From a virus: a stretch of 38,503 nt of DNA. The stretch is taken from the IMG/VR virus record IMGVR_UViG_3300044712_000205, positions 1 through 38,503 of that record. One strand, given 5' to 3'. The first letter of the stretch is position 1. Every line of letters starts with the position of its first letter. Of the stretch, positions 1 to 38,503 are shown piece after piece. The translations under genes were made by a program, and so were the position numbers. The notes beneath the pieces were generated by a model. The model was not told where the DNA came from. It ran no database searches and saw only the letters and a program-made list of their open reading frames with translations.

Positions 1-128
1 CGCTCACCGTCTCCGGCCAACAGGGCGGCTACTGCTGGGGCCTCGGCAACTCGACGCTCACCGTCTCCGGCCAACAGGGCGGCGACTGCAGGGGCTACGA
101 CAACTCGACGCTCACCGTCAAGGAATAA
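1..128 (+). CDS. 18-residue repeat phage protein, C-terminal part (continues from 37854)
   Basis: This is the 3' end of the gene that starts at 37854 and runs off the right end. The open frame enters at base 3 and reads two 18-residue repeats (TLTVSGQQGGYCWGLGNS, then the DCRGYDNS form) before ending TLTVKE-stop at 126-128. Bases 1 to about 119 match 38248-38366, so the window was cut inside the tandem array. Joining base 38503 directly to base 1 would shift the frame, so some repeat sequence is lost or collapsed at the junction and the true copy number is unknown. The next gene starts three bases after the stop. Confidence 0.85.
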   Translation, partial: LTVSGQQGGYCWGLGNSTLTVSGQQGGDCRGYDNSTLTVKE

Positions 129-130
129 AC

Positions 131-484
131 ATGAGCCACTTCGACCTAGCAGCGAATCTAGCCCGCGCAGAAGCGCAGCGGCTCATTCCTGACCATCCGC
201 TATGCCCCGGATACTTTGCGGAACGCGATTCCGAGCGACGCCACGAAATGATGGAGGCAGCGAAGGAAGTCGAGATTTCCGACCTGTCTGACTCGTTCCT
301 TGAGTCTGACGATGAGCAATCCGCCCGCTTCCTTCTGGACTGGTTCATGGATGAACTGATCGAGAAGCCCGCCACCGAAGTCCTCCGCGCATGTCTTGCT
401 GCTGGCGGGATGCTGGAAGCGGTGATGCGCGAGGCGGCGAAGCAGAAGGCAGAGCATGACTGGAACGTGAGGTATCAGCGATGA
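131..484 (+). CDS. hypothetical phage protein, 117 aa
   Basis: Not recognised. The product is acidic and mostly helical, with no clear membrane segment or metal motif. It starts three bases after the repeat-protein stop, and its own stop overlaps the next start as ATGA at 481-484, so it belongs to the same translationally coupled operon. It is probably an accessory early protein. Confidence 0.75.
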   Translation: MSHFDLAANLARAEAQRLIPDHPLCPGYFAERDSERRHEMMEAAKEVEISDLSDSFLESDDEQSARFLLDWFMDELIEKPATEVLRACLAAGGMLEAVMREAAKQKAEHDWNVRYQR

Positions 485-639
485 TCCCGCACATCCGCGC
501 CTTCTTCCTGCGCCACATCATCACCGCGCTAACCAACCTTCGTGACTGGATCAACTCCGCTCTTTACTCGCTGCACCGTGCGGAGCAGGACGCGAACTTT
601 CAGGCGCGGTGCTTCGAGGATGGGGAGCCGGTCAAGTGA
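481..639 (+). CDS. small hypothetical protein, 52 aa
   Basis: An ATG overlaps the previous stop (ATGATCC), and the frame ends at TGA 637-639, which overlaps the next GTG start. The product begins MIPHIRAFF and is basic and amphipathic at its N-terminus; function unknown. Support comes from the tight overlaps on both sides rather than from a known family. Confidence 0.6.
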   Translation: MIPHIRAFFLRHIITALTNLRDWINSALYSLHRAEQDANFQARCFEDGEPVK

Positions 640-875
640 AAGCAGATCGCGCCGTCCTAATCGTCACCATTAGCGCTGCTGCTGGCCTATCCATACTCGC
701 TACTGGTATCGAGATAGGAGAGAAGAACGCCACCGCCAACTTCATCGAGACATGCGTAGCGCTTCAAGACGAGAAGGAACTGATTTCGACCACGCGCAAC
801 GAGGCCGGCGAGTTGTTCTGCACATACACCATGAACGCCTACGGCAAGGCAAAGCGGACGAGGAAGGCGACGTAA
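636..875 (+). CDS. small single-pass membrane protein, 79 aa
   Basis: GTG start overlapping the previous TGA (GTGA). A GTG at 609 in the same frame is possible but would overlap the upstream gene by about 30 bases. Residues 6-28 form one hydrophobic span (AVLIVTISAAAGLSILATG), followed by a polar tail of about 50 residues with two cysteines. Likely inner-membrane anchored with a soluble C-terminal part. Family not recognised. The stop overlaps the next start as TAATG. Confidence 0.65.
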   Translation: MKADRAVLIVTISAAAGLSILATGIEIGEKNATANFIETCVALQDEKELISTTRNEAGELFCTYTMNAYGKAKRTRKAT

Positions 876-1096
876 TGGCCCTGTACGCCCGCTCAGTCCT
901 AGAACACCTTGGGCACGCCGAAGGCATGGCCGATGTGAATTGCGGTGACTGCCCATCCATCCGTATCGAGATGGGACGCTACTGCGAGGAATGGGGCATT
1001 CCGCTGCGATCCAACGGACACGGCCCGGTCAAGTGCTTCGCGTGCCGCAGGACTGGCGATCCTCTGCCGATGCCGCGCAAGGAAAGGAACGACTGA
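875..1096 (+). CDS. small CxxC/CxxC putative zinc protein, 73 aa
   Basis: ATG overlaps the previous stop (TAATG). The protein carries a CGDC pair near residue 24 and a CFAC pair near residue 55, spaced as in a small zinc ribbon. It ends in a basic tail (PRKERND) and overlaps the exonuclease start by one base (TGATG). A nucleic-acid or regulatory role is plausible because it is coupled to the recombination genes, but the family is not recognised. Confidence 0.6.
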   Translation: MALYARSVLEHLGHAEGMADVNCGDCPSIRIEMGRYCEEWGIPLRSNGHGPVKCFACRRTGDPLPMPRKERND

Positions 1097-1962
1097 TGAC
1101 CAATCGATTTGCACCAGGAATTCATTTTGGCGTATCGAATGCGGACTACCACGCATCAGCGGGAATCAGCAAGAGCGGACTCGACTGCCTGAACAAGTCT
1201 CCGGCTCATTACTTTGGACGCTATCTCGATCCTAATTTCCCGGCTGATGACGACAAGCAAACCATAGATCAGCAGAACGGAGAACTTGCCCACTGCGCGA
1301 TTCTTGAACCGGACGACTTTGATAAAAGATTCATTGTCGGTCCTTCTGTTTCCAGAAACACAAAAGCATGGAAGGAGTTTGCAGAGGACGCCGCATCGAA
1401 TGGTAAGTCAGCAATTAAGCAGGAACAGTACGAAACGGCATGGGCTCAGGCTAACAGCGTGCGGAGATTGCCCGACATTGCTAGCGCTCTTGCTGTCGGA
1501 AATGCGGAGTCTTCGGCGTTCTGGATTGATGAAGAAACCGGGATGCTATGTAAGTGCCGCCCCGACTTCGCGCATGACTGCGGCGATTCTGGCGTGATCC
1601 TGATCGACGTTAAGACCTGTGGAAACGCTAGCCTCCGCGAGTTCTCGATAATGCTCGCAAAGCATAGATACCACGTTCAGGACGCCTTCTACCGAGACGG
1701 ATATTCGATTGCCAGCGGGAGAAATGTCCTCGCATTTATTTTCGCCGCCGTCGAGATGGAATACCCATACGCGGCTAGCGCAATCATGCTCGATGAGGAC
1801 AGCGTCGAGCAGGGACGGCGCGACTACCGGAGAAACCTTGACTTGTATTCTAAGTGCGTTTCTTCCGGAACATGGCCCGGATATGACGGCACCGTACAGC
1901 TTGCCCGCCTTCCTGGTTGGGCTTTCGACAATGACGAAGAATTGGAGATTGGCTATGTCTGA
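1096..1962 (+). CDS. RecE-like exonuclease VIII, PD-(D/E)XK family
   Basis: A 288-residue protein resembling the C-terminal nuclease half of RecE/exodeoxyribonuclease VIII found in phages. Visible signatures are the N-terminal motif FGVSNADYHASAGISKSGLD (11-30), a probable active-site Glu in AESS (138), RPD (155-157) and ILIDVKTC with D171 and K173, matching E...PD...(D/E)xK. It should resect linear duplex DNA 5'-3' to leave 3' single strands for annealing. It sits directly before a conserved uncharacterised protein and SSB, as in phage recombination modules. A longer frame opens at 991, but the TGATG overlap at 1094-1098 fixes the start. Confidence 0.85.
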   Translation: MTNRFAPGIHFGVSNADYHASAGISKSGLDCLNKSPAHYFGRYLDPNFPADDDKQTIDQQNGELAHCAILEPDDFDKRFIVGPSVSRNTKAWKEFAEDAASNGKSAIKQEQYETAWAQANSVRRLPDIASALAVGNAESSAFWIDEETGMLCKCRPDFAHDCGDSGVILIDVKTCGNASLREFSIMLAKHRYHVQDAFYRDGYSIASGRNVLAFIFAAVEMEYPYAASAIMLDEDSVEQGRRDYRRNLDLYSKCVSSGTWPGYDGTVQLARLPGWAFDNDEELEIGYV

Positions 1963-2569
1963 CGTTACGAGCCTGAAAGATACGATTATCCCGAAGTCTG
2001 ACCAACTCAACGCGGATCAGCTTCTATCCGCTCCGATGGCTATCACAGTCACCGAAGTTCGTCGCGGTAGCGGGCAAGATCAGCCAGTCATCGTGCATTA
2101 CGAAAATGACGGCGGACGCCCGTTCAAGCCCTGCAAGACCATGAGAAAGGTTCTGATCTTCGCATGGGGAGACGATGGCCGGAAGTGGGTAGGCCGGAGC
2201 ATGGTTCTCTTTTGCGACCCTGACGTTAAGTTCGGCGGTGTCAAGGTTGGCGGAATTCGCATCAGCCATCTGTCCGACATTGAGCGTGATTTGGGGCTGT
2301 CGCTCAACACGACGAAGGGGAAAAAGGGCGAATTCATCATCAAGAAGCTTCCCGTCATTCGTCCCTTGGCTGAGTTGCGCAGAGTGCTATCCGCTGCGGC
2401 AGATGGGGGGACCAAGGATCTGCGAGGGATGTGGCAGAAACTCAACGAATTCGAGCGCCTGATGTTCGACGCCGGAACCTGCCCGGAGGAATACAAGAAG
2501 ATCGCCGCAGACGTTGATGCTGGCATACCTCGGAATATTGACAACCAAGAGAATAAGGAAACCGCCTGA
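1955..2569 (+). CDS. conserved phage protein of the recombination module, 204 aa
   Basis: ATG at 1955 overlaps the exonuclease 3' end by 8 bases, and the stop overlaps the SSB start (TGATG). The middle carries the pattern RPFKPCKTMRKVLI...DPDVKFGGVKVGGIRISH, which I associate with uncharacterised phage proteins next to exonuclease and SSB genes. A frame opens further upstream at 1709, but only within the exonuclease gene. Position between a resecting exonuclease and SSB suggests a single-strand annealing or loading role. That is inference: no RecT, Erf or Red-beta motif is recognisable. Confidence 0.75.
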   Translation: MSDVTSLKDTIIPKSDQLNADQLLSAPMAITVTEVRRGSGQDQPVIVHYENDGGRPFKPCKTMRKVLIFAWGDDGRKWVGRSMVLFCDPDVKFGGVKVGGIRISHLSDIERDLGLSLNTTKGKKGEFIIKKLPVIRPLAELRRVLSAAADGGTKDLRGMWQKLNEFERLMFDAGTCPEEYKKIAADVDAGIPRNIDNQENKETA

Positions 2570-2976
2570 TGAACAACTGGAGCTTTACCGGAAACCTAGG
2601 CAAGGATGCCGAGCAACGATTTACTCCTGGAGGAGACAGCATTGTCTCGTTCTCCGTCGCCGTCAAGGCCGGATATGGCGACAAAGCCACCACCACATGG
2701 GCGCGTTGCTCGATGTTTGGAAAGCGCGGAGATTCTGTCCTCCAGTACTTGAACAAAGGCCAACTGGTCGGAGTCTGCGGAGAACTTTCTTCCCGCGAAT
2801 ACCAGAAGGACGGCCAGCCGCGCACCAGCATAGAAGTCCGCGTTAATGACCTCACCCTTCTTGGCAAGAGCGACGGTTCGCGGCAAGAGCGAGACAAGCC
2901 CGCAGATAGCAGCAAGCAGGCGCCGCCGTCCAGCGCGGGAAACTTTAACGACTTCGACGACGATATTCCGTTCTAG
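2569..2976 (+). CDS. ssb: single-stranded DNA-binding protein
   Basis: A 135-residue SSB. The OB fold covers about residues 1-105 (start MNNWSFTGNLGKDAE; core SFSVAVKAG; TTTWARCSMFGKRG; YLNKGQLVGVCGEL). A flexible Ser/Gln-rich linker leads to the acidic tip DDDIPF, the usual docking peptide for SSB partners. It coats the single strands made by the upstream nuclease and during replication. It is coupled to the preceding gene by TGATG. Length and tail are typical of bacterial and phage SSB, so the call is firm. Confidence 0.93.
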   Translation: MNNWSFTGNLGKDAEQRFTPGGDSIVSFSVAVKAGYGDKATTTWARCSMFGKRGDSVLQYLNKGQLVGVCGELSSREYQKDGQPRTSIEVRVNDLTLLGKSDGSRQERDKPADSSKQAPPSSAGNFNDFDDDIPF

Positions 2977-2981
2977 ACCCG

Positions 2982-3077
2982 ATGGAACTACTAAAGCTAA
3001 CCCTCATCATCCTGATAGTCCTAGCGCTATACGCTGGTGCTGTATGGCTGGTGTGGAAACTGGATGGGAGGAAGTGA
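2982..3077 (+). CDS. very small membrane protein, 31 aa
   Basis: ATG five bases after the SSB stop, ending at TGA 3075-3077. Nearly all of it is one hydrophobic helix (LTLIILIVLALYAGAVWLVW) with a basic end (KLDGRK). The next gene starts two bases after its stop. Supported by tight packing and a clean membrane segment; function unknown. Confidence 0.5.
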   Translation: MELLKLTLIILIVLALYAGAVWLVWKLDGRK

Positions 3078-3079
3078 AT

Positions 3080-3448
3080 ATGCTTGACGAACTGAAACTA
3101 CTGATAGAAGCCATCGCGGGATTGCCGTCGCTGATGATCTGGGTTCTGGTTGGCTTCCTTGCGTACAAGTTGGCTGTAGTCGGAAGCATCTACGGCGTAA
3201 TCCGATTCGTTGCTGACCACCTTTTCGACTACCTCAAGACCAAGAAGACGCGAGAGGTGGAGTACAAGGAAATCCGCCCGATGCTAGACGGCATATGTAT
3301 CAAAGCTGAAACGGAGAGGCTGATTGCCCAACTCCATCGCATTCGCGGCAAGGGCTTGAACATCCAGTCTGACTACATCCACTCGTCAAGCGTTGACTGG
3401 CTGCGCGACGCAATCGACAAGAAGATTGAAGCGGAGGCCACGAAATGA
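3080..3448 (+). CDS. membrane-anchored hypothetical protein, 122 aa
   Basis: The start at 3080 follows the GGAGG-like sequence at 3067-3072. A hydrophobic segment spans about residues 14-42 (AGLPSLMIWVLVGFLAYKLAV). The rest is a charged soluble domain rich in Lys and Glu. The stop overlaps the next start (ATGA, 3445-3448). Family unknown. The same frame opens upstream at 2846, but that would overlap SSB. Confidence 0.65.
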   Translation: MLDELKLLIEAIAGLPSLMIWVLVGFLAYKLAVVGSIYGVIRFVADHLFDYLKTKKTREVEYKEIRPMLDGICIKAETERLIAQLHRIRGKGLNIQSDYIHSSSVDWLRDAIDKKIEAEATK

Positions 3449-4098
3449 CCCTGACCCCCGAGCAAATCTCCGCGCTGGTGGAGCGGCTGCGCGAACGTGC
3501 CGAGCGAAAATGGACGGACGACGCTAACCGTAGCGCATCGCTGTTCGGACAAGCCGCCCGCGCCCTTGAGCAGTTGCAGGCCGAAGTCGAACGTATCAAG
3601 CAGCCGGTGGGAATCGCCTACACGCCGGGAAGTTGGTACAAGGCGTACAGCATCGATGAGATGCAGGAGTTCTACATGCACCGCCTTGGCGCTATCCGCG
3701 AGGCAGCGAAGGAACACGGATACGCCATTGGCCTGCACGGCTCCTGCCGCCGTGACTTCGACCTGATGGCGATGCAATGGCGCGATGACTGCTCCGATCC
3801 TGACACGCTAGCCAAAGCTATCCAGCACGCGGCCTGCGGTATTCACGCGAGCGGTGTCACTTGGGAAAAGAAGCCCAATGGGCGCATCGCTACGTCGCTT
3901 TGCATCTGCTGGACGGACCATTCCGAGCAGTTCAAGGGGATGCTCTCTGTTGGGCATATCGACCTGTCGCTGATCGACACCTCTGCCCAACTCCGCCAAG
4001 CCAAGGCCGAGATGAAGGAGAAGGCGGCGAAGATTTGCATGAACTCATCAGGAACTCCTGGCGACTGCGCCGCTGCGATCAGGAACATGGAGGAATAG
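3445..4098 (+). CDS. hypothetical phage accessory protein, 217 aa
   Basis: Modular: an N-terminal helical segment (residues 1-55, LTPEQISALVERLRERAERKW) typical of early-operon phage proteins, a middle part with AKAIQHAACGIHASG (about 120-135), and a C-terminal region ending ICMNSSGTPGDCAAAIRNMEE, which resembles the tails of other small phage proteins. Cytoplasmic by composition. Function not recognised. Coupled upstream by ATGA. Confidence 0.7.
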   Translation: MTLTPEQISALVERLRERAERKWTDDANRSASLFGQAARALEQLQAEVERIKQPVGIAYTPGSWYKAYSIDEMQEFYMHRLGAIREAAKEHGYAIGLHGSCRRDFDLMAMQWRDDCSDPDTLAKAIQHAACGIHASGVTWEKKPNGRIATSLCICWTDHSEQFKGMLSVGHIDLSLIDTSAQLRQAKAEMKEKAAKICMNSSGTPGDCAAAIRNMEE

Positions 4099-4102
4099 GG
4101 AA

Positions 4103-4168
4103 ATGACCGAACAAATTACTGAAATCCTAATTGATGCCTTGTCGGTAGCGTTCGTCTTTTTGTGCTGA
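4103..4168 (+). CDS. possible tiny peptide, 21 aa
   Basis: ATG after GGAATAGGGAA, ending TGA 4166-4168. The product (MTEQITEILIDALSVAFVFLC) has an amphipathic then hydrophobic C-terminus, like a minimal membrane peptide. It fills most of an otherwise empty gap. Only the ribosome-binding-site-like sequence and the spacing support it. Confidence 0.3.
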   Translation: MTEQITEILIDALSVAFVFLC

Positions 4169-4203
4169 CTTCCGCTTGGCATCTTGATCTGGTGGGTTAC
4201 GAA

Positions 4204-4965
4204 ATGACCGACAGCACCCGCAAGGAAATCGAGAACGAGCCGGGAAAGTGTCCGAAATGCGGATTTCAAACAGGAGCATTCCTTATGCCGCATCACACCT
4301 GCGTAGGGAAGCCGGACTTCTCTGAACTCATGGCAATTAGCCCTGTTGGACTTTTCATTGAAGGCGACCGTGGCTGGTATGAAACCGAATGCAGCAACGG
4401 CGATCCACTCTACTCAGCCGACACGGTAGCCGCACTCACCGAACGGCGCGAGAAGGCGGAGCGGGAGAGGGATGAGGCTAATGATAGGTGGATGAATTCC
4501 GTCCACGTCATTCAGCCTCAATACGTCGAGTGCATTGCTGCGGAGCAGAAGAAGGTCAAAGACCTCACCGACCGCCTAGCCGCCTCGCAGTTGCAGAACG
4601 AGAAGATGCGGCAGAAGTTCTCCCTGATCGAAGTCGCCACGCTGAACAGCGGGCCGGATGAAGTGTATCGGTGGGCCGTCGAATCCCTCGCCCTCCCGTC
4701 CGACCTCTCAGCCCTCAACGCCATGCGTGCGGAGTGGGAGAAGCGGGCGTCTGAATGGGGGAGTGCCTATGCCAACGTCTGCTGCGACAAGGCGGAAGCG
4801 TTGGGACAAGTCTCCACCCTCACGACCGCTTTGCAGGAGGCGCGTGAAGGACTTGAGTACGCCGCTTCTGCGCTTTTCCATAACGGCAACATCGCCGCTC
4901 AAGAGATAGTCCTCAAAGGCATGTTCCGCATCGACGCCGTGCTGACGAAGAAGGAGGCGACATGA
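4204..4965 (+). CDS. zinc-ribbon plus coiled-coil hypothetical protein, 253 aa
   Basis: The N-terminal residues 14-32 carry CPKCGF and HHTC, a probable zinc ribbon. Then comes a long heptad-rich region (ERREKAERERDEANDRW and onward) predicted as coiled coil. A GTG at 4162 would add 14 residues but lacks a clear ribosome binding site; ATG 4204 after GGTGGG is preferred. The stop overlaps the next start. Similar coiled-coil proteins are common and uncharacterised in phage early operons. Confidence 0.65.
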   Translation: MTDSTRKEIENEPGKCPKCGFQTGAFLMPHHTCVGKPDFSELMAISPVGLFIEGDRGWYETECSNGDPLYSADTVAALTERREKAERERDEANDRWMNSVHVIQPQYVECIAAEQKKVKDLTDRLAASQLQNEKMRQKFSLIEVATLNSGPDEVYRWAVESLALPSDLSALNAMRAEWEKRASEWGSAYANVCCDKAEALGQVSTLTTALQEAREGLEYAASALFHNGNIAAQEIVLKGMFRIDAVLTKKEAT

Positions 4966-5393
4966 TGGACAACGCAACCAAAGAGGAAATCATCAATCGC
5001 TTGCACAAGTCGGCGGGCATCTGCATGACCTGTAAGAGGAACAATTGCGGGCACGGCGGCAGCACGGACCTACCTAACACGCTGCCCACTGACGACGTTC
5101 TTCGAGCAATCAATCTGGACGAGTACTTCTTCAAGGAGGACACGCCGGACGCAAACAAGGAACGCATCGCCGCGCTCGAAGCCGAATGTGCCGCCCTGCG
5201 CGAGTTCAAGGTGGATGGGGAGCGGTATCGCATGAAGCGCCGTATCGACATGGAGGCTAAGGGCGCGGAGCATGAGGACCGCTGGAATAAGGGCTACGAC
5301 GAGGCGGTTGATTACTGCATCAAGCACGGAACGCCAACGAAACAACGCGCATCAATCGCGGCACGCGGGGCGGTGAAGAAGGAGGGGGAGTAA
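4962..5393 (+). CDS. hypothetical protein with CxxC and HG-C motifs, 143 aa
   Basis: Starts ATGATG, overlapping the previous stop. The N-terminus carries CMTCKRNNCGHG (residues 21-32), a possible small metal site, followed by a charged helical stretch (residues 65-105). It is modular in the same way as its neighbours at 4204 and 5394, which also mix a short metal motif with helices. Function unknown. Confidence 0.65.
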   Translation: MMDNATKEEIINRLHKSAGICMTCKRNNCGHGGSTDLPNTLPTDDVLRAINLDEYFFKEDTPDANKERIAALEAECAALREFKVDGERYRMKRRIDMEAKGAEHEDRWNKGYDEAVDYCIKHGTPTKQRASIAARGAVKKEGE

Positions 5394-5636
5394 ATGGACT
5401 GGCAAAAGCACCTTGATGAAGTAGCGCACTACGAACGCATGATCGCCAGCCTACAGGAACAACTCGCCGCCGCCGAGGCGACGATAGGGGCGATGCGGGA
5501 GAAGCTGTCAAAGGTCGTCGTCAAGAGTCAATTGAACGACGGAGTTCTTCCGTTCGACATAGAGCAGGAACTAGCCGTGCTGCTGGAAGCCACCCACACC
5601 ACTGCCGACGAGATCGAGAAGGGAGCGCAGCCGTGA
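5394..5636 (+). CDS. small coiled-coil protein, 80 aa
   Basis: Begins directly after the previous stop, with the ribosome binding site (GGAGGGGGAG) inside the upstream gene. Residues 10-45 form a heptad-rich helix (ERMIASLQEQLAAAEATIG). Its stop overlaps the next GTG. Family unknown. Confidence 0.6.
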   Translation: MDWQKHLDEVAHYERMIASLQEQLAAAEATIGAMREKLSKVVVKSQLNDGVLPFDIEQELAVLLEATHTTADEIEKGAQP

Positions 5637-5812
5637 CGGAGAGAACAACCTATTGCGAGAAGCATGCTCCCGATGGGGCTTTCAAGATGGCCGCTAATGC
5701 GTGGCCGTTCTGCAACTGCGCTGTGTGTGGCTTCCCGTCGAAGTTCTACACGATTACGACTGATGGAGTTGCGCCAGAGGTAGATACGCTGACCATGGAC
5801 CTATTCGCATGA
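5633..5812 (+). CDS. small cysteine-rich protein, 59 aa
   Basis: GTG start overlapping the previous TGA, and stop overlapping the next ATG (ATGA at 5809-5812). Carries CEKHAP near residue 7 and CNCAVCGF near residue 29, so a metal-binding knuckle is likely. Overlaps on both sides support translation. Function unknown. Confidence 0.55.
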   Translation: MTERTTYCEKHAPDGAFKMAANAWPFCNCAVCGFPSKFYTITTDGVAPEVDTLTMDLFA

Positions 5813-6033
5813 GCAAGCAGCACCCGAACGTCAAGAAGCTGCGCGAGTACCAGCGCTGGCGCCGTGGGGTAGGCGGATTGCAGCCGGCGCCGGCCGAGGT
5901 CGGCGAGTTGATCGACTGGGCCATCCGCATCTGCGAAGCCGCCGACAACCTCGTCAACGTCAAGGGGCGACACCATTCCGAGGTCGCATACAAGCGGCTG
6001 GAGGATGCGGTTAATGGAGAGCAGCAGGCGTGA
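5809..6033 (+). CDS. hypothetical protein, 74 aa
   Basis: A small basic protein coupled to both neighbours: ATGA upstream, and its stop overlaps the GTG of the excisionase gene. No recognised domain. Immediately before xis, so probably co-expressed with the integration module. Confidence 0.6.
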   Translation: MSKQHPNVKKLREYQRWRRGVGGLQPAPAEVGELIDWAIRICEAADNLVNVKGRHHSEVAYKRLEDAVNGEQQA

Positions 6034-6218
6034 TTAGCCTGAAAAAGTGGGCGGAACGGTTCGACCCGAAGCCCCATCCCAACACCCTCCGAAACTGGAC
6101 GCGTGACGGTAAGATCATCCCCCCCCCGGTGAAGATCGGGCGGGCGTACTATGCTCAGGAAAAGGCACGCCACATAGACGAGTTGCTGAATGGCCCCCCG
6201 CTCACGCTTACCCCGTAA
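6030..6218 (+). CDS. xis: excisionase (recombination directionality factor)
   Basis: A 62-residue protein with the lambda Xis-type winged-helix pattern: SLKKWAERF, then NTLRNWTRDGKIIPPPVKIG (18-37), then AYYAQEKARHID. Xis proteins bend attachment-site DNA and switch the integrase from integration to excision. GTG start inside the upstream gene's stop; the 3' end overlaps the integrase start by 29 bases, the usual xis-int coupling. No other function fits as well. Confidence 0.85.
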   Translation: MISLKKWAERFDPKPHPNTLRNWTRDGKIIPPPVKIGRAYYAQEKARHIDELLNGPPLTLTP

Positions 6219-7254
6219 CAAGGGACTCCCGCCCAATCTATACCAGAACGAAGATGGGTATTTCCGCTATCGTAACCCATCCACCGGGCAATGGTTTGGG
6301 CTTGGCAGGAACAAGGCGATTGCAGTCACACAAGCGATACAGGCTAACCTGCATATCCAGGGGGAAGCGGTAACGCTACTGGACAGGATTACAGGTAAGC
6401 ACCAAAGAACCGTTAATGATTGGTGCGACGAGTACGAACGGAAGAAAGGGGAAAACGCGAGGATTAAGTATCTTCGCAAAGGACTTGGGGAGTACATCTT
6501 AGAGAAGCTGGAACCGCTACAGGTTGGGGATTGGCTCAAAACATGGGATAACAAGTTGCGTATGCGGCAAGCGATGCTAGGCATTGCCAAAACCGTATTT
6601 TCCGAAGCAATAGGAGCGGGATGGATCAAGAGCAGCCCCGCAGAATTCCTAACTACAGAGCAACCAAAGACGCGACGGGATCGGCTTACCCTAGACGAAT
6701 TCAAAGCCATCTACGCCGCCGCAGATAGGCCATTACAACGCGCAATGGAGTTAGCAATAATGACTTGCGCAAGACGAGAGAACATTCTAATGGCCAAATT
6801 CTCGGATATAGAAGCCGGACACTTGCACATCATCCACATCAAGGCGAAACCCGGCGAAGACCCGGTAAAGGCTCGCTATCCGCTCTCCATGTGCCTTCCT
6901 GAACTAGGATGGACGCTTGGAGACGTAATCGGAAGGTGTAGGGATAATGTAGTCAGCAAGTTCCTAATCCATCACTCCACAACCGCGGGAATGGCAAAAG
7001 CTGGATCCCACTGGCGGGACAAGTCGATAGAACAGATGTTCCGTAACGCAAGAGAAAAAGCGGGCATCACCCAGCAGGCAGGGAAGACCCCGCAGACCTT
7101 CCATGAGATTAAATCCCTCGCTAAGAGCCTATGGGAGCATCACGGCTATAACACCATGCTGATGTGCGGGCATAAGACTGAAAAAATGTCTGCTCTATAC
7201 CGTGATAGACGGGGTAAAGAATGGCAGACGGTGGGAGTATCAAATGGGGCGTAA
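6190..7254 (+). CDS. int: lambda-type tyrosine integrase
   Basis: A 354-residue phage integrase. The N-terminal arm-type DNA-binding domain covers about residues 1-60 (GYFRYRNPSTGQWFGLGRN at 23-41), then a core-binding domain, then the catalytic domain. Catalytic residues by lambda alignment: R195 (TCARREN), a beta-hairpin lysine near 218-220, H305, H328 (CGHKTEKM) and nucleophile Y337 (ALYRDRRG). The second conserved arginine is lysine here (FHEIKSL, K308). It integrates the phage at a host attachment site; xis precedes it. It is not an integron IntI: no IntI-type insert is seen and the arm domain is lambda-like. attP was not located. Confidence 0.92.
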   Translation: MAPRSRLPRNKGLPPNLYQNEDGYFRYRNPSTGQWFGLGRNKAIAVTQAIQANLHIQGEAVTLLDRITGKHQRTVNDWCDEYERKKGENARIKYLRKGLGEYILEKLEPLQVGDWLKTWDNKLRMRQAMLGIAKTVFSEAIGAGWIKSSPAEFLTTEQPKTRRDRLTLDEFKAIYAAADRPLQRAMELAIMTCARRENILMAKFSDIEAGHLHIIHIKAKPGEDPVKARYPLSMCLPELGWTLGDVIGRCRDNVVSKFLIHHSTTAGMAKAGSHWRDKSIEQMFRNAREKAGITQQAGKTPQTFHEIKSLAKSLWEHHGYNTMLMCGHKTEKMSALYRDRRGKEWQTVGVSNGA

Positions 7255-7597
7255 AAGAAAAGATGATTCGATACCAGTTAATACCTATGTTGCAAATGGG
7301 TATTTCAGGTGGAGAAATCCTCATAATGACAAATGGCAAGGTTTAGGAAGAAACCGAGAATCAGCAATAGCCTATGCCGAGGAATTGAATGCTGCGCTAA
7401 GAATCTCAAAAACAGAGGAGCGCGTGTTAAAACGACGTGGCATCAACGTACCGGATATGGACGACAGGGGGCTTCTTTCTCACGGTGGAATAAGAATCCA
7501 AGAGCAATGCGATGGCTTTTATTCGGTAGATATGAGCAAAGAGGAGGCTATTCGTGCGCTCAGGGAGGCCATCGAATGGATAGAGAGCTGTGATTGA
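7244..7597 (+). CDS. stand-alone integrase arm-binding-domain paralogue
   Basis: A 117-residue protein starting inside the last codons of int (ATG 7244). Residues 19-37 (GYFRWRNPHNDKWQGLGRN) match the integrase arm domain at int 23-41 almost residue for residue. After it comes an unrelated C-terminal part (about 60-117) with no catalytic motif. It may bind the same arm sites and modulate integration or excision (inference). The first 60 bases of the gene are about 38% GC, well below the neighbours, which suggests separate acquisition. Its stop codon overlaps the -35 box of the 7594 promoter. Confidence 0.8.
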   Translation: MGRKRKDDSIPVNTYVANGYFRWRNPHNDKWQGLGRNRESAIAYAEELNAALRISKTEERVLKRRGINVPDMDDRGLLSHGGIRIQEQCDGFYSVDMSKEEAIRALREAIEWIESCD

Positions 7598-7622
7598 CAA
7601 AAACTATCGACAAGCGTATAAG
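7594..7622 (+). promoter_or_regulatory. sigma70-type promoter, near consensus
   Basis: TTGACA at 7594-7599, a 17-base spacer, TATAAG at 7617-7622. Transcription should start near 7629, almost on the ATG at 7631, so the first mRNA would be leaderless or nearly so. It opens the packaging and structural genes. Confidence 0.8.
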
Positions 7623-7630
7623 TGATAGTC

Positions 7631-7936
7631 ATGTGGACTCGTGAGACATTCGAGCGCCTAGAGAAAGAAGCCGACAATCCAAAAGTAAGGAAGTCGGCTG
7701 CATCCCTTATTGAAAACACGCTCAACGGAAGCACGTTCCGCGTAAAGCGCCACGTCTATGTCCCGTTGAAGCGAGGCCGCAACGAACTCGGCCAGTTCAA
7801 CGGGAAGAACAGGAAGGCGTACCACTACGCCGTCAAAGACAAAACGCAGCCGGTTACTTATCGCCAATTAATGGCCGAGAACATCGAAGCGAATAACGCC
7901 CTACTGGCTAGACTTCGTGCGAATCATGGCGGCTAG
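7631..7936 (+). CDS. hypothetical protein upstream of terminase, 101 aa
   Basis: ATG about 9 bases after the -10 box; a GTG at 7622 lies inside the -10 and is unlikely. The product is basic (residues 35-70 rich in Lys and Arg: KRHVYVPLKRGRNE) and helical. Not recognised. As first gene of the late transcript it could be a DNA-binding packaging accessory or a regulator, but no helix-turn-helix is evident. It overlaps the next gene by 11 bases. Confidence 0.65.
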   Translation: MWTRETFERLEKEADNPKVRKSAASLIENTLNGSTFRVKRHVYVPLKRGRNELGQFNGKNRKAYHYAVKDKTQPVTYRQLMAENIEANNALLARLRANHGG

Positions 7937-8177
7937 GCTACGAAAAACCCACCAAGATGAAGTAAGGACGAAGATACAAGCCAGTCAGCTTATCAACGTC
8001 CTACAAAATCATGCACTTGCGAAAGACGATAAGGAAATTTCGTATAGCCGTATGAAGGCAATCGAAATCCTTCTCCGCAAGAGCGTTCCAGACCTTAGCG
8101 CGGTTCAGTTGGGCGGCGACAAAGGCAACCCCATCCGCCAATCCATAGAGGTCCGCATCATTGACCCTGCAAGTTAG
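7926..8177 (+). CDS. terminase small-subunit-like protein, 83 aa
   Basis: Begins MAARLRKTHQDEVRTKIQAS, then ISYSRMKAIEILLRKSVPDLS. This is the pattern of short proteins placed directly before the large terminase in many podoviruses and siphoviruses, where the small subunit recognises phage DNA. ATG 7926 is chosen; GTG 7917 is an alternative. It overlaps the TTG start of the large subunit by 17 bases. Assignment rests on position plus a weak family pattern. Confidence 0.65.
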   Translation: MAARLRKTHQDEVRTKIQASQLINVLQNHALAKDDKEISYSRMKAIEILLRKSVPDLSAVQLGGDKGNPIRQSIEVRIIDPAS

Positions 8178-9486
8178 CGTCCCTCGCAAGCTGAAGCCGC
8201 TGCTCTACCCGGCGCGGTACAAGGGCGCATATGGTGGGCGCGGCGGGGCAAAGTCTCACTTCTTCGCAGAGCAGCTAATCATCCGCTGCTACCAGAGGCA
8301 GACCCGAGCGGTTTGCATCCGGGAAGTACAAAACTCTATCAAGGACTCGGTTAGGCAATTGCTGATCGACAAGATTAGCAAATGTGGACTAGAGCCATTC
8401 TTTGAGGTACTGGATAGCGAGATACGCGGCCCGGATGGGTCAATCATCATATTTAAGGGCATGCAGTCCTACAACGCGGACAACATCAAATCCTTGGAGG
8501 CATACGATATTGCGTGGGTGGAGGAAGCCCAGACCTTAAGCCAGCACTCGTTAGACCTATTGCGCCCGACGATCCGTAAGCCAGGGTCGGAGATTTGGTT
8601 TAGCTGGAATCCGAGGTACAAGACTGACGCGGTAGATAAGTTCCTCCGAAAAGACCCTCCGCCTGATTCAATCTGCGTGATGGTGAATTGGTCGGACAAT
8701 CCATGGTTTCCAGAGGTGTTGAGGCGGGAAATGGAGTTTGACTTCGCCATAGACCCCGACAAGGCAGAACATATCTGGAATGGGGCATACGGGGCTGGGC
8801 AAGGGGCAATTCTGGCCCGCTGGGTCAATAAAGCAGAGCGTGATGGGCGTATCGGAGAGGTGGAGTACGACCCAGACGGCGCATCTATCGAGATATCGAG
8901 CGACTTGGGATTTAGGGATACCGCCTCATGGTGGTACTGGCAGCGATGCCTGGGCGGCTATCGACTACTGAAGTATGACGGGGATAGTGGTCTAGACGCC
9001 CCAGAGTGGATCGAGCGCATACAGGCCGCGCTAGGCGGATGGAAGTTGGACAAGATATGGCTACCCCACGACGCTAGGGCCAAGACATTCCAAAGCCGGC
9101 ATAGCACGATTGAGCAGTTTGTTGAGGCTTTTGGGGCGGATAAGGTTTCCATCGTCCCGCAATCCAAGAAGTCCGACCAGATCAACGCGGCGCGGGAAGT
9201 GATAGACCGTTGCCAATTCAACCGCAAGGAATGCGAGGCCGGTTTAGATGGGTTGATGGCTTGGGAGTACGAATATAACGACGATCTTGCTGTATTCAGC
9301 CGAGAGCCCAAGCACGATTGGGCGTCGCACCCATCCGACGCCTTTGCCTATGGTTGCCAGGTTATGCGGGATGTCACGGTGGAGGTCAAAGAGGACAAGC
9401 CAATACGCGGCCTGATGGTCGGATCGAATACGGTTTCGCTTGATGAGATGTGGAAAGAGGTTCGACCGGAGAGCAATAGAATTTAG
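8161..9486 (+). CDS. terL: terminase large subunit
   Basis: A 441-residue packaging motor. The N-terminal ATPase has Walker A GGRGGAKS (25-32) and Walker B with catalytic acid IAWVEEA (117-123). The C-terminal RNase H-like nuclease shows the three acidic positions SSDLGFRD (D248), PHDARAK (D304) and HPSDAFAYG (D393). It cuts concatemeric DNA and pumps it into the prohead through the portal. TTG start inside the small-subunit gene; no better start lies nearby, and the protein is full length. Confidence 0.94.
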   Translation: MTLQVSVPRKLKPLLYPARYKGAYGGRGGAKSHFFAEQLIIRCYQRQTRAVCIREVQNSIKDSVRQLLIDKISKCGLEPFFEVLDSEIRGPDGSIIIFKGMQSYNADNIKSLEAYDIAWVEEAQTLSQHSLDLLRPTIRKPGSEIWFSWNPRYKTDAVDKFLRKDPPPDSICVMVNWSDNPWFPEVLRREMEFDFAIDPDKAEHIWNGAYGAGQGAILARWVNKAERDGRIGEVEYDPDGASIEISSDLGFRDTASWWYWQRCLGGYRLLKYDGDSGLDAPEWIERIQAALGGWKLDKIWLPHDARAKTFQSRHSTIEQFVEAFGADKVSIVPQSKKSDQINAAREVIDRCQFNRKECEAGLDGLMAWEYEYNDDLAVFSREPKHDWASHPSDAFAYGCQVMRDVTVEVKEDKPIRGLMVGSNTVSLDEMWKEVRPESNRI

Positions 9487-9489
9487 CTA

Positions 9490-9518
9490 TTGACAGTAGC
9501 AAATGCGATAGCGATAAT
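9490..9518 (+). promoter_or_regulatory. sigma70-type promoter before the head genes
   Basis: TTGACA at 9490-9495, a 17-base spacer, GATAAT at 9513-9518. It lies in the 81-base gap after the terminase gene, and the first downstream gene has GGGAGG before ATG 9568. It would boost structural-gene expression relative to terminase. Confidence 0.7.
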
Positions 9519-9567
9519 CACTGAGAGTTCTAACCTTACATGCCGGGATGGCGTTGGGAGGTAGCAC

Positions 9568-9846
9568 ATGGGCATCAATATCGAGGGCGGAAGCCCCAAG
9601 AATCTGACCGCCTCCGGGGCGGTTTCTGCGTACCCTGGCACTTTGCTGGGCTTCTACGTTCATTCCACTTCTAGCGGGACCATCGTTCTCAAGGATGGCG
9701 GTTCAAGCGGTACGGCGATCAGCGGGACGATTACGCCGGCTGTAGGATTCCACCGTTACCCGGCCTCGTTCGGTACTTCGTGTTACGCGACTCTGGCGAA
9801 CACGATTGACGTTACGTTCTTCTACGCTCCCGCTGCCGGCGTGTAA
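9568..9846 (+). CDS. small virion-associated protein, 92 aa
   Basis: Gly-, Ser- and Thr-rich with beta-strand character (SGTIVLKDGGSSGTAISGTI), resembling small head-associated or decoration proteins. Strong GGGAGG ribosome binding site. Its stop overlaps the portal start (TAATG). Role as a minor head component is inferred from composition and position. Confidence 0.65.
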   Translation: MGINIEGGSPKNLTASGAVSAYPGTLLGFYVHSTSSGTIVLKDGGSSGTAISGTITPAVGFHRYPASFGTSCYATLANTIDVTFFYAPAAGV

Positions 9847-11918
9847 TGGCCGAGTTGATCGACAAGACGGGGGTGCAGCACTACTTGAACATGATTGCCG
9901 CCTATGAGCGGCAGTTCAAGAAGTGGGAAGGCACCGCAGAGAAGGTCATCAAGAAGTATCGGGACGAATCCCGGCAAGGCTCTCGCAATATCGGGGAGTC
10001 GCGCTTCAACATCCTGTGGTCAAACGTGCAGACGGCGATGCCGGCTGTGTTCTCGCGCCTTCCCAAGCCTGACGTAAGCCGGCGCTATCGAGACACGGAC
10101 CCGGTTGGCCGAGTGGCTGCGCTGATCCTTGAACGCGCATTGGAATTCGAGGTAGAGCATTACGGCGACTACGCCAGCGCCATGAAATCGGTGGTGTTGG
10201 ATCGCTTCTTAGGTGGGCGTGGTACGGCATGGGTCCGCTATGAGCCGGAAATCCAAACCATCCCCGGCGCTTCGACGGATGACGGTCTGAGCGTTACCGA
10301 AGATACCGACGATTCCGAAACGCTGCACGAAGAACTCGTATTCGAGAAATGCCCGGTTGATTACGTCCATTGGCGTGACTTCGGCCATAACGTCGCCCGC
10401 ACCTGGGAAGAAGTGACAACCGTATGGCGCAAGGTGTATATGCGCCGGGAAGCCTTGGTCGAGCGCTTCGGGGAAGAGATTGGCGGCAAGATTCCGCTAG
10501 ATACTGCCCCGGACGACTTGAAGAAAAAGGACTTGCCGCTAGGCGAGAACAATTCCGAGGCGCTGATTTACGAAATCTGGTGCAAGACCAGCGGGAAAGC
10601 CTATTGGCTGTCCAAGTCGCTGGGACAATTCGTGGATGAGAAGGACGATCCTTACCACTTGGAAGAGTTCTTCCCTTGCCCGAAGCCCCTGTACGCCACG
10701 ATCACGAACGAATCGCTTGAGCCGGTCCCCGACTTCAAGCTGTATCAGGATCAGGCGACGGAGCTTGATCTGCTGTCTGACCGTATCGACGGTCTTATTA
10801 AGGCGCTGCAAGTCAAGGGCGTCTATAACTCCGCGATTGGCGAACTGTCTCGCCTCTTTACTGAGGGCGAGAACAACACGCTTATCCCGGTCAAGGATTG
10901 GACGGCGTTTGCCGAGAAGAACGGCCTTAAGGGCGCTATTGACCTAGTTGACCTAGTTCCCATCTTCCAAGCGTTGCAAGCGGCCTATCAGGCGATGGAG
11001 CAGGTCAAAGCGCAAGTCCATGAGATTACCGGGCTGTCCGACATCATCCGTGGTCAGTCGGTGGCCTCTGAGACTGCAACCGCCCAGCAGTTGAAGGGCC
11101 AATATGCCTCTCTGCGCCTGAAGGCCATGCAAGAGGACGTTGCCCGGTTCGCTGGCGATCTAATCCGCATCAAAGCGCAGATGATGTGCCGCCTGTTCGA
11201 CCCGCAGACGCTCTTGCAGGCTGGTGGAGCGATGCAGTTGCAGCCGGTAGATCAGCAAGCCGTCCAGCAGGCTATCGAACTCCTACGCAACGGCCCCATC
11301 CGTGATTTCCGCATCGACATCCAAGCCGATTCCATGGTGCAGATGGACGAGGACGCGGAGAAGCAATCGCGGATCGAGATGCTGACGGCTGTGGGCGGAT
11401 TCCTCAAGCAAGCGGAGCCGGTTGTTCAACAAGCTCCTCAACTCGCCCCGCTGGTCATGGAAATGCTCAAGTTCGGCATAACCGCATTCAAGGCCGGAAA
11501 GACGCTGGAAGGCGTGCTTGACGAGACCGCCGACAAGATCAAGCAGCAGGCCATGCAGCCTCAGCCGCAACAGCCGTCGCCAGAGCAGATTAAGGCGCAG
11601 CAGGAAGACGCAGCCCATCAGCGCGAGATGCAGCAGCGCCAGCAGGAATTGCAGATGGAGGCCATGTTGGAGCGACAGCGCAACGCCATGGAAGCGCAGC
11701 GCATGCAGCAGCAACAGCAGATGGAGATGGCACTAGAGCAGCAGCGCATGGCGAACGACGCCCGTATGGTTGAGTTGCAGGCCCATGCAGAGGCGCAGAC
11801 AAAGATTCTGCTGGCCCACATTGACCGCATTACAAAGCTGGAAGTGGCCGAGATTTCCGCGCAGACGACGCTATCCGCTCAACAGATGAGCGCGGCACAA
11901 CAGGGAGCGCAGGAATGA
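9846..11918 (+). CDS. portal protein
   Basis: A 690-residue portal of the podovirus type. It starts with a helical region (YERQFKKWEGTAEKVIKKYRD), has the conserved NILWSNVQTAMPAVFSRLPKP near residue 55, and a wing/stem core including VHEITGLSDIIRGQ (about 393-406), followed by a long Gln/Met-rich coiled-coil tail (about 565-690). Twelve copies form the DNA channel at one head vertex. It directly follows terminase and a small head protein and precedes scaffold and capsid. The Gln-rich C-terminus is longer than in compact portals. Confidence 0.88.
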   Translation: MAELIDKTGVQHYLNMIAAYERQFKKWEGTAEKVIKKYRDESRQGSRNIGESRFNILWSNVQTAMPAVFSRLPKPDVSRRYRDTDPVGRVAALILERALEFEVEHYGDYASAMKSVVLDRFLGGRGTAWVRYEPEIQTIPGASTDDGLSVTEDTDDSETLHEELVFEKCPVDYVHWRDFGHNVARTWEEVTTVWRKVYMRREALVERFGEEIGGKIPLDTAPDDLKKKDLPLGENNSEALIYEIWCKTSGKAYWLSKSLGQFVDEKDDPYHLEEFFPCPKPLYATITNESLEPVPDFKLYQDQATELDLLSDRIDGLIKALQVKGVYNSAIGELSRLFTEGENNTLIPVKDWTAFAEKNGLKGAIDLVDLVPIFQALQAAYQAMEQVKAQVHEITGLSDIIRGQSVASETATAQQLKGQYASLRLKAMQEDVARFAGDLIRIKAQMMCRLFDPQTLLQAGGAMQLQPVDQQAVQQAIELLRNGPIRDFRIDIQADSMVQMDEDAEKQSRIEMLTAVGGFLKQAEPVVQQAPQLAPLVMEMLKFGITAFKAGKTLEGVLDETADKIKQQAMQPQPQQPSPEQIKAQQEDAAHQREMQQRQQELQMEAMLERQRNAMEAQRMQQQQQMEMALEQQRMANDARMVELQAHAEAQTKILLAHIDRITKLEVAEISAQTTLSAQQMSAAQQGAQE

Positions 11919-12301
11919 GCGACGGCGGCAAGGGCTCCAATCGTCGCCCGACCGATGAAGTTGCATTCGGTGCGAACTATGACGCCATCTTCGGTGAAAA
12001 GAAGGTGCAGCGCGGGCGGTTCATCTGGGACAAGGAAAAGCGTGAGTTTGTCCCGTTCGATGAGTACGTTGCCCCGGTTGATCACAACGCCCCGATGGTC
12101 ATGCCCGACATTCAGCCTTACCAATCCATGATTGACGGCTCGATGATTACCAGCCGATCTCAGCACCGTTCGCACTTGAAACAGCATGGGTGTATCGAGA
12201 TTGGAAACGAAACGAAATATCTGAAAGCAAAGCCGGTAACGCCGCCCTCCGGCTTGACGGAAACGCTCGCCAGGGTGGCTTATGAGCGGCTCAAATATTA
12301 G
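11915..12301 (+). CDS. conserved phage head-region protein, 128 aa
   Basis: Pattern GKGSNRRPTDEVAFGANYDAIFG..., then MPDIQPYQSMIDGSMITSRSQH. This resembles a small conserved protein between portal and capsid genes in podoviruses with this gene order. Coupled to the portal by ATGA. Biochemical role unknown. Confidence 0.7.
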   Translation: MSDGGKGSNRRPTDEVAFGANYDAIFGEKKVQRGRFIWDKEKREFVPFDEYVAPVDHNAPMVMPDIQPYQSMIDGSMITSRSQHRSHLKQHGCIEIGNETKYLKAKPVTPPSGLTETLARVAYERLKY

Positions 12302-12310
12302 GAGTAAGAC

Positions 12311-12682
12311 ATGGCACTTGCAAAAGAACTGACGGGCGCTTTCCCTCCGGGGCAGGCGAAGGCAATCGGAGGCCAGGGCGCGAGCATCGCGGCTACTGGC
12401 AGCGCACAAGCTGATGCGGCCACGCTGACCGCTGGTATCTGCATCGTTACCGCTGCTGACGGCACCAAGGGCGTCATTCTGGCCGGTGAAGTGGGCGACG
12501 AGGTTTGGGTGTTCAATAACTCGGCTTCCACGCTGAAGGTGTATCCCGAGAGCGGAGCGGCGATTTGCGTCCCCGGCACCGGCCTTGGTTCGGCTAATGC
12601 GGCGTTCTCGCACCTGACCTACAAGCCGGCGATCTACAAGAAGCAGTCGACCACGCAATGGTTCGTGAACGTTAGCGCGTAA
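12311..12682 (+). CDS. putative minor head or decoration protein, 123 aa
   Basis: A Gly/Ala-rich beta protein (VITAADGTKGVILAGEVGD-like) with no transmembrane segment. It sits between conserved head genes, after an AGGAG ribosome binding site. Composition resembles the product at 9568 and other head-surface proteins. Specific function is inferred only. Confidence 0.6.
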   Translation: MALAKELTGAFPPGQAKAIGGQGASIAATGSAQADAATLTAGICIVTAADGTKGVILAGEVGDEVWVFNNSASTLKVYPESGAAICVPGTGLGSANAAFSHLTYKPAIYKKQSTTQWFVNVSA

Positions 12683-12695
12683 TCGAACCGAATCT

Positions 12696-12725
12696 AACGC
12701 CGAGAGGCGCTGAGGGCGAAAGCCC
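12696..12725 (+). promoter_or_regulatory. leader hairpin pair with GNRA loops
   Basis: CGCC-GAGA-GGCG followed by GGGC-GAAA-GCCC (12714-12725), ahead of the AGGAG and ATG of the scaffold gene. First of four related leader hairpins in the structural operon; the loop is GAGA here and GTGA elsewhere, both of GNRA type. Confidence 0.65.
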
Positions 12726-12743
12726 AACGACAGGAGAAGAAGA

Positions 12744-13766
12744 ATGGCAGAAGCAGCCCACGCGCAAACCACTTTGCGCGATACGCTTGCCGAGCAGTTT
12801 GATGCGCTTGAAGGAGATTCGGGTAACCAGGCCGTAACGCAAGCCACCCAAGAGAGTCCGAATCTCCAAGGTTCCGTAAGCGAAAACGAAACCGCCTCCC
12901 AAGCGCAACGCGCCCGCGACGAAGCGGGCAGATTCGCCAAGAAACAGGAAGAACCTCCCCTTAGCGCGGCGGAACCGGCCAAGGCTAGGCCGCCGCGCCC
13001 TTCTTCTTGGAAGAAGGATTACGAAGCCCAATGGGAAACGCTGGACCCGTCGCTGGCGGAATACATCCATCAGCGCGAGTCGGAGTACGCCAAGGGGGTT
13101 TCGACCTATCGGGATGAAGCACTGAGGGCGAAGGATTTGCAAGATGCCATGGCGCCGTTCATGGCCGACTTGCAGCAACACAACATCGCCCCGGCTCAGT
13201 GGATTAGCAACCTCGGGAACGCCCACAAGACGCTAGCCATGGGTTCTCCCCAGCAAAAGGCGCAGATGTTCGCCAAGCTGGCGCAGGACTATGGGATTGA
13301 CCTGGGGATGTTCACCGGGCAACAGCAAGACCCGCGCATCGCACAGATGGCGCAGGAATTGAACGATTTACGCGCCCAAGTCGGAAACACGACGAAGGCA
13401 TGGCAGCAGCGCGAGCAGAACGAAATCCTCGCGCATATCAACCAATTCGCCTCCAACAAAGAGGCGCACCCGCATTACGAGCAAGTGAAGGACGTGATGG
13501 CTCAACTACTTGAGTCCGGCATCGCTCCCGACCTTGAAACCGCGTATGCAAAGGCAGTCCGTCTATCTGACGACGCATGGCAAGCCGAGCAAGCCCGCCA
13601 ACAGCAGGCGCAGGAAGCCAAGCTAAAGGAAGCCGCTGCCGCTGCGCGATCCCGAGCAGTTTCACCCAAGACGGCTACACCGTCCGGGGCTGTGACTACC
13701 GGGGCCAAGGATCGCCGGTCGCAAATTGCTGAACTCGTAGAGGCAGCAGGCACCGGCAGAGTTTGA
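12744..13766 (+). CDS. scaffolding protein
   Basis: A 340-residue, highly charged, helical, Gln/Ala-rich protein immediately before the major capsid gene, the standard scaffold position. Disordered N-terminus (about 1-110), then helices (APFMADLQQHNIAPAQWI, about 135-155) and coiled-coil segments to a basic C-terminus (KDRRSQIAELVEAAGTGRV) of the type that contacts coat protein. It would guide capsid assembly and leave before packaging. No protease domain is seen. Confidence 0.8.
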   Translation: MAEAAHAQTTLRDTLAEQFDALEGDSGNQAVTQATQESPNLQGSVSENETASQAQRARDEAGRFAKKQEEPPLSAAEPAKARPPRPSSWKKDYEAQWETLDPSLAEYIHQRESEYAKGVSTYRDEALRAKDLQDAMAPFMADLQQHNIAPAQWISNLGNAHKTLAMGSPQQKAQMFAKLAQDYGIDLGMFTGQQQDPRIAQMAQELNDLRAQVGNTTKAWQQREQNEILAHINQFASNKEAHPHYEQVKDVMAQLLESGIAPDLETAYAKAVRLSDDAWQAEQARQQQAQEAKLKEAAAAARSRAVSPKTATPSGAVTTGAKDRRSQIAELVEAAGTGRV

Positions 13767-13789
13767 ACCGGACCTAGGAGAAATCCATC

Positions 13790-14791
13790 ATGGCTTTTGC
13801 CAATAGCACCTACACGGACATCATTGCCACGACGATCCAGAATCGTTCAGGCGTGCTGGACGACAACCTTACCAATAACAACGCGCTTCTCCAGAAGTTG
13901 CGCCAAAAGGGCAACGTCCGCCCCTTCGGTGGCGGTAACGTGATCTTGCAAGAGATCATGTACAACGACACCAGCACGAACAACGCGAACAGCTACTCGG
14001 GCTACGAGGCCATCAACATCAGCCCCGATTCCCCGATCAGCGCGGCGCAGTTCAGCATCACGCAGTACGCCTCTGCGGTAACGATGTCGGGTCTGGAGAT
14101 GCTTCAAAACTCCAGCAAGGAAGCCATCATCGACCTGCTGGATGGTCGCATTCAGGTTTCCGAGGCTCGTCTTATCAACCGCATCGCCTCCGACATCTAT
14201 CTGGACGGCACTGGCAACGGCGGCAAGAACATCACCGGCTTGGCTGCTGCTGTTCCCGATACGCCTACCACTGGCACCTACGGTGGCATCGACCGTGCAA
14301 CGTGGTCGTTCTGGCAACCGAAGTCTTATTCGGGCGTCACGAACGGTGGCGCGGCTGTGTCTGCTGCGAACATCCAGCAGTACATGACCGCTCTGGCGAT
14401 CCAGTTGGTGCGCGGTAGTGACAAGACCGACCTGATCGTTGCCGACAACAACTACTATCAGTTCTACGTCAACAGCCTGCAAGCGATTCAGCGCGTGCAG
14501 TCGGATGGCGCTGGCTCTGCTGGTGCGCTTGGCATGTCCATTAAGTTCTTCGGCGGTGGCGCGTCCTGTGATGTGGTGTTGGACGGCGGTATCGGCGCGA
14601 ACGCGACGGCGAATCATATGTGGTTCCTGAACACGGACTACATCTTCTTCCGCCCGCATCGTGATCGCAACTTCGTCCCGATTGGTGGTGAGCGCCAAGC
14701 GGTCAACCAAGACGCCATCGTGAAACTCATCGGCTGGGCTGGAAACCTGACTTGCTCGGGTTCTCAGTTCCAAGGCGTGCTCAAAGCGTGA
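13790..14791 (+). CDS. major capsid protein
   Basis: A 333-residue coat protein. It begins MAFANSTYTDIIATTIQNRS, then DNNALLQKLRQKGNVRPFGGGNVI, a start common to podovirus coat proteins of HK97-like fold. The C-terminal part has the typical IFFRPHRDRNFVPIG stretch (about 285-299). Strong AGGAG ribosome binding site; located right after scaffold and before a decoration protein. It forms the icosahedral shell. Confidence 0.9.
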   Translation: MAFANSTYTDIIATTIQNRSGVLDDNLTNNNALLQKLRQKGNVRPFGGGNVILQEIMYNDTSTNNANSYSGYEAINISPDSPISAAQFSITQYASAVTMSGLEMLQNSSKEAIIDLLDGRIQVSEARLINRIASDIYLDGTGNGGKNITGLAAAVPDTPTTGTYGGIDRATWSFWQPKSYSGVTNGGAAVSAANIQQYMTALAIQLVRGSDKTDLIVADNNYYQFYVNSLQAIQRVQSDGAGSAGALGMSIKFFGGGASCDVVLDGGIGANATANHMWFLNTDYIFFRPHRDRNFVPIGGERQAVNQDAIVKLIGWAGNLTCSGSQFQGVLKA

Positions 14792-14806
14792 ACTAGGAGA
14801 AAGAAC

Positions 14807-15295
14807 ATGACCTATACCGTTACTTCCCCCGTTATCGGCGTTCAGCCGATTGCCGTTACCAGCACGACGCAGAATCACCCGCTGGGCATGACGGTTCGCG
14901 CCGTTGATCCGACCTACGGCGAAGGCGAGTTCATCTACCTGCAAGGCGTCGCCTCTACGGTAGTTGGTTCGCCCGTGGTCTATAACACAGCGAACTACCT
15001 CACCACGCTGGCCCCGGTCGGCACCAACAAGCCGCAGCCGGTGGCGTTTGCGATGTCCGCGAACGTCGCCAGTCAATACGGCTGGTATCAGATCGGCGGC
15101 AACGCCCGCGCCCTGAAGACTTCCGGCCTTGCGCTGGCTTCCAATGCTGCGGTTGGCATCCTGACCGCTGGCAAGGTGGCTGCGACTGGCACCGGAAAGG
15201 AAATTCTCGGTGCGCTGACGGTTGCCAAGGCAACCACGCCGACGTTGGTTACGCTGGTGATTGACCGCCCCTGCATGCAAGGGCGCGTGTCCTAA
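14807..15295 (+). CDS. capsid decoration (cement) protein
   Basis: A 162-residue beta-rich, Gly/Ala/Thr-rich protein (PLGMTVRAVDPTYGEGEFIYL, residues 26-46) directly after the capsid gene, matching the cement-protein slot of BPP-1-like phages. It would bind the outer capsid and stabilise it. AGGAG ribosome binding site. The fold is inferred from position and composition. Confidence 0.75.
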   Translation: MTYTVTSPVIGVQPIAVTSTTQNHPLGMTVRAVDPTYGEGEFIYLQGVASTVVGSPVVYNTANYLTTLAPVGTNKPQPVAFAMSANVASQYGWYQIGGNARALKTSGLALASNAAVGILTAGKVAATGTGKEILGALTVAKATTPTLVTLVIDRPCMQGRVS

Positions 15296-15309
15296 GCAGT
15301 TCATCGCTG

Positions 15310-15333
15310 CTGCCCCTTGGAAACAGGGGGCAG
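15310..15333 (+). terminator. hairpin after the decoration gene
   Basis: Seven-base stem CTGCCCC / GGGGCAG with a 9-base loop, 15 bases after the decoration-protein stop. No T-run follows, so it is more likely an attenuator or mRNA-stability hairpin than a full terminator. It would lower downstream levels relative to capsid. Confidence 0.4.
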
Positions 15334-15351
15334 TCTCGTAATAACTGACCT

Positions 15352-15368
15352 AACGCCGTGATGGCGCT
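15352..15368 (+). promoter_or_regulatory. leader hairpin (second copy)
   Basis: AACGCC-GTGAT-GGCGCT followed at once by GGAG (15369-15372) before ATG 15379. Same element as at 17740 and 25126, with one extra loop base. Confidence 0.6.
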
Positions 15369-15378
15369 GGAGCAATAG

Positions 15379-16734
15379 ATGACCGTAATGACGTTTCGCA
15401 ACCCGCAAGCCACCATGCCGCTTCGTGTCGACATGAATGTGGCCTGCAATACGCCGGATGATGTGATTCTGGCGAACGTCCTTGCGAATGCTCAACTACA
15501 CAACAAGTGGGTCAAGCGCGAAGAACCGCACGATGGAATCGCGCTGATATGCGCTTCCGGTCCATCCATGGCGGATACGTGGCAGGACGCCAGAGACATG
15601 CAAGCGCATGGGGCAACGGTCTTCGCCATGAACGGCTGTGCGGAGTTCCTGTCCAGAAAGGGGATGATTGCCGATTATCAGGTAATCATGGATGCGCGGG
15701 AAGATAATTTCTCTCTTATTGGGCCGGCAAAGAATCACCTTTTCGCGTCACAAGTCCATCCGTCGCTATTCGATGCAAAGCCCGATGCCATCCTGTGGCA
15801 TGCGACCCATGGGAACGTGCTGGTGGATGAGCAAGATGGATTCCCGAAGCGAGAGGACGATTACTGCCTGATCGGATCGTCTGTCACGGTTGGATGTACC
15901 TCTCTGGCGCTCGTCTATGCGATGGGCTACAGGAACATTCATGTATTTGGTATGGACTCCTGCCATCGGGACGGCATGGGGCATGCATTTCACCAAGGGC
16001 TAAACGACGACGACCCGCTGACCATCGTGGAATGTGACGGGAAGGAATATGTAGCGTCCTTCACGATGAAGGCCCAAGCCGATGCGTTCATGTCGCGCGC
16101 CCATGAGTTGAAGGTATCGGGATGCAGACTCACGCTGCATGGGGACGGACTTCTGCAAGCCATGTACCGCAATCAGCCCACCGAGCAAGAGAAGTATTCG
16201 GCCATGTGGGAACACCCGGAATATCGACAGGTATCGCCGGGAGAGAATGCAGCGGCGACGTTTCTATCAATCGCCAATCCTCCATCTGGCTCCATCGTTG
16301 CAGATTTCGGGTGTGGCACAGGACGTGGTTCTCTGGCGATTGCCGAGTTATCCGACTGCCAACCATTTCTTATCGACTTCACAGAAAACAGCCGGGACAC
16401 CGATGCCCATAGCTTTCCGTTCCTTCTGGCTGACCTGACCAAGCCGATTCCTTGGACTTTCGACTACGGCTACTGCTGCGATGTGATGGAGCATATCCAC
16501 CCGGCAGAGGTTATCCAGACCATCCGGAACATGATGCGCAGCGCAAAGCGCGTGTTCTTCCAGATCAGCCTGGTTCCCGACTCCATGGGGGCTCTGATCG
16601 GACAACCCCTGCACCTTACCGTTGCCACATATGAATGGTGGCTGGAACTCTTTACCTCCCTTGGATATTCGGTCTCATGGTCGAAAGACGAGGGTTCTTC
16701 CGCAATGTTCTACATCCAACCACTTGGAGATTAA
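15379..16734 (+). CDS. MptE-like Rossmann domain fused to SAM methyltransferase
   Basis: A 451-residue two-domain enzyme inside the structural operon. The N-terminal half has ICASGPSM (57-64) and GSSVTVGCTSLALVYAMGY...VFGMD (166-193), resembling the MptE-like/DUF115 fold related to pyrophosphokinases and sugar-modification proteins. The C-terminal half is a class I methyltransferase: VADFGCGTGRGS (307-318), acidic ribose position near 333, CDVMEHI (367-373). Substrate unknown; a virion glycan or other surface modification is possible. It has a leader hairpin plus GGAG, so strong late expression is likely. Confidence 0.8.
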   Translation: MTVMTFRNPQATMPLRVDMNVACNTPDDVILANVLANAQLHNKWVKREEPHDGIALICASGPSMADTWQDARDMQAHGATVFAMNGCAEFLSRKGMIADYQVIMDAREDNFSLIGPAKNHLFASQVHPSLFDAKPDAILWHATHGNVLVDEQDGFPKREDDYCLIGSSVTVGCTSLALVYAMGYRNIHVFGMDSCHRDGMGHAFHQGLNDDDPLTIVECDGKEYVASFTMKAQADAFMSRAHELKVSGCRLTLHGDGLLQAMYRNQPTEQEKYSAMWEHPEYRQVSPGENAAATFLSIANPPSGSIVADFGCGTGRGSLAIAELSDCQPFLIDFTENSRDTDAHSFPFLLADLTKPIPWTFDYGYCCDVMEHIHPAEVIQTIRNMMRSAKRVFFQISLVPDSMGALIGQPLHLTVATYEWWLELFTSLGYSVSWSKDEGSSAMFYIQPLGD

Positions 16735-16736
16735 AC

Positions 16737-17387
16737 ATGGCTTTGCTTGCTTCTGATGCGAACAACCCGGAATTCACGGGTGCTTACAACCCTGATTCCC
16801 GCCTTGCGGTGCAGTTCTACACGCGCCCGGTGCAAAACGAATTCCAATCCAATTTACAAGGCCGTCCGATCTTCGATGACGTCGACTTTGTGAAGATTTT
16901 CATACCCGGCGACTCGACCACTACTATCGACACGGCGGTGCATGAGTCTCACAAAAAACGCTTTCCTCAGCAGTGGGCGTACTACCAGAACAACAAGAAC
17001 AGCGACCAAATCCACGGGACCGCGATTTCGGCGTGGCCGCTGCTGACGCCTGGACAGGTAGAGCAGCTTAAGGCGATGAAGTTTTACACCGTGGAATCGG
17101 TTGCGTCGTCCTCTGACGCGCAGATCGGCAATATCGGCATGATCGGCGGGATGCAGCCGCATACCTTCCGTGAGCGGGCTCAACTGTTCCTCAAGGTGGC
17201 AAACGACGAAAGCATTGCCGCCAAGCAAGCGGCCGAGATTTCCAAGATGAAGGCCGAGCAGGAAGAACGCGACCGAAAGCACGCGGAAGAGATGGCGGAA
17301 CTTCGGGCGCTGATCGTGGCGCAGAACGCGCAGCCGGAAGAACGCAAGAGGCCGGGGCCGAAGCCGCGCCAGCAAGAGGCTGCGTAA
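16737..17387 (+). CDS. conserved virion-region protein, 216 aa
   Basis: ATG directly after the preceding stop. The first two-thirds is globular (SRLAVQFYTRPVQNEFQSN; VDFVKIFIPGD), the last third a charged coiled coil (EISKMKAEQEERDRKHAEEM) with a basic end. A frame opens at 16635 but only by overlapping the methyltransferase gene. A minor structural or assembly role is inferred from position. Its stop overlaps the next start (TAATG). Confidence 0.65.
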   Translation: MALLASDANNPEFTGAYNPDSRLAVQFYTRPVQNEFQSNLQGRPIFDDVDFVKIFIPGDSTTTIDTAVHESHKKRFPQQWAYYQNNKNSDQIHGTAISAWPLLTPGQVEQLKAMKFYTVESVASSSDAQIGNIGMIGGMQPHTFRERAQLFLKVANDESIAAKQAAEISKMKAEQEERDRKHAEEMAELRALIVAQNAQPEERKRPGPKPRQQEAA

Positions 17388-17722
17388 TGGCGACCATCAA
17401 CGAACTCGGTGTGCAAGAAGTCAAAGAGCGCGTTGTCGCCATCGTTCGCTTTGGTCCCGGCGGCTTCTCGCAGGATGGAATGCGACCGGGGGAGTATTAC
17501 CAAGTCACGATTGACCCTCGAATGATTTCGCCCTCGGGTAAGTACATTCGCTTCGGGAATTCTCCGGGAGATGAAATCGTAGGCTGGCAGCGGTGCGAGG
17601 CTATGTCTATCGAGGAAATTCTATGGCCGTGGCCGCTGGATCAAGAAGAACCGCCGCAACTTGAATACGGCAGCCAAGGAACGGTAACGATGCTTATTCC
17701 GAAGGTTGCGCAGGCCGCATGA
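17387..17722 (+). CDS. hypothetical structural-region protein, 111 aa
   Basis: A small mixed alpha/beta protein (REYYQVTIDP-like, GEYYQVTIDPRMISPSGKYI) coupled to the previous gene by TAATG. No recognised family. Likely expressed with virion genes. Confidence 0.6.
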   Translation: MATINELGVQEVKERVVAIVRFGPGGFSQDGMRPGEYYQVTIDPRMISPSGKYIRFGNSPGDEIVGWQRCEAMSIEEILWPWPLDQEEPPQLEYGSQGTVTMLIPKVAQAA

Positions 17723-17739
17723 AGTAACGAGCAGCACCT

Positions 17740-17755
17740 AACGCCGTGAGGCGCT
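17740..17755 (+). promoter_or_regulatory. leader hairpin (third copy)
   Basis: AACGCCGTGAGGCGCT: CGCC/GGCG stem with a GTGA loop, then GGAG at 17756-17759 and ATG at 17766. Identical over 16 bases to the copy at 25126. Confidence 0.7.
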
Positions 17756-17765
17756 GGAGATTGAA

Positions 17766-18665
17766 ATGACGACAATGCTTGGCCTGATCCAACAGGCAAC
17801 CGGAGAGATGGGCCTAGCAGTCCCGACCTTCGTAGCCGGGAATACCGCGACCGATACGGTACAGCAATTGGCCCTGTTGAATGCGGTGGGCTACGAGCTG
17901 CAACGGCAGCACGAATGGCAGGCGCTAGTCGGCCAGAAGATCATCACCGTTACCGGAACGACATTCACCGGGGATACAACGGCTGGATCAACGAGCATCA
18001 CCAATGCTTCTTCAATCTCTGGCGTCGATTCTACGTGCCAGATCAGTGGGACGGGGATTAACCAAGCGACCTACGTTACCGGAGCATCGGGGAATACGGT
18101 AACGCTCTCCCAGCCAGCGACAACCACGGCAACGGGTACGACCTTCACCGTTTCCAAGGTGAAGTATGCGATGCCGACCGACTACGACCGGCAGATTGAT
18201 CGCACCCATTGGGACAAGTCGAAGCATTGGGAGATGCTTGGCCCGGAGACTGCCCAGCAATGGGAATGGCTGATTTCCGGCTACATCGCCACCGGCCCGC
18301 GGATTCGCTACCGCATCTTCCAAAGCTATTTCCAGATTTGGCCGATGGTGTCGGCGGGGGAGGTTCTCGGATTTGAGTATCTAAGCAACGGGTGGGCGCG
18401 GGACAACGCGGGCGCCGTGAAAACATCATTCACGGTCGATACCGATACCTGCATCTTCCCGGATCGGCTGATGGTCCTCGGCTTGAAGATGAAGTATTTC
18501 GAGATTAAGGGATTCGATGCAACTGTCCTTCGTCATGACTTCCAGCAGCAGCTAAACATCGCCAAGGGTGCAGATGCAGGGGCGCAGACGCTTTCCTTTG
18601 CGCCGCGTGCAAGCACCGTGCTGATTGGCTGGGAGAACATTCCAGACTCGAATTACGGGGCATAG
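17766..18665 (+). CDS. head-to-tail adaptor protein
   Basis: A 299-residue protein. The N-terminus (LIQQATGEMGLAVPTFVAGN; LALLNAVGYELQRQHEWQ) and the later KVKYAMPTDYDRQIDRTHWD resemble gp4/tail-tubular-A-type adaptors that ring the portal. Residues about 58-130 form a Thr/Ser-rich Ig-like insertion (FTGDTTAGSTSITNASSISG), probably a surface domain. It is followed by the large nozzle-like protein, as in other short-tailed phages. Confidence 0.7.
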   Translation: MTTMLGLIQQATGEMGLAVPTFVAGNTATDTVQQLALLNAVGYELQRQHEWQALVGQKIITVTGTTFTGDTTAGSTSITNASSISGVDSTCQISGTGINQATYVTGASGNTVTLSQPATTTATGTTFTVSKVKYAMPTDYDRQIDRTHWDKSKHWEMLGPETAQQWEWLISGYIATGPRIRYRIFQSYFQIWPMVSAGEVLGFEYLSNGWARDNAGAVKTSFTVDTDTCIFPDRLMVLGLKMKYFEIKGFDATVLRHDFQQQLNIAKGADAGAQTLSFAPRASTVLIGWENIPDSNYGA

Positions 18666-18666
18666 C

Positions 18667-20196
18667 ATGGGCTTTACCGGACCCCGTACCAAGGCATTCT
18701 CCCTTCCCGCTCCTACGGGCGGCTGGAACCGTCGCGATCCCATCAGCGAGATGGCGCCTAACGATGCCGTCTATCTGACCAACTGGTTCCCGAAGCCGTC
18801 CGCAGTAGTTCTCCGTGGAGGATATACGCAATATTCCACAGGCTACCCAAGCCAGGTGGAGACTGTGATGGCTTATGCCGGCGGGACCACGGACAAACTC
18901 TTCGGCGTATCGAACGGGAACATTTACGACGCAACGAGCGGGGGAGCGATTGGCGCTGCTGCTGTCTCTGGCCTATCGAATTCTCGCCTGCAATACATCA
19001 ACGTTGCCACTTCTGGCGGCCAGTTCATGCTTGCCGTAAATGGCGCGGACAAGCTGCGCGGATATAGCGGCTCAGCATGGTGGACGGATGGGGACGGGAC
19101 GCACGACATTACAGGGGTAGATACCTCAACACTTATCGGAATCAACCTGTTTAAGAGCCGCGTTTGGTTCGTTCAGAAAGACACCTTGGTTGTCTGGTAT
19201 CTCGGCGTCAATGCCATAGCGGGAGCGGCTTCGTCGTTTGACCTTCGCTCCGTTGCCAAGTTGGGCGGCTACGTCATGGCGATGGGGACATGGACGATTG
19301 ACGCCGGGCAGGGGGTAGATGACTACGCCGTATTTGTGACGAACAAGGGCGAGGTCATCATTTACCAAGGAACTGACCCGTCATCCGCGAATACCTGGGC
19401 GTTAAAGGGCGTGTGGTTGCTTGGCGCTCCGGTGGGGCGTCGTTGCATGCAAAAGATTGCAGGCGACATTCTGCTGATCTGCCAAGACGGGCTGTTACCG
19501 CTCTCGGAATCGCTCCAATCTTCCAGAGTCAACCCGCGTGTTGCCCTGACCGACAAGATTCAAGCGGCCATGTCCGAGGCGGTTTCAAACTATGGGTCCA
19601 ATTTCGGGTGGCAAACGGTGTACTACCCGAAGGACAACATGCTGATGCTCAACGTTCCGATATCCGTAGGGAGCCAAGAGCAGTATGTGATGAACACCAT
19701 TAGCAAGGCGTGGTGTGACTTTACCGGATGGCATGCGAACTGCTGGGAGATTTACCAAGACAACCCGTATTTTGGAGGAAACGGGTTTATTGGCCTAGCG
19801 CAAAACGGAACTTCCGACAACGGGACGAACATCGTTGCCGATGCCAAGCAGGCATTCAACTACTTCGGCAATCGAGGAATCCTAAAGCGTTTCTCGATGA
19901 TGCGCCCGATTCTGCAATCTAACGGCAGTCCGGCTTTTGTCTCAGGTATCAACGTCGATTTTGACGATACCGGGATTACCGGCCTTCCAAACTTCACGCC
20001 CTCTGTGTATGGCACTTGGGATAGTTCCCTGTGGGATCAGGGTTTGTGGAGCGGCGGATTGTCCATCATCAAGAATTGGCAGGGCATCAACGGTATCGGA
20101 ACTTGTGCGGCGATCCGCCTCGGCCTGCAATCTATGGGGCTAGAAGTCGAATGGGCCAGCACTGACATCACGATGGAAGTAGGGGCGGTACTGTGA
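18667..20196 (+). CDS. tail nozzle/tubular protein
   Basis: A 509-residue beta-rich protein with the start typical of podovirus nozzle proteins: APTGGWNRRDPISEMAPNDAVYLTNWFP, then VVLRGGY. Repeated blade-like segments follow, with PVGRRCMQKIAGDILLICQDG near 265. It would close the adaptor and form the tail channel. The start at ATG 18667, directly after the previous stop, is preferred over an upstream frame opening at 18625. Confidence 0.75.
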   Translation: MGFTGPRTKAFSLPAPTGGWNRRDPISEMAPNDAVYLTNWFPKPSAVVLRGGYTQYSTGYPSQVETVMAYAGGTTDKLFGVSNGNIYDATSGGAIGAAAVSGLSNSRLQYINVATSGGQFMLAVNGADKLRGYSGSAWWTDGDGTHDITGVDTSTLIGINLFKSRVWFVQKDTLVVWYLGVNAIAGAASSFDLRSVAKLGGYVMAMGTWTIDAGQGVDDYAVFVTNKGEVIIYQGTDPSSANTWALKGVWLLGAPVGRRCMQKIAGDILLICQDGLLPLSESLQSSRVNPRVALTDKIQAAMSEAVSNYGSNFGWQTVYYPKDNMLMLNVPISVGSQEQYVMNTISKAWCDFTGWHANCWEIYQDNPYFGGNGFIGLAQNGTSDNGTNIVADAKQAFNYFGNRGILKRFSMMRPILQSNGSPAFVSGINVDFDDTGITGLPNFTPSVYGTWDSSLWDQGLWSGGLSIIKNWQGINGIGTCAAIRLGLQSMGLEVEWASTDITMEVGAVL

Positions 20197-20594
20197 TTGT
20201 CACAGACCAACCAAAGATAGAGGCATGGGTGAGGGAAAGGAAAAGCGATGCCGACCTTAACCAATGGGCTGGCGTTGCTTGGGAAGATGAAAACGGAATC
20301 AGATGCGCAGTTGTGTACAACCATCCAGCATATCTAAACATCAATGCACACATTCTTTCGGACGGCTCGAAGCGCTGGGCAACAAGAGAGTTCTTGTGGG
20401 CCATCTTCCATTATCCGTTTATTCAGTGTAAGATGAACCGTATAAGTGCGCCTATTGCCGAAGGCAACCTGGAAGCTAGGCGTTTCGTTGAGAAGTTGGG
20501 TTTTTCGCTTGAAGGCCGGATGGATGGATACCGGCACGATGGATCAGCCCAACTGATATACGGAATGCTGCGAAAGGATTGCCGATGGACATAG
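20193..20594 (+). CDS. GNAT-family acetyltransferase-like protein
   Basis: A 133-residue protein with the GNAT C-terminal pattern: ISAPIAEGNLEARRFVEKLGF, then EGRMDGY and a final strand. In this fold acetyl-CoA binds near the preceding strand and helix. Small N-acetyltransferase genes are often found in this position of podovirus genomes; the target is unknown. GTG start overlaps the nozzle stop. Base composition is more AT-rich than the flanks. Confidence 0.75.
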   Translation: MIVTDQPKIEAWVRERKSDADLNQWAGVAWEDENGIRCAVVYNHPAYLNINAHILSDGSKRWATREFLWAIFHYPFIQCKMNRISAPIAEGNLEARRFVEKLGFSLEGRMDGYRHDGSAQLIYGMLRKDCRWT

Positions 20595-21529
20595 CAAGCA
20601 CGTTCCAAATGGTAGCCGGATGGCTAACCAGTCACGTTGATTCCATATCAACGCTTCCCCTGTTCTTCATTGGCGATGTTGGGGGAGCTTTCGGAAAAGA
20701 TCAGCCATCAGCCCCCCCGGCACCAGACTATACGGGTGCCGCTGTTGCTACAGCAGCAGGAAATCTTGATGCCGCCAGAGCAGCAGCGACGGCGAACCGC
20801 GTCAATCAAATCACTCCGCAAGGCAGGCTCCAGTACCAGATTACCGGGCAAGACCCGCACGGTAACGATATCTGGACGGCTACGCAAACCTATTCCCCGG
20901 ATCAGCAGGCCATCTATCAGGGGCAGACTGATCTATCAAAAGGGCTGTTGAACACGGCTCAAACGGGGCTGAACTACGTCGGAAGGCAGCTTGGAAACGG
21001 CGGTGCGCTGGATTACTCCAAGATTTCCGACATGCCGATTCAGGGACAGTCGGTACAGGATGCCGTCATGTCTAGGCTGCAACCGACAATCGAGCATAAC
21101 CGCGCATCTCTCGACCAGCAGCTAGCCAACCAAGGCATTACGCCGGGTTCCGAGGCGTGGAACTACGCCAAGAAGCAGCAGGGCCAGCAAGAGAACGACC
21201 AGTACACGCAAGCGGCTTTGCAGGGGATCAATACTGGCCTGACCGCTCGACAACAGGGCATCCAAGAGCAATACACATCGCAGGACCGACCGTTGAACAT
21301 CATCAACGCCCTGCGGACGGGTAGCCAAGTCAGCACGCCGCAATTCGTGAATGTCCCGCAGCAGCAGACCGTCCCCGGTCCTAACTATCTTGGCGCGGCG
21401 CAGGCGCAGTACGCGGGCGACTTGTCCAACTACAACACTCAAGTCGCAAGCAACAACAACATGATGGGCGGATTGTTCAACATCGGGGCTACGGTGGCGG
21501 GCGCCTCTGGTACGCCGTGGTGGCTGTGA
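20585..21529 (+). CDS. internal virion/ejection protein, 314 aa
   Basis: Ala/Gln-rich, with repeats of Q-x-L and G-Q motifs (TANRVNQITPQGRLQYQITG; SLDQQLANQGITPGSEAWN at about 177-196). This style is seen in podovirus internal or tail-needle-associated proteins ejected with DNA. The N-terminus has a moderately hydrophobic stretch (STLPLFFIGDVGGAFG). ATG 20585 overlaps the acetyltransferase; TTG 20579 is the alternative. Coupled to the next gene (TGATG). Confidence 0.65.
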   Translation: MDIASTFQMVAGWLTSHVDSISTLPLFFIGDVGGAFGKDQPSAPPAPDYTGAAVATAAGNLDAARAAATANRVNQITPQGRLQYQITGQDPHGNDIWTATQTYSPDQQAIYQGQTDLSKGLLNTAQTGLNYVGRQLGNGGALDYSKISDMPIQGQSVQDAVMSRLQPTIEHNRASLDQQLANQGITPGSEAWNYAKKQQGQQENDQYTQAALQGINTGLTARQQGIQEQYTSQDRPLNIINALRTGSQVSTPQFVNVPQQQTVPGPNYLGAAQAQYAGDLSNYNTQVASNNNMMGGLFNIGATVAGASGTPWWL

Positions 21530-23181
21530 TGGCTGCGCAAAACCCAATCCAAAACCCGATTCTCTTCCCCGATACCGCTGGGGATTTGGAAGAACTCCAG
21601 CGCCAGCAAAAGTACGCTGATCTTCTCCGGCAGCAGGCATTGACGCCACTTGATACCAACCAAATGGCGGGCGGCAGAGTGGTTCCGCTGAGTTGGACGC
21701 AGGGGCTAGCCAATATGTTCAAGGCTTACACGGCCTCGAATATGGAAAAGGACATTGCCAAGCAGCGCGGGGAAATACAGAAGCGGAATGCCCAAGTCCT
21801 AGCCGGGATGTTGCCGACGATGACGGGAGGCGATGCGCCTGCTCCCTACGCTCCGGCTGCGGCTTCTACTAATGGTTCAGCCGCTCCATCTCCTGCCGCT
21901 CCATCGCCTTCTGGTGGCTCATCTCTAGCGCCCGGAGAACAAGGCGGCGTGCCAAACGTACTCGACCCTATGGCGAGGATTCGCCGCGCCGCTACCGCCG
22001 CCTATCTGATGGGTAATACCGATCTAGCAAACAAACTGATCGGCAATGCGCTGGAAGTAACGAACAATCAGAAGGATTGGGCCGCGCAAGGGCTTGACCC
22101 GCGCTTACTCGGTCAGTTGGAAGTGGCCGAGCGCCGCAAGAAGGGCATCATTGAACTTCAGCCGGGAACGACTGCGCTTGATCTGGCGACCGGGCAAGAG
22201 CGGTTCCAGCCGAAGGTAGGCGAAGGCATCGCGCTAAACAACGGGGTCGCCTCGCAGGTCCCCGGATATGCCGCAGCTAACGCAGGCATCCAAGGCGCTC
22301 AGACGCAAGCCCAAGAGCAGGCGAAGGCCGGCATGGACATGGTGACTATCAACACGCCTAACGGCCCTGTGATGGTGACTCGCGCCCAGGCGGTGCAGAT
22401 GGCGGGAGGCGCAAAACCGCAGTCCAATATCCAGATGCCGCCGACTAACGGCGCGGGCCTTGATCTTCGCGGCATGTCTCCGCAACAGGCCATAGAGATG
22501 GCGAACGGAATCCAAGACCCGCAGGAACGCGCAAAGTATCTGCAAACGCTTGGACAGTGGGCGCAACAGCCGCAATCGCAGGCTGGAATTCCACTGCAAG
22601 GCGAAGCCGGCAAAGCATCCGAGGTCGAGCGAGGCAAGTTCTTCGGCAGCAACTACGCCGACTTGCAGAAGGGCGCGATGGATGCAAATGCCAAGATCGC
22701 CAAGTATGACCGGATGGCGAGCCTGCTTGACGGAGTTTCTACCGGGAAGCTGACGCCGGCCGGGACTGACCTTGCCGCCTACGCCCAAAGTGTCGGGCTG
22801 AACGTCGATCCGAAGCTAGGCAACAAGCAAGCGGCGATGGCCCTTGCCAACGAAATCGCATTGCAGCTTCGCAACCCTTCCGGTGGTGCTGGTATGCCGG
22901 GTGCGTTGAGCGACAAGGACCGGGAATTCCTCATGTCCATGACGCCCAGCCTAGCCGCCACGCCGGAAGGCAATAAGACGCTGATTGAGGGCATGAAGAA
23001 ACTCGCCAAGCGGGATCAGGAGATTGCCCAACTCGCCCGCCAGTACAACAACGGGAACTTGGATAACGGCTTCTATCAAGTGGTGCAGGACTACGCCAAT
23101 AGTCATCCGCTGTTCCAAGCTCCTGCGGGTAACGGCAACATCCACGACCAAGCCGCAGCCATCCTGCGAGGCGGTAAGTAA
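21529..23181 (+). CDS. internal virion/ejection protein, 550 aa
   Basis: A large low-complexity protein: a Pro/Ala linker (GDAPAPYAPAAASTNG, about 105-120), Gln-rich segments, and a more ordered C-terminal half (PAGTDLAAYAQSVGLNVDP). No lytic transglycosylase motif is evident. Second of three consecutive large internal proteins; such sets form the DNA-ejection channel in short-tailed phages. Start at ATG 21529, overlapping the previous stop. Confidence 0.65.
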   Translation: MAAQNPIQNPILFPDTAGDLEELQRQQKYADLLRQQALTPLDTNQMAGGRVVPLSWTQGLANMFKAYTASNMEKDIAKQRGEIQKRNAQVLAGMLPTMTGGDAPAPYAPAAASTNGSAAPSPAAPSPSGGSSLAPGEQGGVPNVLDPMARIRRAATAAYLMGNTDLANKLIGNALEVTNNQKDWAAQGLDPRLLGQLEVAERRKKGIIELQPGTTALDLATGQERFQPKVGEGIALNNGVASQVPGYAAANAGIQGAQTQAQEQAKAGMDMVTINTPNGPVMVTRAQAVQMAGGAKPQSNIQMPPTNGAGLDLRGMSPQQAIEMANGIQDPQERAKYLQTLGQWAQQPQSQAGIPLQGEAGKASEVERGKFFGSNYADLQKGAMDANAKIAKYDRMASLLDGVSTGKLTPAGTDLAAYAQSVGLNVDPKLGNKQAAMALANEIALQLRNPSGGAGMPGALSDKDREFLMSMTPSLAATPEGNKTLIEGMKKLAKRDQEIAQLARQYNNGNLDNGFYQVVQDYANSHPLFQAPAGNGNIHDQAAAILRGGK

Positions 23182-24935
23182 TGGCACTCGCAGACGACTA
23201 CGCCGCGTGGATTGTCGCTAACGCCGACAAGAAGGGAACGCCGGAATTCAATACCGTGGCGGCGGCGTATCAGGATGCGTTAAAAGGTGGTGGTGTAAGG
23301 GCCCCCTCTACATACGATCCAACAGAGGGAATGTCGACATTCCAGAAAGTTGCTGCTGGGGCTGGTAAGGCTTTCTATGACGTAGGGCGGGGAGTTGGGC
23401 AGCGCCTTGGGCTTGTGTCTCAGGAAGACATAGACGCGGCGAAGAAACTTGACGCTCCGCTGATGAATACCGGAGCTGGGACGGCTGGAAACATCGCCGG
23501 AAATCTTGCCGTTTATTCTCCGCTTGCTCTTGTTCCGGGCGCGAACACTATAGCCGGGGGCGCGGCTGTTGGAGCATTGACTGGCGCTATGCAGCCAACC
23601 GCATCCGATGAGTCTGTAGGCGGTAATGCGCTCATGGGCGCTGTGGCTGGTGGGGTTGTTCCGGCTGCTATCAAAGCCGGACAAGTTGCAAAGGCGGCGC
23701 TAGTTGATCCTTTCACGGAAGCGGGAAAGTCTCGGATTGTTGGTGGGGCGCTGAATCGAGCTGCTGCCGATCCCGTAGCGGCATCTCAGAGGATGGCGAC
23801 TGCACAAGGTAAAACACCCGGATTTATGCCGACTGCTGGGCAAGCTGCTGGCGATTCTGGCGTGGCAAGCCTTGAGCGTGCAGCGAGGGCGATTGATCCG
23901 GGTGGATTCGATGCTGTTGATAAGAGCCAGCGGGCAGCATTGGCAAACGCATTACTAGACATCGCCAAAACTCCAGAAGCCAGAGCGGACGCGGTGAGTC
24001 TTCGCGGAGATGTGGCAAAAGCCTATTACGACGCAGCCATGGACCCGGCAAACCAAATGCCGATGACGCCGTGGCTAAAGGGTCAGATTACCCAACTTTT
24101 GCGACGTCCGTCCGTTAATGCGGCCAGCAAAGACGCTCAACGATGGGCAATCGAGCGCGGAGAAAAGCCTAGCCCCGCAGGAAGCATGAGGGCGTTGCAT
24201 GACGTAAAGCAGTCCATTGACGACGCGATTTCTCAGGCTACCAGAGAGGGACGTGGAGGCGACGTTGCCGCGCTTAACGGGACGAAAGATCAACTGCTTA
24301 GAGTCATGGAGAAGTTAAGCCCGGTCTATGCCGATGCCCGCAGTTCGTATGCAGACCTTTCTCGTCCGATCAATCAAATGGACATTGGGCGAGAACTCTA
24401 CAACCGATTCGAGCCGGCGCTATCTCAGGCATCGACATATCCGTTTTCTTTGACCTCTGGCGCGCTCGCCAAGGCAGTACAAAACGGCGACCAACTCGCT
24501 AAGAATGTAACGGGGATGCAGGGCGCGAAGCTATCAACGGTGCTAACCCCGGAACAACTCGCGTCGGTTCATGGCGTGGTGCAAGATGCGGCATCAATGG
24601 CGGCTGCGAACAATGCGGGCCGTGGGGTGGGGTCTGATACGGTGCAAAAACTCGCCATGTCGCATGTGATTGGCGAAACCGGCTTGCCGTCGTGGATCAC
24701 AGATTTTCCGCTGACGCGCCCGATGGGCGGGTGGATGCGGACGGCCGGCGACATTCTCTACAGCAAGAACGACGACAGTTTGCGCCGTTTGCTTGCCGAC
24801 ACGCTCCGCGATCCGCAGGCAGCAGCAAAGGCAATGCAGGCCGCGAATGTCACGCCCAGCGCATTGGCAGAGGCGTTGAAGAAGATACCGCAGGCCGCAG
24901 CCTTTACCGCAATCCCGTCACTGGAGAATCAATGA
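23181..24935 (+). CDS. large internal virion protein, 584 aa
   Basis: Begins MALADDYAAWIVANADKKGT and has a hydrophobic Gly/Ala-rich central segment (about 95-165: GNIAGNLAVYSPLALVPGAN), possibly a membrane-active region used when DNA crosses the envelope. The C-terminal half is helical. No peptidoglycan-cleaving active site is visible. Coupled to both neighbours by single-base overlaps. Function as an ejection protein is inferred from size, composition and position. Confidence 0.65.
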   Translation: MALADDYAAWIVANADKKGTPEFNTVAAAYQDALKGGGVRAPSTYDPTEGMSTFQKVAAGAGKAFYDVGRGVGQRLGLVSQEDIDAAKKLDAPLMNTGAGTAGNIAGNLAVYSPLALVPGANTIAGGAAVGALTGAMQPTASDESVGGNALMGAVAGGVVPAAIKAGQVAKAALVDPFTEAGKSRIVGGALNRAAADPVAASQRMATAQGKTPGFMPTAGQAAGDSGVASLERAARAIDPGGFDAVDKSQRAALANALLDIAKTPEARADAVSLRGDVAKAYYDAAMDPANQMPMTPWLKGQITQLLRRPSVNAASKDAQRWAIERGEKPSPAGSMRALHDVKQSIDDAISQATREGRGGDVAALNGTKDQLLRVMEKLSPVYADARSSYADLSRPINQMDIGRELYNRFEPALSQASTYPFSLTSGALAKAVQNGDQLAKNVTGMQGAKLSTVLTPEQLASVHGVVQDAASMAAANNAGRGVGSDTVQKLAMSHVIGETGLPSWITDFPLTRPMGGWMRTAGDILYSKNDDSLRRLLADTLRDPQAAAKAMQAANVTPSALAEALKKIPQAAAFTAIPSLENQ

Positions 24936-25057
24936 CGCATATAGCGATCACGATGCTTGCCGCCGATGGGGCGCAGGAGGATGGACTTAATTCGTCCTTC
25001 CGGCATCTTGTGATGAATGTAGTACCTGACAGGAAGGCAGATACACCCGATTACTAG
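24932..25057 (+). CDS. small hypothetical protein, 41 aa
   Basis: ATG overlaps the previous stop (ATGA). The product, MTHIAITMLAADGAQ to the end TPDY, is not recognised. Overlap and position support it; a longer upstream frame from 24692 is a shadow inside the previous gene. Confidence 0.45.
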   Translation: MTHIAITMLAADGAQEDGLNSSFRHLVMNVVPDRKADTPDY

Positions 25058-25125
25058 GAGTTCGGCAAACGGGCGCAGAAGGACGGAAATAGCCCAAGAC
25101 ATCGAAGCACCATAGCACAAAACCT

Positions 25126-25141
25126 AACGCCGTGAGGCGCT
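25126..25141 (+). promoter_or_regulatory. leader hairpin (fourth copy)
   Basis: AACGCCGTGAGGCGCT, then TGGAG and ATG 25152 of the fibre gene. Same 16 bases as at 17740. The other 68 bases of the 94-base gap upstream show no gene. Confidence 0.7.
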
Positions 25142-25151
25142 GGAGAAAGAA

Positions 25152-26192
25152 ATGAGCAGAAACGGAGCGGGCGTTTACTCGTTGGCATCAGGGAATCCTG
25201 TCGTCACGGGAACAACGATCAGCAGCACATGGGCGAATACGACCCTATCCGATCTGGCTACGGCCATGACGGCATCGATTGCCAACGATGGGCAGACTCC
25301 CATACTTGCCAATCTTCCCATGTCAGGGTTCAAGCATACTGGCGTTGCGGTTGCTTCTGCGCTGACCGATTACGCCAGATACGATCAGGTACAAAACAGC
25401 ACCCCACAAACGCTATCGTCCGTTTCTGGAGCGGACACGATTACCGCAACGGCTACGCCTACACCTTCCGCCTATGCCGCAGGGCAGACATTCCGCTTTG
25501 TCTCTGCTGGTGCGAATACTGGAGCGGCCACGCTCAACGTATCGAGCCTTGGCGCGAAGGCGATCACAAAGAATGGCTCTACGGCTCTAGCGGCCGGGGA
25601 CATTCCTAATGGCGCAGTTATAGAGGTTACGTATGACGGAACGCGGTTCCAGCTTATGCGGACTTCTATTGCTGGCCTTGCTGCATCTGGTGCCAACTCC
25701 GACATCACGAGTTTGGCATCTCCCGCTATCGGCGCAGCTACGGCGACGACGCAAGCCGGAACTGACAACAGCACAAAGGTTGCAACCACGGCGCAGGTTG
25801 TGGCTGCAATGGCGAACTCTCCCGCAGTTTACGTAGTTTCTGCATCCGGGGCGATTGGTTACGGGACGGGCGCGGGTGCCACGGCGACTCAATCGACCAG
25901 CAAGTCGACGGCCGTAACTCTGAATAGGCCGACTGGACGAATCACGATGAACTCGGCGGCCTTGGCTTCCGGGGCAACGGTCAAATTTTCGTTAAACAAC
26001 TCGCTTCTGGCCGCAACCGATACGTTGAACATGAACATTGCATCGGTGACCGTTGCAGATATTGCCGCGTACAACTTGTGGTGGTCTGTGGCGGATGGTG
26101 TTGCGACCGTGGTGTTGAAGAATGTTTCTGCCGGGTCGCTCTCTGAGGCGGTGGTTATTGGGTTCACGCTACAAAAGGGAGCTACATCGTGA
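25152..26192 (+). CDS. tail fibre protein
   Basis: A 346-residue fibre. The N-terminal virion-attachment region (SRNGAGVYSLASGNPVVTG, then ISSTWANTTLSDLATAMTAS) is characteristic of short-tailed phage fibres. Then come Ser/Thr/Ala repeats, and a C-terminal beta domain (SASGAIGYGTGAGATATQST, about 230-250, to the end) likely to contact the host. It has the leader hairpin plus GGAG. There is no C-type-lectin end as in diversified BPP-1 fibres. Confidence 0.8.
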   Translation: MSRNGAGVYSLASGNPVVTGTTISSTWANTTLSDLATAMTASIANDGQTPILANLPMSGFKHTGVAVASALTDYARYDQVQNSTPQTLSSVSGADTITATATPTPSAYAAGQTFRFVSAGANTGAATLNVSSLGAKAITKNGSTALAAGDIPNGAVIEVTYDGTRFQLMRTSIAGLAASGANSDITSLASPAIGAATATTQAGTDNSTKVATTAQVVAAMANSPAVYVVSASGAIGYGTGAGATATQSTSKSTAVTLNRPTGRITMNSAALASGATVKFSLNNSLLAATDTLNMNIASVTVADIAAYNLWWSVADGVATVVLKNVSAGSLSEAVVIGFTLQKGATS

Positions 26193-26719
26193 TAAAGATC
26201 AAATCGGTTATTCACTACGAAGACACCAACAGCGTAGAAGTGACGTGGATTGACTACGAAGTCATCCCCGCAGTCGGAACGGAAGGCGAGGAGGGCTATA
26301 AGCCACAGCAAATCAAGGAGACGCCTGTCCGCTGCCACTCATATGATGACTGCCAGATGGACATGCTGCGTGCGGACCTTGGGGCAGACGCGCCGCAGTA
26401 TGCCGATCTGATTTCAACTGTTGAGGCGAACATCAAGCCCGCGCCTCCGCCTCCGGCTCCTGACGTAAGGCAAGAAATATTATCGGTTAGCCAGCAGGCA
26501 TTAGCCTCCGGTTTTCTGCACATGATGATGTTCGACATGATGACGCGCTACATCCAAGGGGTGCAGCAAGCGGTCAACGCGGCAACTCCGCAAGGCCAGA
26601 CTCCGCCGACCATCACGGATGCCGACCTGTCCAACGAGGCTAGCCCATATTACAGCCACGCATATGTAGAAACCAAGACGTATTACATGCAGCTCAAAGC
26701 GTTGCAGGATCAGAAATGA
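26189..26719 (+). CDS. putative tail fibre assembly/accessory protein, 176 aa
   Basis: GTG start overlapping the fibre stop (GTGA). Features are a Pro-rich linker (PAPPPPAPD, about 87-95) and a helical Met-rich segment (FLHMMMFDMMTRYIQG). Proteins directly after fibres are often chaperones or adaptors; here this is by position only. Stop overlaps the next gene. Confidence 0.55.
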   Translation: MIKIKSVIHYEDTNSVEVTWIDYEVIPAVGTEGEEGYKPQQIKETPVRCHSYDDCQMDMLRADLGADAPQYADLISTVEANIKPAPPPPAPDVRQEILSVSQQALASGFLHMMMFDMMTRYIQGVQQAVNAATPQGQTPPTITDADLSNEASPYYSHAYVETKTYYMQLKALQDQK

Positions 26720-27030
26720 GGATTGGCGGCCTGATCCTCTTTGCGCTGTTTCTGATTCCTACGGTAATCGGATATTGCCTGCTTCCGTTCGCCATCCTGA
26801 TAAATCCGGGTCGCATGAAGGAGGCAACGCGTTCGGTAGATCAGTTCAACAACGCGTTCTGGCTGAATGGTTCCGGGCGTGAGTCCGTTTCTTCGCATTC
26901 GTGGCGGGATCGTTGCGCCTGGTGGTCTGACTTCGTGATCTGGCTGACAGACAAGATACAAGCCGGACATTGCAAGGAAGCGAACCGGCACGAACAGCCA
27001 ATTCAAGATTTCATCAACCAACAGAAATAA
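26716..27030 (+). CDS. membrane protein of the lysis region, 104 aa
   Basis: The N-terminal hydrophobic helix (RIGGLILFALFLIPTVIGYC) could be a membrane anchor. The remainder carries RSVDQFNNAFWLNGSG and SSHSWRDR...W, a pattern I associate with small phage proteins near lysis genes. It overlaps the previous stop (ATGA). Function unproven. Confidence 0.6.
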   Translation: MRIGGLILFALFLIPTVIGYCLLPFAILINPGRMKEATRSVDQFNNAFWLNGSGRESVSSHSWRDRCAWWSDFVIWLTDKIQAGHCKEANRHEQPIQDFINQQK

Positions 27031-27035
27031 GAACC

Positions 27036-27239
27036 ATGACCCTCGAAGACATCCAAAAGTATGCTCCTGAGCGATTCCAAGATAGCGGCCAATTCAAGGG
27101 CATGGTGAAAGAAGCCCTGCATGAATGGCTAGACGAAAAATTCATGGCCTTGGGTAAGTTCTCTGCTGGTGCGATTGCTGCTGCTGCGTTGGCCGGGATT
27201 ACCTATTTCATCTTCTGGTCCAACGGCTGGCACAAGTAA
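27036..27239 (+). CDS. single-span membrane protein, possible holin component, 67 aa
   Basis: Soluble N-terminus (TLEDIQKYAPERFQDSG) and a C-terminal transmembrane helix (about 44-62, GAIAAAALAGITYFIFW). Small size, one span and position before the endolysin candidate suggest a holin or pinholin, but no specific family is recognised. Confidence 0.5.
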   Translation: MTLEDIQKYAPERFQDSGQFKGMVKEALHEWLDEKFMALGKFSAGAIAAAALAGITYFIFWSNGWHK

Positions 27240-27443
27240 ATGGCCGACGAATTCAACCGGAACGCCCTTGCGCGGGCGCTCTTGGAAGACCCGCCAACTC
27301 CACATGGCGGCCTGCTCGGACCAACACCGCAGCCGGTGAATTACGCCAATCCTGAGATTCTGCAAATGCTCATCCGCATGCTGCAAAGGCCAGCGCCTGA
27401 TTTCAGGCAGATGCAGACAGTAACGCAAGGGGTGCGGGGATGA
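27240..27443 (+). CDS. small hypothetical protein, 67 aa
   Basis: Begins directly after the previous stop. Contains a Pro-rich linker (EDPPTPHGGLLGPTPQP) and a helix (EILQMLIRMLQRP). Not recognised. Its stop overlaps the next start (ATGA). Confidence 0.5.
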   Translation: MADEFNRNALARALLEDPPTPHGGLLGPTPQPVNYANPEILQMLIRMLQRPAPDFRQMQTVTQGVRG

Positions 27444-27850
27444 AGTTAAAAGTAGTGCGCGACGACGAAACGCCGGCCAGATCGCTAGGTAAGCTGTACG
27501 CAGATGATGTCTATATCTGCGAAACCTGCGAGGACGCCGACAGGCACATTGAAGACGGAGGGGAGAAGGTATATGGGGAAACTGCTATACCTCGCGGACT
27601 ATACAAAGTCGTCCTTTCGCATTCGGCGCATTTCAATCGAACGTTGCCAGAAATCCTCAACGTCCCCAGGTTCTCTGGAGTTCGCATTCATGGCGGCAAT
27701 ACCGCTGCTGACTCTCTCGGCTGCATTCTGGTGGGTCGGGTTCGCATGGCTGATGGCATCGCAAATTGTGCCGCCACCGTACAACGAATTATAGACATGA
27801 TCGAAAGCGCCGAGGAACACGGCGAGATGGTTACTTTGGAAGTCATCTAA
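27440..27850 (+). CDS. DUF5675 protein, candidate endolysin
   Basis: A 136-residue protein with the DUF5675 pattern: EKVYGETAIPRGLYKVVLS (42-60), FSGVRIHGGNTAADSLGCILVG (78-99). H84, C95 and nearby acids form a plausible active site like a cysteine peptidase or transpeptidase fold. These proteins are often the only cell-wall-related gene in phage lysis modules. Here no other lysozyme, amidase or transglycosylase is found in the genome, so it is the best endolysin candidate. Enzymatic activity is inferred. Confidence 0.7.
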   Translation: MKLKVVRDDETPARSLGKLYADDVYICETCEDADRHIEDGGEKVYGETAIPRGLYKVVLSHSAHFNRTLPEILNVPRFSGVRIHGGNTAADSLGCILVGRVRMADGIANCAATVQRIIDMIESAEEHGEMVTLEVI

Positions 27851-27864
27851 AAGGAGATTCACAA

Positions 27865-28119
27865 ATGCCTCAACTTCTGCAACTTCTGGTCGGAATCTTT
27901 ACGGGTAAGGCTGGCGAACAAATTGGAGGGGCGGTTTCTTCTGCGGCACAGATTGCCGCCTTCGTTGCCGCCGTTACACCAATCGCTCTATGGCTTGGAA
28001 ACAACAAAGACGCCGTATTCATCCAGCTTACCTACGGCGATCTGGCATTTTGGGGAACCATGATTGCCGTAATCGTGTTTATCACGGTTCGCCTTGTACA
28101 TCGCGCTCCAGCCCCTTGA
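27865..28119 (+). CDS. holin-like membrane protein, 84 aa
   Basis: Two hydrophobic segments (about 20-43 and 60-78: LAFWGTMIAVIVFITVRLV) with a positively charged C-terminus (HRAPAP). This is a class II holin-like layout, directly after the endolysin candidate with AAAGGAG before its ATG. Pore formation is inferred from topology. Confidence 0.6.
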   Translation: MPQLLQLLVGIFTGKAGEQIGGAVSSAAQIAAFVAAVTPIALWLGNNKDAVFIQLTYGDLAFWGTMIAVIVFITVRLVHRAPAP

Positions 28120-28286
28120 CCCCGCTTCTCCACGAATTCTGCTGGCCCTGCTACAAGGTAAGCAGCCTATGGGGCGTATCGGTCTGTACGGAATACTGTA
28201 CGTCACTGCGGAGGAAAGACGACAAGCCTATCCGCTGCGATGAGTGTATGCGGAAGGGGCCGAAGGGAAGTCAAAACAAGGCGTAA
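28116..28286 (+). CDS. small cysteine-rich zinc-knuckle protein, 56 aa
   Basis: TTG start overlapping the holin stop. Two CxxC pairs (CWPCYK, CDECMRKG) plus further cysteines and a basic tail (KGPKGSQNKA). Likely a metal-bound mini-protein of unknown role. Last gene of the plus-strand late operon. Confidence 0.45.
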   Translation: MTPLLHEFCWPCYKVSSLWGVSVCTEYCTSLRRKDDKPIRCDECMRKGPKGSQNKA

Positions 28287-28428
28287 TGCTTTGTTTCTTA
28301 TAGGCAGGATTTGTGTGTTTTGTGGTGTTTCCGTGGCGTCCGAAAAGACTGATAATGGTATGATTTACAAGGCGAAATCAGCAACATAAATGCCCTGCAT
28401 GGTTTGCACCGTGCATTAGACGGAATGC
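28287..28428. other. convergent intergenic region
   Basis: The 142 bases between the converging late and early operons hold no convincing gene. A 7-base imperfect stem (TGCATGG / CCGTGCA) at 28396-28415, with T-rich sequence beyond it on the minus strand, may terminate the early operon. Confidence 0.45.
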
Positions 28429-28764
28429 CTACTCTCCCATAGATTTCCGTCGCTCTCTGCAATATTTTACAAGGTCTCTGCAAAACGACGTTTCCTCTAT
28501 CCCTGCAATGATTCCCCCATGATCTCTCGGGATATCTACGTTGTATTCTGGTTTTAGCTTGTTGATGTATGCGGCCTCTAGGGAATCCATAGTTTCCGAT
28601 CCGCATTCAATAAGCGTGATGGAATCGAATATTTTTACCTTCTCTGCACGATGTCGCTTAACCCTGTCGTGAAGATCCCTATCCATCTCACCATCAAGAA
28701 GAACTATCCCGCCATGCGGACCCACTACTGACTTTCTCCCTACTTCCCACCTAGTTAGTTTCAT
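28429..28764 (-). CDS. GIY-YIG-like nuclease remnant or variant, 111 aa
   Basis: The C-terminal half looks like the GIY-YIG fold: DRVKRHR with a candidate catalytic Arg, then ITLIECGSETMDSLEAAYINKLKPEYN, where the Glu matches the metal-binding position. The N-terminal GIY and YIG strands are not recognisable (GGIVLLDGE instead). It may be inactive or divergent. Last gene of the minus-strand operon. Composition is AT-rich compared with the neighbours. Confidence 0.5.
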   Translation of the reverse strand: MKLTRWEVGRKSVVGPHGGIVLLDGEMDRDLHDRVKRHRAEKVKIFDSITLIECGSETMDSLEAAYINKLKPEYNVDIPRDHGGIIAGIEETSFCRDLVKYCRERRKSMGE

Positions 28765-28783
28765 TTCTCGTTACCAGGCCAGG

Positions 28784-29023
28784 TTATGCTGGACATCCAG
28801 CATAGATCAAATCGGCCTCGATCATCTGGCTAGTGGCGTTCCAGTCGTAGGTGCCTACCACGCTTTCTGGCGCGTTCTCTCGGGCATTTCTGGCTACGTC
28901 CGTATCGCTTCGGCTGACCTTGTAGCCCCTATAGCGGTTGTAGGTCAGTTGGAAGCGGGTTAGGGTGTTCGCCTGCTCGATCTTGGCGAATACTTCTTTG
29001 GCTATTTGGCTGGCGGTTTTCAT
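28784..29023 (-). CDS. hypothetical phage protein, 79 aa
   Basis: A basic, helical small protein (KTASQIAKEVFAKIEQANTL). The start is coupled to the preceding gene by ATGA (29020-29023). The last codons and stop form a perfect 8-base inverted repeat (TATGCTGG-ACAT-CCAGCATA, 28785-28804). Function unknown. Confidence 0.65.
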   Translation of the reverse strand: MKTASQIAKEVFAKIEQANTLTRFQLTYNRYRGYKVSRSDTDVARNARENAPESVVGTYDWNATSQMIEADLIYAGCPA

Positions 29024-29172
29024 TTCCGTTCAATCGTAATAGCGCCGAGAAAGATGGATGCAAACACGCACCATCCCCATCCTTCCTTTGATTCGCTGGC
29101 AAGCCAAACCGCTCCGGCCGCGAAGATGATCGCCGCCAGAAGGCGCGCAACAACCAAAACAATGGTTTCCAT
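29020..29172 (-). CDS. small two-helix membrane protein, 50 aa
   Basis: Starts METIVLVVARLLAAIIFAAG with a second hydrophobic stretch (WCVFASIFLGAITI). Start and stop both lie within or next to neighbouring genes (ATGA overlap downstream). Function unknown; support is from packing and two clear hydrophobic helices. Confidence 0.6.
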   Translation of the reverse strand: METIVLVVARLLAAIIFAAGAVWLASESKEGWGWCVFASIFLGAITIERK

Positions 29173-29174
29173 GT

Positions 29175-29696
29175 TCATTCCCCCATCCTTTCCCGCTCCC
29201 TGAGCATGGCGTCTGCCATGTCGTATGCCTCTTGTGCGATCATCACGACCTCTGCCGCGCTGTGGCCTGCGTCGCTGTCAAACAATGCGGCCATCGCCTG
29301 CGCCGCGAAGCGCGGCTCGATCTCGATCTCAACCCTCGGGTTCTTCCGGTCGATGCCGTGATAGACATGGCGCTCCCGAACCTTTCGGTCGTTCAGATAG
29401 ACGCCACGCCGCACGCAGGCGCGCTGCTTTCCCTTGCCCTGGAACTTCGCCTGGAGCACGTCGAGCACCACGGATTCGTCCAGGTCTGGCCGCTCGCTGG
29501 CGTAGAAGATGCGGATCGTCGCCTTCAGTTCGCCCTCCAGCATCACGCGCGCCGACGCCGGGATCTGCAACTGCGCCATCACCTCGAAGTCCCGCGCCTT
29601 CTCCGACTTGATGAACGCCGGACGATTGCGAAGCGTCACCAACTTGCGGCTGTTCGCCTTCGACGCCGGCTCGCCAAGGATCGTCAGGGAGATCAT
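29175..29696 (-). CDS. rusA: RusA-like Holliday junction resolvase
   Basis: A 173-residue RusA-type endonuclease. Key acids are visible: RPDLDES (D71, D73) and VYLNDRKVRE (D103), plus the N-terminal GEPASKANSR and the final VEIEIE strand. RusA cuts four-way junctions as a dimer and frees branched phage DNA before packaging. The C-terminus extends about 45 residues beyond the core. ATG 29696 follows GGAGGA; an upstream ATG at 29717 lacks this spacing. It lies just downstream of the cassette array. Confidence 0.88.
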   Translation of the reverse strand: MISLTILGEPASKANSRKLVTLRNRPAFIKSEKARDFEVMAQLQIPASARVMLEGELKATIRIFYASERPDLDESVVLDVLQAKFQGKGKQRACVRRGVYLNDRKVRERHVYHGIDRKNPRVEIEIEPRFAAQAMAALFDSDAGHSAAEVVMIAQEAYDMADAMLRERERMGE

Positions 29697-29837
29697 GCGC
29701 GGTCCTCCGTGGAACAATTCCGTGAAACATAGCGAACTGAACCAGACTCAACCATGATGCTTTTCACTCCGTTTTATTCATCCACAGGCTTGGTGCGACT
29801 AGCTTCCAGTGCTGTTTGTCGGAAAACATTCCGTCAT
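29697..29837. other. gap at the left edge of the cassette array
   Basis: The 141 bases between rusA and the first cassette gene hold no solid gene; one 21-residue minus-strand frame (29764-29829) may be a remnant. I see no attC or obvious attI here, and no GTTCGAC to match the R'' core of the first attC, so the left cassette boundary is degenerate or lost. Confidence 0.5.
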
Positions 29838-30104
29838 TTAGGTGTCCGACTTGTAGTTCGGCGTCACTTGCGCTATCGGCCCCCAGACGATGAAATCCTG
29901 CTTGTCTTCGTCCCACAGCATGAGGTCGGCCTTGCAGCAGTGGCTGACCCAAATCTTTTCCGTGAGGCTTTCGAGCACGTTTCCCTTGTCATCCTCGGTA
30001 CGGCTGTACTCAAAATCCGTTTGCACCGGGCGGCACTCGCCGCAGCCGTTCTCGCAGCACCATTTCTGCCGGTCGCTGATTGCTGGTAGTTGTTCCGTTG
30101 TCAT
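29838..30104 (-). CDS. hypothetical protein of the array's left end, 88 aa
   Basis: Cysteine clusters CCENGCGEC (residues 16-24) and HCCKAD (about 56) suggest a metal site; the rest resembles small phage proteins (FIVWGPIAQVTPNY). The start follows AGGAGATAGCGAC; a longer frame from 30149 would run into attC site 1. It is the attI-proximal gene by array polarity and has attC only on its right. Confidence 0.7.
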   Translation of the reverse strand: MTTEQLPAISDRQKWCCENGCGECRPVQTDFEYSRTEDDKGNVLESLTEKIWVSHCCKADLMLWDEDKQDFIVWGPIAQVTPNYKSDT

Positions 30105-30135
30105 GTCGCTATCTCCTGTGGTCTTAATCCGTGCC

Positions 30136-30191
30136 GTCGAACTATTCATTCCACCGGACCGCTGCGCGGCCGGTGAATTCAGGCGTTGGCC
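30136..30191 (+). other. attC site 1
   Basis: R'' GTCGAAC, spacer TATTC, L'' ATTcCACC (extra c), hairpin GGaCCGC-TGC-GCGGCC, L' GGTGAAT, spacer TCAGGC, R' GTTGGCC. L'' and L' pair perfectly once the extra base is left out. Carries the stop codon of the gene starting at 30559. Confidence 0.92.
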
Positions 30192-30559
30192 GTCTTCTCA
30201 CGAGCGCGCAGTCGCCTGTCAATCTCGGCGGCGAGCAGTGCGCCAGCCTTCACCAGCAAGTCCAGCCGCTCTTCCTCGGTGTAGGTCGCTGGGTCGGGCG
30301 GCATGTTGCCGGGGTTCTCCTTGCGCTCGCCGTAGCTGTAGCGCTTGTCCCATCCGTCGCTCCACGATTCCGGCCACGGGTCGCTAAATCCAAACCCGAG
30401 GGCAAAACGATCATGCTGGTACAGCAGCACCGGGGTTGCGTAGCACACGGCGGCGAGGGCAAGCGAGCAGTCGTCGTGCTCGTCGTCATGTTCCGGCGTC
30501 CAGCCTTCCTGCTCGATCTGGCGCTTCCGTTCCGCTGCAATCAGTTCTGCTCCGGTCAT
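30179..30559 (-). CDS. cassette gene, phage-type hypothetical protein, 126 aa
   Basis: Begins MTGAELIAAERKRQIEQEGW, then TPEHDDEHDDCSLALAAV. This is a small family widespread in phages, probably cytoplasmic, function unknown. Ribosome binding site AAGGAG. The last codons (AAC GCC TGA) lie in the R' core and spacer of attC site 1, across the cassette boundary, so the final residues and stop come from the neighbouring attC. Confidence 0.8.
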   Translation of the reverse strand: MTGAELIAAERKRQIEQEGWTPEHDDEHDDCSLALAAVCYATPVLLYQHDRFALGFGFSDPWPESWSDGWDKRYSYGERKENPGNMPPDPATYTEEERLDLLVKAGALLAAEIDRRLRAREKTANA

Positions 30560-30590
30560 TCCATTTCTCCTTTCTCCGTGGCCGACAGCC

Positions 30591-30646
30591 GGCCAACTAT
30601 TCATTCCAGCGGACGCCTTCGGCGCCGCTGAATTCAGGCGTTAGAG
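30591..30646 (+). other. attC site 2
   Basis: R'' GGCCAAC (reverse complement of site 1 R'), spacer TATTC, L'' ATTcCAGC, hairpin GGaCGCC-TTC-GGCGCC, L' GCTGAAT, spacer TCAGGC, R' GTTAGAG. Spacers identical to site 1; the stems differ but pair fully, showing compensatory change. Confidence 0.94.
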
Positions 30647-30825
30647 GGCAGTTTCTTGATCTCCACTTTCACAGCCCTGAAGCCATCCTTGCGAAGCACC
30701 TCCCATTTCGGGAACAGCATCCAGTCGCACCAACCAAGGCAGTTGTTTATAGCCTCCGCTCGCGTCCGACCGCAGGCAGAAGGGAGCAAAGCGCCAGTCG
30801 GTCCCTCAATAATCCATGCCTTCAT
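30634..30825 (-). CDS. cassette gene, small hypothetical protein, 63 aa
   Basis: MKAWIIEGPTGALLPSACG with a WCDWM segment: a small basic alpha/beta protein, not recognised. The start follows GGGGAG and lies 11 bases from the R'' core of attC site 3. It ends PSNA-stop with TCT AAC GCC TGA inside attC site 2, so its tail crosses the cassette boundary. Confidence 0.7.
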   Translation of the reverse strand: MKAWIIEGPTGALLPSACGRTRAEAINNCLGWCDWMLFPKWEVLRKDGFRAVKVEIKKLPSNA

Positions 30826-30836
30826 TTACCGCTCCC

Positions 30837-30906
30837 CTCTAACCCGTCGTTCGAGCGCGACCCTTCGGCCGCAAGCGGCCTCGGGCCGCTCAACTCTGCG
30901 TTATGC
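30837..30906 (+). other. attC site 3
   Basis: R'' CTCTAAC (reverse complement of site 2 R'), spacer CCGTC, L'' GTTcGAGC, a longer hairpin with inner GGCCGC-AA-GCGGCC, L' GCTCAAC, spacer TCTGC, R' GTTATGC. L'' and L' pair perfectly apart from the extrahelical c. Confidence 0.92.
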
Positions 30907-30937
30907 CCCGCTGCCGCAGAGACAGCTGGGCGGTTGG

Positions 30938-31072
30938 TTAGATTCCGGGTTTGCAATCTGCCCATCCTTCGTCGGTCACGCCGTCACCATCCGGGATCGC
31001 CCAGGACAGATCAACGTCGCCGCTGCCGGCACCGATGTTGCTGCTACCGCCGCCAATCCATTTCTTCCGCAT
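30938..31072 (-). CDS. cassette gene, very small protein, 44 aa
   Basis: Strong ribosome binding site (GGAAGGAGGTGAG) before ATG 31072; ends at TAA 30938. The product MRKKWIGGGSSNIGAGSGDV... has a glycine/serine-rich start and an acidic tail (WAIPDGDGVTDEGWADCKPG). Family unknown. The excellent ribosome binding site and its position alone between attC sites 3 and 4 support it. Confidence 0.65.
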   Translation of the reverse strand: MRKKWIGGGSSNIGAGSGDVDLSWAIPDGDGVTDEGWADCKPGI

Positions 31073-31101
31073 TGCTACTCACCTCCTTCCCGCCCCGCAG
31101 G

Positions 31102-31188
31102 GCATAACATTCCGGTCAACCTTCGTTCGCCTTCGGCTCACCGGACTGTCGCGCAAGCGCGCCAGCCGGGTTACCTACACCGTTGGCA
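31102..31188 (+). other. attC site 4
   Basis: R'' GCATAAC (reverse complement of site 3 R'), spacer ATTCC, L'' GGTcAACC, a long variable hairpin (47 bases, inner GCGC-AA-GCGC), L' GGTTACC, spacer TACACC, R' GTTGGCA. Here the gene starting at 31475 reads right through R', L' and most of the loop before stopping. Confidence 0.85.
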
Positions 31189-31475
31189 GGCACGATCTCT
31201 ACCAGCCGCCCGTCTGTGAACTTGGCCCTGTATTCGTGCCACCCGGTAGCCTTGTCATGCGTGTAGAAGTTGAGCCACCCGTGAAAGTCTTCGTCCTCCG
31301 GTGCGGTCAATTCCTCTTCGCCCCAGCAACCAGATCGCGTCCTCATCAAGCGCCCATCCGTGCCGACCTCATACTGTGACAAGTCACAGCCCATGTCTTT
31401 CGTCTGGAACCATTCGCTTGTCGTGTAGCCGTCCGGCATCGGCTGGCTGAACCGTATTTCGTCAAACATTCCCAT
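31116..31475 (-). CDS. cassette gene, phage-type hypothetical protein, 119 aa
   Basis: MGMFDEIRFSQPMPDGYTTS, EWFQTKDMG, a small protein family common in phages and prophages. Ribosome binding site GGAGGAAGC. The last 25 or so residues (ANGVGNPAGALARQSGEPKA) are translation of attC site 4, because its spacer has no stop in this frame. Function unknown. Confidence 0.78.
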   Translation of the reverse strand: MGMFDEIRFSQPMPDGYTTSEWFQTKDMGCDLSQYEVGTDGRLMRTRSGCWGEEELTAPEDEDFHGWLNFYTHDKATGWHEYRAKFTDGRLVEIVPANGVGNPAGALARQSGEPKANEG

Positions 31476-31489
31476 TGCTTCCTCCTGCC

Positions 31490-31558
31490 TGCCAACTCTG
31501 TGGTGCAGGGGACGCTTCGCCGCTGCGCGGCTCGCGTCCCTGACCTTGAAAGTTAGCC
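31490..31558 (+). other. attC site 5
   Basis: R'' TGCCAAC (reverse complement of site 4 R'), spacer TCTGT, L'' GGTgCAGG, hairpin with inner GCCGC-TGC-GCGGC, L' CCTGACC, spacer TTGAAA, R' GTTAGCC. The extrahelical base is g instead of c. Confidence 0.92.
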
Positions 31559-31562
31559 CGCA

Positions 31563-31808
31563 TCATCCGAACATATGGCGCGTAAATGCCTCAACAGACT
31601 TACTCACCAGCGTGTCCTCGTTGGCTTTGTAGTGGTCTGCCAGCTTCCGCGCCAGTTCGGAGTCGTCCATGCCGAGCGCAGCGGCGATCCCCTGCCGAAC
31701 CTGGCTCGCGTCGGACCGAGAAAGTTTCGTCCCGCCTTCACCGTAGCCGGCCAGTCCGCGCACGAAATCAGCCGCGTAGGTGTAGGGGTAGCGAGTGTCG
31801 TTTTCCAT
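31563..31808 (-). CDS. cassette gene, small hypothetical protein, 81 aa
   Basis: MENDTRYPYTYAADFVRGLA, then DASQVRQGIAAALGMDDSELA: helical and acidic, phage-like, unrecognised. ATG 31808 fits the AAAGG spacing; TTG 31814 would add two residues. The stop lies five bases beyond R' of attC site 5, so this gene is contained within its cassette. Confidence 0.72.
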   Translation of the reverse strand: MENDTRYPYTYAADFVRGLAGYGEGGTKLSRSDASQVRQGIAAALGMDDSELARKLADHYKANEDTLVSKSVEAFTRHMFG

Positions 31809-31824
31809 TTTCAACCTTTCTGCG

Positions 31825-31882
31825 GGCTAACCCCGCATTGCAGCGGACGCTCTGCGAGCGCCGCTGAATTTAGACGTTATGC
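31825..31882 (+). other. attC site 6
   Basis: R'' GGCTAAC (reverse complement of site 5 R'), spacer CCCGC, L'' ATTgCAGC, hairpin GGaCGCTC-TGC-GAGCGCC, L' GCTGAAT, spacer TTAGAC, R' GTTATGC. Fully paired stem. Confidence 0.93.
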
Positions 31883-32109
31883 GGCTGTGTCGAGTAGTCG
31901 CTTGTGTCCTGTTCCAAGAATGAGCGAACCCCGTTCCATTCACTTACTTGCTCTTTTGTCATCAGTTCCACGCCAGCAGCCACAATGGCTTTCCCGGTCG
32001 CTACTTGGTTTCTCAACCGAAGAATCTCTTTTCTAGCCGTCATCATGGCCGCGAACGCTCCGCCATAAACAGTGCTTGCTCTCGCCTCAAGTTCATCCGT
32101 AATGTCCAT
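31870..32109 (-). CDS. cassette gene, small hypothetical protein, 79 aa
   Basis: MDITDELEARASTVYGGAFA then helices; an upstream ATG (32133) lies in the attC site 7 R'' region and lacks a good ribosome binding site. It ends QPHNV-stop, with AAC GTC TAA lying inside attC site 6, across the cassette boundary. Function unknown. Confidence 0.7.
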   Translation of the reverse strand: MDITDELEARASTVYGGAFAAMMTARKEILRLRNQVATGKAIVAAGVELMTKEQVSEWNGVRSFLEQDTSDYSTQPHNV

Positions 32110-32129
32110 TTCGCCCTCTTCAATCATCC

Positions 32130-32187
32130 GCATAACACGTCGTCCGAATGGACGGCCTACCGGCCGCCCTTCAACTCTGCGTTAGAG
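32130..32187 (+). other. attC site 7
   Basis: R'' GCATAAC (reverse complement of site 6 R'), hairpin with CGGCC / GGCCG and one bulged A, spacer TCTGC, R' GTTAGAG. The L''/L' pairing is imperfect (two mismatches), so it may be a weaker site. Confidence 0.82.
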
Positions 32188-32378
32188 CGCAAGGCATCGC
32201 GTAGCTCTACGGCATTCATCGCCAGCGCTTCCGCGTCTTTTCGACCCTGGCGTTCTCCGGCCTTGTATGCGGCTTGTAAAACTTCGTGCAGGTCTTTTGC
32301 GCCAACTCTGCCGTATAAGGCGCGCTGAACTATGTCGCAAAATCTTTTGCTTCGCTTCTTCCAGTCAGCGAACGCCAT
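32157..32378 (-). CDS. cassette gene, small hypothetical protein, 73 aa
   Basis: MAFADWKKRSKRFCDIVQRA, a basic helical protein. ATG 32378 overlaps the end of the partner gene. It ends RSNAELKGGR-stop: the R' core gives S-N and translation continues through the TCTGC spacer to a stop in the attC site 7 loop. One of two genes in this cassette. Confidence 0.68.
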   Translation of the reverse strand: MAFADWKKRSKRFCDIVQRALYGRVGAKDLHEVLQAAYKAGERQGRKDAEALAMNAVELRDALRSNAELKGGR

Positions 32379-32553
32379 ACGGCCTCCCGTTCTGCAATTC
32401 AAACTTCCGCAGCGTGTCGCTACAGTGGCGCTCGCCGTTTGCAAGCGTCACCATGTCACCGCGACCGCACTCACAGCGCTCTAACCCGTCAGTTGACACG
32501 GACGCTGCGCCATCAGGCTCCGTTCTGGCGTCAGCGAATAATTCAGCGTTCAT
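32365..32553 (-). CDS. cassette gene, small cysteine protein, 62 aa
   Basis: MNAELFADARTEPDGAASVS, then CECGRG and HCSDTL: a probable small metal-binding protein. It overlaps the next gene by 14 bases. Its ATG lies inside the long variable region of attC site 8, so the first 23 or so codons are part of that site's folded region. A start further downstream cannot be excluded. Confidence 0.55.
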   Translation of the reverse strand: MNAELFADARTEPDGAASVSTDGLERCECGRGDMVTLANGERHCSDTLRKFELQNGRPYGVR

Positions 32554-32603
32554 CACTCTTGCTATCTCCCGTAGGCGCAGCGCCGGTTACGTCAGCGTTA
32601 TGC
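32479..32603 (+). other. attC site 8 (long)
   Basis: A 125-base site. R'' CTCTAAC (reverse complement of site 7 R'), R' GTTATGC; the stem CGGaCGCTGCGCC pairs with GGCGCAGCGCCG with one bulged A. The L boxes are weak. The roughly 60-base variable region includes the start of the gene at 32553. Confidence 0.78.
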
Positions 32604-32622
32604 AGATTTTCCGTCTTGTGTG

Positions 32623-32937
32623 TCATGCTGCCATCTGCATTTCTTCATTCATGACGCCAGAATCTTCATCGATCTGCCGCTTCGCCAATCGGTATCCGTG
32701 ACTCTCCTTGTCGTACAGTCCGGCCTCTGCCAGAGCAACGATTTCATAAGCCCACCGCTTCATCCCGGTTTGCTTTACCTCTGCCGTTACGCGCTTTTTG
32801 GCTTCCCACTGCATTTCTCCGATTCGGTAGTTGTCGTTGCTGATCTTCAACAGTTCCGCACGAAGCGAAGCCCGTTCCTGCTCTCCAATAATCGCGGAGT
32901 CGTCTCCAGCCGCAGCAGATTTTTTAACGAGAGCCAT
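32623..32937 (-). CDS. hypothetical early protein, 104 aa
   Basis: MALVKKSAAAGDDSAIIGEQ then a helical charged region (ERASLRAELLKISNDNYRIG). It starts inside the replication gene's end (14-base overlap) and stops 20 bases before attC site 8, so it is the phage-backbone gene at the array edge. It might be a replication accessory by position; not recognised. Confidence 0.65.
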   Translation of the reverse strand: MALVKKSAAAGDDSAIIGEQERASLRAELLKISNDNYRIGEMQWEAKKRVTAEVKQTGMKRWAYEIVALAEAGLYDKESHGYRLAKRQIDEDSGVMNEEMQMAA

Positions 32938-33664
32938 TGGCGTATTTACCTTCGATAACCTTCGCAAAGTTCGTCGGACGCATCAGCCATTCGAGGTCAG
33001 CAATAAACGGCTTCCCCCCGTTCCTACCGTCGCACTGTCCAGTCAGGAACGATGACGGACGGACGTAATTGGCGAAGAATGCGCGGAATGTTTCCATCCC
33101 CTCATCCCTGGTCTTAAAGTCTCCTGATTCGTAAAGCTGCCTCCAGCGAGAACTGATGTACCCGTCTCGGGTCTTGTTCCGTACCTGCATCCGTGGAAGC
33201 GTAGGAAGGGATTCGTGGTACAGGTCGATAATTTCCGAAATGGGGCAGACAGGGCATAACCGCTTGGCGGTTTTGCCTACCTCCGTAGGAGGTAATTCTG
33301 TCTCTCCCTCTGCCTCTGTCTCTCCCTCTCTCTCTCCCTCTGGGGTAGCGGGTTGCTTGCACGCCGCTAGCACATCGCTATCAAAAACCAGAAAACCTCC
33401 ATCGATTAAATGAGTTAGGCCAGATATGACCTCATCGACAGACCAGCGAAGCCGCCAAGCGATTGACGCAGGGTCGCCGTCAATAGAACCGTCCTTTGTT
33501 TCGCTTGCAAGCAGCCATAACATCGGCGCTAGCGCCTTGCTAGCAATCGGCAAGCATTGGAAATCACGATCATCAAGCAATGAGCGCTGAAGCTTTATCC
33601 AAGGCGGGCAACGGTCTTTGTAATGCTGAAACTCGGCCCACTTCTTGATGACGTAGCGAGCCAT
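32924..33664 (-). CDS. phage replication protein (O/DnaD-like organiser)
   Basis: A 246-residue protein. The N-terminal part (AEFQHYKDRCPPWIKLQRSL, then RLRWSVDEVISGLTHLIDGGFLV, about 70-95) is a winged-helix of the kind in phage replisome organisers. A low-complexity acidic linker follows (EGEREGETEAEGETE, about 109-123), then a C-terminal region (NKTRDGYISSRWRQLYESG). It would open the origin and recruit the host helicase; no phage helicase gene is present. Coupled upstream by ATGA. Confidence 0.72.
   Translation of the reverse strand: MARYVIKKWAEFQHYKDRCPPWIKLQRSLLDDRDFQCLPIASKALAPMLWLLASETKDGSIDGDPASIAWRLRWSVDEVISGLTHLIDGGFLVFDSDVLAACKQPATPEGEREGETEAEGETELPPTEVGKTAKRLCPVCPISEIIDLYHESLPTLPRMQVRNKTRDGYISSRWRQLYESGDFKTRDEGMETFRAFFANYVRPSSFLTGQCDGRNGGKPFIADLEWLMRPTNFAKVIEGKYANGSR
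33278..33341. repeat. origin-like hairpin and repeats within the replication gene
   Basis: A perfect 7-base hairpin (TACCTCC-GTA-GGAGGTA, 33278-33294) is followed by three copies of TCTCTCCCTCT at 33301, 33319 and 33331. They encode the acidic linker. Lambda keeps its origin repeats inside the O gene; this is a comparable candidate, by analogy only. Confidence 0.5.
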
Positions 33665-33963
33665 CAGGCGACCTTCCTTTCCTGTTCCTTGAGAGCGCGG
33701 CGGGTCATTTCCAGCAGTTCGAGTTCTGTTACCTCGTACTTGCGCTCGAACGCCTTACGGCCCATGCCATGAAGCCCGGTTTGTCCTGTGTGGTGTTCCG
33801 GGCAAAGCGGTATCGTTTCGGTGTCATCCGCCCGCCTGCCTGCTCCAGTTCCTGTGCGAATGTGATGCACCTGGGCCGGTGTTTCTCCGTAGCAAAGAAG
33901 ACGACATAGCATGCAGCCGAGTTCTGCGACCTTGCCCATGTGTCTGCGTCCAGCAGCGCTCAT
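33664..33963 (-). CDS. Ref-like HNH nuclease
   Basis: A 99-residue protein with the P1 Ref/HNH pattern: AELGCMLCRLL (13-23), AQVHHIRTG (30-38), IPLCPEHHTG (51-60), then FERKYEVTELELLE. The HH pair and CPEHH supply metal and active-site residues. Ref is a RecA-dependent nuclease in P1; here it sits among recombination genes. Start at the ATGA overlap 33960-33963; a longer upstream frame lies within the preceding gene. Confidence 0.82.
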   Translation of the reverse strand: MSAAGRRHMGKVAELGCMLCRLLCYGETPAQVHHIRTGTGAGRRADDTETIPLCPEHHTGQTGLHGMGRKAFERKYEVTELELLEMTRRALKEQERKVA

Positions 33964-34274
33964 GACCAGACCACCGGCTTTTCGCCCATGCGCTGAACAA
34001 GCCATGATGACGTTCCTGCAATCTTGGACATCAGCATCCATGGAAGGCGGCGCTTCTTGCCCTGCTCCATGGCTTGCTTCACATGGCCAGGCAAAATCCC
34101 GGCGCAGTTCTTGACCTCAACGCACCATGTTTTCCCGTTTGCATCGGTTCCGATAAGGTCGCCAGCGGAAATTCCTGCCGTGATCTGATCCACTACCCAA
34201 TCACGGTCGCGCAAAAGGTTTGCTGCCTCGCATTGTCCGCGAGCGCCCTTGCGGCGAGAGGTAGCGCCGCTCAT
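33960..34274 (-). CDS. Hjc-like PD-(D/E)XK nuclease
   Basis: A 104-residue nuclease with the archaeal-Hjc-type core: RRKGARGQCEAANLLR (E16), GDLIGTDANGK (D39), CVEVKN (E53, K55). This E...D...ExK arrangement cleaves branched or four-way DNA in related proteins. It is coupled to ninB by ATGA (34271-34274) and to the Ref-like gene by ATGA. With RusA it makes a second probable junction nuclease in the same operon. Confidence 0.8.
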   Translation of the reverse strand: MSGATSRRKGARGQCEAANLLRDRDWVVDQITAGISAGDLIGTDANGKTWCVEVKNCAGILPGHVKQAMEQGKKRRLPWMLMSKIAGTSSWLVQRMGEKPVVWS

Positions 34275-34651
34275 GCTGCAATCCTCTCGTCTTCCACGAT
34301 CCACCTCGCACCACAGACGGACTTGCACCAGCGGACCGGGGAGCAGTTCAGCCCCTGCGAACTCGGGTCGTCGCCAATGGCGAAGGCTTGGGTTATCGCG
34401 TCGGTGCATTGCTGGCGGTTCAGGTCCAAGCTGCTACCTCCGAGCATGATTAGCCCCGCCTGCCCTTCTCCGCGATCTATTCCTGGCATCAGACGCCATC
34501 CGAGGATGGTCCCGGCGATCATGTGCCGCCAATCTGCTTTGGACAGCCGAAACCCGTGCCACTCGATCTGAGCGGCCAAATCACCGCAAGCGGCGTTGAA
34601 CAGGTTTAGCTGCTCTCGGGTTGTTAGGTCTTCGGACCAGTTGCGGTTCAT
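34271..34651 (-). CDS. ninB: NinB-like recombination protein
   Basis: A 126-residue protein with the NinB/Orf signature: WHGFRLSKADWRHMIAGTIL (31-50), MPGIDRG (55-61), IMLGGSSLDLN (68-78), AITQAFAIG. Lambda Orf helps load recombinase and binds SSB and single-stranded DNA. The SSB and exonuclease here are on the opposite operon. ATG 34651 with GGAGAAAGAG upstream; a longer frame to 34744 runs into the neighbour. Confidence 0.8.
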   Translation of the reverse strand: MNRNWSEDLTTREQLNLFNAACGDLAAQIEWHGFRLSKADWRHMIAGTILGWRLMPGIDRGEGQAGLIMLGGSSLDLNRQQCTDAITQAFAIGDDPSSQGLNCSPVRWCKSVCGARWIVEDERIAA

Positions 34652-34656
34652 TGCTA

Positions 34657-35085
34657 TTACTCTTTCTCCGAGAGAAGAGCATCGATTGCGTATTGAGGAA
34701 TTCTGTAGCCCATCAGACGCAATGATTTGAGTCTTTCCGAACACGCCTCTGGTGTTGGGTCGTTAAACCTTTCTCCGTCATGCGGAAGCCCGATTTCTCG
34801 GCGCGGTATCAAATCGAGAGACCAATAGTGCAATCGATGAGACAAAGCCCATATTGAACAAATTACATAGGCGAAAGCGGCTCTCCATCTGTTCGCATAT
34901 CTCATAGTCCTTGTTTCTATATCCCACTCGCCATGCAACCTTGGCATCCAAGAAATTTGAAGTTGTGGGATTGGAGGAATAATCGGTTTATTTCCGGCGA
35001 TGTGCGTCGTCCATCCGCCCATTACGTCCTCGTAAACGTAGGCATCACACATGAAGTTATCGCTGCTGAATCTGCAATAGCTCAT
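34657..35085 (-). CDS. conserved phage protein, MSYCRFS family, 142 aa
   Basis: Begins MSYCRFSSDNFMCDAYVYED, then GGWTTHIAGN, a pattern shared by uncharacterised phage early proteins. A hydrophobic segment (AAFAYVICSIWALSHRLHYW, about 79-98) suggests membrane association. The start overlaps the previous stop as ATGA (35082-35085). AT-rich relative to its neighbours. Confidence 0.7.
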   Translation of the reverse strand: MSYCRFSSDNFMCDAYVYEDVMGGWTTHIAGNKPIIPPIPQLQISWMPRLHGEWDIETRTMRYANRWRAAFAYVICSIWALSHRLHYWSLDLIPRREIGLPHDGERFNDPTPEACSERLKSLRLMGYRIPQYAIDALLSEKE

Positions 35086-35414
35086 AGCGCCATCCCGTAA
35101 ATATTCGATCCCCACAAAACTGTCGGAGAAAGGTGGCGCTCCGGGTGGCTGTCATAGCCAATCTTCACGATCAGACCCGCCCGCGCTGCACGCTGGAATA
35201 CCGCACCGAATGCCTTGGCGGTCGTCGGCGGATCGATCAGGCAAGCTCGGCGGAAGTCGTAGCTGGTGAATCGCTGGTGCTGCATGGCGAAGGAACGCAG
35301 GGCGGCATACGCCTCATCGGCCCACCCCGGAGATACCGCCTCGGCGTGATCGGCTGCTAGAGCCATGCCAGCGTTTGCGCGATTGCGGGCGACTTGGGTA
35401 GCGGTCAGCATCAC
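35082..35414 (-). CDS. hypothetical early protein, 110 aa
   Basis: Contains RNRANAGMALAADHAEAVS and AFGAVFQRAARAGLIVKIGY, then LSPTVLWGSN: a small winged-helix-like protein common near phage replication genes. ATGATG start (35414 or 35411) overlapping the previous stop. DNA binding is likely but not shown. Confidence 0.65.
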   Translation of the reverse strand: MMLTATQVARNRANAGMALAADHAEAVSPGWADEAYAALRSFAMQHQRFTSYDFRRACLIDPPTTAKAFGAVFQRAARAGLIVKIGYDSHPERHLSPTVLWGSNIYGMAL

Positions 35415-35707
35415 TCGGCTCCTTGGCGAGTAGGAGCGGAATGCTTCTTCGGCTTACCGGCGATGCGGAGCATCTCGTCGGTGCCTTTCTGGTCGCGGAT
35501 CGGGCGAAGCCATGCGTCAGGAACCGTGGTAGCTATACGACCGGGGTATACGGACAACAGCTTGACATCCACGCGCCAAGAGTCAGCCACCATTCCATCC
35601 ACAAACTTCACCGACGATCGGAACTCGACGCAACGCACTACCTTCCCCAAGTTTTTCTTGTTATCGCAACGAACGATAACTGCGACTTCTCCCGGTTTGC
35701 AGTTCAT
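35411..35707 (-). CDS. conserved small phage protein, 98 aa
   Basis: A beta-rich N-terminal half (NCKPGEVAVIVRCDNKKNLG) and a C-terminal VPDAWLRPIRDQKGTDEM (about 63-80), a pattern recurring in small phage early proteins. Start coupled by GTGATG. Function unknown. Confidence 0.7.
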   Translation of the reverse strand: MNCKPGEVAVIVRCDNKKNLGKVVRCVEFRSSVKFVDGMVADSWRVDVKLLSVYPGRIATTVPDAWLRPIRDQKGTDEMLRIAGKPKKHSAPTRQGAE

Positions 35708-35877
35708 CACTTCACTCCCCTGCATTGGTTGCACTTCGACTTACCCGGAGCGAACTGGCCGAGGCTTCGGCGCACTCCACATCCGGGGCATAGCTTTAGG
35801 TTGTGGTTCAGCACCAAGCGCCTGTCCGTGGCTTCGCGGTACTGCGCTAAGTGGTTGCCGTTCGTGGACATGCTCAT
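35707..35877 (-). CDS. small zinc-ribbon protein, 56 aa
   Basis: MSMSTNGNHLAQYREATDRR..., with CPGCG (30-34) and CNQC (49-52), a compact zinc ribbon. ATG overlaps the previous stop; the stop overlaps the next start. Likely binds nucleic acid. Clear from overlaps and paired cysteines. Confidence 0.65.
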   Translation of the reverse strand: MSMSTNGNHLAQYREATDRRLVLNHNLKLCPGCGVRRSLGQFAPGKSKCNQCRGVK

Positions 35878-36203
35878 GCCTCAAGCCTCCACACGGAATT
35901 CCCCTTGGCATTCAGCAAGCGGGAAACGACCTTGCGGCTCGCCATGTTCCACAGCAGTTCCGTAACGCGCTTCTTGGTCAGGTCGCCAAGACGCCCAGAG
36001 GTAATCAGCCGGTCGTAAATCTTTGACGGCATCATGGGAGTCTCGTAGTCCATCACCGAACGGATGCGGCCACAGTCGGAGTCTTCGTCAATCACTTCCC
36101 CTATAGGACGGCGCGGGGCGTGGAAGGCGGTAAGCTGCGCGGCCAAGGTCATCGGAATAGACGACGGGCCTAGAGTCATGGATGACGGCGCTGGAATACT
36201 CAT
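35874..36203 (-). CDS. hypothetical early protein, putative winged helix, 109 aa
   Basis: A disordered Ser/Pro-rich start, then PSKIYDRLITSGRLGDLTKK RVTELLWNMASRKVVSRLLN, which has the spacing of a winged-helix domain (about 58-105). It lies early in the minus operon and may be a replication or regulatory DNA-binding protein. ATG 36203 has GGGGAG close upstream. Confidence 0.6.
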   Translation of the reverse strand: MSIPAPSSMTLGPSSIPMTLAAQLTAFHAPRRPIGEVIDEDSDCGRIRSVMDYETPMMPSKIYDRLITSGRLGDLTKKRVTELLWNMASRKVVSRLLNAKGNSVWRLEA

Positions 36204-36228
36204 GTTCTCCCCTTATGTCGATCTGTAC

Positions 36229-36453
36229 TTAGTTGGGACTAGACGAATTACCGGATGGACGGGATAGCGTAATCACCCCGTCACGCGGCATAGTTAGGCT
36301 GTGAGAATCCATGCCCAACCGATAGCGGCGAATCAAAAAAACGTGCTTGCGGATAACGTCGCGGGCATGTGCGTAGTTGCGGAAGGACCAGAGCGTGCGG
36401 ATGCACTTGACCGATACATCGGCGGGGCTGACAGGGTAGAGTGCGGAGGTCAC
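36229..36453 (-). CDS. hypothetical protein after cro, 74 aa
   Basis: GTG start directly after the cro stop, with GGAG about 10 bases upstream. A basic protein (HARDVIRKHVFLIRRYRLGM). It takes the place where lambda has cII, but no CII-like helix-turn-helix is seen. Function unknown. Confidence 0.5.
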   Translation of the reverse strand: MTSALYPVSPADVSVKCIRTLWSFRNYAHARDVIRKHVFLIRRYRLGMDSHSLTMPRDGVITLSRPSGNSSSPN

Positions 36454-36648
36454 TTATTTGGAACTCCGAGCAGACCGACGCTTCGGCCGATCAAGGAACA
36501 GATCGGGATGGTCCAACTTCACCCGGGCCGGAATCCCTCGCGTTATCCAGTTCTGAACCCGCTGCACGCCGCCGATCTTCTTGAAGCCAAGAAGCTTTGC
36601 CAGCTTTGCGGGTCCGCCGAGACTTTCGATGCGCTGTTTGTCGTCCAT
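36454..36648 (-). CDS. cro: Cro-like repressor
   Basis: A 64-residue helix-turn-helix protein: RIESLGGPAKLAKLLGF, then GGVQRVQNWITRGIPARVKL, a YdaS/Cro-type domain with a basic tail. First gene of the minus-strand early operon and divergent from the CI-type gene. The ATG at 36648 lies only about 9 bases after the -10 of its promoter, so its mRNA is probably leaderless. It would repress the facing promoter by binding the GTTTAA repeats. Confidence 0.78.
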   Translation of the reverse strand: MDDKQRIESLGGPAKLAKLLGFKKIGGVQRVQNWITRGIPARVKLDHPDLFLDRPKRRSARSSK

Positions 36649-36656
36649 AGCTACGC

Positions 36657-36684
36657 ATTCTACACGCGCCGTTTAATATGTCAA
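36657..36684 (-). promoter_or_regulatory. early promoter for cro and the minus operon
   Basis: On the minus strand: TTGACA (36684-36679), 16-base spacer, TAGAAT (36662-36657). A GTTTAA repeat (36671-36677) lies within the spacer, so a bound repressor would block RNA polymerase. Confidence 0.7.
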
Positions 36685-36725
36685 CAGCGCGTTTAATCGG
36701 CTCGTTTAACAACGCCGCGTTTAGC
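36671..36725. promoter_or_regulatory. operator-like GTTTAA repeats in the switch
   Basis: GTTTAAT at 36671 and 36691, GTTTAAC at 36704, GTTTAGC at 36719, all in one orientation between cro and the CI-type gene. A fifth GTTTAAT is in the -10 of the 37467 promoter. A 9-base repeat TTAGCTATG also occurs twice (36721 and 36738). Likely repressor and Cro binding sites. Confidence 0.55.
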
Positions 36726-36743
36726 TATGGCAATGTGTTAGCT

Positions 36744-37283
36744 ATGCATGAGTCGATGATCCGGCTATACGAAGCCGCCGAAACCATTAAGAAAACGACA
36801 GGGCAAACCAATGTGGCGATGCTGCTGAACGAAACGCCGCAGACGCTGAACAATTGGGAAACCCGGGGGATATCCAAGCGCGGGGCAATTACTGCCCAAG
36901 CGGCTATTGGATGCAACGCGGACTGGCTTATCTCTGGCGAAGGCGACATGCTGATCGGATCGAAGCCTCCTGCCGCTACTCAAGAGGCCAAAAGACCAGA
37001 TCACAACCCCGCCACACGAAAATCTAGCCACACCGTAGGGATTGCCCCTACAGCTGTAACACTTGACCTACCCGCTCAATACCTGGTGGTCTGGGAGCAA
37101 TTGCAACAACTCGAACCAAGAGACCGAGAAGAATGGCTGGCACGCCTTGAAATCGCTGCCGGCCAAGCACGATTAGCGCGACTCGGTAATTCGGCCCCTA
37201 CCCTGCCGTCCAATAACAACCATTCATCGGGCGGCTCTTCACAAGAACAGCCGCCACCGCGAAAAGCATCGCGCCCCCGGTAG
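36744..37283 (+). CDS. CI-type repressor without peptidase domain
   Basis: A 179-residue protein. Residues about 8-70 are a phage CI helix-turn-helix: RLYEAAETIKKTTGQTNVAM, LLNETPQTLNNWETRGISKRG, then CNADWLISGEG. The C-terminal part has a helix (LPAQYLVVWEQLQQLEPRDR) and a Pro/Ser-rich end. No S24/LexA self-cleavage domain is present, so induction by RecA self-cleavage is not expected. ATG 36744 fits the domain; an ATG at 36678 would add 22 residues overlapping the operators. It should maintain lysogeny and oppose cro. Confidence 0.8.
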   Translation: MHESMIRLYEAAETIKKTTGQTNVAMLLNETPQTLNNWETRGISKRGAITAQAAIGCNADWLISGEGDMLIGSKPPAATQEAKRPDHNPATRKSSHTVGIAPTAVTLDLPAQYLVVWEQLQQLEPRDREEWLARLEIAAGQARLARLGNSAPTLPSNNNHSSGGSSQEQPPPRKASRPR

Positions 37284-37420
37284 TCCCACCCGGGTGGCGC
37301 GTCATTACGGGACTTCCGCCGAAATATCCATGTCGATATTAGGGAGTCCTGCGATGTACTAGGCAATACCAAAGTAATACCAACTATGCAATAAGTAATA
37401 AACCGACTAATAAACACCGA

Positions 37421-37444
37421 TCCCGCCATGTGCGGGATTTTTTT
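37421..37444 (+). terminator. rho-independent terminator after the repressor
   Basis: TCCCGC-CATGT-GCGGGA stem-loop at 37421-37437 followed by seven T. It ends the repressor transcript and isolates it from the 37467 promoter. Confidence 0.88.
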
Positions 37445-37455
37445 CGTCCTCGATT

Positions 37456-37500
37456 ACACAAAGTGTTTGACATTAGGCTACACATCCTGTTTAATGTGTA
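37456..37500 (+). promoter_or_regulatory. promoter 37467 with palindromic operators
   Basis: TTGACA 37467-37472, 17-base spacer, TTTAAT 37490-37495. A perfect dyad ACACAAAGTGT (37456-37466) touches the -35, and TACACAT-N8-ATGTGTA (37479-37500) spans the -10. It should drive tRNA-Gly, the repeat protein and the recombination-integration operon under repressor control. Confidence 0.75.
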
Positions 37501-37661
37501 ACCAGACCGCAGCACATCGCGGCAGCAGCAAACCGAAAGGCACTCCCACAGCATCAAGCCGGTACTAGCCCCGCTACAAGGCCCTTGGAATGTGGATCAC
37601 CGAGTAGGCGTAGTCAGCAGCACAAGCAGTTCGGAGGAATGTTTGTAGTGCCGATTCAAGA

Positions 37662-37737
37662 GCGGACGTAGCTCAGATGGTAGAGCGCGATCCTTCCAAG
37701 TTCGATGTCGAGAGTTCGATTCTCTCCGTCCGCTCCA
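37662..37737 (+). tRNA. tRNA-Gly (anticodon UCC)
   Basis: Complete cloverleaf. Acceptor GCGGACG pairs with CGTCCGC, D stem GCTC/GAGC, anticodon loop CTTCCAA giving UCC, T arm GAGAG-TTCGATT-CTCTC, discriminator T, and an encoded CCA at 37735-37737. The anticodon stem has one T-T mismatch. It reads GGA glycine codons, which look common in the phage genes. It lies in the early plus-strand leader, not next to int. An integrated fragment of a host tRNA is possible, but the full cloverleaf favours a functional gene. Confidence 0.9.
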
Positions 37738-37853
37738 ACGAATGCCCCGCACCGTGGCGCTAGTAACGGTGCCCAGCTTCAAGGCGAAGGATGATGCGCC
37801 TACATCCCCGGCCGGGCGGTTCCCCGGCGCGAATTCAGGGGAGCAAATAATTC

Positions 37854-38503
37854 ATGTGCCAACGCCATTCGTTCCTGCTAACCCGCGCCGGAAAGGTATG
37901 CGATGGGTTCGGCGTTACCGACAGCCATACCGAAATCCGCGAGTTGCACGGAATGCACGCGAATAACGATTCCGTTAATGCCTACGAATGGCAACCGCCA
38001 GAAGGATGGCCTAATGCGGACTGGAATCTTGGCCTGACGAAAGACTTGGAAGTTTTTGAAACCAAGTCTAGCCACGAAGAAGCAATGGAGCGCCATGTTC
38101 GCACGCTCTATCCGACCATGGCGGAATGGGAAGCCGGCGACCGATCACGCCTGACCGCTTCTGTTCTTAGAAATGCCGGATGGACCGAGTTGCTTCCTGA
38201 TTCGACTCACGACGATTTGAGAGGAAATAACTTCGTTGTCGATGGAGCGCTCACCGTCTCCGGCCAACAGGGCGGCTACTGCTGGGGCCTCGGCAACTCG
38301 ACGCTCACCGTCTCCGGCCAACAGGGCGGCGACTGCAGGGGCTACGACAACTCGACGCTCACCGTCTCCGGCCAACAGGGCGGCTACTGCAGGGGCTACG
38401 ACAACTCGACGCTCACCGTCTCCGGCCAACAGGGCGGCGACTGCAGGGGCTACGACAACTCGACGCTCACCGTCTCCGGCCAACAGGGCGGCTACTGCAG
38501 GGG
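37854..38503 (+). CDS. 18-residue repeat phage protein, N-terminal part (continues at 1)
   Basis: ATG 37854 after AGGGGAG. Residues 1-131 form a globular domain (MCQRHSFLLTRAGKVCDGFG..., SHTEIRELHG, AYEWQPPEGWPN, MERHVRTLYPTMAEWEAG) of a type found in phage proteins with repeated C-termini. From about residue 132 come nearly identical 54-base repeats starting at 38248, 38302, 38356, 38410 and 38464, encoding TLTVSGQQGG-Y/D-CRGYDNS with Tyr and Asp alternating. A stacked beta-solenoid is likely. The frame runs off the end and finishes at 128. Function unknown; possibly lysogenic conversion or protein binding. Confidence 0.85.
   Translation, partial: MCQRHSFLLTRAGKVCDGFGVTDSHTEIRELHGMHANNDSVNAYEWQPPEGWPNADWNLGLTKDLEVFETKSSHEEAMERHVRTLYPTMAEWEAGDRSRLTASVLRNAGWTELLPDSTHDDLRGNNFVVDGALTVSGQQGGYCWGLGNSTLTVSGQQGGDCRGYDNSTLTVSGQQGGYCRGYDNSTLTVSGQQGGDCRGYDNSTLTVSGQQGGYCR
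38248..38503 (+). repeat. 54-base tandem repeats spanning the contig ends
   Basis: Four full copies and a partial fifth here, two more copies at 1-108. Copies differ at the TAC/GAC codon, in strict alternation (a 108-base higher-order unit), and by the TGCTGGGGCCTCGG variant in the first copy. The near identity suggests recent expansion or gene conversion and explains why the contig ends here. Confidence 0.9.

Follow-up and report, generated by a model that had tools for sequence, protein, structure and literature searches.

The window, by which we mean the whole 38,503-nucleotide stretch analysed here, is a phage record, with genes for TerL and portal proteins, an integrase, a RecE-like nuclease and a repressor; the phage is temperate and probably one of Burkholderiales. 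All eight attC sites described below lie inside its early operon, in a nin-like position with a replication-initiation gene on one side and a RusA-like resolvase gene on the other. An array beside replication and recombination genes in a phage early operon had been proposed from the sequence alone, and the O-like and RusA-like flanking genes bear this out. The features referred to in the text are as follows.

6190 to 7254, + strand: the phage's own tyrosine integrase, lambda-Int type with an arm-binding domain (PF09003, E 1e-17; PF00589)
29175 to 29717, - strand: RusA-like Holliday junction resolvase, downstream flank (phrog_140, E 2.1e-8)
29838 to 30104, - strand: gene left of attC 1, longest frame to 30149 (phrog_15625, weak, E 3.1e-6)
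30136 to 30191, + strand: attC 1, first in the attC direction, extrahelical C in L'' (48.3 bits, E 7.7e-10; structural scan, L'' bulge)
30179 to 30559, - strand: cassette gene 1, 126 aa, longest frame to 30604 (several PHROG matches, best E 3.6e-20)
30591 to 30646, + strand: attC 2 (53.0 bits; structural scan)
30634 to 30825, - strand: cassette gene 2, 63 aa, stop within attC 2 (codon model)
30837 to 30906, + strand: attC 3 (41.2 bits; structural scan)
30938 to 31072, - strand: cassette gene 3, 44 aa, aaggaggtg upstream (codon model)
31102 to 31188, + strand: attC 4, long loop (20.4 bits)
31116 to 31475, - strand: cassette gene 4, 119 aa, end within attC 4 (codon model; phrog_1615, E 1.4e-4)
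31490 to 31558, + strand: attC 5 (22.6 bits; structural scan)
31563 to 31808, - strand: cassette gene 5, 81 aa (codon model)
31825 to 31882, + strand: attC 6 (53.5 bits; structural scan)
31870 to 32127, - strand: cassette gene 6, 85 aa, end within attC 6 (codon model)
32130 to 32187, + strand: attC 7, imperfect stem (30.5 bits)
32157 to 32378, - strand: cassette gene 7, 73 aa, end within attC 7 (codon model)
32365 to 32556, - strand: candidate second gene in cassette 7, 63 aa, start in the attC 8 loop (ORF list)
32479 to 32603, + strand: attC 8, 125 nt, imperfect stem, loop containing the start of the ORF at 32365 to 32556 (17.5 bits)
32623 to 32967, - strand: backbone gene touching attC 8, the array's upstream neighbour in the operon (ORF list, PHROG search)
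32924 to 33664, - strand: replication-initiation (O-like) gene, upstream flank (phrog_26426, E 4.3e-31; phrog_5810, E 1.6e-23)

The sites between the genes are genuine attC. Because an Rfam search of the window returned one tRNA only and no attC-like family, a covariance model was trained on 23 chromosomal attC sites only and run unfiltered on the window. It gave exactly eight matches in 38.5 kb, all inside 30136 to 32603 and scoring 17.5 to 53.5 bits, while the best non-array score anywhere was 9.7 bits. These are the same eight sites of 56 to 125 bases, with the same outer limits, that the sequence-only reading had marked out, and the scan is a check for which it had called. A separate structural scan, with core boxes, spacers and a stem with one extrahelical base in L'' as its criteria, matched five times in the window, whereas 100 shuffles of it averaged 0.15 matches and never exceeded 2. 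Four of the five matches were array sites, and a slightly looser core pattern added a fifth, 30136 to 30191. The other match (27877 to 27970, - strand) had no support from the covariance model and is put down to chance. By inspection, the stem of attC 4 has 7 pairs, all perfect, and one extrahelical C; together with the five scan sites it accounts for the six perfect stems with a single extrahelical base that had been claimed. Stem mismatches occur in attC 7 and attC 8, and the arms of the latter are similar to those of the OXA-2 attC of R46. Folding of the bottom strands, likewise proposed beforehand as a check, showed the array sites to be more stable than shuffles (z -1.6 to -3.3).

Hairpins between cotranscribed genes, with starts and stops close by, could also be RNA elements of the early operon that serve in processing, insulation or translational coupling and merely look like attC, and in several sites both strands fold about equally well. 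We regard this as very improbable, since an RNA hairpin needs neither the attC-specific RYYYAAC and GTTRRRY cores nor fixed spacers nor a one-sided extrahelical base, and since such sites go with a dedicated IntI clade and delimit exact gains and losses of cassettes (see below).

With eight co-oriented + strand attC sites within 2.5 kb and no integron integrase, the array is a CALIN; the intI gene of a complete integron is lacking, and a TIGR02249 search found no integron integrase in the window record. The tyrosine integrase at 6190 to 7254 is not an integron integrase; it has lambda-type domains and no NCBIfam match. Inspection by eye to the left of 30136 found no recognisable attI. The gene at 29838 to 30104 is possibly a cassette at this missing attI end.

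An extrahelical base in L'' and spacers of 5/5-6 are obtained only if the sites are taken as + strand features, against the direction of the genes. As the attC sites are all read on the + strand and the cassette genes all on the - strand, the genes are antisense to their own attC, which the codon model supports for 7/7 complete cassettes. Cassette gene 1, for example, scores 22.7 against -3.7 on the other strand and has its stop codon inside the L'-R' spacer of attC 1. Its homologues in three comparison loci (L236, L239 and L293) lie within or beside attC-bounded cassettes and are only 40-44% identical.

In order to compare this arrangement with other integrons, strands were called by the codon model, which recovers only 78% of test windows and rejects 93% of shadows. 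It had been substituted for a test by longest ORF, which was too noisy because of GC-rich shadow frames (sense:antisense 59:4 in chromosomal integrons, 32:48 and 22:87 in the viral sets and 1:4 in the window). In chromosomal integrons 66/70 called cassettes were sense and 4 antisense, with 25 contigs sense and 0 antisense, whereas 245/263 cassettes of IMG/VR contigs were antisense and 18 sense (76 contigs antisense, 5 sense). The difference has a Fisher p of 1e-47 by cassette and 1e-19 by contig, values that overstate the evidence, given the non-independence of cassettes that share a contig and of contigs that are related. The orientation rule was correct for the class 1 cassettes of R46 and for 125/125 chromosomal matches, which rules out a strand-calling artefact as the source of the viral signal, and viral attC matches are nearly all in the normal orientation relative to intI. 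Sense-type exceptions among the phage arrays are TJE1, L210, L220, L263, L300 and L325, of which L210 is probably a host integron. By these strand calls, inverted polarity is the rule in the sampled environmental phages, dozens of them, and rare in the control bacterial integrons. TerL or portal genes were present in 30/47 comparison records, most of which are metagenome contigs that may be incomplete, and in 17 none of the three hallmark families searched was found.

These counts bear on whether the array is an ordinary CALIN, that is, a piece of some chromosomal integron of the host, acquired passively by the phage and now decaying. The attC sites are closely similar to betaproteobacterial ones, such as those of Glaciimonas (L154), intI is absent and two sites are degenerate. 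On the other hand, bacterial cassettes are 94% sense and 0/25 of their contigs antisense, so that seven antisense cassettes out of seven would be an improbable sample; moreover, genes and sites are tightly arrayed in register, the genes following the direction of the phage operon, and the layout is repeated in unrelated phages, some with their own intI. We therefore consider passive acquisition of a host fragment improbable.

Many of the phages with inverted arrays encode an integron integrase of their own. Thirty-six viral IntIs form one clade with support of 100/100 and no chromosomal members. In the 4 kb upstream of intI, viral loci have 287 genes on the intI strand and 24 on the opposite one, against 28 and 129 at chromosomal loci; in the viral clade the cassettes read toward intI as one operon, and bacteria differ. 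One virus, Rctr41k, has a distant IntI and one attC-like site and yet is not of the inverted type. Near-identical phages differ by the gain or loss of whole cassettes, cut at the G|TT of attC R'. In one genome of the Burkholderiales order, chromosomal genes adjoin a prophage-like segment that carries cassettes and intI together with an excisionase-like gene and an integrase. Many comparison phages have an IntI of the phage clade encoded downstream of the cassettes and in their direction; the window has none and can thus only be an integrase-less member of the inverted class.

A megablast search of INPHARED with 24 kb of the window as query gave zero matches, and a scan with its RusA protein likewise gave none. 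Among 80 loci found through the replication protein, a single further clear attC phage was detected (L041), and a portal-protein search in Burkholderiales found one prophage relative (G111, L388/L389), carrying no attC. No close relative differing in its cassette set was found. This null result would fit a relic, in which sites and inverted polarity are real but the cassettes were gathered by an ancestor that had access to intI and are now immobile, as would the lack of intI and the modest identity of the cassette gene 1 homologues. Four sites score above 40 bits, however, within the range of chromosomal sites beside intI, and intI occurs frequently in the likely host order, in 143/399 sampled genomes. 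We regard a relic as possible but rather unlikely.

The window array is most likely an integrase-less member of the inverted phage integron class to which IntI is supplied in trans, and we hold with good confidence that the window is a temperate phage, probably of Burkholderiales, with a CALIN of inverted, phage-type architecture in a nin-like early operon. Since the window has no intI, recognised attI or close relative, its array is presumed active by analogy with other phages. IntI, encoded by an integron of the host or by a second phage infecting the same cell, would excise and insert cassettes through folded attC bottom strands, as integrons generally do, and the attC sites would stay co-oriented after each insertion. 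The bacterial promoter Pc is directed away from attI/intI, and sense cassettes are therefore expressed. Phage transcription would enter the array at its distal end and proceed toward intI, so that, as we propose, only cassettes antisense to attC would be expressed. This would give two cassette pools of opposite polarity, one phage and one bacterial, kept apart because each would be silent in the other's array. The suggestion that the phage uses host integrons to exchange genes may hold in part. A host integrase is possible, given that the window has no intI and that the gene is frequent in the host order, but polarity does not support the cassettes as a host sample: bacterial cassettes are 66:4 sense, and those of the window, antisense like those of other phages, look like part of the phage pool.

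The sequence-only reading had also supposed that such an array may be undescribed. In the portion of Qi et al. 2023 drawn on here (PMC9892861), 10,705 phage genomes yielded 17 CALINs and 3 complete integrons, so that phage attC arrays without an integrase, like that of the window, were already known, and IntI1 recombined 5/6 phage attC sites tested; the same portion describes neither inverted polarity nor a phage IntI clade. The reported phage array TJE1 is sense, as checked here, whereas that of the window is antisense. Chromosomal and mobile integrons, with class 1 of R46 as control, share with the phage arrays attC sequence, structure and orientation to intI, usually single-gene cassettes and G|TT boundaries. 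They differ in that their genes, sense to attC, point away from intI, while those of phages are antisense and run toward it, and in having intI and attI, where the window has no intI or recognised attI. The lambda nin region is likewise an early-operon site near the replication gene, with NinB- and RusA-like genes, and a home of small dispensable accessory genes, but in the window attC sites lie between them; because the genes are separated by attC, their exchange need not depend on homologous recombination.

Integrons are regarded as bacterial devices for capturing genes, such as those for antibiotic resistance or anti-phage defence, and their gene shuffling is best known for the spread of antibiotic resistance. 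Phages probably own a distinct integron lineage that evolves vertically. It would comprise phage-only IntI clades and reversed cassettes transcribed in the early operon toward intI, and would amount to a mobile counter-defence pool, of which the window phage would be an integrase-less user. The window's own cargo consists of accessory early genes; several cargo genes of related phages are of counter-defence types, and comparison-phage cassettes include DNA methyltransferases, Mom, Lar and an Acb2/Tad1-like sponge. If phages do own such integrons, gene shuffling through single-stranded folded sites would also serve phages in the arms race, with these genes among the cargo. Reversed polarity would offer a simple sequence test for telling phage from bacterial cassettes, and it predicts that neither pool could express the other's genes. 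It also raises the question of whether cassette polarity is fixed by promoter position and not by recombination chemistry.

Genes for a terminase large subunit, a portal, a lambda-type integrase, a RecE-like nuclease, a single-strand-DNA-binding protein and a repressor mark the window, a 38,503-base IMG/VR virus record, as a temperate tailed phage. Both ends fall in the same 54-bp tandem repeat (1-119 and 38248-38503); the contig may therefore be a complete circular genome opened within that repeat. Close to the right end, a full-length tRNA-Gly (tcc) gene (37662-37737) could be phage-borne or linked to an attachment site. The early operon runs on the minus strand from a YdaS-like gene (36454) through NinB-like, RusA-like, RecA-dependent-nuclease-like and O-like genes to a second RusA-like gene (29175). 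A relative of the phage (L388/L389, in contig 30 of bacterial genome G111), with a portal 44-48% and another protein 62% identical, has no detectable attC array.

This phage carries a real attC array, and its polarity is inverted. We trained a covariance model on 23 attC sites, all from integron loci in bacterial genome contigs, termed chromosomal here, a few of which are class 1 integrons and possibly mobile. With filters off, the model gave eight matches in the window (17.5-53.5 bits), all on the plus strand and within 30136-32603; the ninth-best score in the 38.5 kb was only 9.7 bits, and no further attC was found. The sequence-only reading had proposed eight attC sites here, to be checked by such a scan, and the model recovered the same eight with nothing else near in score. 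Its placing of the array near replication and recombination genes also holds, with the O-like gene on one side and the second RusA-like gene on the other. A separate structural scan found five matches in the window, four within the array; shuffled windows averaged 0.15. Site 30591-30646 differs little from the nearest chromosomal sites, for example that of Glaciimonas (L154; GCCCAACCCATCATTCCAGCGGACCGCC...GCCGCTGAATTCAAACGTTATGC). In the longest site (32479-32603), the loop contains the start of a 63-aa ORF (32365-32556).

The extrahelical base, together with the 5/6 spacers, set the orientation of each site. By this rule the oxa-2 and aadA1 sites of R46, the class 1 integron control, point the same way as their genes, and the position of intI correctly predicts the strand of 125/125 matches in chromosomal loci. 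The eight window sites are all plus and the cassette genes all minus; several cassette genes end with a stop codon inside the L'-R' portion of the attC.

Viral comparison sets came from an IntI alignment scan of viral_contigs (270 relatives, 80 kept) and a degenerate attC pattern that matched at least 119 viral contigs, and attC arrays are plentiful in both. A codon model called the coding strand of each cassette between adjacent sites. Chromosomal cassettes were 66 sense and 4 antisense to their attC, against 13 and 88 in the IntI-found viral set, 5 and 157 in the attC-pattern set (among the matches listed) and 0 and 7 in the window. L210, a contig from an isolate, accounts for most of the 13, and its IntI falls outside the main phage clades. 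Counted per contig, chromosomes gave 25 sense and 0 antisense, and IMG/VR 5 and 76 among the matches listed (Fisher p 1e-19). Inverted polarity is thus general among the environmental phages sampled. Only the site is flipped, gene packing being similar: in phage and chromosomal cassettes alike, the gene starts about 20 bases past the previous site and stops within a few bases of the next. A gene start lies inside the upstream attC loop in about a quarter of phage cassettes (61/245) versus 3/70 chromosomal ones. A gene start inside an attC loop is also seen in L041, a phage contig related to the window through its replication protein, where a plus-strand attC of 54.5 bits (1208-1322) is antisense to minus-strand genes 957-1277 and 1317-1547.

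The comparison records with inverted arrays are phages. We tested 47 records for hallmarks (46 with antisense arrays, plus L041), and 30 encoded a phrog_2 terminase, Phage_portal or GpA-type terminase. An integron integrase scored above the NCBI cut-off in 19; the twentieth was L210. In G160, a Burkholderiales-order genome, cassettes, IntI and an excisionase-like gene share one strand; a phage integrase comes next, and beyond it lie ordinary chromosomal genes for squalene/phytoene synthase and threonine synthase, so that the segment looks like the end of an integrated prophage:
L390:1-6240 (contig 13): prophage-like end in G160, cassettes inverted

Inverted polarity goes together with phage clades of IntI. 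In a tree of 116 viral and chromosomal IntI proteins, 36 viral sequences form one clade with support 100/100 and zero chromosomal members, neighboring a chromosomal clade with Nitrosomonas, Accumulibacter and Glaciimonas (97/77). The viral/chromosomal label changes 4 times on the tree, versus 39 in shuffles. Most remaining viral IntI fall in a second, more weakly supported group; its contigs L222, L225, L227, L231, L233 and L238 mostly lack attC detectable by the covariance model, and the group may use another attC type. The phage record L083 (Virus Rctr41k) has an IntI-like gene annotated xerD (4680-5678, 45% identical to IntI1) and a single attC-like site (8415-8545). Of the genes within 4 kb upstream of intI, viral loci have 287 on its strand and 24 on the other, and chromosomal loci 28 and 129. 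In phages, cassettes and intI are therefore arranged as a single unit that reads toward intI; in bacteria, the cassettes run divergently from it.

Sequence comparison shows that cassettes have turned over within at least one group of phages. The near-identical phages L172, L173 and L175 (99.9% across 4,084 bp, intI included) share cassettes of 425, 450, 397 and 299 bp matching from G|TT to G|TT, and L173 has extra cassettes missing from L175, such as those of 757 bp (7570-8326) and 468 bp (9098-9565). Three contigs (L236, L239, L293) have homologues of window cassette gene 1, at 40-44% identity, inside or adjoining attC-bounded cassettes. Among 106 phage cassette proteins compared with PHROG and Pfam, the majority had no assigned function, and the window's own cassette genes gave no informative match there. 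Matches among the 106 included DNA methyltransferases, Mom-like modification proteins, Lar restriction alleviation and an Acb2/Tad1-like protein, all putatively of counter-defence types:
L306:3863-4138, minus strand: Acb2/Tad1-like cyclic-nucleotide sponge, encoded by a cassette of a phage attC array (PHROG/Pfam match)

Qi et al. 2023 (PMC9892861) describe three complete integrons, one In0 and 17 CALINs (attC clusters without an integron integrase) among 10,705 phage genomes, report recombination of phage attC by IntI1, and present arrays like that of TJE1 as typical. The TJE1 array, which we checked, is sense, in contrast to the window and most sampled phages. In the open-access literature, a scope taking in few subscription papers and no preprints, we came across no earlier description of inverted phage arrays or of a phage IntI clade. 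INPHARED phage records contain almost no close IntI relatives, which may be why the inverted class was missed. We infer that the window's cassettes would be moved by an IntI acting in trans, and that cassette polarity would follow promoter position.
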